From assembly GCA_028282325.1 (NCBI GenBank), contig JANQID010000083.1, forward strand, positions 1 to 64,000: a stretch of DNA of 64,000 nucleotides, given 5' to 3'. How positions within the stretch are numbered: position 1 is the first letter of the stretch; each line of letters opens with the position of its first letter. The notes under the pieces are model-generated. The model was not told the origin of the DNA, made no database searches, and saw only the letters and a program-made list of their open reading frames with translations. The DNA comes from Chloroflexaceae bacterium (GTDB lineage Bacteria > Chloroflexota > Chloroflexia > Chloroflexales > Chloroflexaceae). Both the position numbers and the translations under genes were made by a program. This document shows positions 1 to 64,000 of the stretch, piece by piece.

Positions 1-168
1 CTCTTCGGGCGCGTTGTCAATCTGGTCGTAGGCCAGGAAGCTGGCGGCGCCGCGCAGGGCGAGCACTTTGGTGATCGCCGCGGTCAGCGTGGTCTTGCCG
101 TGGTCCACGTGACCGATGGTGCCGACATTCAGATGGGGCTTCGTGCGCTCGAACTTCTGCTTCGCCAT
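1..168 (-). CDS. tuf: elongation factor Tu (5' part only)
   Basis: N-terminal 56 residues of EF-Tu, the GTPase that carries aminoacyl-tRNA to the ribosome in the cytosol. The protein begins [20 protein letters not shown] and continues [18 protein letters not shown], which contains the G1 P-loop GHVDHGKT. The ATG is at 166-168, with a GAGGA ribosome site about ten bases upstream. The gene runs off the left edge, so the switch regions and domains 2-3 are not seen. It lies last in the str operon order on the minus strand, but is separated from fusA by a methyltransferase gene and a hairpin. Confidence 0.97.
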
Positions 169-222
169 AATGTTGTCATTCCTCGCTTACAAAGAAAACA
201 AACATAAAGATAATGCAGTGAA

Positions 223-264
223 GGTGCGTTTACAGGTTGGATCCGCCATACCCGTGAACGCACC
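223..264 (-). terminator. hairpin between the methyltransferase gene and tuf
   Basis: Arms 223-237 and 250-264 pair over 15 positions with a 12-base loop. In minus-strand RNA there are 13 Watson-Crick pairs, one G-U and one mismatch. The plus-strand RNA would have an A-C clash in place of the G-U, so the structure fits minus-strand transcription. No strong U run follows, so it may be an attenuator or processing site before tuf rather than a full terminator. Confidence 0.5.
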
Positions 265-287
265 ATCACGTTCGTTCTATTGCCTGA

Positions 288-1214
288 CTAGACTTGAGAC
301 CAGCGTGCATACAGTGCGGTTGGTAACGGATGTGCGCGATATGCATCAACGATGACCAATTCACCAGCCGCTACATTTCCCTGAAACTCTTTCATCGCTG
401 AAGACAAAACATTGTGCAAAGACAACGCTGAGAGATTGGTGGCATATGCATTCACCAAAACGCCAACAGGATGATTACTCAAAAGCCGAATAACCAGATC
501 GAGCAATTCTGGCAGCGCTTCGTGAAGACGCCAGATTTCACCCTTCGGACCTCGCCCGAAAATCGGCGGATCCATAATGATCATATCGTACTTGTTACCG
601 CGGCGAATTTCACGCTTCACGAACTTCAATACGTCATCGACGATCCATCGTATCGGATGTTCGTGCAAGTGCGAAATGGACTGATTCTCTTGCGCCCAAC
701 GCACCGCCGGTCGCGATGCATCGATATGACACACATAGGCGCCAAGACGGGCTGCAAAGAGGCTCGTTAAGCCGGTATAACCAAACAACGCCAACACACG
801 CGGTTGTTGTTTGCACAAAGCCAACTGACGACGCATCCACATCCAATGAGCACTATGCTCAGGAAAGATTCCAGTGTGGCGAAACGCCGTCAACCGAACC
901 CAGAACGCTAAATTTTCATAGTGCAGAACCCATTGCTCTGGAAGTGATCGATATTGATGCCACTCGCCCGAACCTTCATCGCCGCGTGTACGGCGAAATA
1001 CAGCATCAACATTGTCCCAATCACTAGCAGGCAAAGCTGGCGACCAGATCGCCTGGGTTTCCGGTCGTATCAGACGGTACGAACCAAAGCGCTCTAGCTT
1101 CTGACCATTCCCAGAATCGATCAGTTCGTAATCATCCCAGAACGGCGCAACTAATAACTCTAGTTTTGGCAGCGGCAATGGAAACTGAGCTTGATTACCT
1201 GAATTCGCCGCCAC
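288..1214 (-). CDS. class I SAM-dependent methyltransferase (RlmI/RlmK-like)
   Basis: A 308-residue cytosolic methyltransferase of the RlmI/RlmK-like group (COG1092-type). The SAM-binding motif I is seen as VLALFGYTGLTSLFAARLGA (about residues 140-160), followed by an acidic residue in CHIDAS. Motif IV is MDPPIFGRGPKGE at about 215, a DPP motif typical of rRNA base methyltransferases. The N-terminal 90 residues replace the PUA domain of RlmI and match no domain I know. The start is GTG at 1212-1214, 18 bases after the fusA stop, so the gene is probably cotranscribed with fusA. Substrate unknown; rRNA is the likeliest guess. Confidence 0.8.
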   Translation of the reverse strand: MAANSGNQAQFPLPLPKLELLVAPFWDDYELIDSGNGQKLERFGSYRLIRPETQAIWSPALPASDWDNVDAVFRRTRGDEGSGEWHQYRSLPEQWVLHYENLAFWVRLTAFRHTGIFPEHSAHWMWMRRQLALCKQQPRVLALFGYTGLTSLFAARLGAYVCHIDASRPAVRWAQENQSISHLHEHPIRWIVDDVLKFVKREIRRGNKYDMIIMDPPIFGRGPKGEIWRLHEALPELLDLVIRLLSNHPVGVLVNAYATNLSALSLHNVLSSAMKEFQGNVAAGELVIVDAYRAHPLPTALYARWSQV

Positions 1215-1232
1215 AGCATCCTGCTCACCAAA

Positions 1233-3326
1233 TTACGATCCGCGTTTAGCGATAATCTCCTGCGCCAGAGCATCGGGCAATGGTTCGTAGCTGTTAAACT
1301 CCATTGACGAAGAAGCGCGGCCCTGAGTCGCCGAACGCAGATCGGTCGTATACCCGAACATCGTCGCGAGCGGAACATACGAACGCACCACCTGAGCGTT
1401 ACCGCGAGCTTCTATGCCTTCGACCCGACCACGTCGCGAGTTCAAGTCGCCAAGGACAGCCCCCAGAAAATCCTCAGGCGTGACCGTCTCGACCTTCATA
1501 ATTGGCTCAAGCAATTGTGGGCGTCCCTTGCGCACGCCATCTTTGAGCGACATCGAGCCGGCTATTTTGAACGCCATTTCAGAGGAGTCAACCTCGTGAA
1601 AGGAGCCGTCATATAGCGTCGCCTTCATATCCACAACTGGGAAGCCCGCCATCACGCCCGATTGCATAGCATCTTTGACGCCCTGCTCAACCGCCGGAAT
1701 ATATTCTTTGGGAACAACACCACCAACAATGGAGTTCACAAACTCGAAGCCTTTTCCAGGATCCTGCGGCTCGAACTTAATCTTGACATGCGCAAATTGA
1801 CCCTTACCGCCAGTCTGACGTACAAAACGCGTTTCAATATCCGATAGCTGAGTAATTTTCTCGCGATAGGATACTTGGGGCTTGCCCTGGTTTGCATCAA
1901 CCTTGTATTCACGGCGCAACCGGTCGGTAATCACCTCCAGATGTAACTCGCCCATACCCTTGATGATGGTCTGGCCAGTCTCCGAGTCTGTATACACTCG
2001 AAACGTCGGGTCTTCCTCGCTCAACCGAGCCAGCGCTACCGCCATCTTATCCTGATCCGCTTTAGTTTTTGGCTCAATTGCTAATTCAACGACCGGCTCT
2101 GGAAAGCGGATGGTTTCGAGAACAACAGGCTGATCAAGATCACAGATCGTATCACCGGTAAAACTCTGCTTCGGACCAACCATCGCTGCGATATCGCCAG
2201 CATATACCTCTTTAATTTCTTCACGATGGTTGGCATGCATTTGCAGCAAACGACCAATGCGCTCGCGCTGGTTGCGTGTGGTGTTCAAGACGTACGAGCC
2301 AGCCTCAACCTTACCGGAATATACGCGGAAGTAGGCCAGCTTGCCGACATACGGATCGCCAACGATTTTGAACACCAAAGCCGCAAACGGCTCGCCATCG
2401 CTTGCCTGGCGCGCAATAAATTCCACGCCTTCGGATTCCGTATCCTGACCTGGCAAGACCCCCTGCACAGCCGGACGATCAAGCGGGGACGGCAGATAAT
2501 CAACCACCGCATCTAGAACTTTTTGAATACCTTTATTCTTGAGCGCGGCGCCACATAGAACCGGAACAAGTTTGCCCTCAATTGTCGCCTTGCGCAAACC
2601 GCGTTTCAATTCCTCAACACTCAACTCTTCACCTTCAAGGTAAAGCAACATCAACTCGTCGTCGGTTTCCGCAATCGCTTCAATCAATTCCTGGCGCGCC
2701 ACCGACGCCGCATCAGCCATATTCTCAGGAACATCAACAAGCTGTCGTTCACGACCAAGATCATCGAGCCAGACTGCTGCATTAAACTCGATTAGATCCA
2801 CGACACCCTGAAACGTATCTTCGGAACCGATCGGCAACTGTATCACTGCCGATTTTGCGCCCAATCGATCCTTGATCATATCGATAGTACGCGTAAAATT
2901 CGCGCCAACCCGATCCATTTTGTTAATAAAACAGATACGCGGCACATGGTATTTATCCGCCTGGCGCCACACAGTTTCTGACTGCGGCTCAACCCCGGCC
3001 ACGGCGTCAAACACTACTACCCCACCGTCAAGGACGCGCAATGAACGCTCAACCTCAACGGTAAAGTCAACGTGACCGGGTGTATCAATAATATTAATGC
3101 GATGATCATTCCAGGACGCCGTCGTTGCAGCAGCAGTAATAGTAATGCCGCGCTCCTGCTCCTGAGGCATCCAATCCATCACCGCCGTTCCTTCATGGAC
3201 TTCGCCAATTTTGTAGGTGCGCCCAGTGTAGAACAGAATACGTTCGGTAGTCGTGGTCTTGCCTGCGTCAATATGGGCGATGATACCGATATTACGAATT
3301 CGCTCAACCTCTATCTGGCGTGGCAT
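1233..3326 (-). CDS. fusA: elongation factor G
   Basis: EF-G, the ribosomal translocase GTPase, 697 residues, full length for the family. The G motifs are all present: [11 protein letters not shown] (G1), RGITI (G2), DTPGH (G3), NKMD (G4) and GAALKNKG in the G5 region. Domains II-V follow, including the domain IV segment VSYREKITQ and the domain V segment EPIMKVEVTP-like [17 protein letters not shown]. The start is ATG at 3324-3326. It follows rpsG after 127 bases in the classical str operon order. Confidence 0.98.
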
Positions 3327-3453
3327 AGCAACAACCTGCTCCCTATTCTAGGCATCGCAAACCGCAAACAACCATCTCCTCCCCGCAGGTCGCCACTGAC
3401 CAATCACGGGCATTCCCGATAAAACGGACAAACACACCCGCACCCAGGAGATC

Positions 3454-3927
3454 CTAAAGACGACCATAATGAGCGAAAGCGCGATTGGCTTCGGCCATTT
3501 TATGAACATCCTCTTTACGCTTGATCGTATTACCTGTATTGTTGTAGGCATCGATCAATTCCAAACCCAGGCGCTCGTACATAGGCTTGCCGGATCGATT
3601 ACGAGCCGACAACAACAGCCAGCGCATCGCCAAAGACAAGCGCCGATCGCTTTTCACCTCAACCGGCACTTGATACGTTGCACCTCCGACACGCTTTGGC
3701 TTCACTTCAATCGAAGGACTGGCATTTCGCAGGGCTTGCTCGAACACCTCTATCGGCGTTCGCTTCAACCGATCGGCGGCCATCTCCATTGCTTGGTATA
3801 CAATCCGCTCAGCAACGCTCTTTTTGCCGCGCTTCATCACTTTATTGATAAAACGCTGAACCGTTACACTATCGTGCCGCGGATCCGCCCCGATCTGGCG
3901 TTTAGCTACAGTTTTTCGACGTGGCAT
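3454..3927 (-). CDS. rpsG: 30S ribosomal protein S7
   Basis: S7, 157 residues, nucleates assembly of the 30S head by binding the 3' major domain of 16S rRNA. It begins MPRRKTVAKRQIGADPRHDS and contains the family segments VQRFINKVMKRGKKSVAERI and GGATYQVPVEV, ending AHYGRL. An upstream in-frame extension of 47 codons is open but is not S7-like, and 157 residues is the normal bacterial length, so the ATG at 3925-3927 is the start. It lies 55 bases after rpsL. Confidence 0.98.
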   Translation of the reverse strand: MPRRKTVAKRQIGADPRHDSVTVQRFINKVMKRGKKSVAERIVYQAMEMAADRLKRTPIEVFEQALRNASPSIEVKPKRVGGATYQVPVEVKSDRRLSLAMRWLLLSARNRSGKPMYERLGLELIDAYNNTGNTIKRKEDVHKMAEANRAFAHYGRL

Positions 3928-3982
3928 ATCTACCCTTAAATTACAGCACGTAACATAGTAGACGTGGCAAACAACACTATAC

Positions 3983-4414
3983 TTAACGTTTACCAGGCGC
4001 TGAGCCGCCGCGCTTGGCGCCATACTTCGAACGCCCTTGCTTGCGATTGGAAACGCCTTGCGTATCAAGCGTCCCGCGCACGATGTGATAACGCACCCCC
4101 GGCAAATCCTTTACGCGCCCGCCGCGAATCAACACAACTGAGTGCTCTTGCAAGTTGTGACCTTCACCAGGTATATAGGCAGTCACCTCAACCTGATTTG
4201 ACAAACGAACGCGCGCAACTTTGCGCAACGCCGAATTCGGCTTTTTCGGCGTCACCGTATAGACTTTCGTGCATACGCCACGTTTCTGCGGCGATCCTTT
4301 GCCACGCGTCAACTTACCTTTGAGAGAATTATACGTAAACCGCAACGCAGGAGCTTTTGTCTTCTTTATGACTGGCCGGCGCGGTTTACGAACCAGTTGA
4401 TTGATAGTTGGCAT
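3983..4414 (-). CDS. rpsL: 30S ribosomal protein S12
   Basis: S12, 143 residues, forms part of the decoding centre. It begins [13 protein letters not shown] and carries the conserved [13 protein letters not shown] loop and the [13 protein letters not shown] segment. The lysines corresponding to E. coli K42 and K87, where streptomycin-resistance changes usually fall, are unaltered. It is slightly longer than E. coli S12 because of the tail ending GSAPGKR. First gene of the str operon, with about 155 bases of leader behind the promoter at 4578-4606. Confidence 0.98.
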
Positions 4415-4577
4415 GCTTCAGTTTGCCTTCATCAAGGTATCACAGATACGAAGTTTCTTCGACACAAAAACATAACATAAAGCCCTATTCTGGTCACAGT
4501 CTAAATCTGCGCCTTAGATCGGGCTTGCAGTAAACAATATTAAAGGCAGTGCATCTAAATGCGCACAACGATATGGG

Positions 4578-4606
4578 AGTATATCATGTGCGCTATGCAT
4601 TGTCAA
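4578..4606 (-). promoter_or_regulatory. sigma-70-type promoter of the str operon
   Basis: On the minus strand TTGACA (4601-4606) and TATACT (4578-4583) are separated by exactly 17 bases. This is a full-consensus -35 and a five-of-six -10. It points at rpsL (start 4414), giving an expected transcript start near 4571 and a leader of about 155 nucleotides. It is the best promoter match seen in the window, as expected for a ribosomal operon. Confidence 0.8.
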
Positions 4607-4662
4607 ATGAGATTGGTATTATTTATCTGGCGTTTTGTATGCCTTATCGATGTGAAGCGCGC

Positions 4663-5625
4663 TCAACCGGCATTAGAAATCCGCAACACTTCTTCACAGG
4701 TGCGCAGAGCGGCGATCCGCGCCCAACCCAACGATGCGTTGGCGCCAATCGCCAGAATCAGCAAGAGATTATCCATATGGGCCATTAAAATGCTTTGATC
4801 CTCGCCTTCATAGATCGCCAGATGGCCAGGACGTTTCTGGCCCAGACTACGACTGATCTCGGTCATTGCAAGGGAACTGCCAGCCGCTAGCGACGCAACA
4901 AGCGAGACATTGATATCACGACGACGACTCCAGTGCGTTAACACGATGCCGCTCATATCGGCCAGCACGGCGCACTGTACATCGGGTTCCAATGCCAACT
5001 CTTTCAAAGCCCCGCGCATTGAATCGATTTGATCTTCTGTATAGTGACGACCCGTGGATCCGCGCCTCCCGGCAGTAATGCGCATTGCCATCGGCGCTTG
5101 GCGCACAGGCTCCGTATGACGTTTTTGGATTCGAGATAGCCGCTGATGGAGCGAACCAGATTGATGCGGTTGCTGGTCAGTCATCAACGTTCCCACGCCT
5201 CCCGATGGCGTCGGCGGGGCAGATTGCGTCGCCGTTTGCTCTGTTTTAGGCAAGAGGTTAGCCGGCTCCAGCAACAGATCGACCGCGAGCCGAATTTGAT
5301 CAGGGGAAAGCGGTTTTTCAAGCAAACAATCGATCTTTAGATCGGATGCCCGCTTCGGTGTCAGATCTTCAGGATGAATAGTAAAGACAATCACCGACGT
5401 CTCAGGGTCGAGATCATGGACATGCTTCACCAGTTCAAGGCCATTCATACCGGGCATACGGATGTCGGTGAAGAGAAGATTAATAGGTTGACGCGAAATA
5501 TACAGCAACGCCGCCTCACCGGAGGAGGCCTCATGGACGACATACGACGACTCATCAGAAAGCGCAAATGTGACAATACGGCGAATGTCGGGATCATCGT
5601 CAACAATCAAAATCCGCTTGGACAT
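4663..5625 (-). CDS. response regulator fused to a Roadblock/LC7 domain
   Basis: About 320 residues. Residues 1-125 are a receiver domain: acidic pocket DDDPD near residues 9-13, phosphoacceptor Asp54 in LFTDIRMPGMNG, and a Lys in LEKPLSP. A Pro/Gln/Thr-rich linker (about 125-200) leads to a C-terminal Roadblock/LC7 domain (about 205-315) containing ALEPDVQCAVLADMSGIVLT and ILAIGANASLGWARI. MglB-type Roadblock proteins control small Ras-like GTPases, so phosphorylation may be coupled to a GTPase; no GTPase or histidine kinase gene is adjacent. Start at MSKRILIV (ATG 5623-5625) after GAGAGGGCAGAG, in preference to an ATG 13 codons upstream. Confidence 0.85.
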   Translation of the reverse strand: MSKRILIVDDDPDIRRIVTFALSDESSYVVHEASSGEAALLYISRQPINLLFTDIRMPGMNGLELVKHVHDLDPETSVIVFTIHPEDLTPKRASDLKIDCLLEKPLSPDQIRLAVDLLLEPANLLPKTEQTATQSAPPTPSGGVGTLMTDQQPHQSGSLHQRLSRIQKRHTEPVRQAPMAMRITAGRRGSTGRHYTEDQIDSMRGALKELALEPDVQCAVLADMSGIVLTHWSRRRDINVSLVASLAAGSSLAMTEISRSLGQKRPGHLAIYEGEDQSILMAHMDNLLLILAIGANASLGWARIAALRTCEEVLRISNAG

Positions 5626-5755
5626 GACTCTGCCCTCTCGTTTTGCGGTGTCAGCAATCAGCAAGTGCTGGTATCATAGCTAGTCTCTGTGTGACAACAG
5701 CCCACCAACTATAAACGCACATCAACTACATTTTGTAGCATTCTCCAGAATGCAA

Positions 5756-7528
5756 TTACGAGCGCAGCGTAATATGCAATTCTTTTAACTGGCGCTCATC
5801 AACCGCCGATGGAGCATTGGTCATCAGGTCAATCGCTTGCTGGGTTTTCGGAAAAGCCATAACTTCCCGAATCGTGAGCTCATCCGCCAGCAGCATAACG
5901 AGGCGATCGATGCCAGGGGCAATGCCGCCATGCGGCGGCGCTCCATACTCGAAAGCTTCGAGCATATGACCAAACTGCGCTTGCGCCGTTTCCTGGCTAA
6001 TGCCCAACAAATCAAACATTCGCTGTTGAATATCGCGCCGATGGATCCTGACACTCCCTCCGCCCGCTTCGTATCCGTTCAGCACAATGTCATACGCTTT
6101 AGCGCGCACCTTACCCGGATCGCTCTCCAACAGCGCGAGATCAACATCCTGAGGAGCGGTGAACGGATGATGGACGGCATACCAGCGGTGTTCATCTGCA
6201 TCCCATTCCACCAGCGGGAAATCAACAATCCAGACAAACGCTAGAGTATCCGGCGGTATCAAATCAAGTCGCTCGGCAAATTCACGTCGCATGCGATCGA
6301 GCGTCGCCGCCACGACATTTGGCATATCGGCAATATACAGAAGCAAATCGCCTGGTTGTCCGCCCAGACGCTCGATAAGCCCTTGCATCTCCTCATTGCT
6401 GACAAAACGGCCAAACGATGAGCGTACATCCTCACCCGCAGCATCAGGCAGCGCCGCCCAGGCTAACCCCTTCGCGCCGTTTGCACGAGCCAGCTCCGTA
6501 AGTTCGTCAAGCTGCTTACGGCTGTAAGAGCCGCAGCCCGGCGCCCGGATGCCTTTGACCTGACCGCCGCGCTCAACAGCGCCGCGAAATACGTTGAATT
6601 CCGTATTGGCAACGATATCCGAGACATCAACCAACTCAAGACCATAGCGAAGATCCGGCTTGTCAGTGCCATAGCGACTCAGAGCTTCAGCATAGGTCAG
6701 GCGAGGAAATGGCGTCTGAAGTATGCGTTTATCAGGGGTCACTTCATGCACTAGGGAAATAAATAATCGCTCAGTTAACTGCAATACATCTTCCTGCTCA
6801 ACGAAACTCATCTCCACGTCAAGCTGAGTGAACTCTGGTTGACGATCAGCGCGTTGATCTTCATCGCGAAAACAGCGTGCAATCTGGAAGTATCTATCAA
6901 ATCCGGCCACCATAAGCAGCTGTTTGAGCTGCTGCGGACTCTGCGGAAGTGCGTAAAATCTGCCAGGGTGAATGCGACTTGGCACCAGATAGTCGCGGGC
7001 GCCTTCAGGGGTCGATTTGATCAGGATCGGCGTCTCAATCTCTATGAAATCCTCTTGATCAAGGAAATCACGAATAAATTTCACCACCCGATGGCGCAGA
7101 AGCATATTGCGCTGCATACGTTCGCGCCGCAGATCAAGGTAGCGATACTTCAGGCGCAGCGGCTCTTCTTCACCACCTTCTTTCGCGATATAGAGCGGCG
7201 TTGTACGCGCCGCATTGAGGATTGCGGCAGTATGTGCGTGAACCTCGATTTGGCCAGTAGCGATCTCTGGATTGATCGACTCTTCAGGGCGCACCACTAC
7301 CACACCTTGCACCTGTAGCACATACTCAGAACGCGATTCGTTGGCAAGTGCATGGGCCTCTGGGGTGCTGGTCGAGTCAAAAACCACCTGCGTTAAACCA
7401 AAACGATCACGCAAATCGATAAAAATCAATGGACCATGGTCACGACGACGGTGTACCCAACCCGCAAGAGTAACCTCTTGCCCAGCGTGCTCTGGGCGCA
7501 ATTCGCCGCAGGTATGCGAACGAAACAT
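5756..7528 (-). CDS. aspS: aspartyl-tRNA synthetase (probably non-discriminating)
   Basis: Class IIb synthetase, 590 residues, charges tRNA with aspartate. It has the N-terminal OB fold ([19 protein letters not shown]), class II motif 2 [18 protein letters not shown], the bacterial GAD insertion (about 285-420) and motif 3 [13 protein letters not shown]. Position 31 is His, in RRRDHG. In Pseudomonas the matching His31 marks enzymes that also charge tRNA-Asn, while E. coli has Leu30. So the organism may make Asn-tRNA through GatCAB; this is inference. Upstream of the response regulator gene on the same strand, with its own TATAAT at 7580-7585. Confidence 0.97.
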
Positions 7529-7579
7529 GACAACTCCTCAAGACGCTCTAGCGCTGAATAATCGGAATATTCCGCAAGC

Positions 7580-7622
7580 ATTATAGCATGGCGTACAGAT
7601 AGACAGCATTATGCGCTATAAT
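7580..7622. promoter_or_regulatory. divergent -10 elements for aspS and the glycosyltransferase
   Basis: The 102-base divergent gap holds a TATAAT on the minus strand (7580-7585), which suits aspS with a leader of about 45 bases, and a TATAAT on the plus strand (7617-7622). The plus-strand box ends only 8 bases before the ATG at 7631, and there is no Shine-Dalgarno sequence. That gene would therefore be transcribed as a leaderless mRNA. The -35 regions are weak on both strands. Confidence 0.5.
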
Positions 7623-7630
7623 ATCGCCCG

Positions 7631-8458
7631 ATGAACCACAATCATCCAATAACCGGCGCTCAAACTCCTATTCCTAATGAAACCCCGTGTGCGAACACTC
7701 GCCATACCACGGGCATTTCGCAACGCGTAGAGATTCTGGGCGTGGCTATTGATGCCATCACTGAAGCGGAAGCGCTCGATCAGATCAAAGTATGGCTGCA
7801 AAAAGGCGGGCCACACCATATTGTTACCGTCAATCCGGAATTTGTGATGGAAGCGCGCCGTAATCCGAACTTCGGCGATGTCTTGCGCCGCGCCGATCTG
7901 GCTACTGCCGACGGGTTTGGGATTATTCTCGCCGCTCGATGGCAAGGAACTCCGCTACCGGGTCGCATCACCGGCGTCAACCTGACCCACCGTCTCGCTG
8001 AACTGGCGGCTGCATATGGATATCGTCTCTTTTTGCTTGGTGCGGCGCCCGGAATCGCAGAACGCGCCGCCGCAGTTCTCACCGAACGATATCCTGGCCT
8101 GATCATTGCCGGATGCCACGCCGGTTCGCCCAATCCGCGATATGAGCCATTTATTCGCCAGATCATCACCGCCGCTCAACCTGATATTCTCCTGGTTGCC
8201 TACGGTCATCCTGCACAAGATGTATGGATTGATCGAAACCAACCCTGGTTGCGCATTCCTGTGGCAATTGGCGTCGGCGGAACATTCGACTATATCTCCG
8301 GCTCCATCCCACGAGCGCCAACCTGGCTGCGTCGAGCAGGACTCGAATGGCTCTTTCGCGTTATATACCAACCTCGACGCTGGCGGCGCATATACACCGC
8401 AGTTTTACATTTTACCTGGACGATGTTGCGCGAAGGAAAACGAACCATACGCGACTAA
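7631..8458 (+). CDS. WecB/TagA/CpsF-family glycosyltransferase (GT26)
   Basis: A 275-residue glycosyltransferase that adds a sugar, typically N-acetylmannosamine(uronic acid), to a lipid-linked precursor at the inner membrane face. Family features are the NPEFVMEARRNP segment, ATADGFGIILA with the catalytic-site Asp, RITGVNLTHRLAELA, the Rossmann-like FLLGAAPGIAERAA, and VGGTFDYISGSIPRAPTWLR near the C-terminus. The exact sugar cannot be told. About 30 N-terminal residues precede the domain. Probably leaderless (see the promoter at 7580-7622). Confidence 0.88.
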   Translation: MNHNHPITGAQTPIPNETPCANTRHTTGISQRVEILGVAIDAITEAEALDQIKVWLQKGGPHHIVTVNPEFVMEARRNPNFGDVLRRADLATADGFGIILAARWQGTPLPGRITGVNLTHRLAELAAAYGYRLFLLGAAPGIAERAAAVLTERYPGLIIAGCHAGSPNPRYEPFIRQIITAAQPDILLVAYGHPAQDVWIDRNQPWLRIPVAIGVGGTFDYISGSIPRAPTWLRRAGLEWLFRVIYQPRRWRRIYTAVLHFTWTMLREGKRTIRD

Positions 8459-8584
8459 TAGGAACGATTGAGCATATCGATAACATGCAAACGGCACGAT
8501 GGCAAGATGGCATATGCTATGGATGTAGTACATTAAACCACCTGGAAAAAGTTCTATCGTTAGCCAGATCGTGCGTAGGAGCCG

Positions 8585-10141
8585 ATGATGACCAAAACGA
8601 CTGCCGAAAAAATTGACGAACTTCGTCGTCGCATTGAGCGTGCCAGCACCACTAACCCTGAAGCTGCGCAGAAACAGCACCAGCGCGGCAAACTAACAGC
8701 CCGTGAGCGTATCGAAGCCTTGCTTGATCCGGGTTCGTTCGTTGAATTGGATGCATTTGCGGTTCATCGCACCAATGCATTTGGTATGGACAAGCGTAAA
8801 CCACTCGGCGATGGCGTTATTGTCGGGCATGGCACGGTTGGCGGTCGGCCTATTTGCCTGTTTTCACAGGATTTTACCGTTTTCGGCGGCTCACTGGGCG
8901 AAGTTTTTGCGGAGAAGATTTGCAAGGTGATGGATCTGGCCATTCGTATGGGCGTCCCTTGCATCGGCATTAATGATAGCGGTGGCGCTCGTATCCAGGA
9001 GGGCGTGGTATCGCTGGGCGGTTATGCTGAAATCTTCTATCGTAACGTGATGAGCAGCGGCGTCATACCGCAGCTTTCGCTCATCGCCGGACCATGCGCC
9101 GGCGGCGCTGTCTATTCGCCCGCAATGACCGATTTCATCCTGATGGTCAAAGGCAGTAGCCAGATGTTTATCACCGGACCGGATGTTATCAAGACGGTGA
9201 CAGGCGAAGAAGTCGGCTTCGAGGAGCTTGGCGGCGCGATGGCGCACAATACCCGCAGCGGCGTTGCTCACCTCGCCGCAGATGATGAGCAAGAGGTATT
9301 TGAACAAACCCGCACGCTGCTCTCGTTCCTTCCATCGAACAATCTCGAAGACCCGCCGTATGTTCCGCCAATCGATGACCCGGAGCGGATGGACGAGAGC
9401 TTGCAAACGTTGATCCCCGACAACCCCCGGCGCGCCTATGATATGATTCAGGTTATCGAGGCCATCGTCGACGATGGTTTCTTTTTCGAGATCCAACCGT
9501 TCTGGGCGCGCAACATTGTCAATGGCTTCGCCCGACTCGATGGTTACGTGATCGGCATAGTCGCCAACCAACCCCTCCATCTTGCCGGCACGCTCGACAT
9601 CGATAGTTCGGTCAAGGCAGCGCGCTTCGTTCGTTTTTGCGACGCCTTTAATATCCCGATTGTTACGTTCGTTGACGTGCCCGGATTTATGCCCGGAACG
9701 CAACAGGAATACGGCGGAATTATTCGTCACGGAGCCAAACTCCTCTATGCCTATTGTGAAACGACTGTTCCGAAGCTCACGGTGATTACACGCAAAGCCT
9801 ATGGCGGCGCTTATGATGTTATGTCAAGTAAACACATTCGCGCCGATTTTAACTTTGCGTGGCCAACCGCTGAAATCGCCGTTATGGGCGTTGATGCCGC
9901 AGTCCGCATCATCTTCCGCCGTGAGATCGCCGAGGCGGAGGATCCAACCAAACGCACCGCCGAACTTGTCGAGGACTACCAAAACCGTTTCGCGAATCCG
10001 TATGTCGCAGCAGAACGGGGATACATCGATGCCGTTATCGAGCCACGCGAAACGCGTTATGCTCTGATTCGCGCATTGCGCCTGGCCCGTACCAAACGGC
10101 AGAGCCTTCCCGCGCGCAAACATGGGAATATCCCGCTCTAA
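8585..10141 (+). CDS. pccB: acyl-CoA carboxylase, carboxyltransferase (beta) subunit
   Basis: A 518-residue carboxyltransferase with two crotonase-like halves. It transfers CO2 from carboxybiotin to an acyl-CoA, most likely propionyl-CoA, giving methylmalonyl-CoA. The N half holds [17 protein letters not shown] and [14 protein letters not shown]; the C half holds [16 protein letters not shown] and [11 protein letters not shown]. Length and motifs fit PccB/MmdA. In Chloroflexus-type bacteria this enzyme serves the 3-hydroxypropionate cycle, but nothing else of that pathway is in view and no biotin-carboxylase subunit is adjacent. Start is one of two tandem ATGs (8585 or 8588) after GTAGGAG. 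A strong hairpin terminator follows. Confidence 0.93.
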
Positions 10142-10170
10142 TCCTGATCGTTAATTCAAGCAGACGCATA

Positions 10171-10214
10171 TCAGATCGGTGTTGCTTTGGGGTTCAAAAG
10201 CAACACCGATCTGA
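10171..10214 (+). terminator. terminator of the carboxyltransferase gene
   Basis: A perfect 18-base-pair inverted repeat (10171-10188 with 10197-10214) has an 8-base loop, 30 bases past the pccB stop. No long T run follows, only AATAAAATT. It is one of the strongest hairpins in the window. Confidence 0.75.
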
Positions 10215-10282
10215 ATAAAATTCGCGGCGACGATCCTGAAGAATCACAGGAGCCAGCTTAACAATTATGCCATTAGCAGCTA

Positions 10283-10312
10283 TTGCATAGACACAGGTAG
10301 CTATGCTAAGAT
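10283..10312 (+). promoter_or_regulatory. probable promoter of the anti-sigma/STAS genes
   Basis: TTGCAT (10283-10288), an 18-base spacer and TAAGAT (10307-10312). A 7-base inverted repeat (10298-10304 with 10311-10317) overlaps the -10 and could be an operator. It would give about 200 bases of leader before the kinase gene at 10518. The rest of the gap from 10215 to 10517 holds no open frame or RNA gene that I recognise. Confidence 0.4.
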
Positions 10313-10517
10313 AGCTAGGTGTTACACTGTTTTGTTTATGCATAGATTCCTTGTTAACTGCGCAGCCTGGCACTTACACTTCGAGGCTCTGCGCTCGTCC
10401 ATTTATAGCATCGCCCATTGTACAAACTTCACAAACTTGTGCGATCGAAGCACGTAACCCGCTGCTATCCATAAATCAGCCAGATCTGTGATCGCATGAG
10501 CAATCAGGTGACGGGGC

Positions 10518-10976
10518 ATGAGCAACGATACTTCACAAAACGGTCCGCTTGAAAAGGTTATCGAGTTACGTCTGCCCAGCAAGCTTGGTTACGAACGCGT
10601 TGCAATGGACACGGCATCGTCGTTGGCAAAGCGTATGGGATTTCAAGATGACCGGATCGACTCGCTTAAGACTGCGGTGAGTGAAGCTGTCACAAACGCT
10701 ATCGAGCACGGCAATCAGCATGATTCAGCGATGAAGGTTGTGGTGTTGCTCACAGCGCGCGACGACGAGTTGATCGTCAGCGTTGCGGATCAGGGGCGCA
10801 AGCCGCTCAGCCAGAATTGCACAACCAAAATCCCACACCTGGAAGAAATTATGGAACAGCCGGACAAAGGCGGTTGGGGTATCTGGTTGATTCGCGAACT
10901 TATGGACGAGGTCGAATTTACTACCGCGCCGAGTGGCGGGAACCAGGTGCGTATGGTAATCCATCTCGAACGATGA
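10518..10976 (+). CDS. RsbW/SpoIIAB-like ATP-binding anti-sigma kinase
   Basis: A 152-residue GHKL ATPase of the serine-kinase anti-sigma type. The N-box is EAVTNAIEHGNQ (about 58-69), the G1 box is VADQGRKP (about 93-100) and the G2 region is GGWGIWLIRELMDEV (about 121-135). Such proteins hold a sigma factor or other partner and phosphorylate a STAS antagonist, as in RsbW/RsbV. The stop overlaps the start of the next gene (ATGA). A STAS gene follows at 11583. No sigma factor gene is in the window, so the final target is unknown. Shine-Dalgarno GGTGACGGGG precedes the ATG. Confidence 0.87.
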   Translation: MSNDTSQNGPLEKVIELRLPSKLGYERVAMDTASSLAKRMGFQDDRIDSLKTAVSEAVTNAIEHGNQHDSAMKVVVLLTARDDELIVSVADQGRKPLSQNCTTKIPHLEEIMEQPDKGGWGIWLIRELMDEVEFTTAPSGGNQVRMVIHLER

Positions 10977-11434
10977 ACATCAACACTACACTCATAGCGA
11001 GTATGGATATCTCGTTTCCGAGCGAACTTGGATATGAGATCATCGTACGAGACGCGGTTGAGTCATTTGCGCACCGTCACGGTTTCGCTCCTGAACGACT
11101 TGAAGATCTGAGGACTTCCTTGTGCGAAGCATGCATTAATGCCATTGAGCATGGCAACCAGTGCGTAGCCCATATGCGAGTAGATGTTCGTTGTCAATAT
11201 GACCGCAAACAATTCCAGATCGAAATCCAGGATCAGGGAATAAGGCCATTTAGCCCCCCTGAGCGACCGTACAGCATCGCTGAGAAACTCGCCGGGGTCG
11301 GTACGCTTCGTGGAATGGGTCTTCAAATTATCGCGCACTTGACCGATGAGTCGGGTTTTCTGGAAAACGACGAGCGCGGAAATTGTTTTCGGATGGTCTT
11401 TTATTGTGATCTCGACAGAACATCGCGCTATTGA
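10973..11434 (+). CDS. second RsbW-like ATP-binding protein
   Basis: A 153-residue GHKL ATPase related to the gene just upstream but clearly diverged. The N-box is EACINAIEHGNQ, the G1 box IQDQGIRPFSPPE, and the G2 region TLRGMGLQIIAHLTDES. The G2 loop lacks the usual GxGxG spacing seen in strong kinases, so activity may differ from that of its neighbour. The start chosen is the ATG overlapping the previous stop (ATGA), implying translational coupling and stoichiometric expression. An upstream in-frame extension inside the first gene is ignored. Tandem arrangement suggests a duplication or a heteromeric pair. Confidence 0.85.
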   Translation: MNINTTLIASMDISFPSELGYEIIVRDAVESFAHRHGFAPERLEDLRTSLCEACINAIEHGNQCVAHMRVDVRCQYDRKQFQIEIQDQGIRPFSPPERPYSIAEKLAGVGTLRGMGLQIIAHLTDESGFLENDERGNCFRMVFYCDLDRTSRY

Positions 11435-11582
11435 TTTGATGCGAGCGCTATAACGAAGAACGTACATATTTCACGCAAGCAGGGATTGATACCCGAAGCT
11501 GCCGTACAATCTGACTGCCCAGACCATGGTTGTCTGCCGTATAAAACAGCGGTTGCCTCAACAACGTTCTAAGGAGTGACGA

Positions 11583-11948
11583 ATGCTGGAAGATGAATTG
11601 ACAGTAAACACGCGCCAGCGTGAAGGTGTAGCCATTATTGATCTGATTGGAGACGTTACCACATTCGCGGAAGAGAAAATCAATACCGCGTATCAAGAAG
11701 TCACCAATCAAGGCTCGCGCCTTGTATTATTAAACTTTCGTCAGAATGACTACATTAACAGCGCTGGCATCGCAATACTGATAGGGATTGTTACTGAAGT
11801 GAATCGCAATAGCCAGAAGCTCGCCGTAAGCGGTCTATCGCAGCATTTCCAGAAGATCTTCCGAATGGTTGGATTGGCGCAGTACGCCGATATTTACCAA
11901 GACGAGGATGAGGCTATTCAAGGCTTTAAGAGCATTACTACGACCTGA
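11583..11948 (+). CDS. anti-sigma factor antagonist (STAS domain, RsbV-like)
   Basis: A 121-residue single STAS domain. The conserved phosphorylation-site segment is NDYINSAGIAIL, with Ser60 as the predicted acceptor. In RsbV-type switches the unphosphorylated form binds the kinase and frees its partner, and a SpoIIE/RsbU phosphatase resets it. The two kinases lie directly upstream, 148 bases away. The six-GAF SpoIIE phosphatase at 55.7-59.7 kb is a possible, unlinked phosphatase. Start ATG after TAAGGAGTGACG. Confidence 0.9.
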   Translation: MLEDELTVNTRQREGVAIIDLIGDVTTFAEEKINTAYQEVTNQGSRLVLLNFRQNDYINSAGIAILIGIVTEVNRNSQKLAVSGLSQHFQKIFRMVGLAQYADIYQDEDEAIQGFKSITTT

Positions 11949-11972
11949 TGTTTTTGCCCTCGCTTGTTCTGC

Positions 11973-12015
11973 ACATAAACGTAGAGTGTACGCGTTTTCC
12001 GCTCTACGTTTATGT
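11973..12015. terminator. bidirectional terminator between STAS and kinase genes
   Basis: A perfect 14-base-pair inverted repeat (11973-11986 with 12002-12015) with a 15-base loop. It sits between the convergent STAS gene (plus) and PfkB-type kinase gene (minus). The right arm includes the stop codon of the kinase gene. Confidence 0.65.
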
Positions 12016-13017
12016 AAACTCCCACATCCCCGACTCGCCTACTACCTGCATAAGTTCTTCCGGCGACACAACCACATTGCCAATTTTTTGAACCACGCGC
12101 GACGCCGCAATATTGGCGAGATGCGCTGCGGTGAGCGAATCAAGGCCTGCCGCCAACCCCAGCGTCACCACGGCGATGAATGTATCACCAGCCCCCGTGG
12201 TGTCATACACCTCGCTTACGTCTACGGCCGGCACGTACACGTAGCCCAGATCGACATCTAAGAGTGACAAACCATCGGGGCCGCGCGTCACAATAACCGT
12301 GCGCGCACGCAAACGGTTTTGCAGCCACTCCACGCCCTGGCGGAAATCATTTTCGGTGCGCAACGGTGTGCCCAGCGCCGCCGACGCCTCACGATCGTTA
12401 CAGCGAAAGAGCGTCACATCATGATAATAGTGCGAGTTGCCTTGAGCATCGACGGTAAGCAATGCGCCGTAGCGCTGACACAGCATCCGCGCGTGATCAA
12501 CCACCCGCGACGAAAGCAGGCCAAGTTGATAGTCAGAACACAACACCGCGTCAACTTGCGGGACATACACATCAAGCGCATCAAGGATGCGCTGCTCATC
12601 TGTAAGTTGCAAAGCGCTACGATCAAGGCGATCAAGGCGGGCGACCTGCTGAGGCAGGCGCGGCGACTCATGCGCGAGCACACGCGTCTTGAGGGTCGTC
12701 GGTCGTCCGGCGACGCGGATCAACCCTGACGATGCGATCTGGGATTGTTCCAGCGCCGCGCGGAGTTGTTCGCCTTCCCTATCATCACCGACAACGCCTA
12801 CCTGAATCGCATGGCTGCCCAGCGCGACAATATTGCGCGTCGGATTTGCCGCTCCTCCGAGGACAATTTCCCGGCGCTCGAACTCAAGCACCGGGATCGG
12901 CGCCTCACGCGACAGGCGCATCGCACGACCAAAGATATATTCATCGAGCGAAACGTCACCTGCCACAAGCACGCGCAAGCCAGATAATTGCGCGACAGCA
13001 TCGGCCAGTTTGGGCAT
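12010..13017 (-). CDS. PfkB-family sugar kinase, RfaE/HldE kinase-domain type
   Basis: A 335-residue PfkB carbohydrate kinase resembling the kinase domain of HldE/RfaE (D-glycero-beta-D-manno-heptose-7-phosphate kinase). It starts with LRVLVAGDVSLDEYIFG, has the Gly-rich IVLGGAANPTRNIVALG motif and the PfkB signature DTTGAGDTFIAVV with the catalytic Asp in GAGD. No nucleotidyltransferase domain is attached. The expected GGAANVA motif is GGAANPT here. The sugar substrate cannot be fixed from sequence; heptose phosphate for a surface polysaccharide is the best guess. It is followed by the terminator at 11973-12015. Confidence 0.8.
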   Translation of the reverse strand: MPKLADAVAQLSGLRVLVAGDVSLDEYIFGRAMRLSREAPIPVLEFERREIVLGGAANPTRNIVALGSHAIQVGVVGDDREGEQLRAALEQSQIASSGLIRVAGRPTTLKTRVLAHESPRLPQQVARLDRLDRSALQLTDEQRILDALDVYVPQVDAVLCSDYQLGLLSSRVVDHARMLCQRYGALLTVDAQGNSHYYHDVTLFRCNDREASAALGTPLRTENDFRQGVEWLQNRLRARTVIVTRGPDGLSLLDVDLGYVYVPAVDVSEVYDTTGAGDTFIAVVTLGLAAGLDSLTAAHLANIAASRVVQKIGNVVVSPEELMQVVGESGMWEFT

Positions 13018-13133
13018 CGAGTTCTACTTTCGTGGTACGACGAAAAACGAGAAAGAGCGCCCAGAACGTATGGAAGCCAGATGACCCCAAACGTTCGTTG
13101 CGCCCTTTACAGCGTATACGCCCACGCTGATCG

Positions 13134-14351
13134 CTAGACTTGCACTGCTTCGGCGAAGCGCCGCATACCTTCAGTAATATCAGCCTCGGATGCGGCGTAC
13201 GATATGCGCAGATACCCCGGCGCACCGAAAGCTTCACCAGCCACAACGCCGATATGGGCTTTGTCAAGCAGGAAGTTCATCAGGTCAAGGCTCGATGCAC
13301 AGACCACGCCATCGGCTAACGGACGGTTGAGCAAGCCAGTTACGTTTGGAAAAACGTAAAACGCTCCGTCGGGAACCGTACAGGATACGCCAGCGATCTT
13401 ACCCACCATCTCTATGATCAGGTCGCGCCGCGCATGAAATGCCTGGGTCATCGCTTTCACCGTACGATCAAGCTCCTCTGACGGGGTGAACGCGACTTGC
13501 GACGCCGCCTGCGCAATCGACGCCGGGTGAGTTGTCGAGTGGCTTTGAATCGACCTGACCGGTCCCAGAATAGCATCCGGTCCGGCCATATAACCGATAC
13601 GCCATCCGGTCATTGCGAAGGACTTGGAAGCGCCGTTGACAATCAACGTACGATCAGCGAAATCCGGAGCGACGCGCAGCCAGCGGGCGTAGTCCACATA
13701 GCAAATAGCATCGTAGATCTCATCGCTGATGACGAGCACGTCGGTTTCGCGCAACACCTCGGCCAGAGCGCGCAACTCATCGGCGCTGTAGACGGAGCCT
13801 GTCGGGTTCGACGGCGAGTTGAGCATCAGAATGCGCGTACGCGACGTCGTATGTGCGGCGAGTTGATCGGCGGTGATTTTGAAACCGGTCGCCTCGGTCG
13901 TAGGCAAAATGACCGGCGTCGCACCGGACAGCCGCACCTGTTCCACATAGCTCACCCAGTAGGGAGCCGGAATAATCACCTCGTCGCCTTCATCGCAGAG
14001 CACCTGGAATGCCAGGTACAACGCCTCTTTTGCGCCGCTGGTTACCGTCACCTGATTTGGCGTATAGGCGACGCCATTGTCATGCGCCGCTTGTCGCGCG
14101 ACGAGCCGACGCAAATCGGCATTGCCGCCCGCCGGCGTATAGTGGGTGTAGTTGCGCTCAAGCGCTGCTACTGCAGCGGCCTTGATCGGCTCAGGCGTGT
14201 TGAAATCCGGCTCACCCAAGCTAAACGAAAGCACATTGACACCTTGCGCTCGCATCTGAGCAACCCGACCGCCCATGCTTGCGGTCGCCGAAGGTTGGAG
14301 TTGAGCCAATCGCTTGCTCAAACGATACTGGCGTTCCTGGATACCACTCAC
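13134..14351 (-). CDS. class I/II pyridoxal-phosphate aminotransferase (aspartate aminotransferase type)
   Basis: A 405-residue fold-type I PLP enzyme of the bacterial aspartate/aromatic aminotransferase Ib group. Substrate-site SLGEPDFNTP is near residue 46, the cofactor-phosphate loop is TSGAKEALYLA, NSPSNPTGSVY contains the PLP-contacting Asn, and the Schiff-base lysine lies in NGASKSFAMTGWRIGYMAGP. The C-terminal small domain has YLRISYAASE with the substrate-binding Arg. Start is GTG at 14349-14351 after AAGGAATATAGCT. It is 116 bases upstream of the sugar kinase gene on the same strand and need not be in the same operon. Confidence 0.92.
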   Translation of the reverse strand: MSGIQERQYRLSKRLAQLQPSATASMGGRVAQMRAQGVNVLSFSLGEPDFNTPEPIKAAAVAALERNYTHYTPAGGNADLRRLVARQAAHDNGVAYTPNQVTVTSGAKEALYLAFQVLCDEGDEVIIPAPYWVSYVEQVRLSGATPVILPTTEATGFKITADQLAAHTTSRTRILMLNSPSNPTGSVYSADELRALAEVLRETDVLVISDEIYDAICYVDYARWLRVAPDFADRTLIVNGASKSFAMTGWRIGYMAGPDAILGPVRSIQSHSTTHPASIAQAASQVAFTPSEELDRTVKAMTQAFHARRDLIIEMVGKIAGVSCTVPDGAFYVFPNVTGLLNRPLADGVVCASSLDLMNFLLDKAHIGVVAGEAFGAPGYLRISYAASEADITEGMRRFAEAVQV

Positions 14352-14471
14352 AGCTATATTCCTTCCATATCTTTCAACGAGTATTCACTCTGTTGCTATG
14401 CAGCTATGCTTTGCTTACTATGCTGCAACTGCACGCGCCATTGTGATCCAATCTGCACCTGCGCAAATATA

Positions 14472-15086
14472 TTATGACGACGGCTCGATGGTCGTTGCGG
14501 CGTCGGTCGGCATAATCTCTGCAAGATACGTCTGAAGCGCTTCTGGTAAAAGCAATCCAGTATGGCGCGCGGTAATGACGCCATTGCTGTCGAGGAACAG
14601 CGTCGTCGGCAAACCCTGGACACGATACGTCCGGCTCGCCGTGTTTTCCGTATCGATAATGATCGGAAACGTGATGCCATTCGTCTCGACGAACGGCTGT
14701 ACGACGGCCGCAGGCTGATCCGTTATCGCAATCAACTGCAATCCCTCAGGATGCAGCGAGTCAAACGTCGCCTGGAGCAGCGGCATTTCCTGACGGCAGG
14801 GAGGACACCAAGTCGCCCAGAAGTTAATTATAAGCGGCTGGCCCGCCAGATTGCTAACGCGAATGGTTTCACCCGATAACGTAACCAGTTCGACATCAGG
14901 CAATCGGTTGCCTTCCTGCAATCCTTCAACGATGACAGCATCGGCACCATCAGCAGCCTCTATGGCGGCGTCATCGGCAACGGAGACGCTGGCCTCAGGG
15001 GCGGAACTCGGCGCGGTATTGCCGCCGCAACTCGACAATACAAGCGCGAGCAGAGTTGTCAGAACTACAACCAGACGCCGATGCAT
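14472..15086 (-). CDS. TlpA/ResA-like thioredoxin-fold lipoprotein
   Basis: About 204 residues. An N-terminal lipoprotein signal (MHRRLVVVLTTLLALVLSSC) puts the lipid-bearing Cys at residue 20, so the protein sits on the outside of the cytoplasmic membrane. An Ala/Asp-rich spacer leads to an AhpC/TSA-like thioredoxin domain with the redox motif WATWCPPCRQEMPLL and the cis-Pro region VQGLPTTLFLD. ResA/TlpA proteins reduce apocytochrome c or other extracytoplasmic disulfides. Start ATG 15084-15086 with GAGG six bases upstream; the ORF is open for 18 more codons upstream but these lack a signal peptide. Confidence 0.88.
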   Translation of the reverse strand: MHRRLVVVLTTLLALVLSSCGGNTAPSSAPEASVSVADDAAIEAADGADAVIVEGLQEGNRLPDVELVTLSGETIRVSNLAGQPLIINFWATWCPPCRQEMPLLQATFDSLHPEGLQLIAITDQPAAVVQPFVETNGITFPIIIDTENTASRTYRVQGLPTTLFLDSNGVITARHTGLLLPEALQTYLAEIMPTDAATTIEPSS

Positions 15087-15181
15087 AGATCCTCGCTTCT
15101 TGTGCCCAATATTATCGTTTGGGCGAGTCATATGCGCCATCCAGATTATACCAGAACTCCTATCATTCGCGTCATGGCCGG

Positions 15182-15539
15182 CTATGGTTCAAGGTGCTCG
15201 CCATCGCGCGCATAGCGCTGAATTGCCAGGTAGATCGCCCATGGCGCGCCATCAGGCGCCACGAAGTTCCAATTGTCCGGGTACGAGCGAGTGGAGAATG
15301 GGGCACTGAATTACCAAAAACACATGGCCTCCAGCCAATCGTAGCGACGCGCCTGCTCGTAGGCCGCAATAGTCCAGCGCAATCGATCGGACGGACGAAC
15401 AGCGGCGCTCCAACGCGGATGGTCGTTCCAACCGCCTTCAGTGATGGCGCAGACGACACGTTCGGTCAGTATGGCAGATAAGCCAATTGTCGCGGCATTT
15501 AGCTCTTGATTGGGCGTCAGGAACAATACCGCATTGCAG
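15182..15539 (-). pseudogene. decayed C-terminal remnant of a glycoside-hydrolase-like protein
   Basis: Minus-strand frames in this stretch give a recognisable C-terminal hydrolase segment split over two frames. From 15547 to about 15311 one frame reads ITEGGWNDHPRWSAAV, then DRLRWTIAAYEQAR and WLEAMCFW. After a shift near 15300-15320 another frame reads YPDNWNFVAPDGAPWAIY and LAIQRYARDGEHLEP, then stops at 15182-15184. There is no N-terminal domain: the fragment abuts the stop of the LuxR-type regulator at 15540. ITE(G/M)GW-type motifs with the acid are typical of TIM-barrel glycosidases, so this is read as the tail of a lost gene. Exact family uncertain. Confidence 0.6.
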
Positions 15540-16199
15540 TTAGTCAAGCGACGGAGGAGGCACTAACCCGCGCTGTACAGCCACAATCGCGGCTTGCGTA
15601 CGATTACTGACATCGAGCTTCTGAAAAATCTCGCTGAGTCGATTGCCGACCGTTTTTTCCGAGAGATTGAGCTTGAGGGCGATGGCGCGATTGTCATCGC
15701 CCTGAGCCACCAGCATGAGGATGTCGCGCTCGCGGGGGGTAAGCGTATCGGCTGGCGTTTCCCCAGCGCTATCGCGGCGCAGCAACTCCAACACGCGCGT
15801 CGCTGCGCTTCCCGCAAGGGTCGCCGTTCCGCGTTGCACGGCGCGGATTGCGTCGATCAATTCACTCGCGTCCGCATCTTTCAACAAATAGGCATTGGCC
15901 CCTGCACGCAACGCTTCCAACACTGTGCGCTCATCACGATGCATCGTGAGGATCACCGAGCGCGTTTCCGGGCTGACTCGCGCAATCTGTCGGGCAGCTT
16001 CGATGCCCGTTAAACCCGGCATTGAAACATCAAGCAAGGCTACAGCGGGACGTGTTTGCTCGGCCATACGCACAGCCGCCAGACCATCGCTCACCTCGCC
16101 GACGACGTGAAAGCCGCCCTTGCGCTCAAGGATCTCGCGCAAACCCTGGCGAAACATCGTATGGTCGTCAGCAATGAGAATCGTGATGGGATCGCTCAT
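15540..16199 (-). CDS. NarL/LuxR-family response regulator
   Basis: About 219 residues. The receiver domain has acidic pocket ADDHTMF, phosphoacceptor Asp57 in VALLDVSMPGLTG and Lys in YLLKDADASE. A linker leads to a LuxR-type helix-turn-helix (about residues 145-210): LTPRERDILMLVAQGDDNRA and LNLSEKTVGNRLSEIFQKLD. It should be a phosphorylation-controlled DNA-binding regulator, but no histidine kinase gene is adjacent. ATG 16197-16199 after GGTGGAG is chosen over an in-frame TTG seven codons upstream. Confidence 0.9.
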   Translation of the reverse strand: MSDPITILIADDHTMFRQGLREILERKGGFHVVGEVSDGLAAVRMAEQTRPAVALLDVSMPGLTGIEAARQIARVSPETRSVILTMHRDERTVLEALRAGANAYLLKDADASELIDAIRAVQRGTATLAGSAATRVLELLRRDSAGETPADTLTPRERDILMLVAQGDDNRAIALKLNLSEKTVGNRLSEIFQKLDVSNRTQAAIVAVQRGLVPPPSLD

Positions 16200-16228
16200 T
16201 TCTCCACCTTCTGCGGACAAACGGGATA

Positions 16229-16798
16229 TTAACCGTTGATCGGCTCCCAGGTATTCACCAACACGGCATCCCAGGGAACGCGAAATTCATCAGCGGGATC
16301 AAACACATGCGACTGGAAGTTGACAACAATGACCTCAGGATAGGAGAGCGCTTTCCATCCATGCATCACCATCGGCGGAATCTTGATCAGACGCGGAAGC
16401 TGTGAACCGAGAAAAATCCGGTTGACATACCCAAACGTCGGCGAATTCGGGCGAATATCGACAAGCGTCACCTGAAGCTTCCCACGCGTCACAGTGAATT
16501 GATCGGTATGCTCCTCGTGCCAATGCCAACACTTTACCACGCCATAGTCCGTCGCGCTCTGATAGACATGCGCCGGGTGTAGCAAACCTTCCTGTTCTAC
16601 CCAGGGTCGGCTCCACAGCTCGATCACATCGCCGCGTCCATCGAGGTTCACTTTCAGATTCTTCAGATAAACGCCTTCAATAGACGGCGGCAGATTTGAA
16701 GATTTCACGCTATAGTCAATACCCCGCAGCCACTCGGCGGTCACTTCTTTTGCCCGGATACCATAGGCATTAGGATTGGACAATGCCATACCTTCCAT
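16229..16798 (-). CDS. RmlC-like cupin (dTDP-4-dehydrorhamnose 3,5-epimerase family)
   Basis: A 189-residue cupin-fold protein. The segments SNLPPSIEGVYLKNLKVNLD, VVKCWHWHEEHTDQFTVTRG, KLQVTLVDIRPNSPTFG and PPMVMHGWKALS follow the layout of sugar epimerases related to RmlC. The HWHEEHTDQ cluster lies where RmlC has its catalytic His. It may act on a nucleotide-activated deoxysugar for a surface polysaccharide, but no rmlA/B/D genes are near. Start chosen at ATG 16796-16798, four bases after GGAGGAGAT; nine upstream codons are also open. Confidence 0.72.
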   Translation of the reverse strand: MEGMALSNPNAYGIRAKEVTAEWLRGIDYSVKSSNLPPSIEGVYLKNLKVNLDGRGDVIELWSRPWVEQEGLLHPAHVYQSATDYGVVKCWHWHEEHTDQFTVTRGKLQVTLVDIRPNSPTFGYVNRIFLGSQLPRLIKIPPMVMHGWKALSYPEVIVVNFQSHVFDPADEFRVPWDAVLVNTWEPING

Positions 16799-16901
16799 AT
16801 CTCCTCCGCCGTATGCAACCAGCATACGATCAAATCTACCCGATCAGCGCCCCTGGAATGCTTCTATTGCGTCGCACAAGCCGCGCCATTATAGCACGGG
16901 C

Positions 16902-17777
16902 CTACATTTGCCGCACCGAGAGATTGGGCAACCGCCGAAACCAGCTCATCTGACGGCGAGCAAACGCGTGGGTATCGTATTTCAAGCGCTGCACACACGC
17001 ATCAAGCGTGGCCAGGCCCTCAAAGTAGGGACGAAACTGAAGATACCCCAGGCTCGACATTGCCGGAAGTTCCCAGCCGTAGCCGCTGGCGCGCAACCGT
17101 TCGATCTCCGCCAATAATCCCGACTCCATCATCATATCGACGCGCGCATCGATCCGCGCGTACAGCTCTGCGCGTTCACGTTGCAGCCAGATGGTTTCAA
17201 TACGATAGGGCGGCTGCTGGCGCTTCTGCTGAGTCGAGATCGGCAACCCCGTCACTTCGTATACTTCCAAAGCACGGATTACCCGGCGTACGTTGTCGGG
17301 CATAATCGCCGCCGCCGCCTGAGGATCAACCGCCGCCAATCGGGTATGCAGCGCTACGGCGCCTTCTTCACACGCGAGCTGCTCAAGCGCCGCACGCAGC
17401 TCTGGCTGCGGCGCAACCTGCGGTATCTGCCAGCCTTCCAGCACCGCAGCAAGATACTGGCCTGTACCGCCGACAAGCAGCGGCTGACGCCCGCGTCCAA
17501 TAATCTGCGCTAACGCCGCGCGCGCAAGCTCCTGATAGATCGCCAATGAGAACTCGTCGTCGGGGCCAACGCAATCGATAATGTGATGAGGAATCGCTGC
17601 GCGCTCGGCACGATCCGGCTTGGCGGTGCCAATATCCATGCCCCGATAGACCTGACGTGAGTCAGCCGACACAATCTCGGCATCGAGGCAGCGGGCCATT
17701 TCGATAGCATATGTGGTTTTCCCAACTGCCGTCGCGCCGACTATCGCGATAACCAGCGGGCGGGAATCATTATCCAT
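16902..17777 (-). CDS. miaA: tRNA dimethylallyltransferase
   Basis: MiaA, 291 residues, transfers the dimethylallyl group to A37 of tRNAs reading UNN codons. The P-loop is AIVGATAVGKTTYAIEMA, followed by VSADSRQVYRGMDIGTAKP, HHIIDCVGPDDEFS, LLVGGTGQYLAAVLEGW and the C-terminal helix AFARRQMSWFRRLPN. The length is near the lower end for the family. Only 103 bases separate it from the RmlC-like gene downstream on the same strand. Divergent from the GNAT gene. Confidence 0.96.
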   Translation of the reverse strand: MDNDSRPLVIAIVGATAVGKTTYAIEMARCLDAEIVSADSRQVYRGMDIGTAKPDRAERAAIPHHIIDCVGPDDEFSLAIYQELARAALAQIIGRGRQPLLVGGTGQYLAAVLEGWQIPQVAPQPELRAALEQLACEEGAVALHTRLAAVDPQAAAAIMPDNVRRVIRALEVYEVTGLPISTQQKRQQPPYRIETIWLQRERAELYARIDARVDMMMESGLLAEIERLRASGYGWELPAMSSLGYLQFRPYFEGLATLDACVQRLKYDTHAFARRQMSWFRRLPNLSVRQM

Positions 17778-17877
17778 GATATAGATGCGATTTCATATTC
17801 AAACACGATGTTACTGATCCTGCTATTATAAAATAGCAATACCTGTTTTTTGTTATCGTCACCACACTGGTAAGACT

Positions 17878-18495
17878 ATGCGGCGCATCAACAACCTGGA
17901 AAGCCGCGATGGAGCGGCGGTTTCACTAGCAACTCGCGATCGACGTTCCATCCGCGTACGACATATCCGCAGCGAAGACGCCAACCTCCTCGTCGCAATG
18001 TTCTGGCAACTTTCATCAGAATCGCGTTGGCGACGTTTTTTTGTTCCCCTTGATAATATTGAGGCCGATCACGTTGAGCATGAAGCTCAGCGATTAGCCG
18101 CTATCGACCCGGATCGTGAAGTCGCGCTCATCGTCCTAGCCGATGAGAATAACAAAGAAAGCGCGATCGCCGTTGCTCGTTACGCTCGTTTTCAGACCGA
18201 CGCAGATTATGCCGAGGCGTCGATCGTTGTACGTGACGATTACCAGGGCGCTGGTCTAGGCCAACAACTCTTCGATCTGCTGATTCAGACAGCGTTGGCG
18301 CAAGGCATTACGCATATGATCCTGTTGACTCATGCCGACAATTACGGCATGATCGGCCTGATTCATCGCCTGGGGATGCCATATACAAGCAAAATCACAT
18401 CAGGCCTCTGTGAGATCGATCTCTGTTTAATCGACGCCACACCCCCAGTATTTCCTTCTACAGAACCTGCATCGAGTCAGGCCAGCGCCAGGTAA
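17878..18495 (+). CDS. GNAT-family N-acetyltransferase
   Basis: A 205-residue GNAT-fold acyltransferase. After a 20-residue lead, the domain starts IRVRHIRSEDANLLVAMFWQ. The acetyl-CoA loop is seen as VRDDYQGAGLGQQLFDLLIQ, with the (R/Q)xxGxG/A motif QGAGLG, and the C-terminal strand is HMILLTHADNYGMIGLIHRLG. The layout resembles the C-terminal domain of Pat-like acyl-CoA-dependent protein acetyltransferases, but the NDP-forming part is missing. Substrate unknown. Separate promoter region of 100 bases, divergent from miaA. Confidence 0.8.
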   Translation: MRRINNLESRDGAAVSLATRDRRSIRVRHIRSEDANLLVAMFWQLSSESRWRRFFVPLDNIEADHVEHEAQRLAAIDPDREVALIVLADENNKESAIAVARYARFQTDADYAEASIVVRDDYQGAGLGQQLFDLLIQTALAQGITHMILLTHADNYGMIGLIHRLGMPYTSKITSGLCEIDLCLIDATPPVFPSTEPASSQASAR

Positions 18496-18624
18496 ATCCG
18501 CTTGCCCAGGGTGCAGACTTCAGCTTGTGTCGTTGTTCAAAGCGTGATACGATAGCGAACGTTGACATGTCGCCTGCAATGATTGGCGCGTCTCAACTCA
18601 CCTGTTGCTCTACGAGATTCTGTG

Positions 18625-19536
18625 ATGAACAATCGTCCTAATGTTTTACCATTCGTGATCAATGCTGTCGCCGGCGCCGCCGGCGGTGCCCTGGGGCTGG
18701 CCTGGTATCTGAGCGAGCGGATTAACCCTGTCCCCAATCAAACCTATGCCGACCGGTACACGTTCACTCCCTGGGAACTCGGCGCAGATTCTGAGTCGAT
18801 AACGCTTCACACACCTGACAACCTGAAACTGAGCGGCTGGTGGCTGCCGCAACCTGCATCCCAGAGCGTCATTATCGGCTGCCACGGTCACATCGGCAAT
18901 AAATCCGATCTGCTTGGCATTGGTGCACGCCTTTGGAACGCGGGACACAATGTGTTGCTCTTCGATTTTCGCGGACGCGGCGAATCCGATTCCTGGCCGA
19001 ACACGCTCGCCAGCCGCGAGTTGGACGATCTCCGCGTTGCCATCGCCTATGCCCGCGAGCGTATGCCCGATGCCCGTCTGGGCATCATCGGCTACTCGAT
19101 GGGCGCAGCTATCGCCTTGCTGGTTGCCGCAAACGAGCCATCGATTGCTGCCATCGTCGCCGACAGCGCGTTTACAACCGCTGCCGATGCTATCGCACAC
19201 GGAATCCGCCAGGTGTTCCCGATCCCTGTTAATCCGCTTCTCTTGCTCACCGACGCCGTGATTGAACGACGGCACGGATATCGTATTCGCGCCATTCGCC
19301 CTGTAGATAGCATTGGTCAGATTGCTCCACGCCCGCTGCTGTTCATTCACGGGGCCAACGACTCGGTCGTACCTCCCGAACATGCGCAGCAATTGTTTGC
19401 GGTAGCCCGCCATCCAAAAGAGCTCTGGATGTGCGAAGACGCCGATCATTGCGGCGCCTATTTCGTCGACCGAAACGCCTATGTGGAGCGCGTAAACGCT
19501 TTTTTCGCGCAATATCTTACCAGCGTCGAGTTGTAA
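18625..19536 (+). CDS. membrane-anchored alpha/beta hydrolase
   Basis: About 303 residues. A hydrophobic N-terminal stretch (about 8-30, [18 protein letters not shown]) looks like a membrane anchor. The hydrolase core has an oxyanion-side [21 protein letters not shown], the nucleophile elbow [12 protein letters not shown] with Ser, an acidic residue in [12 protein letters not shown] and the His in DADHCGAY. This matches the BAAT/dienelactone-hydrolase-like group often annotated as lysophospholipase or peptidase. Substrate unknown. ATG 18625 is preferred to an upstream in-frame TTG. It lies 38 bases before trmD. Confidence 0.82.
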
Positions 19537-19573
19537 GTTTTCAACCGAACGATCAACACGATCAAGAATTCAG

Positions 19574-20356
19574 ATGCGCTTCGATATTCTCACGCTGTTC
19601 CCCGCGATGTTCGACGGCCCATTGACCGAGAGCATTATCAAACGGGCATGTCAGGCCGGTCTTGTCACCATTGATGTGCATAACATCCGCGATTACGCGA
19701 CCGACCGCCACCGCACGACCGATGACGCTCCTTATGGCGGAGGCGCAGGCATGGTGATGAAAGCCGAGCCGCTGGCCGCCGCGATACACGCTGTCATCGC
19801 CGCCCGCACAGCAACGCTTCCCGACGCAACCGCAACGCAAGAACCGCACGTTATTCTTCTGACGCCGGACGGCGAACTCTTTTCGCAGGCAGTGGCGCAA
19901 GAACTGGCGCGACAACCCTGGCTCATACTGGTCTGCGGTCACTATGAAGGCGTCGACGAGCGCATCCGCGAAACGCTGATCACACGTGCAGTCAGCATCG
20001 GCGACTATGTACTGACCGGCGGCGAACTGGCAGCAATGGTGCTGACAGATGCAATTGCCCGCCTAGTTCCCGGCGTACTCGATGCGGAATCCATTGTTGA
20101 GGAAAGTCACAGCGATGGGCTGCTCGAATATCCCCACTACACCCGCCCGGCAGTATGGGAGCAGTTGAACGTGCCGCCGATTCTGGTATCCGGTCACCAT
20201 GGCGAGGTGGCCAGATGGCGTCGCCAACAACAACTACAACGCACACTACAGCGACGCCCTGATATGCTGGCCACAGCCGCCGCACGCGGGTTGCTCACAC
20301 CGGACGATCTGGCATTTCTCAAGACATTGGGATGGTCGATTGATGCAAAGATATGA
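19574..20356 (+). CDS. trmD: tRNA (guanine-37-N1)-methyltransferase
   Basis: TrmD, 260 residues, a SPOUT methyltransferase that makes m1G37 and prevents frameshifting. It begins [17 protein letters not shown] and shows [18 protein letters not shown], the trefoil-knot SAM site [13 protein letters not shown] and [17 protein letters not shown], then ARLVPGVL and the linker plus C-terminal helical domain with [19 protein letters not shown]. The usual rimM-trmD-rplS context is not present; it sits behind a hydrolase gene. Confidence 0.97.
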
Positions 20357-20358
20357 CA

Positions 20359-20390
20359 GAGGCATATACGATACATATCGTATATGCCTC
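20359..20390. terminator. near-perfect palindrome between trmD and the ferredoxin gene
   Basis: A 15-base inverted repeat (20359-20373 with 20376-20390) with only two unpaired central bases starts three bases after the trmD stop. It lies between convergent genes and can fold in either transcript, though without a T tract. A DNA-level role, such as an operator or a cruciform, is also possible. Confidence 0.5.
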
Positions 20391-20444
20391 CGCTCAACGA
20401 CATATAATCGCGTAATGAGAATGAAAACTAAGCGCCAGCACGTA

Positions 20445-21035
20445 CTACGACTCGGATTTGGGAAGTGATTGGAGTTCCGGCGGCGTTCGAGAGACATCTG
20501 ACACAGAAACGCGATCACTACGCAACAGTTTCGTCGTTATGCGAATGGTATCGCCGAAAATTTGCCATAAATTATTCAGACTGAACTGAACAGCCAACGT
20601 GTTGGAGAGAGCGTAGAGCATATTAAACGGCCAACGCTCAACGTGATCGACATTGATACGCAGCAAATCGTTAACAAGACGGCCCAGATTTTCGCCGACA
20701 TTCGTTCCCGGCGGCGGAGAGATAACATCAATTGCTTCGCGACGCAGTCGCTCTGCACGTGTCAACACTTCAACCGGGCCGGGGCCACGCACCGATACCT
20801 GACAAGCCAGGCGTGTACCATATTCAAGCTGATCCTCCGTCAGCCAGATTCGTTCGATCTGATTCGGGGGACTGAGATGATCACCGCCTTTGAGCACAAC
20901 ACACTCGCACATCTGGCAAAGACCATTGCCATCACATACGAACCCAATATGCGCAGCATCGCGTCGAGCAGTATCAAGTAATCGTTCGCCAATTTGACTT
21001 TCTACTGATTCATCGTTGATGATGACCGTAGGCAT
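20445..21035 (-). CDS. adrenodoxin-like 2Fe-2S ferredoxin with C-terminal extension
   Basis: A 196-residue iron-sulfur protein. The N-terminal about 85 residues are a 2Fe-2S ferredoxin fold with Cys34, Cys40, Cys43 and Cys78 in CDGNGLCQMC and RLACQV, the adrenodoxin-type CX5CX2C spacing. An extra Cys45 follows. A further 110 residues (from about 87) have no domain I recognise, with a moderately hydrophobic helix-like stretch WPFNMLYALSNTLAVQFSL. Chlorosome envelope Fe-S proteins of green bacteria also join a ferredoxin domain to a short C-terminal domain, but similarity cannot be tested here. Divergent from the THUMP methyltransferase. Confidence 0.82.
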   Translation of the reverse strand: MPTVIINDESVESQIGERLLDTARRDAAHIGFVCDGNGLCQMCECVVLKGGDHLSPPNQIERIWLTEDQLEYGTRLACQVSVRGPGPVEVLTRAERLRREAIDVISPPPGTNVGENLGRLVNDLLRINVDHVERWPFNMLYALSNTLAVQFSLNNLWQIFGDTIRITTKLLRSDRVSVSDVSRTPPELQSLPKSES

Positions 21036-21128
21036 TGCATACTCCTTGAAGATATAATCTTTGGAACATATATATATTCTATCATGGAATAATTGAGATA
21101 GCAGGTTTTTTTGCTATTTTTGAGCCAT

Positions 21129-22244
21129 ATGGTTATGAGTAAATATCGCAAGCGCCCCATTCAGAAGCCATCTCCCGCCAGACGTCGCACAACACCGCAG
21201 TCTTATCGCTGTGAGGCAGCTGTTGTCGAGGGATTGGAGCACATCGCTCGCGCGGAACTCGGTCGCCAAATTGGCGCAGCGATCACGTTCGATCGGATCA
21301 CCGTCACAACTGCGCCGGTTGGAGCGATATCTTTCACATACACCGGCGGTCTACGCGCCTTGTTGCACCTGAAAACGGCAGCATCCGTCTTTCTCAAGCA
21401 ATCATTCGCTGTACCACGCCCACGCGCATTGCTTGGCGACGAACATTTGCGACGACTTATCGAACAAATCAACACCGTACGCAGCATCCACCCGCCCGAT
21501 GCGTTTCAAACGCTCTATATCAGCGCAGCCGGCTCGGATACTACAGTAATGAATCGCCTGAAAGATACGCTTGCAGAACAAACAGGCCTGACAATCGGCG
21601 CGGATGATGGCGATCTTATGATTCGTCTGCGGCGAACCGCAACCGAATCGGATGGATGGGAGGCGCTGGCCCGCCTGTCGCCAAAACCGCTCGCGACGCG
21701 TTCCTGGCGGGTGTGCAATATGGAAGGTGCCCTTAACGCAACTGTAGCGCGGGCTATGGCGCTGCTGACTCGCCCCGATCCGCGTGATGTGTTTCTTAAC
21801 ATCGGCTGCGGCTCAGGCGCTCTACTCATCGAACGTATGGATTGCGGACCGTTGCGGAGAGCGCTAGGATGTGACATCAATCCTGAAGCGCTGACATGTG
21901 CGCGCAAAAACCTGGATGCCAGCGGATATGGCGCCGACGTGCGCCTGCACAACTGGGATGCGCGTGCATTGCCCATCCCGGATAGCAGTATCAACGTCCT
22001 CTGCGCCGATCTCCCGTTTGGGCATCTGGTCGGCTCACATAAAGAGAACCTTGCGCTCTACCCGGCAATTCTCGATGAATCCGCACGAATTGCGATGCCA
22101 CGGGCAGTCTTTGTTATCATCACACACGAATTGCGCTTGATGGAACAATTGATCGCCCAATCAACAGCATGGACGATGATCGACACACTACGCGTCACTC
22201 TGAGCGGATTGCATCCGTGCATCTTCATTCTCCAACGCATATAA
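21129..22244 (+). CDS. THUMP-domain RNA methyltransferase (Trm14/RlmL-like)
   Basis: About 371 residues. A basic tail is followed by a THUMP-like RNA-binding region (about 30-165; CEAAVVEGLEHIARAELG) and a Rossmann-fold methyltransferase domain (about 195-371). SAM motif I is VFLNIGCGSGALLIE, motif II acid is GCDINPEAL, and motif IV is CADLPFGHLVG, the DLPFG/DPP form of enzymes that methylate a guanine or adenine exocyclic amine. These point to 2-methylguanosine formation in tRNA or rRNA. ATG 21129 or 21135 could be the start; neither has a clear Shine-Dalgarno. Convergent with the coiled-coil gene. Confidence 0.8.
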   Translation: MVMSKYRKRPIQKPSPARRRTTPQSYRCEAAVVEGLEHIARAELGRQIGAAITFDRITVTTAPVGAISFTYTGGLRALLHLKTAASVFLKQSFAVPRPRALLGDEHLRRLIEQINTVRSIHPPDAFQTLYISAAGSDTTVMNRLKDTLAEQTGLTIGADDGDLMIRLRRTATESDGWEALARLSPKPLATRSWRVCNMEGALNATVARAMALLTRPDPRDVFLNIGCGSGALLIERMDCGPLRRALGCDINPEALTCARKNLDASGYGADVRLHNWDARALPIPDSSINVLCADLPFGHLVGSHKENLALYPAILDESARIAMPRAVFVIITHELRLMEQLIAQSTAWTMIDTLRVTLSGLHPCIFILQRI

Positions 22245-22263
22245 TGCAGACAAGCCAGGACGC

Positions 22264-22295
22264 AAAAAGCTGAGGCGGCTCGTTGCCGCCCCAGC
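22264..22295 (-). terminator. rho-independent terminator of the hisH-hisA-coiled-coil unit
   Basis: In minus-strand RNA, arms 22285-22295 and 22269-22279 form an uninterrupted 11-pair stem (one G-U) with a 5-base loop, followed at once by five U residues (22264-22268). In the plus direction the G-U becomes an A-C mismatch and no U run follows. It lies 28 bases past the stop of the coiled-coil gene. Confidence 0.85.
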
Positions 22296-22323
22296 CCAGA
22301 TCCGTGCGCTATTGACCCATATA

Positions 22324-23430
22324 CTACGCTGGCGAATCCTCATCGCCCCACCCTTCAAGATGTGCGACCCTGGTCGCTTCAAGTTGGCCTTGTAAGACAT
22401 TCATCAGCATATCCAGCGTCTGCAATTCACGTCGTTCAAGCTCAATGATGCGTGAGATATGTTGATGCTGCACATTTTCCAGGCGCGTTGTACTGCGAGT
22501 CAGCCGTTGCTCAATCTCGCGTACGATGCTATCAATTCGCTCAAGCCAGGATGTCATCTGGCGCAAGTGCAACTCCTCAGTTTCTTGCAACGTGGCGACT
22601 TTATCTTCAGACTGGCCGCGCAGCTCTTCCAGGCGCTCCTGATTCATCAAGAAGCGCTCGGTGGAAATACGCTCGACACGCTTGATCTCCGCGGCAATAT
22701 CAGGCAACTTATTAGTCAATTCGACAATCTGGACAGGCAGCGTGTCCGTAAACAACTCAACGCGCTGACGAATTTCATCAATGTGGTTGATACGCGATGA
22801 ATGCTCCTCCAGAATACTATGCACATCAGTGACGAGCTGCTGCGCTTCCACTGCCTGCCGCCGCAGGTTTTGCTTCTCAACCTGCAATTCTTCGCCCACT
22901 TTGCGCGCTTCCTGTGCTACCAATGCATCGGCGTCACGCAAGCGGTCATTCTGCATCGCAAGTTGGCGCTGACGCTCATCAAGCTGTTTCAACTCCGCTT
23001 GAAGAGACAGAATATGCTGCTCGGAATCTTCAAGGCGTTTGAACCAGCCAAAAACCTGATCGCGATCTTGCTTTCGAGCTTCGGCGAGCTGCTGAATCTG
23101 CGCTTGCATATCGCGCATTGGCTTGACAATTTCATCGATCTTCATCAACGCACTAGAGACCTCTTTGCGTACGGAGATGATATCGCGCCGCGAGGTTTCA
23201 ATCGATTGGGCAATCTCTTCACGATGTTGCTCGAACAGACTCTGCACCTGCACTACCAAAGCTTCGGTCTTGCGAACCTGTTCTAACGTCCAGTTATATT
23301 TATTGGTCTGGTCTTTGATCAGGCGGCGCAACTCGTCGATCTGACCCTGCAGAGAAACAATCTGCGACTGTTCATGCGTACGCAGACGCTCTTCTTCATA
23401 TTTCGCCGTGAGATCAGGGTTCGACGTCAT
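22324..23430 (-). CDS. coiled-coil protein of unknown function
   Basis: A 368-residue soluble protein almost wholly predicted as coiled coil: long runs rich in Glu, Gln, Lys, Arg and Leu with heptad spacing, for example IVSLQGQIDELRRLIKDQ and LQAELKQLDERQRQLAMQ. There is no signal peptide or membrane segment, and I recognise no enzymatic motif. It starts four bases after hisA (ATG 23428-23430, with GAGGAG upstream), so it is cotranscribed with hisH and hisA although no link to histidine synthesis is evident. A structural, polar or septum role is possible but not shown. Confidence 0.75.
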   Translation of the reverse strand: MTSNPDLTAKYEEERLRTHEQSQIVSLQGQIDELRRLIKDQTNKYNWTLEQVRKTEALVVQVQSLFEQHREEIAQSIETSRRDIISVRKEVSSALMKIDEIVKPMRDMQAQIQQLAEARKQDRDQVFGWFKRLEDSEQHILSLQAELKQLDERQRQLAMQNDRLRDADALVAQEARKVGEELQVEKQNLRRQAVEAQQLVTDVHSILEEHSSRINHIDEIRQRVELFTDTLPVQIVELTNKLPDIAAEIKRVERISTERFLMNQERLEELRGQSEDKVATLQETEELHLRQMTSWLERIDSIVREIEQRLTRSTTRLENVQHQHISRIIELERRELQTLDMLMNVLQGQLEATRVAHLEGWGDEDSPA

Positions 23431-23434
23431 AGGT

Positions 23435-24157
23435 CTATGCTCCTCTTCGTAGAGCGGCCAACGCCGCAGGTAGATCGATTGCGCCGGTGTACAGAGCGCG
23501 ACCAACGATCGCCGCTTCGACGCCGGTTGTCGCCAGGCGTGTCAGGTGCTCGATTTGAGCGATGCCGCCGCTGGCAATAATAGCCGGACCGCCGCGTTGC
23601 ACCAGTTCCGCCGTCGCGGTGTAATTGGGCTCGGTCAGCGTACCATCGCGCGCAATATCGGTGTAGATGATTCGCTTGACGCCCAGACGCGCCATCTGGG
23701 CCAATAACTCACTTGCTCGCACACGGGAAAGCTCGGTCCAGCCGGACGTAGCGACCCAGCCATCGCGCGCGTCGATGCCGACGATCACATGTTCGCCAAA
23801 CCGCGCGACCATTCGATCAACCAACGCCGGATCGTTGACAGCAGCCGTCCCGAGAATCACACGATCAATGCCCAGATCCAGCGCCGCTTCCACCGCTTGC
23901 TCATCACGCAAACCGCCGCCAAGCTGTACAGGTGTCGATACAGCTTGCACGATTGCCCGTACTGCGTCGGTGTTGGTTGAACGCCCTGCCTTCGCCCCAT
24001 CCAGATCGACGATATGCAAGCGGGTTGCGCCTTGCTCAAACCAGCGCTGCGCAACGACGGACGGATCATCGCCGTAGACTGTCGCCTGGTCAAAATCGCC
24101 CTGGTATAGACGAACACACTTGCCATCTTTGAGATCAATCGCTGGAATAATCTCCAT
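23435..24157 (-). CDS. hisA: ProFAR isomerase (HisA)
   Basis: HisA, 240 residues, a (beta/alpha)8 barrel that converts ProFAR to PRFAR in histidine synthesis. The first catalytic Asp is in [20 protein letters not shown], the second in [10 protein letters not shown]. The phosphate-binding loops are seen as QLGGGLRD and [11 protein letters not shown]. Start is the ATG 24155-24157 that yields the usual N-terminus; a 13-codon upstream extension is ignored. It follows hisH after 26 bases. hisF is not adjacent. Confidence 0.96.
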
Positions 24158-24183
24158 AATACGCTCACGAATTCGTTTTACGG

Positions 24184-24801
24184 CTACTGATCGCACAGAG
24201 CGACAAAGTTACGCAATAATTGCAGGCCATAGCGCCCGCTCTTTTCAGGGTGAAATTGCACAGCGGCAAGGTTATCCCGGATAACCGCGCTGGCGAAACG
24301 TATGCCATATTCGGTCTCGCCCGCGACGATTCCCGTATCCTCCGACTCGCAATAATAGGAATGCACAAAGTAGAAGTTGCTGCCATCCGGAATGTCGGTC
24401 AATAACGGATGTTCAAGTGCGCTTTGGGAATAACGCACCTGGTTCCAGCCGATCTGCGGCACCTTCTGACCGCCAGGCAAACGTCGCACCACGCCGGGAA
24501 GCACGCCGAGGCAATCGTGCAGCCCAAATTCTTCGCTGACAGCGAAGAGCACCTGCATACCAACACAAATCCCCAGAAATGGTCGCCCATCGGCAATACA
24601 TTCGGGCAACACAGCCGTCATCCCCAACTGCTCCAGGCTCTGCATCGTGTCACGCGTCGCCCCAACGCCAGGCAGCACGATGGCGGCAGCATCACGCACA
24701 ACCTGGGGATCATCAGTGACAAGCAGGTCGGCGCCGACATGGCTCAAAGCGCGGACGACATTGGGCAAATTGCCCGCACCGTAATTTACCACTGCGATCA
24801 T
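24184..24801 (-). CDS. hisH: imidazole glycerol phosphate synthase glutaminase subunit (HisH)
   Basis: HisH, 205 residues, class I glutamine amidotransferase that feeds ammonia to HisF. It begins [19 protein letters not shown]. The nucleophile is Cys79 in [13 protein letters not shown], and the His/Glu pair is in [20 protein letters not shown]. Its synthase partner HisF must be encoded outside the window. It opens the hisH-hisA-coiled-coil transcription unit. Confidence 0.96.
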
Positions 24802-24854
24802 AGGTTGTTTTCGTTGTTTCGCTCAATGGGCATATATGCCGGTCTTATCCTTAA

Positions 24855-25898
24855 TCATACTTCCTGCTGACGAAACAGCGGATGGTTCCGCTTCAACGCC
24901 GCCACAACCGACTCAATGCTCGGTTCACGCGCGGTAATCGCGCCAAGCGGATCGGGGCCAGGATCACGACCCAGCAAAACCCGCAAGGCTGCAACCACGG
25001 CAGCACCCAGAGCTTCGAGATTATAGCCGCCTTCGAGAACCATCACCAAACGCCCGGCGCATAACTCCGTCGCCAGATCATAGAGCATCTGCGTGAGATG
25101 CGAGAAGCCGCTCACCGAGAGCGTCATTGGGCCAAGAGGATCGCTCCAGTGCGCGTCATACCCTGCCGAAACCAGAATCAACTGCGGTTTCCAGATCCGC
25201 AGGGCAGGCGCAATAATCTCGCTGAACACATATGCATAGCCTTGATCACCCAGACCATACGGCAGCGGTACGTTGAGCGTGGCGCCCGCACCCTCTTCGC
25301 GCCCCATCTCGTTGACGGCGCCCGTGCCGGGATAAAACGGTGCAGCGTGAGTTGAACAGAAGAGCACAGCCGGATCGCTATAGAAAATATCCTGTGTTCC
25401 GTTGCCGTGATGTACATCGAAATCGACAATTGCCACTCGCTCCAACTTCAGCGCATTGATTGAATAGCGCGCAGCCGCCGCGATATTGTTGACAAGGCAA
25501 AATCCCATTGCCTGACCAATCGTCGCGTGATGTCCGGGCGGACGTACAAGGGCGAACCCATTATCACAATCGCCATTCACGACCGCCTCGACAAGGCTGA
25601 TGGTCGAACCCGACGCCACCACTGCTGCATCCCACGAATCGGCGGTTACATACGTGTCGGGATCGATATCATAATTGCCGCGCCCGCTGAGTTGCTTGAG
25701 CATCGCGATGTGTTGTGGACGATGGATAGCCGTCAATTCCGCCTCGCTAGCCGTGCGCGACGACAGCGCGACAAGATCATCACGCAAACCACTCGCGTCC
25801 AGGGCCTCCTCAATAGCCTGCAAACGCTCGGCGCGTTCAACATGGCTCGACATCGTGTGCGCGGCATAGCGCGCATCGGTATGGATAGCTGTTGTCAT
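24855..25898 (-). CDS. histone deacetylase-family hydrolase (AcuC/HDAC-like)
   Basis: A 347-residue zinc hydrolase of the arginase/deacetylase fold. Class II HDAC features are RPPGHHATIGQAMGFCLVNN with the His pair, the metal-site segment VDFDVHHGNGTQDIFY (Asp and His ligands), and SAGYDAHWSDPLG with the further Asp. Bacterial members deacetylate polyamines (acetylpolyamine amidohydrolase) or acetyl-CoA synthetase (AcuC). Which one applies is not decided by sequence. Start at MTTAIHTD (ATG 25896-25898) after TTAGGGAAGCG; the open frame extends 43 codons upstream. Confidence 0.9.
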   Translation of the reverse strand: MTTAIHTDARYAAHTMSSHVERAERLQAIEEALDASGLRDDLVALSSRTASEAELTAIHRPQHIAMLKQLSGRGNYDIDPDTYVTADSWDAAVVASGSTISLVEAVVNGDCDNGFALVRPPGHHATIGQAMGFCLVNNIAAAARYSINALKLERVAIVDFDVHHGNGTQDIFYSDPAVLFCSTHAAPFYPGTGAVNEMGREEGAGATLNVPLPYGLGDQGYAYVFSEIIAPALRIWKPQLILVSAGYDAHWSDPLGPMTLSVSGFSHLTQMLYDLATELCAGRLVMVLEGGYNLEALGAAVVAALRVLLGRDPGPDPLGAITAREPSIESVVAALKRNHPLFRQQEV

Positions 25899-25979
25899 CG
25901 CTTCCCTAACGGTGAAATTTTTTCTTTCGTCGTGATGGGCTCTATTGTACCGCAGGTCAGGCGAGTCTGCACGTGAAAC

Positions 25980-26025
25980 AAAAAGGGAGCCGAGAACAAG
26001 TCTGTGCTGACCGATTCTCGACTCC
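25980..26025 (-). terminator. terminator downstream of pckG
   Basis: In the minus direction an 11-base stem (26015-26025 with 25986-25996, one mismatch that is G-U in the minus-strand RNA) with an 18-base loop is followed by a CUUUUUG tract. It begins 35 bases past the pckG stop. Confidence 0.7.
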
Positions 26026-26059
26026 AAAGCATATAAACCCGACCTAGACTCGCCGTCCG

Positions 26060-27913
26060 TTATTCGGTGCTGGCATACCGCTCAGGCGCCAAACCCCAAT
26101 GCTCAGACGAGCGCCACAGGCTTGAGCGGATCAACTCACGGATGTGGGTCAACTCCTTGGGCAAACGATCGAACAACCTAAGGAACAGCTCCTCGTGCTG
26201 GAGCAACTCCTGTTGCCACACATCGCGGTCGATTGACATCAAATCGTAGAACTGATCTGGTGAGAAACTTTCCAGGCCATTCCAGTCGAGATCCTCATAC
26301 CGCGGCATCCAGCCTAGAGGGCTTTCAGTACCGACGGCATGGCCATTAGCACGCTCGACAACCCATTTCAGCACACGCATATTCTGCGCGAAGCCCGGCC
26401 AGATAAACTTGCCGTCGTCATCCTTGCGGAACCAGTTGACGCTGAAGATGCGCGGCGGATTAGGAATACGGCGACCGAACTGCAACCAGTGATTGAAATA
26501 GTCGCCCATATGATAACCGCAGAACGGCAGCATCGCGAACGGATCGCGGCGCACATTGCCGACCGCGCCCGCAGCGGCGGCGGTTGTCTCCGAACCCATC
26601 GTCGCCGCCAGATATGTGCCGTACATCCAGTTGAAGGCCTGATACACCAACGGCACAGTCTTGCTGCGCCGTCCGCCAAAGATGAACGCCTTGATCGGTA
26701 CGCCCTTGGGATTCTCCCAGTCCGGATCAATGCTGGGACACTGGCTGGCCGGGGCGGTGAAACGTGCATTCGGGTGGGAAGCCTTGCGCCCGCAATCGGG
26801 ATCCCATTCCTGGCCAAGCCAGTCAACCAGATGGGCCGGCGGTTCCTCGGTCATCCCTTCCCACCAGACATCCCCATCGTCCGTGAGCGCAACGTTGGTG
26901 AAGATGGAATTACGCTCCAGCGATGCCATTGCGTTCGGGTTCGTATCCCACGACGTGCCGGGAGCAACGCCAAAGTAGCCGCTTTCCGGGTTGATCGCGT
27001 AGAGCTTGCCGTCGGGACCGGGCTTGATCCAGGCAATGTCATCGCCGACGGTTGTCACCTTCCAATCGCCCATCTCCTTCGGCGGAATGAGCATCGCAAA
27101 GTTCGTCTTGCCACAGGCGCTGGGAAACGCCGCCGCAACGTAGGTCTTCTCACCGTCCGGCGACTCAACGCCCAAAATCAGCATATGCTCAGCCAGCCAG
27201 CCTTCGGCGCGCGCCATCACCGAGGCAATCCGCAGAGCAAAGCATTTCTTACCAAGCAACGCATTACCGCCATAGCCGCTGCCGTATGACCAGATAGTGC
27301 GCTCTTCGGGGAAGTGGACAATGTACTTGTGCTTGTGGTTGGAAGGCCAGGGAACATCTTTCTGGCCAGCCTCCAGCGGCATACCCACCGAGTGCAGACA
27401 AGGTATAAACTCTCCATCCTCGCCAAGCACATCGTATACCGCTTTGCCCATACGCGTCATAATGCGCATATTCACCACCACATACGGCGAGTCGGTCAAC
27501 TCGATGCCGATGTGGGCGATCGGTGAACCAAGCGGCCCCATGCTATAAGGGATGACATACATTGTGCGCCCGCGCATCGAACCGTCAAACAGTCCGGTGA
27601 GCGTTTCCTTCATCTCCTTCGGATTGACCCAGTTATTAGTCGGCCCAGCATCATCCTTACTGATGCTGCAAATGAATGTACGATCCTCGACGCGGGCGAC
27701 ATCACTAGGATCAGAGCGGCAGAGATAGCTATTCGGGCGTTTTTCCGGGTTCAGACGGATGAATGTGCCGGACTGAACCATCTGCTCGCAGAGCATATCA
27801 TACTCTTCCTGCGAGCCGTCACACCAATGGATCTGATCGGGCTTGCACAACTCCGCCACTTCAGCGACCCATTTCCGTACTCTGGCGTTCCGAACATACG
27901 CTGGATAATCCAT
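26060..27913 (-). CDS. pckG: phosphoenolpyruvate carboxykinase (GTP)
   Basis: GTP-dependent PEPCK, 617 residues, converts oxaloacetate plus GTP to PEP, CO2 and GDP for gluconeogenesis. The kinase-1a P-loop is [15 protein letters not shown], with the reactive Cys of GTP-type enzymes. [19 protein letters not shown] is a second family signature, and [16 protein letters not shown] lies between. A complete single-domain enzyme of normal length. A promoter is proposed at 28077-28106, giving a leader of about 155 bases. Confidence 0.97.
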
Positions 27914-28076
27914 CGATTCCTCCCTTCATCAGCCAAGGTAACAACAATCGAGGCGGAACTTCATTCTGATGCACAGCGACAGAGGCGCGAAAGAAGTACG
28001 TCGTACCATCACCTCAAAATCGACTCGGTATGGAGTTGCGTTCACGTTATGGGGAACGTTCAGATTAGTTACCCAC

Positions 28077-28131
28077 ATCATACACTATTCAGCGTTACTC
28101 TATCAAGTTTTTTAGTTGTAAATCGACAACT
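28077..28131 (-). promoter_or_regulatory. pckG promoter with upstream inverted repeat
   Basis: On the minus strand TTGATA (28101-28106), an 18-base spacer and TATGAT (28077-28082). Just upstream is a 6-base inverted repeat, AGTTGT/ACAACT (28114-28119 with 28126-28131), flanked by A/T runs, which could be an operator or an UP-element. The surrounding 387-base gap (27914-28300) holds no convincing gene; the short frames in it lack family features. Confidence 0.4.
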
Positions 28132-28300
28132 TTTTCTGAACAAAATCGGTGCAAGATGCGGGGCTAGACGAACGATTGAGACTACATTGCAATAAGATAT
28201 ATGCCGAAGCGCACCGCACGCAACGCCAACAGCGCACCAAGTCGTCGCTGCTATAATGAAGCGGGCAAATCCCTGCAAGCATGTCGGGCGGGATGCAGTT

Positions 28301-29419
28301 ATGCACATCGTTCACATCTACAAAGATTATTACCCCGTATTAGGCGGAATCGAGAATCATCTGCGCGTGCTGGCCGAAGGTCTGGCTGCGCGCGGTCATC
28401 GTGTCACGGTGCTGGTCTCCAACACCGGCTCGCGCGACGTGATTACGAGGATGGGCGACCTGACCGTGATCAAGGCCGGGCGTATGTCGCAACTGGCTTC
28501 CACGCCGCTTAGCCCGCGGATGTTGCTCCACGCTCGCCGCCTGACCGATGTTGATCTCGTACATCTGCACGTTCCGTACCCGCCCGGCGACCTGGCCGCG
28601 CTAGCTATTCCCGGTCGCCCGCCGCTGGCGGTCTATTACCACAGCGACGTCGTGCGCCAGAAGACGCTGCTACGCTTTTATCGACCGCTGCTTGAGCATA
28701 CGCTCGACCGGGCGACGCGCATCATCGCCAGCAGCCCGGCCTACATCACCAGTTCGCCCTGGCTACGCCTCCGCGCCGATCGTTGCGTCATCGCGCCACT
28801 CAGCGTTGATCCCCGCCGCTTCGCCAACCCCGACCCGGCAGCAGTCACCAACCTGCGCGCGCGCTACGACTCGCCGCTGCTGTTGTTTGTCGGCAGATTG
28901 CGCTACTATAAAGGATTGCATATCTTGCTCAATGCGCTGCCGCACATACGCAATGCCGCTCGGTTGCTGATCGTCGGCGTCGGGTCGGAGGAGCCCAACC
29001 TGCGCGCGCAGGTCGCAGCGACGCCCGGATTGAAGGAGCGCGTTCATTTCCTCGGCGAAGTCAGCGACACGGAGTTGGCAACCATCTACGCTGCGGCAAA
29101 TATATTCGTGCTGCCGTCGCACCTGCGTTCCGAAGCCTTCGGCATCGTCCAACTTGAGGCGCAGGCCGCCGGTTTGCCTGTCGTCTGCAGCGAATTGGGC
29201 ACCGGCACCAGCTACATTAACCGCCACGGCGAGACCGGTTTTGTCGTCCCGCCCGCCGACCCGACGGCGCTGGCGCGGGCCATCGATGTGCTGCTCGCCA
29301 ACCCCGATCTGGCCCGCAAGATGGGCGCGGCTGGCCAAGCGCGTGCGACAAGCGCCTTCGATCATCGTACAATGATCACGCGGATGGAGGAGATCTACCG
29401 CAAGATGATTGCATCCTGA
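28301..29419 (+). CDS. glycosyltransferase family 4 protein
   Basis: A 372-residue retaining GT-B glycosyltransferase. The N-terminal domain begins MHIVHIYKDYYPVLGGIENH with the Gly-rich loop. The C-terminal domain shows LLFVGRLRYYKGLHILLNAL and the GT4 EX7E motif in SEAFGIVQLEAQAAGLPVV. It probably uses an NDP-sugar to extend a lipid-linked glycan at the cytoplasmic membrane face. Start placed at ATG 28301 (GGGATGCAG upstream) rather than 28256, because family members start at this motif. GC content is visibly higher than in the preceding gap. Confidence 0.88.
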   Translation: MHIVHIYKDYYPVLGGIENHLRVLAEGLAARGHRVTVLVSNTGSRDVITRMGDLTVIKAGRMSQLASTPLSPRMLLHARRLTDVDLVHLHVPYPPGDLAALAIPGRPPLAVYYHSDVVRQKTLLRFYRPLLEHTLDRATRIIASSPAYITSSPWLRLRADRCVIAPLSVDPRRFANPDPAAVTNLRARYDSPLLLFVGRLRYYKGLHILLNALPHIRNAARLLIVGVGSEEPNLRAQVAATPGLKERVHFLGEVSDTELATIYAAANIFVLPSHLRSEAFGIVQLEAQAAGLPVVCSELGTGTSYINRHGETGFVVPPADPTALARAIDVLLANPDLARKMGAAGQARATSAFDHRTMITRMEEIYRKMIAS

Positions 29420-29554
29420 AGAGCGCAAGGTCATCGTCCATTTCTGATCGTTTGGGCAGAGCACGAGAAAACCGTTCCGGCGACGCAGTGTACGATGTTC
29501 GCTCCGCCTGAGCGATCTGGATCGCGCATTTTCAGAGAGAGGAGATATCGCGAG

Positions 29555-30097
29555 ATGCCCCGTGAATTCATCGTGTACGCATGCCCGATCGGCCCGTTGG
29601 CGCAACGAATCGACGGTTTCTACGAACGGACGCTCCGCAAAGTCGGTCACAATCGCGCTCATGACTATATGGCACACTGCACGCTGACCGGTTTCTTTCA
29701 CGACGAGGTCGAGGCTATTCCAAGCTATGTTAACGCGCTCGACGAAGCACTGGCAAGGGCGCGTTCGACCCAGCCCACGCCAGTGGTGCGCATCCTGGGT
29801 GTGGAGTTGCAGGAGAACTTCCACGGCTTGCTGCTCGACTCACCGTGGCTCAAAGCGTTGACCGCCGACTTTGCCGCCGCCGTCGATTCCCCCTCGCGCC
29901 GCGATGACCTGCGGCTGAAGGATTGGCTACACCTCAGTCTGGCCTACGATTTCCCGCCGGAGCAAGGACCAAAGCTGGCCCGGATTGCCAAAGAGATGAT
30001 CGACATACACTTGCCGGTGCATTGGGATTTGCGCTTCTACGAGCGCCATGTCAAAGATGGCTGGATCAGCCATGTCGTCTGGCCGCTCGACTCGTAG
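29555..30097 (+). CDS. 2H (LigT-fold) phosphoesterase
   Basis: A 180-residue protein of the 2H phosphoesterase superfamily. The two catalytic HxTx/HxSx motifs are HCTLTGFF (about residues 42-49) and LHLSLAYDF (about 123-131). Superfamily members open cyclic nucleotide-type phosphates; the plant CPDase branch acts on ADP-ribose 1'',2''-cyclic phosphate. It is convergent with the C-P lyase operon, which lacks phnP, the usual gene for opening ribose 1,2-cyclic phosphate, so a replacement role is conceivable. Start at MPREFIVYA, ATG 29555, with GAGGAG upstream; a 20-codon extension is ignored. Confidence 0.8.
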   Translation: MPREFIVYACPIGPLAQRIDGFYERTLRKVGHNRAHDYMAHCTLTGFFHDEVEAIPSYVNALDEALARARSTQPTPVVRILGVELQENFHGLLLDSPWLKALTADFAAAVDSPSRRDDLRLKDWLHLSLAYDFPPEQGPKLARIAKEMIDIHLPVHWDLRFYERHVKDGWISHVVWPLDS

Positions 30098-30181
30098 CAC
30101 GATATCATCCAACGTCAGACAAACATTCGCACGCGGGGCGACCAGCTTCCCCTGCGTGCATTGGCGTTGGCCGACCTCAAC

Positions 30182-30202
30182 GATCCGGCTAGAGGCCGGA
30201 TC
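30182..30202. terminator. convergent hairpin at the end of the phn operon
   Basis: A perfect 8-pair GC-rich stem (30182-30189 with 30195-30202) with a 5-base loop. Its last base is shared with the stop codon of the acetyltransferase gene, and it lies between the convergent 2H phosphoesterase and phn units. No T tract. Confidence 0.45.
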
Positions 30203-30861
30203 TACGACGGGCCATACTTTTCAATAAACGTGTTGATGTCGCGCAGATCCTCGAAGCGTTCCTCCAGCATCTGACGATCCCATTCCCACCAGGCAATCGC
30301 CAGCAGTTGCGCGCTAATCTCTGGTGCAAAGCGCATACGGAGCAGGCGGGCCGGAACGCCAACCACAATCGTATAGGGATCCACGTCTTTCGTCACCACC
30401 GCGCCTGCGCCGACCACTGCGCCCGTGCCGATGCGCACGCCGGGCATAATAACAGCCCCGTGGCCGATCCAAACATCGTGGCCAACAACGCAGGCCGCCG
30501 AGCGACGCCAATCGAAGAAGGCCTCATCGTCTGTGTCGGCAAAACCATATTGGGCGCGCCGATAGGTCATATGGTGCTGAGTCACCCGCTCCATCGGATG
30601 GTTGCCCGGATTAATCCGCACGTGAGATGCGATCGAGCAGAATTTGCCGACCTGGGTATAGATGATTGACACGTCGCCGGCGGCGTAGCTATAGTCATCA
30701 AACGACGACTCGACGATTGTCGAATGAGCGCCGATCTCGGTCCAACCGCCGATCTGGCTGGCGTAAACAATGGAAGTCGGGTGGATGGTCGGGCGCTCGC
30801 TCAGGCGCGTGGGCTGGCGTGAGCGCAATGTTTCGGGAAATACATCGATCTGATACAACAT
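30202..30861 (-). CDS. phosphonate-operon hexapeptide-repeat acyltransferase
   Basis: A 219-residue left-handed beta-helix acyltransferase of the kind found in C-P lyase operons (TIGR03308-like, xenobiotic/chloramphenicol acetyltransferase fold). Hexapeptide repeats are visible as [33 protein letters not shown] and the C-terminal [20 protein letters not shown]. The catalytic-type His is in [10 protein letters not shown]. Its substrate is not settled for the family; acetylation of an aminophosphonate or pathway intermediate is the usual suggestion. Last gene of the phn operon, 17 bases after phnM. Confidence 0.85.
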
Positions 30862-30878
30862 GCAGAACCTCTATCACC

Positions 30879-32060
30879 CTACAACCACGCGGATCGGCGC
30901 GCCATCATACCATCCCAGTAGATCGGCGCGCCGTGGCGTAACGTGCCGCGCACACGCGGGCGTCCGTCGGTTTCGATCAGCGCCAGGTCGGCGCTCTTGC
31001 CAACGGAGATGCGGCCCCGATCATGCAAATTCAACGCATCGGCGACGTTCTGGCTGACCAGATGCGCCGCCTCGTGCAACGGCAATACGCCGGCATTGAC
31101 CAGGATGAACACCGACTGAAACAGCCCGGCAGGATAGTAGTCGGCGGCAAGAATATCGACGACGCCGGCCGCGATCGCCTCCGTCGCGCTCAAGTTGCCG
31201 GAATGCGAACCGCTCCGCAGCACATTTGGCGCTCCCATAACAACGTGCATTCCCCGTCGCCGCGCTTCCTGCGCCGCCTCCAGCGTTACCGGGAATTCGC
31301 AGATCGTCGCGCCCAGGCTGGCCACCAGATCCACCTTCTCGATCGTATCGTCGTCGTGCGAAGCAATTGTGAGGCCCTGACCTACAGCGAGCGTCGCGAT
31401 GTCGCGGGCGAGTTCCCAATTCGACTGCGCATCGTCGGCCTTCTGCATCCGCTCGGCCAGCTCGGCCTCGACATAGGCCCGATCAACTTTGCGCCACTTG
31501 GCGATGAAGGTGATGTAGTGTTCAATGTCGCGGTATTGCCCCTGACCGGGGGTGTGATCCATCAACGAGATTATGTGTAACTGATCGGCGTTAAGCATCT
31601 CGACCAAGAAGGGTGCGATGCTCGGCGTCGAGACCTCGAAGCGGGCATGAACCAGGAAATCGATCAGCAGGCGGTCGCGCAGCGCGTTGATCGTCGTGAT
31701 CATATCGCGCACGATCGTGCGGGAGCGCACGCTATCTTCCCGCTCATTTTCATAGAATGATAGCGCGGCGTAGGCCGTCGTGACGCCTGCACCGGCCAGG
31801 CGCTTATCAAGCTCGAACAGCGCCATATCGGTCGGGAAATGCGTGCTCGGTCGCGGTTCGATCTCGCGTTCGAGCATGTCGCCGTGCATATCGATGACGC
31901 CGGGGAGCGCCGTCAGACCGCAGCAATCAACCCACGCCGCTTCCTCGCGCCGCGGCGCCGGCCCTTCGACAATCTCGGCGATGCGTCCGTCGCTCAGGCG
32001 CAGCGAACCGCGTTCAAGCGTTTGATCGGGCAAGACGACGCGCAGGTCACTCAGCCACAT
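30879..32060 (-). CDS. phnM: alpha-D-ribose 1-methylphosphonate 5-triphosphate diphosphatase
   Basis: PhnM, 393 residues, an amidohydrolase-fold enzyme that removes pyrophosphate from ribose-phosphonate triphosphate to give the monophosphate substrate of PhnJ. The metal-binding HxD-type motif is PGVIDMHGDMLERE. Further family segments are IISLMDHTPGQGQYRD, GLTIASHDDDT and MGAPNVLRSGSHSGNLSA. The product then goes to PhnJ. Start ATG 32058-32060 with GAGGAG nine bases upstream; it overlaps the end of phnL by 14 bases, so translation is coupled. Confidence 0.95.
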   Translation of the reverse strand: MWLSDLRVVLPDQTLERGSLRLSDGRIAEIVEGPAPRREEAAWVDCCGLTALPGVIDMHGDMLEREIEPRPSTHFPTDMALFELDKRLAGAGVTTAYAALSFYENEREDSVRSRTIVRDMITTINALRDRLLIDFLVHARFEVSTPSIAPFLVEMLNADQLHIISLMDHTPGQGQYRDIEHYITFIAKWRKVDRAYVEAELAERMQKADDAQSNWELARDIATLAVGQGLTIASHDDDTIEKVDLVASLGATICEFPVTLEAAQEARRRGMHVVMGAPNVLRSGSHSGNLSATEAIAAGVVDILAADYYPAGLFQSVFILVNAGVLPLHEAAHLVSQNVADALNLHDRGRISVGKSADLALIETDGRPRVRGTLRHGAPIYWDGMMARRSAWL

Positions 32061-32775
32061 TGGCGTACTCCTCACCATTGCGCCGGGATCCACTGTCTGG
32101 CGGCGCGAGATAGAGTTCATTGTCGATCAGCCCACGAACATCTTCCGGATGATGAAATACGCCGATCATCGCGACGCCGCGCGCTTTCAACTGCCCAAGC
32201 CGCTCAACCAGCGCCGCGCGAGCCTCGGCATCAAGCGAGGCGGTCGGTTCGTCGAGCAACAGCAGGCGGCGCGGCGCGATCAATGCGCGGGCCAGGTTGA
32301 CCTTCTGCTGCTCGCCGCCGGAAAAGGTCGCCGGATAGGCCGACCAGATCTCCGGCTTAAGGCCGAAAGCGGCCAGCCATTCGCGAGCTTCGCGTTGCGC
32401 GGTTTCCCAATCGTGGCCCAGCAACAGCAACGGCTCAGCAACCAGATCCAGCGCACTGACACGCGGACGCGGGCGCAGAAATTGCGAGACGTTGCCGATT
32501 TCGCTCCGCCGCAGCCACATAATGTCCACATCGGCGGCCCGCGCCAGGTCGATTGCACCGGCAGTCGAGGTGAACATCGCTTGCCCCGCCGATGGCACAT
32601 AGGCGCGATACAGACAACGCAGCAAGGTCGATTTGCCGACGCCGTTCGGCCCGCGCACGAGTAGAAACTCGCCCGCGTGCAGCGTGAACGAAACCCAGTC
32701 GAACGCAGCGACTTCACGCTCGATCTGGTGTATATGAAAGCGTTTGCTCAACTCATGGACGTGGAGAATGGTCAT
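32047..32775 (-). CDS. phnL: C-P lyase ABC-type ATPase PhnL
   Basis: PhnL, 242 residues, an ABC ATPase without a membrane partner that associates with the C-P lyase complex. Walker A is VRGPNGVGKSTLLRCLY, the signature is FSGGEQQKVNLARALI, Walker B is LLLLDEPTASLD and the H-loop is VFHHPED. PhnI with PhnG, PhnH and PhnL is needed to load phosphonate onto a nucleoside triphosphate. Start MTILHVHELS at ATG 32773-32775; a 49-codon open extension upstream is outside the family. It is 97 bases after phnK, the widest gap in the phnG-phnM stretch. Confidence 0.94.
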   Translation of the reverse strand: MTILHVHELSKRFHIHQIEREVAAFDWVSFTLHAGEFLLVRGPNGVGKSTLLRCLYRAYVPSAGQAMFTSTAGAIDLARAADVDIMWLRRSEIGNVSQFLRPRPRVSALDLVAEPLLLLGHDWETAQREAREWLAAFGLKPEIWSAYPATFSGGEQQKVNLARALIAPRRLLLLDEPTASLDAEARAALVERLGQLKARGVAMIGVFHHPEDVRGLIDNELYLAPPDSGSRRNGEEYANVAE

Positions 32776-32872
32776 TCCTATGCGCCTTGCAAATCTGTCA
32801 GATGCGACAAAACGTAAAAACGTGCGCCTGGTCCGGCACGCCGAACATGACAGGTCGCGAGCTTGGCCTCCC

Positions 32873-33679
32873 CTATAACTTCGCATGCACCAGTTGCTGG
32901 GTGTACGGATGTTGCGGATCATCGAGCACCTGGTCGGTCAGACCCTGCTCGACCACGCACCCGCGACGCATCACCATCACCCGATCGGCAAGCGTGCGGA
33001 TCACGCCCAGGTCGTGCGAGACAATCACCGTGGCGATGCGCAATTCACGCCGCAGCCGGATCAGCGTGTCGAGCACCAGCGCCTGAACCGACACATCCAG
33101 CCCGGTGGTCGGCTCGTCGAGCAGCAGCGCCGCCGGTTTGAGCGCAATCGCCTTGGCCAGTTGCACCCGCTGTTGCATACCGCCGGAGAGGCGGATCGGC
33201 AGGTCGTCCATTCGATCCAGCGGGAACTCTGAGACGGCGAGCGATTCGCGAGCGGTGCGGCGCAACGTGGCGAACGTGCGCTCGCCGGCCATAATCAGGC
33301 GTTCGGCGACATTGCCGCTGCTGGTCGTGCGCATGCGCAAACCCAGGTGCGGGTTCTGATAGACAATGCCGATCTGGTTGATGCGCACCTCGCGGCGGTG
33401 ATAGCGATCCAGATCAAATAGATTTACCCCATCATACTCCGGCAGATCGAGATAATACTCACCCCCGTCGGTAGCCTCTTCCAGGTTGAGCAGCCGCAGC
33501 ACGGTGGACTTGCCCGAACCCGACTCGCCGACGATGCCCAGCATCTCGCCGGGATAGACTGTCACGTCAACGCCATCGACGGCAGTGAGGCGACCATAGC
33601 GCTTGACCAGGCCGCGCGCCTGGAGCAGCGGGCGGGTTATCACCAGGCGAGGTGCGTCAAACATAGTTGCGGCCATCAT
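32873..33679 (-). CDS. phnK: C-P lyase ABC-type ATPase PhnK
   Basis: PhnK, 268 residues, an ABC ATPase related to oligopeptide-transport ATPases that docks on the PhnJ side of the C-P lyase core. Walker A GIVGESGSGKSTVLRLL, signature LSGGMQQRVQLAKAIA, Walker B ALLLDEPTTGLD and H-loop VSHDLGV are all intact, so ATP hydrolysis is expected. Three tandem start codons (GTG-ATG-ATG from 33682) follow ACGAGGG; the first ATG is used. Only a few bases separate it from phnJ. Confidence 0.95.
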   Translation of the reverse strand: MMAATMFDAPRLVITRPLLQARGLVKRYGRLTAVDGVDVTVYPGEMLGIVGESGSGKSTVLRLLNLEEATDGGEYYLDLPEYDGVNLFDLDRYHRREVRINQIGIVYQNPHLGLRMRTTSSGNVAERLIMAGERTFATLRRTARESLAVSEFPLDRMDDLPIRLSGGMQQRVQLAKAIALKPAALLLDEPTTGLDVSVQALVLDTLIRLRRELRIATVIVSHDLGVIRTLADRVMVMRRGCVVEQGLTDQVLDDPQHPYTQQLVHAKL

Positions 33680-33688
33680 CACCCTCGT

Positions 33689-34648
33689 TTACAGTTCAAT
33701 GTCTTGGCCATCGCGCGACTTCAGATAGCCCGGCTTATAGAACTCGCCGTTCGAGTCGTAATACGTCGGGCCAATTTTCACCGTCTCGCCGCGTAACCGT
33801 TTGATCAGCTTCTCGGCATAGCCGGTATCAGACAGGCGGAACAGGGACGTGCCATCGGGTTGGGGCACTTCATCCATATATTTGTGCGCCGCGCCGGTAT
33901 TTGCACAAACCCGATCCGCCTGACTCTCGACCCGAAAGTGGACATCGGCGAACTCGATCGGGTAAACGTCGGTGTACGGCGGAACGGCATAGAGGCGCTT
34001 CTCGCGCCCGGCGGAAAGCAGCGTCAGGTGAGGCGCCTGGTGCAACGTCGGCGTATCCCAGCGCGGAATCGGACTAGGGCTCATCAGATAACGCTGGTGA
34101 ACCATCACCGGATAGCTGGCGCCGCCAATAAACTGCTTGAAACGCACAAGCTGCTCGTAGAGGCTGAGCCACATCAGTGCATAGTCGGCGTCGGCGTGCA
34201 TTTCGCGCGCCCGCGACATATTCGGCTCGACGTGGCGCAGCGGTTCGGGATCGGGCACCTGCAACACCAGCGCCTGACGTTCACGCAGACGTTCCTCCGG
34301 GACGCGGTGACGGCTCTGAATAATCGTCGCCCGGCAGGCGTCGGTGGTCGTCGCAACGCCGGTCATTCGCGCGATAAAGCGCCGCAGGTTCGCCGCGTTC
34401 ACCGAATCGTCGGCGCCCTGGTCAATCACCTTGAGCACGTCGTCCGGGCCGGCAAGGCTCAACGTAACTTGCAAGCCGCCGGTGCCCCACCCGCGTGCGA
34501 TGGGCAATTCGCGGCTGGCGTAGGTAACCTGATAGCCTGGAATGGCAATCGCCTTGAGCATCCGCCGCCGTAATTCACGCTTCGCGAAGGCATCCAGAAA
34601 ACCATAGCTATAGTCTTGACGCGGCGCGGCCAGTTCGGCAAGTTTCAC
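33689..34648 (-). CDS. phnJ: C-P lyase catalytic subunit PhnJ, lacking three of four signature cysteines
   Basis: PhnJ, 319 residues (281 in E. coli), cleaves the C-P bond of 5-phosphoribosyl-1-phosphonate, in known forms by SAM radical chemistry. Conserved features are AIPGYQV with Gly38 (E. coli Gly32 radical site), YASRELPIARGWGTGG, KVIDQGADD, SRHRVPE with His114 (E. coli His108), and AGREKRLYAVPP. E. coli uses Cys241/244/266 for 4Fe-4S and Cys272 as thiyl radical. Here the segments read VCANTGAAHKYMDE and FRLSDTGYAEKL: Cys248 is kept, but Thr251, Leu272 and Ala278 replace the other three. The only other Cys is Cys105. A 40-residue C-terminal extension follows. Start GTG overlaps phnI (GTGA). 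Confidence 0.93.
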   Translation of the reverse strand: MKLAELAAPRQDYSYGFLDAFAKRELRRRMLKAIAIPGYQVTYASRELPIARGWGTGGLQVTLSLAGPDDVLKVIDQGADDSVNAANLRRFIARMTGVATTTDACRATIIQSRHRVPEERLRERQALVLQVPDPEPLRHVEPNMSRAREMHADADYALMWLSLYEQLVRFKQFIGGASYPVMVHQRYLMSPSPIPRWDTPTLHQAPHLTLLSAGREKRLYAVPPYTDVYPIEFADVHFRVESQADRVCANTGAAHKYMDEVPQPDGTSLFRLSDTGYAEKLIKRLRGETVKIGPTYYDSNGEFYKPGYLKSRDGQDIEL

Positions 34649-35778
34649 GAGGGTGCTCCTTGCTGCTCTGAAGCTTCCGCTTTCTGCTCGTCCAGCACCC
34701 GCCGCAGCGCTTCCAGGCTGCTGCTGAAAGTCACGTAGTGCGGGAGCTTATAGTGGATGCAGAAACCCGACGCTTCCACCGGCTCGGTGTGATAGAGCAC
34801 GAACTCTTCTGTGTGAGCCGGGTGAGCGTCCGGGCTATCCATTTCCAGGTCGAGCATCGAGCCGGCGATGGTCTTGACCTCGTTCCAGCCCAGCGTTGCG
34901 GTAAAACCCAACGCCAGCTTCGCCTGACCTTCGGCGAATGTGTTGACCACTTCGGCCTGGCTGACTCGTACACGGCCCGCGCTGAACACGACACCGGTGA
35001 TCGGATGGCGCAAGTTAACATCAGCATAACCCAGGCGCACCTCGTTCACGGTCGGGTGGATGAGGCCATAGCCGCGCATGCTGGCGTAGCCGAGCGACAA
35101 CACGCCGCCGGTGTCAGCGCGAGCCAGCGACTGCAAGCGATGTGCACGCGGCGCAGGGAAGCTAATTGGATCACGGGTGACGTCGGGCAATTCCGCCGGA
35201 TCAACCGGATCGCGTTCAGGCAGCGGGTCAAGCAAGCCGTTGAGCCGGTGCCATGCAGCGACGGGCGGGTAGGTCGCCGGGGCGGGTTCATCGGCCTGGA
35301 CAAGCTCGGCGTCAGTTCCAGTCTCGCGACTGTTATGGGATTGCGCCGCCGCGTCGGTTGCGCCTGTCGCTCCCCGGTCATCCAGCACATCGAGCCGCAA
35401 CAGACGATGACTGTAATCCAGCGTCGGTCCGAGCATCTGGCCGCCGGGAATGTCTTTGAATGCCGCCGAGATGCGCCGCGTAGTCAACATCTGTTCTTGG
35501 GCGATGGTTTCGGCGTAGGCCAGGCGCGGCTGAGTGGAGCGATAGGCACGCAACAACAGCACTGCCTCGTAGAGATCGCCGCCCGCCTGCGCAATTGCCA
35601 GCGCCGTCAGTTCGGGCGCATAGAGCGAGCCTTCGCCCATCACACGATCAACCAGGTAAGGCAGGCTCTGCTCAATGGCGCGCACGGTCGCGGCTGTGAT
35701 CGGGCCGTTGAGCGCGTGGTATAACAATGTCGCCTGCCGGGTCGCCTGTTCGCCTCCTCGCGCAGCAACGTAGGCCAT
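34645..35778 (-). CDS. phnI: C-P lyase subunit PhnI
   Basis: PhnI, 377 residues, nucleosidase-like subunit of the C-P lyase core that, with PhnG, PhnH and PhnL, swaps the base of a nucleoside triphosphate for phosphonate. Family segments are MAYVAARGGEQA, MLTTRRISAAFKDIPGGQML, SLGYASMRGYGLIHPTVNEV and FVLYHTEPVEASGFCIHYKLPHYV. His342 and His347 match the E. coli His328/His333 metal pair at the PhnI-PhnJ active site. Cys340, the only cysteine, sits two residues before that pair. An acidic, low-complexity insert (about 155-190) is unusual. Its ATG shares a base with the phnH stop. Confidence 0.95.
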   Translation of the reverse strand: MAYVAARGGEQATRQATLLYHALNGPITAATVRAIEQSLPYLVDRVMGEGSLYAPELTALAIAQAGGDLYEAVLLLRAYRSTQPRLAYAETIAQEQMLTTRRISAAFKDIPGGQMLGPTLDYSHRLLRLDVLDDRGATGATDAAAQSHNSRETGTDAELVQADEPAPATYPPVAAWHRLNGLLDPLPERDPVDPAELPDVTRDPISFPAPRAHRLQSLARADTGGVLSLGYASMRGYGLIHPTVNEVRLGYADVNLRHPITGVVFSAGRVRVSQAEVVNTFAEGQAKLALGFTATLGWNEVKTIAGSMLDLEMDSPDAHPAHTEEFVLYHTEPVEASGFCIHYKLPHYVTFSSSLEALRRVLDEQKAEASEQQGAPS

Positions 35779-36326
35779 CAGAACACCTCCACCTGCGTTG
35801 TACGGGGCAATCCCACTATCCAGTCGTTCATCACCAGAAACACATCCCAACCCAGCGGATAGCGGATCATCTCGGCGCGCAACGCCCAGAACGCAGTCGG
35901 CAGCGCGCCCACAGTCAGATGAATGGCGCCATCGACGCCTGGCCCGCGTAGCCGTAGCCGCTGGCCCTCGTCGAAGTTGCACCCTAACACCAGCGTCGCC
36001 GACGCATCGGGATATGCATAGGTTCCGACCGGCGCCATTCGCAGCGTGACCAGATCATCTTCGCACAATGTCGGATAGAACTGATACAGCGCCGATTGCG
36101 GCGGATGCATACGTGCGCCGAGCTGCCCGATCGCGCGCGCAAACTCAGGATGCGGGGTATAGAAGCTCGTTTCCAGATCGACCAGCGCCTCGGCGACAAC
36201 CTCAAACGCCACTTGCCCGGCGGCAGGGAGAATATGAATACGCCCTGGATAGCTGAGCGACCACATCAGCGCGGTAAACGTATCGCGCATACGCGCTTCG
36301 GCGGCATTCATCGCTATTTGAACCAT
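35778..36326 (-). CDS. phnH: C-P lyase subunit PhnH
   Basis: PhnH, 182 residues, part of the PhnGHIJ core complex with a PLP-transferase-like fold but no cofactor. It begins with the typical RMRDTFTALMWSLSYPGR and has ALVDLETSFYT, GTYAYPDASATLVLG and RGPGVDG-type segments, ending near WIVGLPRTTQVEVF. The ATG shares its A with the phnG stop, and its own stop shares a base with the phnI start, so phnG-phnH-phnI-phnJ are translationally coupled. Confidence 0.94.
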   Translation of the reverse strand: MVQIAMNAAEARMRDTFTALMWSLSYPGRIHILPAAGQVAFEVVAEALVDLETSFYTPHPEFARAIGQLGARMHPPQSALYQFYPTLCEDDLVTLRMAPVGTYAYPDASATLVLGCNFDEGQRLRLRGPGVDGAIHLTVGALPTAFWALRAEMIRYPLGWDVFLVMNDWIVGLPRTTQVEVF

Positions 36327-36760
36327 CAGAACGTCTCCATCTCTACCCGCGTCGCTTCGACATAGCGCAGCAATTCACGATCCGCATCATCAAGCGCGCG
36401 AGATTGTTCCGCCACAAACGCATCGATGCGCTCGTGCGCGAGCCCGGCGGCACTGGCAGCGTCGATCAACGCGATGGCGAGCGCTTGCTCAAGGTCGCGA
36501 CCCAGACACGCCGCATAGCCCTCGCTGCCGTTTCCGATCTGCACCCGCGCCTCGGCGACCAGCGCCTCGCCCAGGTAGAAGGTCTCGCCCTTTACGGTTT
36601 CGGTCATCGGCAGCATCACCAGGCCGGTACGATTTTGGAGCACCGTGATCGTGCCCAGTTCGGGGATGAGTGCATCGGCAAACTGCTTGACCGCCTCCGC
36701 CGGGGCGCGGTTGAGCACGCTCAAATATCGGGCCTGATTCGGGTACGCATGTGTCGTCAT
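36326..36760 (-). CDS. phnG: C-P lyase subunit PhnG
   Basis: PhnG, 144 residues, smallest core subunit of C-P lyase, similar in fold to half of PhnI/PhnJ. The segments NRTGLVMLPMTETVKGETFY and GEALVAEARVQIGNGSEGYA followed by ACLGRDLEQALAIALIDAA are characteristic. No clear Shine-Dalgarno is present; a stable RNA hairpin (36776-36807) ends only about 15 bases before the ATG. This is the first enzyme gene after the transport genes. Confidence 0.93.
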   Translation of the reverse strand: MTTHAYPNQARYLSVLNRAPAEAVKQFADALIPELGTITVLQNRTGLVMLPMTETVKGETFYLGEALVAEARVQIGNGSEGYAACLGRDLEQALAIALIDAASAAGLAHERIDAFVAEQSRALDDADRELLRYVEATRVEMETF

Positions 36761-36775
36761 AATAATATTGGCTGA

Positions 36776-36807
36776 GGGGGCATAAGCGGCGATCCGCCTA
36801 CGCCCCC
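36776..36807 (-). promoter_or_regulatory. 14-pair intercistronic hairpin before phnG
   Basis: In minus-strand RNA arms 36794-36807 and 36776-36789 pair over all 14 positions (two G-U) around a 4-base loop. In plus-strand RNA the two G-U pairs would be A-C clashes, so the structure is maintained for the operon transcript. It sits between phnD and phnG, with no T run after it, which suits an mRNA-processing or stability element. Confidence 0.65.
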
Positions 36808-36830
36808 AGGTGATTTTTCATTGAGGATAC

Positions 36831-36857
36831 GGGCGACCGATCGGTTTCGATCGCCCC
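36831..36857 (-). promoter_or_regulatory. second hairpin between phnD and phnG
   Basis: A GC-rich stem GGGCGATCG/CGA...TCGCCC with a small bulge (36831-36857), lying between the phnD stop (36887) and the larger hairpin. Together the two form a structured 126-base spacer that could set the ratio of transporter to lyase transcripts. Confidence 0.45.
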
Positions 36858-36886
36858 GTTCCTCTACTCGTCCATACTTGCTAATC

Positions 36887-38002
36887 TTAACCGCCCAACT
36901 CCTTGAGATCAAGCTCCAGCAGCTTGGCGATGTCGCGCAGCGAGTTGTAGTACTGGTCGAGCGTTTCCAGGCCCAACTCACCCGATGGGTCAAGGTACCA
37001 GTGCTTGATCTGCGCGATCAGCTCCGGATTATCCTTGATCTCCAGCAGAGCCTGCTTCACAGCCGCCTTGAACGACTCGGGCAGTTCGGTGCGTGCAGCG
37101 AACGGCGTGCTAGGAATCTCGTCGGACATTGCGATGATCGCGATGTTGCCTTCGGGGCAGGCGTCGTAAACTTCCTTGATCTCCTCAGGCGTGCGGCGCT
37201 TGCCGATCTGCTCATCCGGAAAGTTGCAGAGCTCGATCTGGCCCTCGCCCTGCAAGCGGTACAGGTTGCCCTCGTAGGTCGCGCCGGCATTCGCGCTGCC
37301 GTTCCACACCGCCAGCACCGACGTCGGGTGACTGCCGGCGAAAACCGTGTTCATTTCGGCGTCCGGGTCGATGCCATTCTTGATCAGCAAGGTTTTCGGC
37401 GCCAGGTGGCCCGATGTCGAAGCCGGGTCAACAAACGTGAAGTCCTGGCCCTTCAGATCTTCGAGGGTCTCAATGCCCGAACCCTTCTTGGTGATGATCG
37501 TGCTGTAGTAGTGCGCCGGAACACCCGGGTCGTACTCCACCTTGTCGCCAGCCTCGCCGGTGTACACCGCGAGCGCCTCAGCCTGGGCCTCTTGCACGGC
37601 CAACACGTACGAGAACGGACCGACTTCCATCGCGTCCACACGGTCGGCGCGCATCGCTTCGATCACGGCGGTGTAGCTGGTGCCGGTGAAGTACTCAACC
37701 GGGATGCCCAGCTTCTCTTCCAGGTAGACGCGAATCGGCTCGTTGTTCTCCAACACGGCGTCGGCGTCGTCACCGCCGAAGAAGCCAATGGTGAACTTTT
37801 CCGGCCAATCTGAACGATCATCTGCTTCGGCAGGGGCGGCGGTCGGTTCAGCTTCGGGTGCAGCAGTCGCTTCCGCAGCCGAGGCGGCGGTCGGTTCGGC
37901 TTCCGTCGGAGCTGGCTGGCTGCCGCATCCGACAACCGCGATCGCTCCAATGAGCATGGCGACGATGATGTACAACATCGTCTGGTTACGCAACGCGTTC
38001 AT
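36887..38002 (-). CDS. phnD: phosphonate ABC transporter substrate-binding lipoprotein
   Basis: PhnD, 371 residues, captures phosphonates outside the membrane and hands them to PhnE. A lipoprotein signal (LIGAIAVVGCGS) puts the lipid Cys at residue 26. A spacer rich in Ala, Glu, Pro and Thr (about 28-62) tethers the domain. The binding domain has KFTIGFFGGDDADAVLENN, DRVDAMEVGPFSYVLAV, FVDPASTSGHLAPKTLL and GSHPTSVLAVWNGSANAGAT, all PhnD-type. Start ATG 38000-38002 after GGAGTAAGGAAC. Confidence 0.95.
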   Translation of the reverse strand: MNALRNQTMLYIIVAMLIGAIAVVGCGSQPAPTEAEPTAASAAEATAAPEAEPTAAPAEADDRSDWPEKFTIGFFGGDDADAVLENNEPIRVYLEEKLGIPVEYFTGTSYTAVIEAMRADRVDAMEVGPFSYVLAVQEAQAEALAVYTGEAGDKVEYDPGVPAHYYSTIITKKGSGIETLEDLKGQDFTFVDPASTSGHLAPKTLLIKNGIDPDAEMNTVFAGSHPTSVLAVWNGSANAGATYEGNLYRLQGEGQIELCNFPDEQIGKRRTPEEIKEVYDACPEGNIAIIAMSDEIPSTPFAARTELPESFKAAVKQALLEIKDNPELIAQIKHWYLDPSGELGLETLDQYYNSLRDIAKLLELDLKELGG

Positions 38003-38093
38003 CTGTTCCTTACTCCTTGCATTCGGTCGGCTCTTTTCACCATCCAAACAAAGCGGACGCCTGCCGTCACGGCAGCCGAGGAGCCGTCGTTGG

Positions 38094-39005
38094 CTAGATC
38101 AGACGCTTGCGCAGAAAATCGCTGATCCGGTCAATGATCGTGACGGTGATGACGATCAGGATCAACGCGCCCATCAAATCTCGATATTGGAACAGGTTGA
38201 TATATTTCGTAATGATGAAGCCGACGCCGCCCGCGCCGACCAGACCTAGAATCGTCGCCGAACGCACGTTGTGCTCGAAGTAGAGCAGCGAATACGAAGC
38301 GGCCAGCGGCAGCGCTTGCGGCACGACGCCATAAACGAACGCCTGCATTCGGCTCGATCCGGTTGCACGCACAGCCAGCACCTGTTGCGGATCAATCGCC
38401 TCGATCGCTTCGGCATACAACTTGGCCAGCGACCCGATCGAACCGATGGCCAGCGCCATCACGCCGCCAAACGGCCCCAGACCCACTGCCGCCACGAAGA
38501 TCAACGCGAAGATAATGTCGGGAATGGCACGATTGATGTTCAACAACATGCGCGTGATCTGGTAAATCCATGGATATGGAGCGGTATTGCGCGCTGCGAG
38601 CAATGCAAAGGGGATCGAGAGTATGATCGCACCCGAGGTGCCGATAACCGCCATCTGTACCGTCTCGATGATGTACGGAACAATACCGGGGTAGGCGATC
38701 GGCAATTCCGCGCCCAGCCAGCCCTGCAAAAACGCCGGAGCTGCCCAGGCGGTCGTTTCGAGATCGAAGCGCGGCGGAAACAGGCGAACGATGAAATCGG
38801 CAATATTCGGAATGCCGGCCATAAACTCGGTCGGGCTGACATTGGTTCCTTCGATCGACCAGGCATACACCGCAATAATGACGATCACCGCCATAACCAT
38901 CTTGAGGGTGACGCGCGGCAGAGGTCGCAGCAACTCATCGCGTAACTCGGCCTGTCGTAGCGCTGCTGAATGCGCCGGAGAGGTCGCTTCAATTTCAGAC
39001 GCCAT
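38094..39005 (-). CDS. phnE: phosphonate ABC transporter permease
   Basis: PhnE, 303 residues, the transmembrane channel. A cytosolic 40-residue tail precedes a first membrane helix (MVMAVIVIIAVYAWSI). The core region has GTSGAIILSIPFALLAARNT and the EAA-type loop EAIEAIDPQQVLAVRATGSS that contacts PhnC, then LRSATILGLVGAGGVG-like NVRSATILGLVGAGGVGFII. A single permease gene implies a homodimer. It lies before phnD, giving the gene order C-E-D instead of the familiar C-D-E. Start ATG 39003-39005 with GGAG eight bases upstream. Confidence 0.95.
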   Translation of the reverse strand: MASEIEATSPAHSAALRQAELRDELLRPLPRVTLKMVMAVIVIIAVYAWSIEGTNVSPTEFMAGIPNIADFIVRLFPPRFDLETTAWAAPAFLQGWLGAELPIAYPGIVPYIIETVQMAVIGTSGAIILSIPFALLAARNTAPYPWIYQITRMLLNINRAIPDIIFALIFVAAVGLGPFGGVMALAIGSIGSLAKLYAEAIEAIDPQQVLAVRATGSSRMQAFVYGVVPQALPLAASYSLLYFEHNVRSATILGLVGAGGVGFIITKYINLFQYRDLMGALILIVITVTIIDRISDFLRKRLI

Positions 39006-39120
39006 TACACACTCCGTTTCTATCACCCAGGCGCACTTTCAGAAACTGCCTGACAATTTAATACACCAAAGACCGAATCAACCCTAGCCTTGATCTGGCC
39101 CGGCCTCATCAAACAGTCGC

Positions 39121-39906
39121 TTAGGCATACGCCGGCTGTTTAGACGGCGCCTGACTCGATAGCTTATCAAAGCGGTAGATCTGATCCAACGCAACGTCGT
39201 CAAGCTCGCTTGGCAGCCCGTTGAAGACCACCTCGCCGCGCGCAATGCCGATCACTCGATCGGCGAATGCCTTCGCCACCGGCACTTGGTGCAAATTAAT
39301 CAGCGTCAGGACATTATCCTCACGCGCCACCCGCGCCAAGTCGCCCATCACCTGCATCGACAATTCGGGATCGAGACTAGCCACCGGCTCGTCGGCCAGT
39401 AACACTTTCGGCTCCTGCGACATCGCCCGCGCGATAGCCACCCGCTGCTTCTCGCCGCCCGACAGCTTGTCGGCACGCTGATTGGCGCGTTCGAGCAAGT
39501 TGACCCGTTCCAGGTTGCGAATGGCAATCGCCCGATGACTGCGATCAAAGAAGCCTGCCAGACTACCCCAGCCGTTGGTGTAGCCAAGTCTCCCGGTGAG
39601 CACATTGGTCAGCACCGGCAACCGATCAACCAGATTGTATTCTTGCCAGATAAAGCCGATCTGGCGGCGCGTTTGATACCACTCGGCCTCGCTCTTTTGG
39701 GTGACGTCATCACCGTCCAGGATGATCTGACCGCCGGTAGGACGCTGCAAGCCGTTGATACAGCGCAGCAGCGTGGATTTGCCCGCCCCGGAACGACCGA
39801 TGATCGCAATAATCTCGCCGGCTTCCGCCGTGAAGCTCACCGAAGTGAGCGCCCGATGGCCGTTCGCGTATACCATAGACAGATTTTGTATGGTTAGTAG
39901 ACTCAT
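39121..39906 (-). CDS. phnC: phosphonate ABC transporter ATP-binding protein
   Basis: PhnC, 261 residues, the ATPase that powers phosphonate import. Walker A is IIGRSGAGKSTLLRCINGL, the signature LSGGEKQRVAIARAMS, Walker B VLLADEPVASLDP and the H-loop INLHQVPVA (His after the strand). IGFIWQEYNLVDRLPVLTNV is typical of PhnC. First gene of the operon, with a structured leader (39935-39960) and a Pho-box-like promoter upstream. Confidence 0.95.
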   Translation of the reverse strand: MSLLTIQNLSMVYANGHRALTSVSFTAEAGEIIAIIGRSGAGKSTLLRCINGLQRPTGGQIILDGDDVTQKSEAEWYQTRRQIGFIWQEYNLVDRLPVLTNVLTGRLGYTNGWGSLAGFFDRSHRAIAIRNLERVNLLERANQRADKLSGGEKQRVAIARAMSQEPKVLLADEPVASLDPELSMQVMGDLARVAREDNVLTLINLHQVPVAKAFADRVIGIARGEVVFNGLPSELDDVALDQIYRFDKLSSQAPSKQPAYA

Positions 39907-39934
39907 TGGGAGTCCCTTCCCTTCACTGCAAAAC

Positions 39935-39960
39935 CGTCCGGCAACAATCGCCGCCGGACG
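39935..39960 (-). promoter_or_regulatory. leader hairpin upstream of phnC
   Basis: A perfect 8-base inverted repeat (39935-39942 with 39953-39960), loop of 10, centred about 40 bases before the phnC ATG in the leader of the operon. It ends well before the Shine-Dalgarno region. Confidence 0.4.
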
Positions 39961-40032
39961 CTTTCACAAGGTATAAGCTGTCAGGATGCTTTCGTTAAGC
40001 ACACAGACATTAATGTAACAAAGCTTCATTAA

Positions 40033-40066
40033 TAGATAGCCAATCCGGTGTTAAGTTTCAGTTAAG
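40033..40066 (-). promoter_or_regulatory. Pho-box-like promoter of the phn operon
   Basis: On the minus strand the hexamer CTTAAC occurs twice, 40061-40066 and 40050-40055, exactly 11 bases apart (CTTAAC N5 CTTAAC). A -10-like TATCTA (40033-40038) lies 11 bases further on; TATTAA at 40029-40034 is an alternative. PhoB/PhoP-type regulators bind 11-bp direct repeats that replace the -35, and the cyanobacterial form of the repeat is CTTAACCT. A third CTTAAC at 39994-39999 lies 56 bases downstream. Phosphate-starvation control is inferred. Confidence 0.6.
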
Positions 40067-40123
40067 ATTCGGCAAAGAATTTATGCATGGCCTGGGGAAG
40101 TCATATCGCCTACGTGACGTAAG

Positions 40124-40152
40124 TTGCCTTCAGCGGCATATCGCTTTATACT
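40124..40152 (+). promoter_or_regulatory. promoter of the RpiR-type regulator gene
   Basis: TTGCCT (40124-40129), exactly 17 bases, TATACT (40147-40152). Transcription would start near 40159, 56 bases before the GTG start at 40215. It diverges from the phn promoter 58 bases away in the 308-base gap 39907-40214. Confidence 0.65.
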
Positions 40153-40214
40153 AGCCACGCCGGTTTGGGGCACAACACCGCCCGGTAAACCGGCTGAATT
40201 CCAGAGGAGGTTGT

Positions 40215-41093
40215 GTGGATCAGGGTGGATCGGGCGACCTGACAATCGTTGCCGAGGGCGTACTCGCCCGGCTGCGTTCCGTCTACGAATCGCTCTCGGA
40301 AGCTGAACAGCGTGTGGCGGCATTCATCGCCGACGCGCCCGATCAGATCGTCTACTTGCCGGTAAAAGCGCTCGCCGAGCGCATTGGCGTGAGTGAAGCC
40401 ACGGTCATTCGTTGTTGTCGCTCACTCGGCTATCGGGGTCTGCGCGACCTCAAGCTCGCCCTCGCCGCCGAAACCGTCACGCCGATCCAGGTTACGCGTG
40501 AGCAGGTTGCACCGACCGACAGCGTGGCCGAGATCACGCGCAAGATCCTGCACTCTGACATCCAGGCGATTGCAGATACGCTGGCGGTCATCGATCCCGA
40601 CGCGCTGGAGCAGGCGGTCGCCGCCATGCTGACGGCCTCCAAAATCGAGTTCTATGGCATCGGCAGCTCGATCCCGGTCGCTATGGACGCGGCCTATCGC
40701 TTTCTACGTATAGGCGTACCGTCCGCCGTTGTGACCGATCCGTATATGCAAATGATCGCGGCGGCGCAACTTCCCTCCGACGCAGTGGCATTCGCGATTT
40801 CGCACAGCGGCCACTCGACCGACATCATCAACGCGTTGCGCGCGGCGCACGACACCGGAGCCACACGCATCCTGTTGACCAGCCACGCCAACGCCCCGCT
40901 CAACAGCTACGCCGATATACGCCTAGTAACAGCCGCCCGCGCAACAATGATGCTGCATGGCGAGACGCTCGCGAGCCGCATCGCGCATATGAGCGTCATC
41001 GATGCGTTGAACGTCGCGGTATCGGTGCGACAGCTCGACAAAACCCTCGACGTTATGACCCGAGCAAGCGTGTTCATCTCGGAGCGCTTCTAA
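40215..41093 (+). CDS. MurR/RpiR-family transcriptional regulator (HTH + SIS)
   Basis: 292 residues. The N-terminal HTH_6 domain (about 1-80) shows LSEAEQRVAAFIADAPDQIV and ALAERIGVSEATVIRCCRSL. The SIS sugar-phosphate-binding domain (about 110-255) shows KIEFYGIGSSIPVAMDAAYR and DAVAFAISHSGHSTDIINAL. RpiR proteins respond to phosphosugars; the C-P lyase pathway makes phosphorylated riboses, so such an intermediate may be the ligand (inference). Divergent from phnC, replacing the GntR-type PhnF seen elsewhere. GTG start with AGAGGAGG upstream. The stop overlaps the convergent epimerase gene by 4 bases. Confidence 0.88.
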   Translation: MDQGGSGDLTIVAEGVLARLRSVYESLSEAEQRVAAFIADAPDQIVYLPVKALAERIGVSEATVIRCCRSLGYRGLRDLKLALAAETVTPIQVTREQVAPTDSVAEITRKILHSDIQAIADTLAVIDPDALEQAVAAMLTASKIEFYGIGSSIPVAMDAAYRFLRIGVPSAVVTDPYMQMIAAAQLPSDAVAFAISHSGHSTDIINALRAAHDTGATRILLTSHANAPLNSYADIRLVTAARATMMLHGETLASRIAHMSVIDALNVAVSVRQLDKTLDVMTRASVFISERF

Positions 41094-41917
41094 CGCGCCA
41101 ACTCGTGCTCAGCCAGCCATGCCGCCGCCGCCGGAATCTTGGCATAGTCGCGCAGTTCCAAGATCAAGCGCGGGCGTTGCTTCAACTCGCCCAGCGCCTC
41201 GAACAGTGCATACCAGTTGATGTTGCCTTCGCCCGGCGCCCAGTGGCGATCAAGCTGACCGTCGCTGTCTTGCAAGTGCAGATGGCCCAGTAACGCCCCC
41301 GCCTCGCACACCCACTGATCGGGCGTCGGACCGCCGATGCGATGGCCGATGAAGGCATGGCCAATGTCCAGGCTCATACGCACGTAGGCCGATTCGAACG
41401 AGCGCACCAGGGCGAGCAGCGGCGCTGGGTGGGTATCCTGGATCGTCTCGATCACCAGCGTACATTTCGCCTGCTCAGCCATCGGCAGAAATGCCTCAAT
41501 CGTCTCGCGCGCAGCGTCAAACTCGAACGTGCGCCCGGCCGCGATCGCGTGGGCGAGCTGGGGATGACCGAAGAACATAAATGGGCTGTGGATGACCATA
41601 TGGCTCGCGCCGAGGGCCGCGCCAAACTCCAGCCCCTGACGCATTCGCTCGACAACCAGCGCGCGCACTTTCGGATCGACCGCCGCCAGCGTGAGACCGA
41701 TGAACGGCCCGTGGATCCCCAGACGCCCCTGATAGCCGTCGAGCACATCGCGCGCCAGGCGCACTTGAGACCGCCAATCGCTATCCAGCACATCGGGGCG
41801 GCAGGCATCCTGAATCTCCAGATCGCGCCGGGACTCGATCAACCAGTCGCGATACTTCGGCAGCAAATCCAGGGGCATCGCCGCACCGACAACCGGCAAG
41901 GCATGCTCTTCAGACAT
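41090..41917 (-). CDS. sugar-phosphate isomerase/epimerase (xylose-isomerase-like TIM barrel)
   Basis: A 275-residue AP-endonuclease-2/xylose-isomerase-like TIM barrel. Metal-site residues are in CTLVIETIQD (Glu), RMSLDIGHAFIGH (Asp, His), LGHLHLQDSDGQ (His) and PRLILELRDY (Glu). The substrate is not clear; hydroxypyruvate isomerase, myo-inosose dehydratase and ketose epimerases share the fold. It is convergent with rpiR (4-base overlap) on the outer edge of the phosphonate island. A Pho-like array lies upstream at 42085-42123, so it may answer the same signal. Confidence 0.8.
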   Translation of the reverse strand: MSEEHALPVVGAAMPLDLLPKYRDWLIESRRDLEIQDACRPDVLDSDWRSQVRLARDVLDGYQGRLGIHGPFIGLTLAAVDPKVRALVVERMRQGLEFGAALGASHMVIHSPFMFFGHPQLAHAIAAGRTFEFDAARETIEAFLPMAEQAKCTLVIETIQDTHPAPLLALVRSFESAYVRMSLDIGHAFIGHRIGGPTPDQWVCEAGALLGHLHLQDSDGQLDRHWAPGEGNINWYALFEALGELKQRPRLILELRDYAKIPAAAAWLAEHELAR

Positions 41918-42497
41918 GGTATCTCCCCTTTAGCCATTTGAAACCGACCCGAATTCCTATCAAACAATCTTGCAAGGTACAGGCATCACTCGCCGCTTTA
42001 CGCCGCAAAGCAGGCTATGTATGAGCGGCTCGAACCGCCCGCGGCGACTCGCCAAACCTTGACCGGCACACCATACCGTGATCAGGTTAACTGAGTATAG
42101 TGGCGAGATTAATGAATGGTTAAGTAATGGGTGTTCCCGCGCCGAGTTGGCGTGACATCTCCGGTTGCGGCTTGACGCAGATCAACATAAAATAGTAAGC
42201 GGATGGGTGCGCGCAGCAAACTCGGTCTGAGGCCGAAGCCATCGCTCGGCAGAACATCATTGACGCACACTGGCGCATCGCCAGCCTGGAGGAGGCGCAT
42301 TCGACGAATAGGGACGCGCCTTCTTCGATCAGGCGCAGATCGATGGTTGCGTCTTGTGTTTTCATACGTATCGTGAAGCGGACTAATCGTATTGCCGCAC
42401 AACGGCGCAATTGCCGCGCGCCTCTCCTCCCGCTTCCATCAGTGCATTGTTATTGTTCCGCCATCGATCAGCAACGCCCCGCTAACTTAGAGAACAT
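41918..42497. other. 580-base gap without a convincing gene
   Basis: No protein family is recognisable. Two overlapping minus-strand frames of about 97 codons (42109-42410) have unlike compositions and no start signal. A short plus-strand frame near 42198-42310 is open for some 60 codons but has stops just upstream. The only clear structure is the phased TTAA array at 42085-42123. The gap may hold the remains of a lost gene. Confidence 0.6.
42085..42123 (-). promoter_or_regulatory. phased TTAA array upstream of the epimerase gene (Pho-box-like)
   Basis: On the plus strand GGTTAA (42085-42090), GATTAA (42107-42112) and GGTTAA (42118-42123) start 22 and 11 bases apart, all in one 11-base phase. 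Read on the minus strand they are TTAACC, TTAATC and TTAACC. Between them TATACT (minus strand, 42094-42099) could be the -10. The epimerase start is about 170 bases downstream. The motif and period match the repeat at 40050-40066. Confidence 0.45.
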
Positions 42498-43196
42498 ATG
42501 GCATACGATGTAATCTTGTTTGATCTTGATGGCACCATGAGCGATCCACTCATCGGAATTACGCGATCGATGAATTATGCACTAGAGAGTTATGGGTTTG
42601 CTCAACTCCCGGAAGTTGAACTGGCGCAGTTCATCGGACTGCCAATAGACGCAACGTTCTCGTTGCTGGCCAACACCGATTCAGAATCGCTCATCGGACA
42701 ATTGGTCGCCAAATATCGAGAGCGATTCGCTGCTATAGGATACGCTGAGAACACGCTCTATCCCGGCGTGCGCGAGACTCTGGACGACCTCTATAATTCC
42801 AATGTGGTTATGGGCGTATGTACATCGAAGCGCGCGGATTACGCCGAGATGATCCTGCGCATGTTCGAGATCGATCAGTACTTCGCCTTTGTGAGCGGTG
42901 GCGATGTTGGCGTCCACAAAGCGCAGCAGATAGAGACACTGCTTGCCAGCGGGGCCATTTCTAAGGCCGCCTTGATGATCGGCGATAGATCCGTGGATCT
43001 TGCGTCGGCGCACGCCAACGGCATTGCGGCTGCCGGCGTAACTTGGGGCTACGGCACGCGGGCGGAGCTTGAAAACGAGAGCCCTGCCCACATATTCGAC
43101 GCCCCTGAAGAGCTGAGCATGCTGAAGCGGCTGATGATCGGGAGAACCGGCGCGACTGAGCGGCGCTCCCCTGGGTTCGGCGGTATTGAGAAGTAG
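42498..43196 (+). CDS. HAD-superfamily phosphatase (phosphoglycolate-phosphatase-like)
   Basis: A 232-residue HAD hydrolase. Motif I is VILFDLDGTMSDPLIG with the nucleophile Asp, motif II a Thr in VCTSKRADY, motif III Lys near VHKAQQIE, and motif IV MIGDRSVDLASAHANG. A helical cap (about 20-85) places it in subfamily IA, near phosphoglycolate phosphatase and phosphonoacetaldehyde hydrolase. The phosphonatase-type active-site Lys cannot be identified, so a phosphatase is preferred. It lies next to, but not in, the phosphonate island. 25 bases precede the next gene. Confidence 0.85.
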   Translation: MAYDVILFDLDGTMSDPLIGITRSMNYALESYGFAQLPEVELAQFIGLPIDATFSLLANTDSESLIGQLVAKYRERFAAIGYAENTLYPGVRETLDDLYNSNVVMGVCTSKRADYAEMILRMFEIDQYFAFVSGGDVGVHKAQQIETLLASGAISKAALMIGDRSVDLASAHANGIAAAGVTWGYGTRAELENESPAHIFDAPEELSMLKRLMIGRTGATERRSPGFGGIEK

Positions 43197-43221
43197 TATT
43201 GAAACATAAGGGTATACTATT

Positions 43222-44277
43222 ATGTCAACCCCAAACCAGATGAAAGGCGTGCTACTCACCGGATTCGGTGGCTTTGACAAGCTTGAATACCGGGAAGATC
43301 TTCCGGTTCCGACGCCAGCCGCCGGCGAAGTCCTGATCAAGGTTGGCGCGTGCGGTATGAACAATACGGATCTGTGGACGCGCGAAGGCGCATACGGCAA
43401 TGCGATAGACGATCAGGAGCAGTCGGGATGGAGCGGCGGCGAGTTTCAGTTTCCGCGTATCCAGGGCGCCGACATCGTCGGAGAGATCGTAGCCGTCGGC
43501 GTCGGCGTGGCGGAAGCACGAATGGGCGAGCGGGTGATGGTCAACCCCACGCTTTACGCCGGCGCCGGTAAGATCGGTCTTTACGCAGCAAGTTTCATCG
43601 GCAGCGAATGCGACGGCGGCTTTGCCGAGTTTGCCACGGTTCCGGCGACGAACGCACTCGTCATTGAGTCCGATCTCTCCGATGCGGAACTCGCGACGTT
43701 TATGATCTCCTACCTGACGGCAGAGCACATGTTGAATCGCGGGCGCGTCTCCCGCGACGATTGGGTACTGGTGACAGGGTCTTCCGGCGGGGTGGGTTCG
43801 GCGCTTATCCAGCTCAGCAAACGACGCGGCGCTCACGTTATCGCCGTGGTCGGTCAGGGTAAGGAGCAGCAGGTTATGTCAATTGGAGCGGATAGCGTGA
43901 TCCAGCGCGGCGCCAACATTCGCGCCGGATTGTCGGCGTTGGGGCGAGAGACGGTTGACGTAGCGGCTGACGTCGTGGGCGGCTCGCAAGCGGCTGAACT
44001 GATCGACGTGCTGCGTCCGGGCGGGCGCTTCGTGATCGCCGGAGCAATCGCCGGGCATACCACGGAGATCGACTGGCGCAAGGTGTATCTGAAGCACCTC
44101 GATATTCTCGGCTTGACAATGGGCATGATGCAGGAGGCCAGAGACTTGATCCGATACATCACATCCGCTGAAATACGCCCCTTACTAGCGCGAACATATC
44201 CGCTCAGCGCCATCGTTGAAGCACAAAAATTCTTTCTGGAAAAGCGCTTTTTCGGCAAGCTGGCGTTAATCCCATAA
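43222..44277 (+). CDS. MDR-superfamily zinc-binding dehydrogenase / quinone oxidoreductase
   Basis: A 351-residue medium-chain dehydrogenase. Catalytic-domain features are VGACGMNNTDLWTREGAYG and FPRIQGADIVGEIVAVG; the NAD(P) domain has VLVTGSSGGVGSALIQLSKR. The Cys of GACGMN may bind catalytic zinc, but the four structural-zinc cysteines are missing (VMVNPTLYAGAGKIG lies in that position). Substrate unknown. Likely cotranscribed with the HAD gene 26 bases upstream. Confidence 0.85.
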   Translation: MSTPNQMKGVLLTGFGGFDKLEYREDLPVPTPAAGEVLIKVGACGMNNTDLWTREGAYGNAIDDQEQSGWSGGEFQFPRIQGADIVGEIVAVGVGVAEARMGERVMVNPTLYAGAGKIGLYAASFIGSECDGGFAEFATVPATNALVIESDLSDAELATFMISYLTAEHMLNRGRVSRDDWVLVTGSSGGVGSALIQLSKRRGAHVIAVVGQGKEQQVMSIGADSVIQRGANIRAGLSALGRETVDVAADVVGGSQAAELIDVLRPGGRFVIAGAIAGHTTEIDWRKVYLKHLDILGLTMGMMQEARDLIRYITSAEIRPLLARTYPLSAIVEAQKFFLEKRFFGKLALIP

Positions 44278-44443
44278 CAATCACCGGGATCAACGCAGCC
44301 GCAAGAATCGTCAAGATCGCTCGTCGACAGCAGGATTTGCGCGCCAAGCGCAGCAACCAGGATCAAGACGCCCGTCGGCCTCCGCTCTATACTGGTTATG
44401 CGTTGAACGACTTGTTCAAATTGGAGCAACAAGGAGGCCCGTT

Positions 44444-44923
44444 ATGGCAATTCAGCTATCTCCCATTGGATATGTACGCGCCGACGCGGATGGTTTTCGT
44501 CTCGCTATCGAGGAACCATACCGATCCGCTCTGCACGGATTGGAGGGCTTCAGTCACCTGATCGTCGTCTGGTGGTGCCACCTCCTGGATAACGACGAGT
44601 ACCGCAGCATCACCCAATGCGATCAACCATACAAAACCGCCCCTGCCACGCTGGGCACCTTCGCAACTCGCTCGCCGGTTCGACCGAATCCGATCGCGAT
44701 TTCGCCGACGGCAGTGTTGGAGATTGACGCAGCGCAGGGTATGATTTACATTCCGTACATCGATGCTGAAGATGCCACGCCGATACTCGACCTGAAACCT
44801 TATCATCCCACCATCGATCGGATCAGGGATGTGCGCGTTCCGGCATGGTGCAGCCACTGGCCGCAATGGTACGAGGATTCGGCCACGTTCGACTGGGAAG
44901 CTGAGTTTGTGAATGCGCAGTAG
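44444..44923 (+). CDS. trmO: tRNA t6A37 methyltransferase TrmO
   Basis: A 159-residue protein of the TsaA/VirR (UPF0066) family, whose characterised member TrmO methylates N6-threonylcarbamoyladenosine-37 in tRNA-Thr(GGU). The single beta-barrel domain shows SPIGYVRAD, GLEGFSHLIVVWWCHL, the family signature GTFATRSPVRPNPIAIS, and ILDLKPYHPTIDRI. A Shine-Dalgarno AAGGAGG sits nine bases before the ATG. Followed by an inverted repeat at 44988-45022. Confidence 0.88.
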   Translation: MAIQLSPIGYVRADADGFRLAIEEPYRSALHGLEGFSHLIVVWWCHLLDNDEYRSITQCDQPYKTAPATLGTFATRSPVRPNPIAISPTAVLEIDAAQGMIYIPYIDAEDATPILDLKPYHPTIDRIRDVRVPAWCSHWPQWYEDSATFDWEAEFVNAQ

Positions 44924-44987
44924 CGCTAGAGAACCAGCAGTCATTTGAAAGACTGAGTCTTCGATCTGGCGAAGGGAAAACGGGGCA

Positions 44988-45022
44988 GCGGGTGATGCTT
45001 GCCGACAGCGAACATCACCCGC
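44988..45022. promoter_or_regulatory. inverted repeat before the GyrI/AraC genes
   Basis: A perfect 10-base inverted repeat (44988-44997 with 45013-45022) with a 15-base spacer. It ends 22 bases before the GyrI-like ATG. It may terminate trmO transcription or be an operator for the AraC-type regulator encoded downstream. Confidence 0.45.
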
Positions 45023-45044
45023 CGGTTGTGTTTTGAGGAGCACT

Positions 45045-45557
45045 ATGATGGAGCCGACAATTGTCGAAAAGGGCCAGATCGTGCTGGTCGGGTTGAGCTT
45101 TTTTGGCGATCCGTTCAGATTACACGGCGGCTGGGAAGAAGAAAACGAGATTGGACGGCTCTGGTTGCGGTTTATGACCTATCTGCAACAGCGACACGAT
45201 CAACTGCCCGCAGTCAACGCTGCTCCAGCCTATGAAGTCCATATTGACCATGCCGAGCGCCAGCGCACCGGCGAATATGAAGTCTTTGTCGGCATTGCCA
45301 TCGATCAGCTCGCCACGGCGCCGTTTGATGCGCTCGTCAAGTTTCTGCCGCCCGCAACCTATGCGGTGTTTACGCTGGCAGGCACGCAGATCGGCGGCGA
45401 CTGGCCCCAACAGATTGAGGACTGGATGTCCCGAGCGCGCTATCAACGCGCCTACGCCTACGAGTTTCAATATTACGACGAGCGCTTCAAAGGGATAGAT
45501 CACATTGCGGAGTCGGAGATCGATGTCTATGTGCCGATTACGCGCCTGGCCGAATGA
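45045..45557 (+). CDS. GyrI-like/AraC-effector-binding domain protein
   Basis: A 170-residue stand-alone GyrI-like (SOUL-related SHS2) small-molecule-binding domain. Segments VLVGLSFFGDPF, LPAVNAAPAYEVHID, YEVFVGIAIDQ and FKFLPPATYAVFTLAGT-like LVKFLPPATYAVFTLAG show the usual layout, ending EIDVYVPITRLA. There is no DNA-binding domain. The start is the first of two ATGs at 45045/45048 after TGAGGAG. It is three bases before the AraC gene, whose C-terminal domain is of the same type, so the two may share a ligand. Confidence 0.8.
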   Translation: MMEPTIVEKGQIVLVGLSFFGDPFRLHGGWEEENEIGRLWLRFMTYLQQRHDQLPAVNAAPAYEVHIDHAERQRTGEYEVFVGIAIDQLATAPFDALVKFLPPATYAVFTLAGTQIGGDWPQQIEDWMSRARYQRAYAYEFQYYDERFKGIDHIAESEIDVYVPITRLAE

Positions 45558-45560
45558 GCT

Positions 45561-46439
45561 ATGTTAAACATTGACACCGTCGATCAGGCTATCGACTTCA
45601 TCGAAAGCCGCCTGCACGAGGACATCACTGTGGCCGACATAGCTGCATCCGTCGCGTACTCGCTGTATCACTTCTGCCGCACCTTCAGCCAGATCGCCCG
45701 CCATACCCCCTACGACTATCTGATGCGCCGACGGCTAGCCGAAGCCGCCCACGACTTGCTCAAAACCGACCAGAAGATTATCGAAATCGCCGCCGAATAT
45801 TGCTTCAACAATACGGAAACCTTCGGGCGCGCCTTCAAGCGCGTTTTTGGCATACTGCCCACGCAATGGCGCAAAAACGACCGGCTTGATCCGCACCAGC
45901 TTATGCCACGATTGACGCGGGCGCATCTGGCGCATATGGTCAGAAACGCCTCGCTCAAGCCAACGATCGAAGATCGAGCAGCGTCGCGCTTAGCAGGAAT
46001 GGCCGCCCTGGTACGCGACGATCCGGATCTGCCGGATAGGCTCCGGGAATGGTTCGTCACGGAGTTGGAGCTTTGGGACGCCAACCACGCCCGTGATGTG
46101 TACAGCCTCCGGTTATACCCGAACCGGTGGGCGGATCACGGATACTTTTATTTTATAGGAATAGAGATTGGTGCGAACGAGACGATCCCGGCAACCTGGG
46201 TAATCAAAACATCACCGCTGGGAACATACGCCCGTTTCACGCATCAGGGCGCAGATCAGGAACTGCCGCTGGCCTTCGACTACCTCTACCACACCTGGCT
46301 CCCGCAATCAGGCTGGGCGCTTGCACACCCCTGGAACCTGATCCAGCACAGGCCGGGCGCGCCCGACTCAACAGCGCAATGCACAATCGCAATTCCGATT
46401 GAGCGCCACGGCGCAATCCACGGTACAACTGCTACATAA
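45561..46439 (+). CDS. AraC-family regulator with C-terminal GyrI-like domain
   Basis: 292 residues. An N-terminal AraC/XylS double helix-turn-helix (about 8-108) includes ITVADIAASVAYSLYHFCRT and IIEIAAEYCFNNTETFGRAF followed by RVFGILPTQWRK. A C-terminal effector-binding domain (about 130-285) holds RLAGMAALVRDD and LGTYARFTHQG-type segments. This is the Rob/SoxS-like order with HTH first. Such regulators often control multidrug efflux or detoxification genes; none is adjacent. Overlapping context with the GyrI-like gene suggests joint control. Confidence 0.88.
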   Translation: MLNIDTVDQAIDFIESRLHEDITVADIAASVAYSLYHFCRTFSQIARHTPYDYLMRRRLAEAAHDLLKTDQKIIEIAAEYCFNNTETFGRAFKRVFGILPTQWRKNDRLDPHQLMPRLTRAHLAHMVRNASLKPTIEDRAASRLAGMAALVRDDPDLPDRLREWFVTELELWDANHARDVYSLRLYPNRWADHGYFYFIGIEIGANETIPATWVIKTSPLGTYARFTHQGADQELPLAFDYLYHTWLPQSGWALAHPWNLIQHRPGAPDSTAQCTIAIPIERHGAIHGTTAT

Positions 46440-46463
46440 TTTAATTTCCCCAGAAAGGGTGCA

Positions 46464-46615
46464 ATGCAACGTTACATATGGAGCAAACTGAACAAGCAGC
46501 AGGTCGGAGCATTCACGGAGTACTTCGTCAAAATGGAGTTGACGATGTATGGTTTTCAAGTGTACGTAACGGAAGTTGATGACCGAGGAATTGATTTCAT
46601 AGCAGCGAACACAAT
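46464..46615 (+). pseudogene. truncated PD-(D/E)XK-nuclease-like gene fragment
   Basis: From an ATG with AAAGGGTG upstream, about 50 codons read like the start of a small restriction-endonuclease-like protein: KLNKQQVGAFTEYFVKMELT and GFQVYVTEVDDRGIDFIA. The EVDDRGIDF segment resembles the first acidic motif of the fold. The expected second half with a QVK-type motif is absent. The frame stays open to 46808 but that part coincides with the tetR promoter and coding region, so it is not a real continuation. Family assignment is tentative. Confidence 0.55.
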
Positions 46616-46686
46616 GCCCGTATTCAGGCCATACACAAACTCTCACGCCGGGACGGCAATTGAAGACGTCCTCCTCCGACGCCTCC

Positions 46687-46748
46687 TTGCGCCTCACGGC
46701 TATTCGTGCTATACTCCTCTACGTGAAGAATATACCTATCGGTATGTA
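46687..46748 (+). promoter_or_regulatory. tetR promoter and operator
   Basis: TTGCGC (46687-46692), exactly 17 bases, TATACT (46710-46715). An operator-like palindrome ATACC-TATC-GGTAT (46732-46745) lies just after the expected transcript start and eight bases before the tetR ATG. The same 16-base core TACCTATCGGTATGTA recurs before the amylase gene (47341-47358). Confidence 0.7.
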
Positions 46749-46755
46749 AATTGTA

Positions 46756-47322
46756 ATGAATACCAAAGACGAAATGCTATCGGCAGCCCTGAAATTGTTT
46801 GCTGCTGACGGGTATGAAAATGTCGGCATTCAAAGAATCGTAGAGGCGGTGGATGTCAAAAAACCGACCCTCTACTACTATTTTGGCAGCAAGCAGGGCC
46901 TGCTCATCGCCTTGCTCAAGCGCCACTTCGATCCATTCCTGGCGGATTTAGCCACAACTACGGTCTATCGCGGCGACATTACTCTGACCCTGGAGAACAT
47001 CGTCAGAACATATTTCCGGTTCGCTCTGAAGTCGCCGGAACTGTACCGTTTTGCGCTTTCACTGGTCTGCTCGTCGGAACAGAGCGAAGCCTGGAAAACG
47101 ATGTATCCGTTCGTTGAACGACAATACGCCCTGCTCGAAGAAGTGTTCCGTAACGCCGAGCACGATCACGGCAATATGCGCGGACGCAGCAAGCGCTACG
47201 CGATCACGTTTCAGGGGATGATCAACTCCTACATCACGACCTACTTTTATGGTCAAATCGCCCTGAGCGATGAGAGCGCCTACGTTGCCTGCCACCAGTT
47301 TATGCACGGAATCTTTTCGTGA
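46756..47322 (+). CDS. TetR/AcrR-family transcriptional regulator
   Basis: 188 residues. The N-terminal TetR helix-turn-helix (about 5-50) reads MLSAALKLFAADGYENVGIQ, RIVEAVDVKKPTLYYYFGSK and QGLLIALLKRHF. The C-terminal part is all-helical and would bind a ligand and form the dimer. It lacks a Shine-Dalgarno. It is flanked by two copies of one palindrome, which suggests autoregulation and repression of the GH13 gene 57 bases downstream. Confidence 0.9.
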   Translation: MNTKDEMLSAALKLFAADGYENVGIQRIVEAVDVKKPTLYYYFGSKQGLLIALLKRHFDPFLADLATTTVYRGDITLTLENIVRTYFRFALKSPELYRFALSLVCSSEQSEAWKTMYPFVERQYALLEEVFRNAEHDHGNMRGRSKRYAITFQGMINSYITTYFYGQIALSDESAYVACHQFMHGIFS

Positions 47323-47340
47323 TCTTTTTTTATCGTCGAG

Positions 47341-47358
47341 ACATACCTATCGGTATGT
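47341..47358 (+). promoter_or_regulatory. TetR-type operator before the GH13 gene
   Basis: Perfect 7-base inverted repeat ACATACC-TATC-GGTATGT (47341-47347 with 47352-47358). The strong Shine-Dalgarno AAAGGAG (47366-47372) of the amylase gene lies just downstream. The sequence from position 47345 matches the operator in front of tetR. Confidence 0.65.
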
Positions 47359-47379
47359 ATATCATAAAGGAGACCTCCT

Positions 47380-48741
47380 ATGACTCGTCCCTGGTACGAA
47401 GAAGCCATCTTTTATCACATCTACCCGCTAGGCTTTTGCGGCGCACCGGAACGCAACGACTATCATACCGCGCCGGTAGAACGCCTCAACAACATCTGCG
47501 CGTGGATTCCGCATATGCAGGAGTTGGGCGTGAATGCGTTGTATATCGGGCCGCTGTTCGAGTCGGAGTCGCACGGCTATGATACGGTGAATTACTTGGA
47601 GCTTGACCGCAGATTAGGAACCAACGACACGCTGAAGCACGTCATTCGCGAGTTACACAAACATGGCATTCGCGTGGTGCTGGACGGTGTTTTTAACCAT
47701 GTCAGCCGTGATTTTTTTGCGTTCCGGGATCTGCGGCAGCATCAACAGCATTCAATGTTCAAAGAGTGGTTTCACGGCGTGAATTTTCATCAGCGCAGCC
47801 CATATAACGATCCGTTTTCTTATGAGGGCTGGAACGGGCATCTGAATCTGGTGAAACTTAACCTGACCTATCCCTTTGTCGCGGAGCATCTTTTTGAGGC
47901 TGTACGCAAGTGGGTGCAGGAATTTGATATTGACGGATTGAGATTAGACGTTGCGGATGTGTTAGATTTCGGCTTTATGCAGCGACTCTCCACATTTACC
48001 AGAGAACTCAAGCCGGATTTCTGGCTGATGGGCGAAGTGATACATGGCGATTATCGACGTTGGGCGAATCCAAGTATGCTGCATTCTACCACCAACTACG
48101 AATGTTACAAGGGGTTGTATTCCAGCCACAATGATCAGAATTATTTCGAGATCGCCTATTCGCTCAATCGCCTGTATGGCGCGGAGTATGGCATCTACAA
48201 ACATCTGTATCTCTACAATTTCGCCGATAATCACGATGTCAACCGCGTGGCCTCTGTCCTGCGCAACCCGGCGCATCTCTACACGTTGTATCTGTTGTTG
48301 TTCACAATACCGGGACTGCCGTCGATCTATTACGGCAGTGAGTGGGGCATTCTAGGGATGAAGCGGCCCGATAGTGATCGACCTTTGCGCCCGGAACTGC
48401 GCCTGGAAGAGATGGACAAACAATCGCATGCAGACTTAAAGTCGGCCATTGTCCGTATGAGTCGCCTCCGCCAACAATCGCCCGCGTTGCAACACGGCGC
48501 GTACAAGCAATTACACGTCGCCGCCGAGCAATTCGTGTTCCTGCGCCAACACGGATCGGAAACCACGATCGTGGCTGTGAATGCTAGTTCACAACCGACG
48601 ACGATTCGTTTTCCGCTTCAGGCAGCAGCAACCACCGCAGTTGATCGCTTAAACCCAGGACATGCCTTTCCGATCCAGCATGGGCAGCTTGCGATCGATA
48701 TCCCGGCATATTGGGGACGTGTGCTTGAGGTTGTGCCATAA
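47380..48741 (+). CDS. alpha-amylase-family glycoside hydrolase (GH13)
   Basis: A 453-residue GH13 enzyme. The four conserved regions are all visible: DGVFNHV (I), GLRLDVADV with the nucleophile Asp (II), MGEVIHGD with the acid Glu (III) and NFADNHD with the transition-state Asp (IV). The C-terminal beta domain is short. No signal peptide, so it acts in the cytosol, as cyclomaltodextrinase- or neopullulanase-like enzymes do; trehalose- or maltose-active relatives are also possible. Starts after a strong Shine-Dalgarno and a TetR operator. Confidence 0.92.
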   Translation: MTRPWYEEAIFYHIYPLGFCGAPERNDYHTAPVERLNNICAWIPHMQELGVNALYIGPLFESESHGYDTVNYLELDRRLGTNDTLKHVIRELHKHGIRVVLDGVFNHVSRDFFAFRDLRQHQQHSMFKEWFHGVNFHQRSPYNDPFSYEGWNGHLNLVKLNLTYPFVAEHLFEAVRKWVQEFDIDGLRLDVADVLDFGFMQRLSTFTRELKPDFWLMGEVIHGDYRRWANPSMLHSTTNYECYKGLYSSHNDQNYFEIAYSLNRLYGAEYGIYKHLYLYNFADNHDVNRVASVLRNPAHLYTLYLLLFTIPGLPSIYYGSEWGILGMKRPDSDRPLRPELRLEEMDKQSHADLKSAIVRMSRLRQQSPALQHGAYKQLHVAAEQFVFLRQHGSETTIVAVNASSQPTTIRFPLQAAATTAVDRLNPGHAFPIQHGQLAIDIPAYWGRVLEVVP

Positions 48742-49073
48742 ATCCGTCGGCATAATCGTGATGTGGTTGCGGTCTGGCATGTTTTCTTTCTCCGGCAGTG
48801 CATATGATGTACAATGATCGCGTCTATAGTATGTGCAATATCCGCGCTGATATCGGGCCGTCTAGTCGTTCAATATGGTACGGTCAGACCGCTCTGGACA
48901 GAGCGCGATCGCCTGAAATGTAGCGGCGCTTCAATTTAAGATGCGACTGCTCGACGCCAATATCCCGAATAGGCGATATCGAGAGACGCGCGCCAGCAGC
49001 AGCGTTCTTCGTCGCTGTAAGTTCCGCCGCCTGGCTTTTACGCTATCGCTATCTGCTTGAAAGAGAGTGCCTC
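48742..49073. other. 332-base gap with no gene seen
   Basis: No open frame with family features. A small hairpin GCTCT-GGAC-AGAGC lies near 48892-48905. It contains the presumed end of the GH13 unit and the promoter of the cytochrome gene, but I find no clear promoter pair. Confidence 0.6.
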
Positions 49074-49499
49074 GTGACATTACAGCATTGGCAATACGCA
49101 TTCCCCTTTCTCCTATTATTCCTGGTCATGTTGGGGGCCTGCGCAGCGCCGCCGCCGACGCAAAACGCCGCCGCGATAATGGCAGGCGACGAGACAGCCG
49201 GCGAAAAGCTCTTTAACCAGACGCAGCAGATTGCCGGCGTTCCAACATGCAGTACCTGCCATGCCACCACGTCCGACGCAGCCAACATCGTTGGCCCCAG
49301 CCTGAGCGGCATTGCAGCACGAGCCGCCAACCGCTCACCCGACCAGTCGGCGGAAGAGTACCTACGCACGTCGATCATCTCTCCCAACAATTATATCGTC
49401 GAGGGCTATATGGCGGGCGTTATGGTTCAGACGTATGGGATGGCGCTCACACCGAAGCAGATCGATGATCTGATCGCATATATGTTGACGCTTGAATAA
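49074..49499 (+). CDS. monoheme cytochrome c lipoprotein
   Basis: A 141-residue class I cytochrome c. A lipoprotein signal (FPFLLLFLVMLGAC) sets the lipid Cys at 23, so it is anchored outside the cytoplasmic membrane. The heme motif is CSTCH (Cys59-His63). Distal Met candidates are Met113, Met117 and Met123. VGPSLSGIAARAA is the usual post-heme segment, and LTPKQIDDLIAYMLTLE the C-terminal helix. Start GTG at 49074 after AGAGAG. A small electron carrier, possibly for a terminal oxidase; redox partner unknown. Confidence 0.9.
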   Translation: MTLQHWQYAFPFLLLFLVMLGACAAPPPTQNAAAIMAGDETAGEKLFNQTQQIAGVPTCSTCHATTSDAANIVGPSLSGIAARAANRSPDQSAEEYLRTSIISPNNYIVEGYMAGVMVQTYGMALTPKQIDDLIAYMLTLE

Positions 49500-49533
49500 T
49501 ATGGAGACGAACTTGACGCGCCGGGAGAGAACG

Positions 49534-50328
49534 ATGCGCAGGCCAGGTTTGCTCATCACAGCAGTGCTGCTATTGTTGATCGCGGCCTGCGGAACCGCCA
49601 CACCCGGCGCAGCGCTGACGCCCGAACCCACGCTGGAGCGTCTGCCCACCGTCACGCCAATGCCTTCAGCACCACCGCCCGCTACGACGTTGATTGAGCC
49701 GGCGCACACGCCCACAGCACCCATCACGCCAACCCGCATCGCACCGATCTTCACCGATGCCGGGCCGGTCACGGCGAATATGGCGCAACTCCAGCTCGGC
49801 GGCGAACCCTACGCCGCACTAGGCGACCCTGATGCGCCGATCACGGTGGTTGAATTTTCCGACTTTGGCTGCCCCTTCTGCCGCATCTATAGTCTGACGA
49901 CCTTCGCCGAAATCAAAACGCGTTATATCGATACAGGCAAAGTGTATTACATCTACAAAGATCTGCCCATCGTAAGCACACAGGGACATCTCGCCGCCCA
50001 GGCCGCCGAATGCGCCGGCAAGCAAAACGCCTACTGGGAGATGCACCATAAGCTGTTCCTCACCCCCGACGATTGGAACGCCTCCGCCGAGGCTGCGTTG
50101 GTGAACTTCCGCCGCTATGCCGAGGAGCTCGAACTTGACGCTTCTACGCTGGCGCAATGCGTCGCCGAAGAGCAACTCAAAGGCGACATCGACGAAGACT
50201 TTGCCGAAGCGCAGGCGCTGCGGCTCGGCGGCACGCCGGCCTTTTTCATTAACGCCCGGCTGTTGAGCGGCGCACAGCCAATTGAATTCTGGACACGGGT
50301 GCTCGATGATGAACTCGCCAATCAGTGA
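49534..50328 (+). CDS. DsbA-family thioredoxin-like lipoprotein
   Basis: 264 residues. Lipoprotein signal GLLITAVLLLLIAACG with lipid Cys19, then a Pro/Thr-rich spacer (about 22-90), then a DsbA/BdbD-type disulfide oxidoreductase domain with FSDFGCPFCRIYS (CPFC) and the cis-Pro loop LGGTPAFFINARLL. It belongs to the DSBA/protein-disulfide-isomerase-like group with an inserted helical part. Probably makes or shuffles disulfides outside the membrane, perhaps for the cytochrome encoded 34 bases upstream. ATG 49534 after GGGAG is chosen over an upstream TTG. Confidence 0.88.
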   Translation: MRRPGLLITAVLLLLIAACGTATPGAALTPEPTLERLPTVTPMPSAPPPATTLIEPAHTPTAPITPTRIAPIFTDAGPVTANMAQLQLGGEPYAALGDPDAPITVVEFSDFGCPFCRIYSLTTFAEIKTRYIDTGKVYYIYKDLPIVSTQGHLAAQAAECAGKQNAYWEMHHKLFLTPDDWNASAEAALVNFRRYAEELELDASTLAQCVAEEQLKGDIDEDFAEAQALRLGGTPAFFINARLLSGAQPIEFWTRVLDDELANQ

Positions 50329-50995
50329 ACCGCGAGACACCGCCGCTTTCGATATCCACGCGGTGATGACAATTCTCCAGGCCGAGATGCCGCGCTACCA
50401 ACCGCCGTTGATCGAGGGCATGGGAGTGGACCAACAGACGCCCTTACGCATTTTGATCGCCACGGTGCTCAGCTTGCGCACCAAAGACACGCTGACTGCC
50501 CAGATCGCTCCCCGACTGTTTGCCGCAGCCGATACGCCCGCAACGCTCCTGGCGCTCGGCGAGGAGCGCATCACCGAACTGATCTACCCAGTAGGTTTTT
50601 ACCGCACCAAAGCCAGCAACATCGTCCAGATCTGCATACGTCTAATCGAACAGTTTGATGGAACGGTTCCCGCCGACCTCGACGCACTGCTGTCCCTACC
50701 CGGCGTCGGGCGCAAAACAGCCAATCTGGTGCTGACGATAGGGTTTGGTCTGCCGGGGATCTGTGTGGATACGCACGTTCATCGGATCTGCAACATATGG
50801 GGCTATGTGCAGACAAAAACACCCGACGCCACCGAGTTCGCATTGCGCGAGAAACTGCCATCGGAATACTGGATTCCGATGAATGGCCTGCTGGTGACAC
50901 TCGGCCAGAATATCTGCCATCCGACGTCGCCGCGCTGTAGCATCTGTCCGATCGCAACATATTGCCCGCGAATCGGCGTTACGCGCAGCCGATGA
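50306..50995 (+). CDS. nth: endonuclease III (DNA glycosylase/AP lyase)
   Basis: A 229-residue Nth-family base-excision enzyme. The helix-hairpin-helix is LPGVGRKTANLVL with the catalytic Lys, and the catalytic Asp is in CVDTHVHRI. A C-terminal 4Fe-4S cluster loop is CHPTSPRCSICPIATYC (CX6CX2CX5C). It removes oxidised pyrimidines. The start (ATG 50306 or 50309) lies inside the end of the DsbA-like gene, so the two are translationally coupled although functionally unlike. Confidence 0.94.
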   Translation: MMNSPISEPRDTAAFDIHAVMTILQAEMPRYQPPLIEGMGVDQQTPLRILIATVLSLRTKDTLTAQIAPRLFAAADTPATLLALGEERITELIYPVGFYRTKASNIVQICIRLIEQFDGTVPADLDALLSLPGVGRKTANLVLTIGFGLPGICVDTHVHRICNIWGYVQTKTPDATEFALREKLPSEYWIPMNGLLVTLGQNICHPTSPRCSICPIATYCPRIGVTRSR

Positions 50996-51018
50996 CCGCA
51001 AGGGGTGCACAAAACTCA

Positions 51019-51050
51019 CAGGGGACAGGCTATCACGATCCTGTCCCCTG
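51019..51050. terminator. terminator between nth and the SPW-repeat gene
   Basis: A perfect 11-base inverted repeat (51019-51029 with 51040-51050, core GGGGACAGG) with a 10-base loop, midway between convergent genes. Confidence 0.65.
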
Positions 51051-51072
51051 CACGCTACAGCGTCATTCGAAC

Positions 51073-52827
51073 TTACCGCCAACTGCGCCAATATTTCCAA
51101 GTTGATAATGTAGTCGACGCCTGACCAAAGTCGCGCATAGACGACGATGCACTGAAGCGTCGCAAACCCATTGAACCGCCAAAACTGCGCAATCTTGATA
51201 CACTACGCATATCTGGCGCACTACGCGTATCTGGCGCACCACCAGAGCCACGCGGACCTGCCGCGAAGAACCGCTGCCCGCCTTCACCGCTCTCGGTCTG
51301 GGTAATCAATGCATACGCCGCTACCAGCGCCGCAACAACGCCGGTGATCACCGTAATTGCAAACAACGGCTCACCCTGCGGCATCTGGAGAATGAACGGC
51401 CCGATTACAGCCCAAAACCCAACTACCACGGTCAACCAGCCGATCATGGACTTTGCGGAAGTCGGTAAATAGCCGCGGCCAAACGTGCCGATCGCGCCAC
51501 TCAGCATAAACGCCACGCCGGTAATGCTCGCGTTAACTGTAAGCAGTGGCGCACTATCGAGCAAGATCACGGCGATGATCATGCTCAAGCCGGCGAAGAA
51601 GCCGAGCACACCCAACCATCCATCCCAGTCCCGGCTGAAGAGTTGTGTAAAACGTTTGTTGCGCTCGGACGGCAGATTAAACACCGCGTACCCGGCCAAC
51701 GGCGCAGTAAGCAAACCGGCGCTGATGCTCAGGCCAAACAATAGACTATTCTGGGGATACCCAAACAGGAAGGGGCTGATGATCGCCCACCCACCAGCTA
51801 ACAGCGTCAGGCCGCCGAAGATCTGCGCCACGATATTGCGCAGATAACCATAGCTAAACGCCGTAGCAATACTGAAAAATGCGATCATAAAGCCGGTGAT
51901 GAGCACATTGCGACTGATCGCAGCATTGTCTTCCGGGCCGACAAACAACGTAAGGATAATCAAGGCGATACCGACGACAACCCCGATCACGCCGAGTCGC
52001 CCCACCCAGGTCCAGCGACCTTCATCGCGCGTATTGCGATCACGTCGTCGCGTCGTAAAAATGCGATCCTCGCGGTCAAGCTTCGCCGCGGTGACAATCG
52101 CATAGGCAGCCACCGGCGCGCTCACGACGCCTGTGATCACCATAATCCCAAACAGCGGCGCGTCGATCGGCGCACGCAACACGAACGGGCCAACAATCGA
52201 CCATAAGCCGATCAATACTGTCGCCCAGCCGATCAACTGCATCGTCGAGTGGCGCAACGCATTGTTCGCCAGTGCGCCAACTGCGCCGGTGAACATCAAG
52301 CCGACGCCGACAACGTTGGCATTCACGCTCAACACGCTTTCGTCACCCAACAAGATGACCACGATGATCAACGCCAGCCCGGCAAAAAAGCCCAGCACTC
52401 CCAACCAGCCGTTCCAACCGCGACTGAACAGATTGAGCAGCGGTTTATTGCGTTCCGGCGGCAGATTAAACACCGCATAACCGGCAAGCGGCGCGGTGAT
52501 CAGGCCGGTGATGATGCTTAGCGGGAATAGCAGGTTGTCATACGCAAACCCCAACACAAACGGGCTGATGACCGCCCAGGCACCCGCCAGAATAGTCAGA
52601 CCGCCAAAGATCTGCACTACAAGGTTGCGCAAATTGCTATAGCTAAACGCCGTCACCAGACTAAACACGGCGATCATAAAGCCGGTGATAATCACCTCGC
52701 GGTTCAGATCAGCGCCTTGCCAGGTTCCCAGCAGGAGCGTCACGACGATCAGCGCCAGGCCAGCCACAACGCCAATAACGCCGAGGCGTCCGCCCCAGGC
52801 AGGGTTGGCAACAGTTCGCGAATACAT
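51073..52827 (-). CDS. internally duplicated SPW-repeat membrane protein
   Basis: 584 residues, about sixteen predicted membrane helices. Two copies of a unit of about 270 residues follow each other: RLGVIGVVAGLALIVVTLLL and RLGVIGVVVGIALIILTLFV open them, and LAGYAVFNLP-ERNK and WLGVLGFFAGL recur in both. Each copy holds two SPW-like motifs (WAVISPFVLGF, WSIVGPFVLRA, WAIISPFLFGY, WAVIGPFILQM). A 75-residue cytosolic tail rich in Ser, Arg and Gly ends the protein. Function unknown. Start at the third codon of the open frame (ATG 52825-52827), eight bases after AGGAGG. Confidence 0.82.
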   Translation of the reverse strand: MYSRTVANPAWGGRLGVIGVVAGLALIVVTLLLGTWQGADLNREVIITGFMIAVFSLVTAFSYSNLRNLVVQIFGGLTILAGAWAVISPFVLGFAYDNLLFPLSIITGLITAPLAGYAVFNLPPERNKPLLNLFSRGWNGWLGVLGFFAGLALIIVVILLGDESVLSVNANVVGVGLMFTGAVGALANNALRHSTMQLIGWATVLIGLWSIVGPFVLRAPIDAPLFGIMVITGVVSAPVAAYAIVTAAKLDREDRIFTTRRRDRNTRDEGRWTWVGRLGVIGVVVGIALIILTLFVGPEDNAAISRNVLITGFMIAFFSIATAFSYGYLRNIVAQIFGGLTLLAGGWAIISPFLFGYPQNSLLFGLSISAGLLTAPLAGYAVFNLPSERNKRFTQLFSRDWDGWLGVLGFFAGLSMIIAVILLDSAPLLTVNASITGVAFMLSGAIGTFGRGYLPTSAKSMIGWLTVVVGFWAVIGPFILQMPQGEPLFAITVITGVVAALVAAYALITQTESGEGGQRFFAAGPRGSGGAPDTRSAPDMRSVSRLRSFGGSMGLRRFSASSSMRDFGQASTTLSTWKYWRSWR

Positions 52828-52908
52828 AACCATTACCTCCTACGAAAAAATGCTATCTGTCGGAAACGTAACGAACTACCGACCGAGACGATACTTGCAA
52901 ACGTTTCA

Positions 52909-54306
52909 TCACATTTCGTGAGTCTGCCGCTGCGCCAATCGCGCGCGAATCTCGTCATGCTTCGCTTTCGTAATTGGGTAGAACGCGGTCAGAACCATGC
53001 CGCAGATCAATACGACAGCCGGAATAGGGCTGATCATCACACGAATGGCGATCAACGCCGTTTCGGGCTGCAAGCCAATGTCGAGGTTCTGGTCGAACCC
53101 CTGCCATTCGAGCGCCAACCCGACCAGAAACAACCCCGCACCCAGACCGAGTTTCTGCAGAAAGACCATAAAGCCATAGAAAATGCCCTCCCGGCGTTGG
53201 CCGGTTTCCAATTCGTCATACTCGATCACATCGGGCATCATACTCCACGGTATCAGATATGCCGTCGCCACACCAACACCCGCCAGAGCGGCTAGCACAA
53301 TCGCCAGCGGTGTCTGATCGGGCTGAATGAAAAACAATGCCGCCTGCACGCCAATCCAAAACGTCATGCCGATCATATACACGGCTTTCTTGCCGATCCG
53401 CCGACTCACCGCGCTCCAGATAAACAAGAAGACGAGCGCCGATCCTTGTACTGCCAGCAGCATTATCGGGATCAGATCTGGAGCGCGCATCCAGAAGGTG
53501 ACGTAAAATGCCAGCACTGCCGATGTCACCTGCACTGCCAGCCACGAGAATAGATAGATGCCGATCACAAATTGGTACGGCCGATTGCTAAACGCCGCCC
53601 GTAACTGTTCCACCAGAGGCATACGTTCGGCGTCGCTCGCGGACTGATGCTGCTCGCGCGTGCCAAGGAAACACCAGACGAACGGCGGAACGGCAACCAC
53701 GCCCCAGACAGCCGCCGCGATGACATAGCCCGTTTGCGGGTCGACAGCGCTGTTGACAATGATCTGGTGCAACACACCGGCGATCAGGCTGCCACCAATG
53801 CTAAACGCAAACCGAAACGAATTGAGATTGGTGCGTTCGTCGTAATCCGGAGTCATCTCCGGCGTCAACGCGGTGTATGGGATATTGACGACGGTGAAGG
53901 CAATGCTGAACAGCAAAGCCATCACCAGGTAATAAATGTAGAGGCCGGTTGGTCCAAGCGGCGGAACCAGCCACTGGAGGAAAAAGAACAACCCGAACGG
54001 AACCGCGCCAAACAAAATCCAGGGACGCCGCCGCCCAAACCGCGACCGCGTTCGATCCGACAGCCAGCCGACGATGGGATCGTTGAATGCATCCCAGATG
54101 CGAACGATAAAGAGAATCGACCCTGCCGCCGCCGGGTTGAGACCCGCAACTGTTGTGAGGAAGAAGAGTTGAAAAAACGAGATAATGATCGTGGCGATAG
54201 CTGGGCTGAGATCACCCGCGCCAAACGCCAGCTTTGTATGCAGGGACAGACGTCCGTGGCTCACGCTGGCGGCAGCGGTAGTGGCAGAGACAACAGTGTC
54301 GGCCAT
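52909..54306 (-). CDS. MFS transporter, glycoside-pentoside-hexuronide:cation symporter type
   Basis: 465 residues, about twelve membrane helices. GPH-family features are LAFGAGDLSPAIA in helix 1, IVRIWDAFNDPIVGWLSDRT, RSRFGRRRPWILFGAVPFG in the loop between helices 2 and 3, and NIPYTALTPEMTPDYDERT. These transporters import sugars or glycosides with H+ or Na+. The substrate cannot be read from sequence. ATG after GGAGGAAGAT. No glycosidase gene is adjacent. Confidence 0.9.
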   Translation of the reverse strand: MADTVVSATTAAASVSHGRLSLHTKLAFGAGDLSPAIATIIISFFQLFFLTTVAGLNPAAAGSILFIVRIWDAFNDPIVGWLSDRTRSRFGRRRPWILFGAVPFGLFFFLQWLVPPLGPTGLYIYYLVMALLFSIAFTVVNIPYTALTPEMTPDYDERTNLNSFRFAFSIGGSLIAGVLHQIIVNSAVDPQTGYVIAAAVWGVVAVPPFVWCFLGTREQHQSASDAERMPLVEQLRAAFSNRPYQFVIGIYLFSWLAVQVTSAVLAFYVTFWMRAPDLIPIMLLAVQGSALVFLFIWSAVSRRIGKKAVYMIGMTFWIGVQAALFFIQPDQTPLAIVLAALAGVGVATAYLIPWSMMPDVIEYDELETGQRREGIFYGFMVFLQKLGLGAGLFLVGLALEWQGFDQNLDIGLQPETALIAIRVMISPIPAVVLICGMVLTAFYPITKAKHDEIRARLAQRQTHEM

Positions 54307-54576
54307 ATCTTCCTCCGTTCGTGCGGTTCAATCTCCAGCAACAATGCTAGAAACAGCGGAAAGCCAGCGCGCCAATCGCCCATAGACGCCGGAAGCGCAG
54401 AAGCTCCGTACCTTCAGCCGATTTATCGTCCGCAACGTGAGGCCGCTCTCATTATAACGCGGATGAACCAACCTGCAAATGCCGATTCACAAGCGGCGCC
54501 GCAGACTCTCGTTATCACAGCGGCATCTGTGGTATCATTATTCGTGAAAAAAAGTAAAAGAAAAGGATATCTGCGT

Positions 54577-55674
54577 ATGAACAATACAATCGCAACGATG
54601 CGTGATCTGCACCTATCGATGGGCGCTGAGTTCGCCCCGCAAAACGGAACCGAGCTGATTGCGCACTACGGCGACAGCTACGCCGAATATCAAGCCGCAC
54701 CGACCGACGTGGCGTTGCGTGACGCAAGCATATGCGGGCGCATCTGGATGGGAGATCGTGACCACGCCGATCTGTTGCAGCGGCTCTCAACCAACAATGT
54801 CCTCGCCCTTCAACCAGGCCAGGGCTGCCAGACAACGCTGACCAACCACAACGGGCGGATCATCGACCTGCTAGTCGTGCATACATTCGCCGACAGCTTG
54901 TTGGTTGTCACCAGCCCTGGGCAAGGCGACGCGATATACAGGCTGCTGCGGAAGAATATTTTCTTCAACGACAAGCTCACCGTGGAAAACGCCGGCGCGA
55001 CCCTGGCCCAGTTCACCCTCTACGGTCCGCGAAGCACTACGCTGTTGCAGGCGAACTGCAACGCACCGATTGCCGACCTGCCGCTCTTTGGCCACACCGC
55101 CGCCGTCATCGGCGACAGCAACGTGTGGATCGCGCGAACCAGGCCGATCGGCGGCGCAGGCTTTTCGCTCTACGTTCCCGCCGAACACGCACCTGCCGTC
55201 TGGAGCACGCTCGTCGAATCGGGTGCACGACCGCTTGGCGAAATCGCTTTTGACCAGCTTCGCATCGAGGCTGGATATCCATCGTACGGGCGGGAATTAT
55301 CACTCGACTATATCCCGCTGGAAACCGGATTGTGGGACGCGGTCAGCTTCAACAAAGGATGCTACGTCGGGCAAGAAATCATCGCGCGGATGGAAAGCCG
55401 CAACCGGATTGCGAAACACCTGCGCGGTCTACAATTCACACCAGCAGATAACGTTGTACAAAATACCGCAGCATTCACCGCGCTCACACTCCCCGCAACG
55501 CTAGAGGTCGAGGGCAAGCATGCCGGAAACCTCACAAGCGTGGTACAATCGCCGCGCTTCGGTTGGATCGGGTTAGGATACGTGCGCAGCGCATACGCCG
55601 CACCGGGCGCAAACGTCACTCTAGCCGACGCATCGATCAACGGTATGGTCGTAGAGCTGCCTTTTAGTTTGTGA
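54577..55674 (+). CDS. folate-binding YgfZ/GcvT-like protein
   Basis: A 365-residue GcvT-fold protein with the YgfZ signature NKGCYVGQEIIARM. The N-terminal region has ALRDASICGRIWMGDRDHAD as in aminomethyltransferases. YgfZ uses tetrahydrofolate to help build or repair 4Fe-4S clusters; some relatives are sarcosine or dimethylglycine enzymes. The true start is ATG 54577 after AAAAGGAT; the open frame runs 930 bases further upstream as antisense to the MFS gene, which is an artefact. A 270-base divergent gap separates the two. Confidence 0.87.
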   Translation: MNNTIATMRDLHLSMGAEFAPQNGTELIAHYGDSYAEYQAAPTDVALRDASICGRIWMGDRDHADLLQRLSTNNVLALQPGQGCQTTLTNHNGRIIDLLVVHTFADSLLVVTSPGQGDAIYRLLRKNIFFNDKLTVENAGATLAQFTLYGPRSTTLLQANCNAPIADLPLFGHTAAVIGDSNVWIARTRPIGGAGFSLYVPAEHAPAVWSTLVESGARPLGEIAFDQLRIEAGYPSYGRELSLDYIPLETGLWDAVSFNKGCYVGQEIIARMESRNRIAKHLRGLQFTPADNVVQNTAAFTALTLPATLEVEGKHAGNLTSVVQSPRFGWIGLGYVRSAYAAPGANVTLADASINGMVVELPFSL

Positions 55675-55689
55675 GTCTACTCACTACCT

Positions 55690-58600
55690 ATGAATCGTGC
55701 ATATAGCCGGCGCACATTACTATCCGCTGAGATCAAACGCCAGCGTGATCGACTTCTCAAACAGCAGGAGCGTGATCGCCGCATGCTTGAAGCGCTCTAT
55801 GCCATCAGCTTGGCTTGCCGTGATCATTCGTCGCTGCATAATATCCTTACGGCGATCCATCACGAACTGGGACGCATGTTTGTGTTCGATGCGTGCTTTA
55901 TCGCACTCTGCACACCCGATCAGCACGATGTCTTCCGTCACGCGCTCAATGGCAAAGGCGATCAGGTCGAATACACCGAGTACGTTCCATCCGGCGATCT
56001 GACCAGCCGAATGATCCGGCAACGCCAGCCGCTGCTGTTCCACGATTTATTCCACGATCACGAAGCCGCATCATATGCGACGCAATCACCGACCCAGGCC
56101 GCCCCGAACACACGATCATGGCTAGGGACGCCCCTAATCTTCAGCCGGGATGTCATCGGCGTAATCGTGCTTCAGAGTAACCATGCACGGCGCTACACAG
56201 CAGGAGATCGCGATCTCCTGCTGCGGATGGGGAATATCATCGCCGCCACACTCAACCACGTCAACCTCATCCAATACCAATATGAGATCAACGCTGCGCT
56301 ACATCAGCAAATCACCGATCGAACCGCAGAGTTGACGGCACTGAGCGCTATTTCCGCCGAGATGGTGCGACAACAGCCATTGCCCATCTTGATCGACCAC
56401 GCACTCCATCTGATTATAGATTTGCTGAGCCTGGACGGCGGCAACGTGCGCTTGCTCGATGAAAACCAGACAACGCTGCTCTTGATGGCTCATCGTGGAA
56501 TGACAGAAGAATACGCGCGCCTAACTGGACGATCACCGATGGCCGCCAGTCCGATTCGCAGCGTCATCAGCGCTAACCGGCCATTGGTGATCACCAGTGG
56601 CTTGCACCGCCTACCTGGGCGCGATGTGCTGCCAACCTTTGAAGCACTGCTGAGCGTACCACTGCGTATTGGCAACCAGGCGGCGGGAACGCTCAGCCTG
56701 TTTAGCATTCAACCGCGTGATTTCACACAGCAAGAGGTTGACCTGGCTCAGGCAATCAGCAACCAGATCGCCATCGCCGTGGAAAATGCACGCCTGTTCG
56801 AGGAGCGTGAACGGCGGATTTCCGAATTGCAAGCGCTCACAAGCCTCAGCGCCGCCGCCGTCAGCGCCCAGGACTTTCAGACCCTGCTGCGGCAAGTCCA
56901 CGACGCGCTACAAGTGTTTCTGCGAATTGATGCGTTCTCGATGGTCATCTATGATCCGGGGCGCGAGGTCATCACCAACGGGCTTTCGATTAACGAAGGC
57001 AAAGAGTATATCTACTGGCGCAACAAGCCGCCGCCGACGGGCTCGCTGACTGCCTGGATCATTCAGCACCGACAAATTCTTCATTTTGACAATCTGCCTG
57101 ACGAAATATCTCGCAAGCCTGATCTGGAACGTCATATTGTTGACTCCGAACGTCCGGCGCTCTCGTGGCTCGGCGTGCCGCTGCTCAACCACGATGGCAA
57201 TGTGCTGGGCATGATTGCCATTCAAAGCTACACGCCGGCAGTTTTTAGCCAGCGCGATCAATCTTTTATGATCGATCTGTCTCGCCCGCTCGCGATACAT
57301 GTGCATAATCTGCGGCTGCTCACCCAACGCGAGCGCCAGATCCGTGAACTAGACGCCATCGGACAGATCGGCCAGCTTGTCACTGCGTCGTTCGATCTCG
57401 AAGATATGCTAAATGGCGCCTACGAGACGCTCAAACAAGCAACCGGCGCGCCGGTTTGCTTTATTCTCATCCTCGACGCCGAAACGCACGCGATTACCCA
57501 CGCTATCTCCTTCGAGCAAAACCAGCGGCTAGAACTTGATTGGTACGGTCGCGCGCCGCAACCCGGCAGTCTGAGCGACTGGATTCTGCGTCAGCGTGAA
57601 CCGATTCTCTTTCAAGACCTTCCCAATCAGTCTGATCAACTTACGGCGCGCGGAATCACTCCCTACCGGGTTGGTCCGCCCAATCCGGTGCGTTCGTGGG
57701 TCGGCGTACCGTTGCTGGCCAAAGGCGGCGATCCAATTGGCATTTTGTCGCTCCAAGATTATCGCAGCTACGCGTACGATGAACAAACGATTGATTTTCT
57801 CATTCAGATCGCCAGCCACGTGAGCCTGGGAGTGCAGAAGGTCTACCTATTCGATGAGCGCGAGCGTCAAGTCGCTGAAAACGCACGTCTCTTCGTCGAG
57901 GCGCGATCTCACGCGGAATCGGCGGAGCGCCAGACTCAGCGCATGGAGTTGGTGCAACGAATCTCATCGCTTCTAAGTAGCACGCTTAACCAGCAGGAAA
58001 TCCTCAATCTGGCTGCACACGAACTCGTTCGACTCTTCTGGGCCGATCATACCGGTGCGATGATGTTCAACGATTCATCGCAGGTTGGGGTTGTCGTCGC
58101 AGAATACCCCCACAGCGGCGCGTTGCATATGCAGGCGCCGTTGACCAATAACTTGCTCGTCGATGAACTAATCGCATCACGTCGCCCGGTTTGCATTACA
58201 TCGATCGACACCGATCCGCGGGCCAGAGCATCGCTCGACAATTTCAAACAGCTCGGCATCGCATCGCTGATGATTGTGCCGTTAATCACCCGTGATCGCA
58301 TTATTGGTTCGATCTCGCTCGATAGCATCGGAAAACCGCGTATTTTCACCGAAGACGAACAAGAGCTGGTGTTGACCGTAGCCGCAGCAATCGCGACATC
58401 AATTGAGAACGCCCGCCTGTTTGAAGCGGAGCAAGAAGCCCGCCGCACCGCCGACGCACTGCGCGAGATGGTGCGCGTGCTCAGCACATCGTTCGATCCC
58501 AACGAAGTGTTGCGATTAATCCTCAGCGAGCTGCACAACGTTATTTCGTACGACACGGCATCGATTATGCTGATGGACGGCGACCGGTTGCGCATCGCAT

Positions 58601-59664
58601 CCTGTCGCGGCTGGCCACTGGAACAAGAACCATGCGGCGAATCACTTCTGATCGAGCGCAGCGCCGCCGGGCACGTGGTCACGCTACGCCAGCCAATTGT
58701 CACCGCATCTGTCGATACATTGTCTTTTTGGAATCCATCCCTGCTGGGCGGCCATATTCATTCCTGGCTCGGTGTGCCGCTGATTGCACGCGGTCAGGTT
58801 CTGGGCGTGCTCAATATCGACTCGCATACGCCCAACCGTTTCAGCGAGCGTGACGTTGAAGTAGCGCTGACCTTTGCCAGCCATGCCGCGCTGGCGCTCG
58901 AAAACGCGCGCCTTTACCAGGAGTCGGTGACGCGCGTCGAGCAGGAGATGGAGATTGCGCGTCAGATCCAGCTTAATCTCTTTCCCAAAGCTCTGCCTCA
59001 ATTTACAGGCGTGGAGATTGCCGCCAAATGCCGTCCGGCCCGCGAAACCGGCGGCGATTTCTACGACCTGCTCGATTTAAACGATCAGCGCATCGGCATC
59101 ATCGTCGGCGATGTGTCGGGCAAAAGCATTCCCGCAGCGATGCTGATGGCGGTTGCGCGCTCGGTTGCGCGTTCGGAAGCCCGCGACCACGCCACGCCAC
59201 AGATCGTGATGTGCGAGACGAATCGTTTGATCGCCCACGATATACCGCCGCGAATGTTTGTGGCCCTTTCGTACGCGATCCTTGATCTGACCGAACGACG
59301 GTTGTCGCTGTCGAATGCGGGGCAAGTTGCCCCGCTGCATCGCCGCGCCGATGGCCGAGTCGATTACCTGGAAGCGCCGGGATCGACGCTGCCGCTCGGC
59401 ATTGTGACTGATGTGGATTATGAAGTAGCAGAAATCTCCCTCGAATCGGGCGATACGCTGGTGTTCTATACCGATGGCATTGTCGAGGCGAAAGACCGCA
59501 CTAAACAGTTGTTTGGCTTCGAGTGGCTGGAGGAGCTTGTCCGCACTCATGGCGATGCACCGCCGCGTGAATTCATCGATCTCGTGCTTCAGACGGTAGA
59601 TCATTTCGCCGACGATGCACCTCAGCACGACGACATTACGCTGCTCGTCATGCGGATAGTTTGA
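55690..59664 (+). CDS. six-GAF-domain PP2C (SpoIIE) phosphatase
   Basis: 1,324 residues, soluble. Six GAF sensor domains can be counted at about 33-193, 215-373, 377-547, 552-727, 754-917 and 922-1080; most end with the GAF strand pattern S(W/L)xGVPL...G(V/M/I)(I/L). A coiled linker (VEQEMEIARQIQLNLFPKAL) leads to a SpoIIE-type PP2C domain (about 1095-1324) with metal-site motifs TGGDFYDLL, VGDVSGKSIPAAM, DGIVEAKD and HDDITLLVMRI. Such phosphatases dephosphorylate STAS antagonists. Ligands of the GAF domains are unknown. The VWA gene starts one base after its stop. Confidence 0.92.
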   Translation: MNRAYSRRTLLSAEIKRQRDRLLKQQERDRRMLEALYAISLACRDHSSLHNILTAIHHELGRMFVFDACFIALCTPDQHDVFRHALNGKGDQVEYTEYVPSGDLTSRMIRQRQPLLFHDLFHDHEAASYATQSPTQAAPNTRSWLGTPLIFSRDVIGVIVLQSNHARRYTAGDRDLLLRMGNIIAATLNHVNLIQYQYEINAALHQQITDRTAELTALSAISAEMVRQQPLPILIDHALHLIIDLLSLDGGNVRLLDENQTTLLLMAHRGMTEEYARLTGRSPMAASPIRSVISANRPLVITSGLHRLPGRDVLPTFEALLSVPLRIGNQAAGTLSLFSIQPRDFTQQEVDLAQAISNQIAIAVENARLFEERERRISELQALTSLSAAAVSAQDFQTLLRQVHDALQVFLRIDAFSMVIYDPGREVITNGLSINEGKEYIYWRNKPPPTGSLTAWIIQHRQILHFDNLPDEISRKPDLERHIVDSERPALSWLGVPLLNHDGNVLGMIAIQSYTPAVFSQRDQSFMIDLSRPLAIHVHNLRLLTQRERQIRELDAIGQIGQLVTASFDLEDMLNGAYETLKQATGAPVCFILILDAETHAITHAISFEQNQRLELDWYGRAPQPGSLSDWILRQREPILFQDLPNQSDQLTARGITPYRVGPPNPVRSWVGVPLLAKGGDPIGILSLQDYRSYAYDEQTIDFLIQIASHVSLGVQKVYLFDERERQVAENARLFVEARSHAESAERQTQRMELVQRISSLLSSTLNQQEILNLAAHELVRLFWADHTGAMMFNDSSQVGVVVAEYPHSGALHMQAPLTNNLLVDELIASRRPVCITSIDTDPRARASLDNFKQLGIASLMIVPLITRDRIIGSISLDSIGKPRIFTEDEQELVLTVAAAIATSIENARLFEAEQEARRTADALREMVRVLSTSFDPNEVLRLILSELHNVISYDTASIMLMDGDRLRIASCRGWPLEQEPCGESLLIERSAAGHVVTLRQPIVTASVDTLSFWNPSLLGGHIHSWLGVPLIARGQVLGVLNIDSHTPNRFSERDVEVALTFASHAALALENARLYQESVTRVEQEMEIARQIQLNLFPKALPQFTGVEIAAKCRPARETGGDFYDLLDLNDQRIGIIVGDVSGKSIPAAMLMAVARSVARSEARDHATPQIVMCETNRLIAHDIPPRMFVALSYAILDLTERRLSLSNAGQVAPLHRRADGRVDYLEAPGSTLPLGIVTDVDYEVAEISLESGDTLVFYTDGIVEAKDRTKQLFGFEWLEELVRTHGDAPPREFIDLVLQTVDHFADDAPQHDDITLLVMRIV

Positions 59665-59665
59665 T

Positions 59666-62572
59666 ATGCCGCACTTTTCCTTCATCTACCCGGCGGCGCT
59701 CTGGCTCCTGCTGTTGCTGCCGCTCTTGTGGGCTCTCAGTTTCGCGACGTATGCAGTTAGTCGCGCGCGCCTGGGGCCTTTCCGTTACTGGGCGCTGTTG
59801 GCTATGCGCAGCCTCGCGATCCTGGCGCTGGCGCTGGCATTATCCGGCATCCAACTGGTGCGCCCGGTCGATAATCTCACCGTGGTTTTTCTGATTGATG
59901 GCAGCGACTCGGTCGCGCCCGCGCAACGCCAACAGGCTCTCCAATATGTGAACGATGCGCTGGCCAGCCGTCGCCCCGACGATGAAGCCGCGGTCGTCGT
60001 ATTCGGACGCAACGCGGTGGTCGAGTATGCACCGGCCTCGCTGGAACGCCTTTCACGCCTGACATCCACGGTTGTCACCAGCCGCACCGACATCGAAGAG
60101 GCGATCCAGCTTGGGCTGGCGCTATTCCCCGCCGATGCCCAGAAGCGGTTGGTGTTGCTCAGCGACGGGCGCGAAACCGAAGGACGCGCTATCGAAGCGG
60201 CGCGCCTGGCGACGATTCGCGATATCCCGATTGACATCGTACCGCTCATTGGCGGCGCCGGTCCTGACGTGCAGATCAGCGCCCTCGACGCGCCGAGCAC
60301 AGCGCGCGAAGAACAAGATGTGCCGCTCCTGGTCCGCATTCAGAGCAGCATCGCCACCGATGGCGAACTCCAGGCGTTTGTGAACGGCGAACTGGCCGAA
60401 ACTCGCCCGGTGCAAATCGCGCCGGGCGAGACGGACGTCCCGATCACGCTGCCGAGCGGCGAGGCGGGATTTTACCGCTATGAGGTGCGCCTGGAGGCGC
60501 GCGGCGACACGCAACCGCTGAATAACCGCGCCGCTGCGTTTACCAACATCGAGGGACCGCCGCGCGTGCTGCTGGTCGCCAGCGACCCATCGCGCGCTGT
60601 CGCCCTGGAGAATGTGCTGGCGACAGCGAATGTGCGCGTCGATATTAGCACGCCTGACCAGACGCCCGCTGACCAGACCCAACTCAAACCGTACACCGCC
60701 GTGATTCTCGTTGATGTGCTTTCCCGTGATGTACCCCGCGCCGTGCAAGAAGCTCTGCCGATCTATGTCAGCGAGCAAGGCGGCAGCCTGGCGATGATCG
60801 GCGGAACGGAGTCGTTCGGTGCGGGCGGCTGGCGCCGCAGCCCTGTCGCCGCAGCGCTGCCCGTCGAACTCGACCCGAAAGACCGCCAGGAGCGCCCCGA
60901 CCTGGCGCTGGCACTGGTGATCGACCGTAGCGGCAGTATGAGCGAAAGCGCCGGCGGCGGGTTCACCAAGCTTGACCTGGCGCGCGAGGCGGTGTATCAG
61001 GCCAGCCTGGGCCTCGAAAGTAATGATCAGATCGGCGTTGTGGCATTCGACGACCTCGGCGAGTGGGTGTTGCCGATGCAACGCCTGCCCGGTCTAGTCG
61101 AGATCGAGGCGGCATTGAGCATGGTCAGCGACGGCGGCGGCACCAACATCCGCGCCGGCGTGGAGCCGGCGGCTCAGACAATGCCCACAATCGACGCGCG
61201 TATCAAACACGTCATTCTCCTGACCGACGGCGTCGCCGAGAGCAACTATGCCGATCTCATCGACCAGATGCGCGCGAATGACATCACCATCACCGTCGTA
61301 TCGATCGGCGACGACGCCAACCCGGCGCTCCGCCAGATCGCCTCGCGCGGCGGCGGCGAATTCTATCGCGTCCTGAGCCTATCCGACGTGCCGCGCATTT
61401 TCCTCGCCGAAACTGTGCGCGTCGCCAGGCGCGACATCGTGGAAGAGCCGACGCAGCCGCTGGTGACGCTGAACGCTTCTATCGTGCGCGGTATCGGGCC
61501 ATTGCCGTTGCTCTACGGCTATAACGCGACCGAGCGCCGCGACGCCGCCCGCACTATTCTCGCCACATCCGACGGCAGCCCGATTCTAGCCCAGTGGCAA
61601 TATGGCCTGGGGCGCAGCGTGGCATGGACCAGCGATTTGAAAGGTCAGTGGGCGCGCGATTGGCTAACCTGGGAGCAGTTTCCGCGTTTCGTCGGCGGGA
61701 TGCTCGATCTGCTGCTGGGGCCGCAGCAAAGCGACAATCTTTCCCTGGAGATGAGTGTGAACGGCGCGCAAGCCGTGCTCGAATTGACGGCACGCGATGC
61801 GCAGGGACAGCCGGTGGAGAACGCAACGATCCAGGGGCGGCTGCTCGACCCAAACGATCAGTGGATCGAACTGACATTCGAGCAAATCGGCGCCGGACGC
61901 TATCGCGCCGTCGCGCCGACCGACGTACCGGGCGCATATCTAACCCAGATCGCGGTGTTCGACACCGAAGGCCAGGCGCTCGGCAGTGTCAGCGGCGGGC
62001 TGGCTGTATCCTACTCGCCGGAGTATCGCAGCGCCCAGACGACCGGGCCGGGAGCAACGTTGGATGAACTGGCTTCTCTCACCAATGGGCGACCGTCGCC
62101 GTCCGGCGAAGCGATCTTCGCGCCAACCACGCAGTCTGTGGGAACGGTGGAAGAAATCGCCCTGCCGCTGCTCTGGCTGGCCTTGCTGCTCTGGCCATTC
62201 GACATCGCGTTGCGCCGCCTGGGCGCGCACCGGGGTCTGCCATTCCAGCGACAAAGTATAACCGCCAGCCTGGACTGGTTCCAACGGCTCTTCCAGCGGC
62301 GCGCCCGCCCGAAGCCGGTTGACGAAACAATGGCCCACCTACGCAGAGCCCGTACACGCGCCCAGAAGCGCCATGGATCACCCTATCTCAATGACAGAAA
62401 ACCCGCGCCCGCCAAAGCCCCCACGCAACAACCGGACGGAGCCGCGCCCAAACCTGCCCCCCCGCCGACTCCGCCCAAATCGCATCCCGTATCGGCGGAT
62501 CCAGCCAACACCGATGAAGCTATTGCGACATTGCTGGCCCGCCAGCGTGCGCGGCGCAAGAAAGACGACTAG
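59666..62572 (+). CDS. large membrane protein with two von Willebrand A domains
   Basis: 968 residues. Two N-terminal membrane helices (about 8-30, 42-62) resemble BatA/BatB proteins. VWA domain 1 starts LTVVFLIDGSDSVAPAQRQQ with a DxSxS MIDAS at residue 78. A GATase1-like segment (LIV...GGSLAMIGGTESFGAGGW, about 350-400) follows, then VWA domain 2 (about 411-590) with LVIDRSGSMSE and HVILLTDGVAES. One helix near 830-850 precedes a cytosolic Pro/Lys-rich tail ending ARQRARRKKDD. Members bind metal-dependent protein partners outside the membrane. Translationally coupled to the GAF phosphatase. Confidence 0.88.
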   Translation: MPHFSFIYPAALWLLLLLPLLWALSFATYAVSRARLGPFRYWALLAMRSLAILALALALSGIQLVRPVDNLTVVFLIDGSDSVAPAQRQQALQYVNDALASRRPDDEAAVVVFGRNAVVEYAPASLERLSRLTSTVVTSRTDIEEAIQLGLALFPADAQKRLVLLSDGRETEGRAIEAARLATIRDIPIDIVPLIGGAGPDVQISALDAPSTAREEQDVPLLVRIQSSIATDGELQAFVNGELAETRPVQIAPGETDVPITLPSGEAGFYRYEVRLEARGDTQPLNNRAAAFTNIEGPPRVLLVASDPSRAVALENVLATANVRVDISTPDQTPADQTQLKPYTAVILVDVLSRDVPRAVQEALPIYVSEQGGSLAMIGGTESFGAGGWRRSPVAAALPVELDPKDRQERPDLALALVIDRSGSMSESAGGGFTKLDLAREAVYQASLGLESNDQIGVVAFDDLGEWVLPMQRLPGLVEIEAALSMVSDGGGTNIRAGVEPAAQTMPTIDARIKHVILLTDGVAESNYADLIDQMRANDITITVVSIGDDANPALRQIASRGGGEFYRVLSLSDVPRIFLAETVRVARRDIVEEPTQPLVTLNASIVRGIGPLPLLYGYNATERRDAARTILATSDGSPILAQWQYGLGRSVAWTSDLKGQWARDWLTWEQFPRFVGGMLDLLLGPQQSDNLSLEMSVNGAQAVLELTARDAQGQPVENATIQGRLLDPNDQWIELTFEQIGAGRYRAVAPTDVPGAYLTQIAVFDTEGQALGSVSGGLAVSYSPEYRSAQTTGPGATLDELASLTNGRPSPSGEAIFAPTTQSVGTVEEIALPLLWLALLLWPFDIALRRLGAHRGLPFQRQSITASLDWFQRLFQRRARPKPVDETMAHLRRARTRAQKRHGSPYLNDRKPAPAKAPTQQPDGAAPKPAPPPTPPKSHPVSADPANTDEAIATLLARQRARRKKDD

Positions 62573-62590
62573 CCCCCGACAGCATCAGAA

Positions 62591-63424
62591 TCACGCTATG
62601 TCCTGCTCCACAAGCCACTGATGAATGTGCAGCGCCGTTTCACGATACCCGCGCTCAAGCATGATGTTGTGGCTGGCCCCTTCAACAACGACATACTCGG
62701 CGCCATAATACGCCGCCGAGGGACGCTCGGCCCATTCAGGCAACACCGCATCACGTTCGCCCGCCAGCCAGAGCAGCGATGTGTTGGTATGCGCGGCGGG
62801 CCGCCAGAACGGCGGCATATACTGCAACAGCACCCACGGCGACTCTGGCCCCAGGCCAGCGTGCAGCTCTTCCGGCGAAACGATCGCACCCTCGGTGATG
62901 AAACAAGCAGCCGCCCGCTGCGGATTGCGCACCAACGGCGTGGCGGAAAGCGTTAGTAAGTAGAGTAACAGACCAGCAGGATCGAGTCGAAACAGGTTGA
63001 AGAGCAATCCCAGCGTCACCATCGAATGCGAGGTCCACGGCGCCACCAGAACCGCCGCCGGAAGATCGCCGCCATACTTCAGATACCACTGGGTCAACGC
63101 ACCGCCCATACTATGCCCCATCAGAATGGGCGAGCGCGCCTGGCGCTTAATCTCCGCGTTCAGAAACTCATAGTAGTATTGCAGCGTACACCAGCGAATC
63201 GGGCGTTGCACCGGCGAGCGCCCGTGACCGGGCAAGCTGTGCGCGTGGCTCTCCCATCCCCATTCGGCGAACAATTCTTGCCAGGGCCGCCAGCACCAGG
63301 CGCCGTGCCACATTCCGTGCTGCATCACGATCGGCGCGGCAAAACGGCGATTCTCCGGCGTATATACAATGCGTTCGATACCATCCTCAACCGTATGTAT
63401 AATGTGATATGCTATAGGATGCAC
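62591..63424 (-). CDS. alpha/beta-fold hydrolase
   Basis: A 277-residue hydrolase. Oxyanion-side motif VMQHGMWHGAWCWRPW, nucleophile Ser in LMGHSMGGALTQ, acid Asp in GERDAVLPEW and His in VEGASHNIMLERGY. A lid-like insert (about 130-190) has hydrophobic stretches. No signal peptide. Substrate unknown; lipase, esterase and haloperoxidase-like enzymes share this layout. It is convergent with the VWA gene (18 bases between stops) and lies 36 bases upstream-side of the dehydrogenase gene on the same strand. Confidence 0.85.
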   Translation of the reverse strand: MHPIAYHIIHTVEDGIERIVYTPENRRFAAPIVMQHGMWHGAWCWRPWQELFAEWGWESHAHSLPGHGRSPVQRPIRWCTLQYYYEFLNAEIKRQARSPILMGHSMGGALTQWYLKYGGDLPAAVLVAPWTSHSMVTLGLLFNLFRLDPAGLLLYLLTLSATPLVRNPQRAAACFITEGAIVSPEELHAGLGPESPWVLLQYMPPFWRPAAHTNTSLLWLAGERDAVLPEWAERPSAAYYGAEYVVVEGASHNIMLERGYRETALHIHQWLVEQDIA

Positions 63425-63460
63425 CCTCCGATTCCCGTAAATTTGTCTGCCGTCTCGCGC

Positions 63461-64000
63461 TCAGTATGCCAGCAATTCACGCGCCGCCGCCGCGATTCTA
63501 GTCGCGTCCGGACGATAGGCATCCTCCAACGGCGGGCTGTAGGGTACAGGCGTATCGGGCGCAGCCACCCGCATGATCGGTCCGTCGAGATGCTCGAACG
63601 CATGCTCGGCGATCAGCGCGGCGATTTCGCCGCCGACGCTGGCCATAATGTTCGCTTCGTGGACAATCAACACCTTGCTCGTCTTCGCCACCGTGGTCAG
63701 TATCGCCTCGACATCGAGCGGCTTGAGCGAACGCAGATCGAGCACTTCCAGGCTGGCGCCCTCTTTGGCCAACGTCTCGGCAGCGGTCAGCGCCTCGTGA
63801 ACCATTGGCCCATAGGTGATGATGCTCAGATCGTCGCCGGCGCGCCGGATCGCCGCCACGCCGATCGGCGTGACGCCGTCTTCGCCGTCGGGCGTTGAGC
63901 CGCGCAGCGAGCGATAGAGATATTTGCTTTCCAGATAGATCACCGGATTGGGATCACGAATCGCGCTGATAAGAAGTCCGCGTGCATCAGCAGGAGTTGC
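63461..64000 (-). CDS. 2-oxoacid dehydrogenase E1 component, beta subunit (3' part)
   Basis: The C-terminal 179 residues of a transketolase-like E1 beta subunit; the gene runs off the right edge with an open frame. Segments SAIRDPNPVIYLESKYLY, SIITYGPMVHEALTAAE, LEVLDLRSLKPLDVEAILTT and KVLIVHEANIMASVGGEI are typical of the pyruvate/branched-chain group, which passes the acyl group from thiamine diphosphate to lipoyl-E2. Which oxoacid is used cannot be told. An in-frame ATG at 63943 is internal and not the start. Confidence 0.93.
   Translation of the reverse strand, partial: ATPADARGLLISAIRDPNPVIYLESKYLYRSLRGSTPDGEDGVTPIGVAAIRRAGDDLSIITYGPMVHEALTAAETLAKEGASLEVLDLRSLKPLDVEAILTTVAKTSKVLIVHEANIMASVGGEIAALIAEHAFEHLDGPIMRVAAPDTPVPYSPPLEDAYRPDATRIAAAARELLAY

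Follow-up and report, generated by a model that had tools for sequence, protein, structure and literature searches.

A conserved form of PhnJ without three of the four metal-site cysteines in complete C-P lyase operons of Chloroflexota and other bacteria

Results

The phn operon and its surroundings

The window, i.e., the whole stretch of 64,000 nucleotides that was analysed, contains a phn operon whose genes follow the order phnC, phnE, phnD, phnG, phnH, phnI, phnJ, phnK, phnL, phnM and a phosphonate-type hexapeptide transferase, the phnGHIJKLM set being complete around phnJ. The features of this region are the following:

29495–30097, forward strand: 2H-type phosphoesterase with HCTL and HLSL motifs, candidate cyclic-phosphate opener (weak PF13563 match; adjoins other Chloroflexota variant operons)
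30202–30861, reverse strand: hexapeptide acyltransferase of the phosphonate type (TIGR03308, 5.6e-86, above cut-off)
30879–32120, reverse strand: phnM, ribosyl-phosphonate triphosphate diphosphatase (NF011988, 1.6e-126, above cut-off)
32047–32922, reverse strand: phnL, ABC ATPase (TIGR02324, 3.4e-69; PDB PhnL, 6.6e-47; true start probably near 32775)
32873–33682, reverse strand: phnK, ABC ATPase (best match TIGR02323, 1.8e-64, below its cut-off)
33689–34648, reverse strand: phnJ, 319 amino acids, retaining one of the four cluster cysteines (PF06007, 1e-121; 4xb6_D, 1.8e-85; single copy in the genome)
34645–35778, reverse strand: phnI (PF05861, 1.4e-113; equivalents of His219, His328 and His333 present; Cys two residues before His328)
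35778–36326, reverse strand: phnH (PF05845, TIGR03292)
36326–36760, reverse strand: phnG (PF06754, TIGR03293)
36887–38047, reverse strand: phnD-like phosphonate-binding protein (PF12974, 4.4e-59; TIGR01098)
38094–39026, reverse strand: phnE-like permease (assigned from position and homologues in variant loci)
39121–39906, reverse strand: phnC-like ATPase (assigned from position and homologues in variant loci)
40215–41093, forward strand: RpiR-type regulator, divergent from phnC (PF01418 and SIS domain)
41090–41917, reverse strand: xylose-isomerase-like TIM barrel protein, which opens the phn operon in three relatives (PF01261, 2.6e-27)

At its start phnJ overlaps phnI by 4 bases, while 6 bases separate the phnJ stop from the first phnK start; an earlier note on this DNA had reported overlaps at both ends, and only the first of them exists. 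The ATG of phnI at 35778 overlaps the phnH stop by a single base; the mechanical open reading frame extends to 35982. The window PhnK has intact Walker A, signature and Walker B motifs and is devoid of the CxxC..CxxC insert of canonical PhnK, which is described below. As a separate observation, at a position that is a conserved His in canonical PhnM (57/61), PhnM of the window (30879–32120) and of the other clade A systems (defined below) has Ala (38/38).

PhnJ of the window and its cysteines

The product of phnJ, the subunit to which C-P bond cleavage by bacterial C-P lyase is attributed, matches the PF06007 profile with 405.6 bits (curated cut-off 25) over profile positions 2–272 of 275, is encoded between phnI and phnK, has a predicted PhnJ fold and aligns with chain 4xb6_D of E. 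coli PhnJ (E = 1.8e-85; 48–49% identity over 273 residues). In the literature, the radical-SAM PhnJ is defined by the motif CX2CX21CX5C, carried by the E. coli protein (PDB 4xb6, 7z15–7z19), together with Cys272 (PMC4389238, PMC11978286). In the window protein, Cys248, Thr251, Leu272 and Ala278 stand at the places of E. coli Cys241, Cys244, Cys266 and Cys272, respectively (C-x-x-T, L, A), so that the cluster triad is incomplete and the thiyl cysteine missing, whereas Gly32 has its counterpart in Gly38. The relevant codons are:

33905–33907, reverse strand: Cys248 (E. coli Cys241), the sole retained cluster cysteine; Cys in 55 of 56 variants
33896–33898, reverse strand: Thr251 (E. coli Cys244); Thr or Ser in 56 of 56 variants
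33833–33835, reverse strand: Leu272 (E. coli Cys266), from the 4xb6_D and family alignments
33815–33817, reverse strand: Ala278 (E. coli Cys272, proposed thiyl radical), from the 4xb6_D and family alignments
34535–34537, reverse strand: Gly38 (E. coli Gly32, proposed glycyl radical); invariant in 142 of 142 PhnJ
34307–34312, reverse strand: Arg113-His114 (E. coli Arg107-His108, which contact the cyclic-phosphate ligand according to PMC9947105); invariant in 142 of 142 PhnJ

The whole protein contains just two cysteines, Cys105 and Cys248. The 4xb6_D alignment confirms the four residues that the earlier note had read at the cysteine positions; its further statements that Cys105 is the only other cysteine and that Gly38 and His114 are retained are also correct, and the departure from the published radical mechanism which it had claimed holds, Cys244, Cys266 and Cys272 being absent. 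The window gene is thus a PhnJ by profile, fold and context, and is not a radical-SAM PhnJ as judged by the CX2CX21CX5C motif and Cys272. In addition, it possesses a conserved C-terminal tail (GxTYYD..G.F) which E. coli PhnJ does not have. No second PhnJ, canonical forms included, is present in the 4.6-Mb source genome (99.98% complete), and therefore the canonical phnJ that the earlier note had thought of as a possible objection to its reading does not exist there.

Distribution and origin of the variant

Among the Chloroflexota genomes searched, 18 others encode a PhnJ with 75–79% identity and the same loss of cysteines, whereas the canonical PhnJ proteins of this phylum (50–60% identity) all keep the four cysteines. 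A scan of GTDB with one genome per species added further Chloroflexota, about 25 Alphaproteobacteria (Devosia, Rhizobium, Paracoccus, Roseovarius and others) and a few Bacillota. Plasmid records added strains of Thermus thermophilus (including HB8 with plasmid pVV8), Mesorhizobium, Sinorhizobium and Haematobacter, the cysteine positions being read in HB8, SNM1-1 and Mesorhizobium AR07; a search of viral contigs yielded no relatives of the variant PhnJ. We call clade A the variants of Thermus, Chloroflexota and Alphaproteobacteria (besides the window, 23 other Chloroflexota genomes, T. thermophilus HB8 and about 25 Alphaproteobacteria), and clade B those found within Bacillota (Ureibacillus, Caryophanon and others). 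At least 7 genomes of the Ureibacillus family carry the clade B form in a version that retains Cys241 and Cys266. A PhnJ without the CX2CX21CX5C motif appears, provisionally, to be new to the literature: no description of such a protein was found in the open-access papers searched.

The PhnJ tree, computed with the cysteine block left out, comprises 142 sequences (86 canonical and 56 variants, i.e., 51 of clade A and 5 of clade B). Clade A forms a single group with an SH-aLRT support of 99, while the five clade B sequences fall within the canonical Bacillota. With PhnJ alone, a single origin of all variants is not rejected (p-AU 0.36). With PhnI, PhnJ, PhnK and PhnL concatenated and the cysteine regions removed, clade B lies deep inside the canonical Bacillota and one single loss behind all variants is rejected (p-AU 1e-6). 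The trees thus indicate that the variant arose at least twice, clade B independently of clade A. Neither this nor the wide occurrence of the form had been seen in the earlier note. The position of clade B implies that its form is a loss. Clade A, on the other hand, stands beside all canonical forms in an unrooted tree, and therefore the cluster-free form could even be ancestral there.

A Cys-poor form is also represented by the PhnJ of T. thermophilus HB8 pVV8, which has Cys, Thr, Val and Met at the four places, belongs to a complete phnCDE-GHIJKLM operon and groups with the window protein (SH-aLRT 99), although on a deeper branch of clade A and with Ala instead of Cys two residues before His328 of PhnI. 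The alphaproteobacterial proteins (Rhizobium, Devosia, Roseovarius and others) share the clade A losses; however, they are usually paralogues, since a verified canonical PhnJ accompanies the variant in 20 of 24 genomes. By contrast, none of the 24 Chloroflexota variant genomes and none of the five clade B genomes examined has a PhnJ besides the variant. The clade B proteins resemble that of the window in having Thr or Ser for Cys244, Met or Leu for Cys272, and Cys241 kept; they differ in their independent origin (p-AU 1e-6), in the Cys266 that some of them retain and in the retained PhnK insert. Two individual cases may be added: a Rhodobacteraceae contig in which canonical and variant phnJ lie close together (L151, 1925–2815 and a second place), and a genome of the Ureibacillus family whose phnJ is disrupted, with an internal stop codon and a change of frame (G656:C2:180998-181812).

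Sequencing error or gene decay, for which nothing but the unexpected residues speaks, has in our estimation virtually no likelihood and is rejected. The same pattern spans phyla and cultured strains, the frames are unbroken, and dN/dS between close relatives is 0.02–0.14, the former cluster block likewise showing far more synonymous than amino-acid change. Since dozens of genomes, each assembled independently, share it as a fixed pattern, the three losses are due neither to chance nor to base calling. The dN/dS values point to strong selection on the variant phnJ. The earlier note, which, citing among other things an unbroken frame, had spoken against simple decay and had asked whether a clade shares the loss, is thus upheld on both points, by an intact ORF of 319 amino acids and by a whole clade with the same loss; the sequencing error in the block that it had considered is excluded.

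Conservation of the ligand pocket and predicted structure

The variants were compared with the canonical proteins at those columns that are at least 90% conserved among the 86 canonical PhnJ sequences. Clade A departs from these columns at Cys244, Cys266 and Cys272 and, mildly, at Phe37 (Tyr) and Gly206 (Ser), and nowhere else; clade B departs at Cys244, Cys272, partly Cys266, and at the poorly kept Tyr7. The replacement of Cys244 by Thr or Ser is found in both clades and, as read from the alignment, represents a convergent pattern. Cys241 is kept in 55 of the 56 variants; in the exception, a Chloroflexota variant (L088, 10001–10924), Asp takes its place and all four cluster cysteines are gone.

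None of the variants, the window protein included, differs at Gly32, the loop 47–50, Arg107, His108 or Gln124, and PhnI retains His219, His328 and His333, so that together with PhnJ His108 the four histidines of the PhnI/PhnJ metal site are all present. In E. coli the bound 1,2-cyclic phosphate is lined by these PhnJ residues and has as its neighbour a metal coordinated by PhnI His328 and His333; about 30 Å separate the four-cysteine site from Gly32 (PMC9947105).

The AlphaFold model of the window PhnJ has a pLDDT of 89 (96–97 in the former cluster block) and superimposes on E. coli PhnJ (4xb6_D) with a Z score of 37.5 and an rmsd of 1.4–1.5 Å over residues 11–285, the former cluster region included. 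The single chain was modelled from an alignment of 83 diverse sequences with canonical relatives among them; as predicted from this input, the former cluster region appears to preserve its shape without the metal ligands.

The E. coli PhnJ is the docking subunit for PhnK (PMC9947105), and one could imagine that the variant is a catalytically dead scaffold holding PhnK and PhnL, while another enzyme breaks the C-P bond. We consider this very improbable given the full conservation of the pocket residues; moreover, no other C-P-cleaving gene is common to the variant neighbourhoods, phosphonatase PhnX occurring in three loci only.

Cysteines in the other subunits

The earlier note had offered three interpretations, namely C-P cleavage by another mechanism, a cluster gained from elsewhere, and a different reaction. 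The first and the third still stand; the second is not supported by the partner proteins. Across clade A, PhnG, PhnH, PhnI and PhnJ contain no conserved cysteine besides Cys241 of PhnJ. The Chloroflexota variants do have three new conserved cysteines, one each in PhnG, PhnH and PhnI; however, those of PhnG and PhnH are not present in the alphaproteobacterial variants, and that of PhnI, two residues before His328, is found also in canonical systems of the Desulfobacterota type and is Ala in Thermus. A general compensation, with three cysteines lost in PhnJ and three gained in PhnG, PhnH and PhnI, is rejected on these grounds. As regards the PhnI cysteine itself (window 34645–35778; L112, L113, L116, L117, L122, L123), it is present two residues ahead of the Zn ligand His328 in the variants of Chloroflexota and Alphaproteobacteria as well as in some canonical systems, and probably adjoins the active-site metal.

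A further cysteine-rich element is found in PhnK. Canonical PhnK carries, in 60 of 62 cases (e.g., L125, L129, L112, L069), an N-terminal insert of about 30 residues with the pattern CxxC..CxxC before Walker A, which is likely a second metal site of C-P lyase. The insert is lost in 45 of 46 clade A proteins and kept in clade B, and E. coli-like PhnK (L154) does not have it. As a substitute cluster for the window gene it is rejected, clade A having lost it even though clade B keeps it.

These data bear on the possibility that SAM-radical chemistry is kept and that a partner subunit, a canonical PhnJ of the same cell or a separate radical-SAM activase loading Gly32 provides the cluster or the radical in trans. 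The invariance of Gly32, the PhnK insert of clade B and the clade-specific cysteines of the Chloroflexota PhnG, PhnH and PhnI would be compatible with such a supply, but the patchy occurrence of these cysteines, the loss of the insert in clade A and the lack of a canonical PhnJ in the Chloroflexota variant genomes argue against it. Furthermore, clustering of the neighbour genes reveals no activase-like family, nor any other alternative radical source, among the families shared by the variant neighbourhoods, and the Gly32 stretch may be structurally constrained. Overall, we hold a supply in trans to be quite unlikely.

Genes associated with the variant operons

Most variant operons are accompanied by phnCDE-type transporters and PhnM. 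Near several of them lie enzymes for the cyclic phosphate expected from C-P cleavage: the Mesorhizobium variant operon has DUF1045 and PhnN beside it, three clade B loci and L066 encode PhnPP-like PHP proteins, and, by a weak assignment, a 2H phosphoesterase adjoins the Chloroflexota variant operons including that of the window. The 2H and TIM-barrel neighbours are candidate enzymes. As for regulation, the variant operon of the alphaproteobacterium Maritimibacter has a perfect Pho box upstream, with weaker boxes at the same place in some relatives; the best match at the window operon (11/14) is reached by about 5% of shuffles and is not convincing. Regulators of the LacI or RpiR type are present at some variant operons.

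Several neighbours are related to sugars. The xylose-isomerase-like TIM barrel protein (window 41090–41917; L048, L049, L063, L164) is tied to clade A operons, heading the operon in three relatives and lying near the Thermus operon; it may act on the sugar product. In haloarchaeal phn operons, an annotated sugar phosphate isomerase/epimerase follows phnM. Carbohydrate ABC permeases are located near several clade A operons (L164, 14037–18816; L165; L060; L090; L102; L106; L111) and not near the canonical ones of our set, and a YmdB-like metallophosphoesterase also occurs in the vicinity of the Thermus operon. The permeases and the metallophosphoesterase are a possible hint of a sugar- or glycerol-linked substrate.

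Such a change of substrate or reaction is the main rival to a working C-P lyase. The complex would have been repurposed: PhnGHI would make the ribosyl ester and PhnJ would bind it without cleaving a C-P bond, serving another step or another class of substrates (e.g., phosphate esters or sugar-linked phosphonates). A different reaction stays conceivable because most alphaproteobacterial genomes encode a canonical PhnJ along with the variant; the carbohydrate permeases or TIM-barrel sugar-phosphate genes near some variant operons, which do not cluster with the canonical operons of the set, and the LacI- or RpiR-type regulators are in line with it. On the other hand, the substrate pocket, Gly32 and the metal-site histidines are unchanged, phnCDE and phnM are retained, enzymes for cyclic phosphate lie nearby in several lineages, and in the Chloroflexota and Bacillota variant genomes no other PhnJ is available. 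All in all, we regard repurposing as a minority prospect that deserves some weight.

Discussion

Sequence comparison shows that the window encodes a complete PhnGHIJKLM C-P lyase system with a conserved form of PhnJ in which three of the four cysteines of the Fe-S/Zn site are missing and the ligand pocket is kept. We think it rather probable that this is a working C-P lyase complex, which would still cleave the C-P bond without a PhnJ-borne [4Fe-4S] cluster, SAM and the Cys272 thiyl. This explanation is favoured because the ligand pocket and the PhnI histidines are invariant and cyclic-phosphate enzymes lie nearby. The clade-wide pattern, the low dN/dS, the variant as sole PhnJ of the Chloroflexota and clade B genomes, the perfect Pho box in Maritimibacter and the fit of the model to E. 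coli PhnJ also speak for it. What weakens it is that 20 of the 24 alphaproteobacterial genomes encode a canonical PhnJ as well, an unexpected arrangement if the two proteins had exactly the same role, and that no alternative radical source was found next to the operon. In addition, a C272A PhnJ is reportedly inactive in vitro, and this counts against the variant as a C-P lyase. The accepted mechanism, which requires both the cluster and Cys272 (PMC9947105, PMC11978286), counts in the same direction.

If the variant is a working C-P lyase, its PhnJ would form the same assembly with PhnGHI and PhnKL as the E. coli protein and would bind the ribosyl phosphonate that PhnGHI makes and PhnM trims; the C-P bond would still be broken, with the 1,2-cyclic phosphate as the product. 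The reaction could not, therefore, start from a PhnJ-bound [4Fe-4S] cluster, SAM and the Cys272 thiyl. It would need to be driven at the PhnI/PhnJ metal site (PhnI His328 and His333, PhnJ His108), or by a radical that originates at another place and resides on the retained Gly32, with a cluster-independent role for the retained Cys241.

A more far-reaching proposal would extend this to the whole family: in any C-P lyase, the four-cysteine site would be a structural or regulatory metal site rather than the catalytic radical centre, and cleavage would take place at the PhnI/PhnJ histidine metal site. The suggestion arises because the cluster-free forms conserve everything except those cysteines, and the description of the four-cysteine site as coordinating zinc in solved structures has been raised in its favour; nevertheless, we consider it tentative and on the whole unlikely. 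The alternatives are that the accepted mechanism does not hold for every C-P lyase or that the variant systems do something different.

C-P lyase is a main route by which bacteria use phosphonates, and it gives rise to methane in oxygenated water. Its mechanism is openly called unresolved, the proposed cluster being about 30 Å from the radical glycine and the ligand being bound at a separate, histidine-based metal site (PMC9947105). A natural and widespread form without the cluster cysteines, present also in the tractable T. thermophilus HB8, makes this puzzle directly testable. Finally, counts of phnJ in metagenomes, when taken as methane-producing capacity, mix two kinds of PhnJ.
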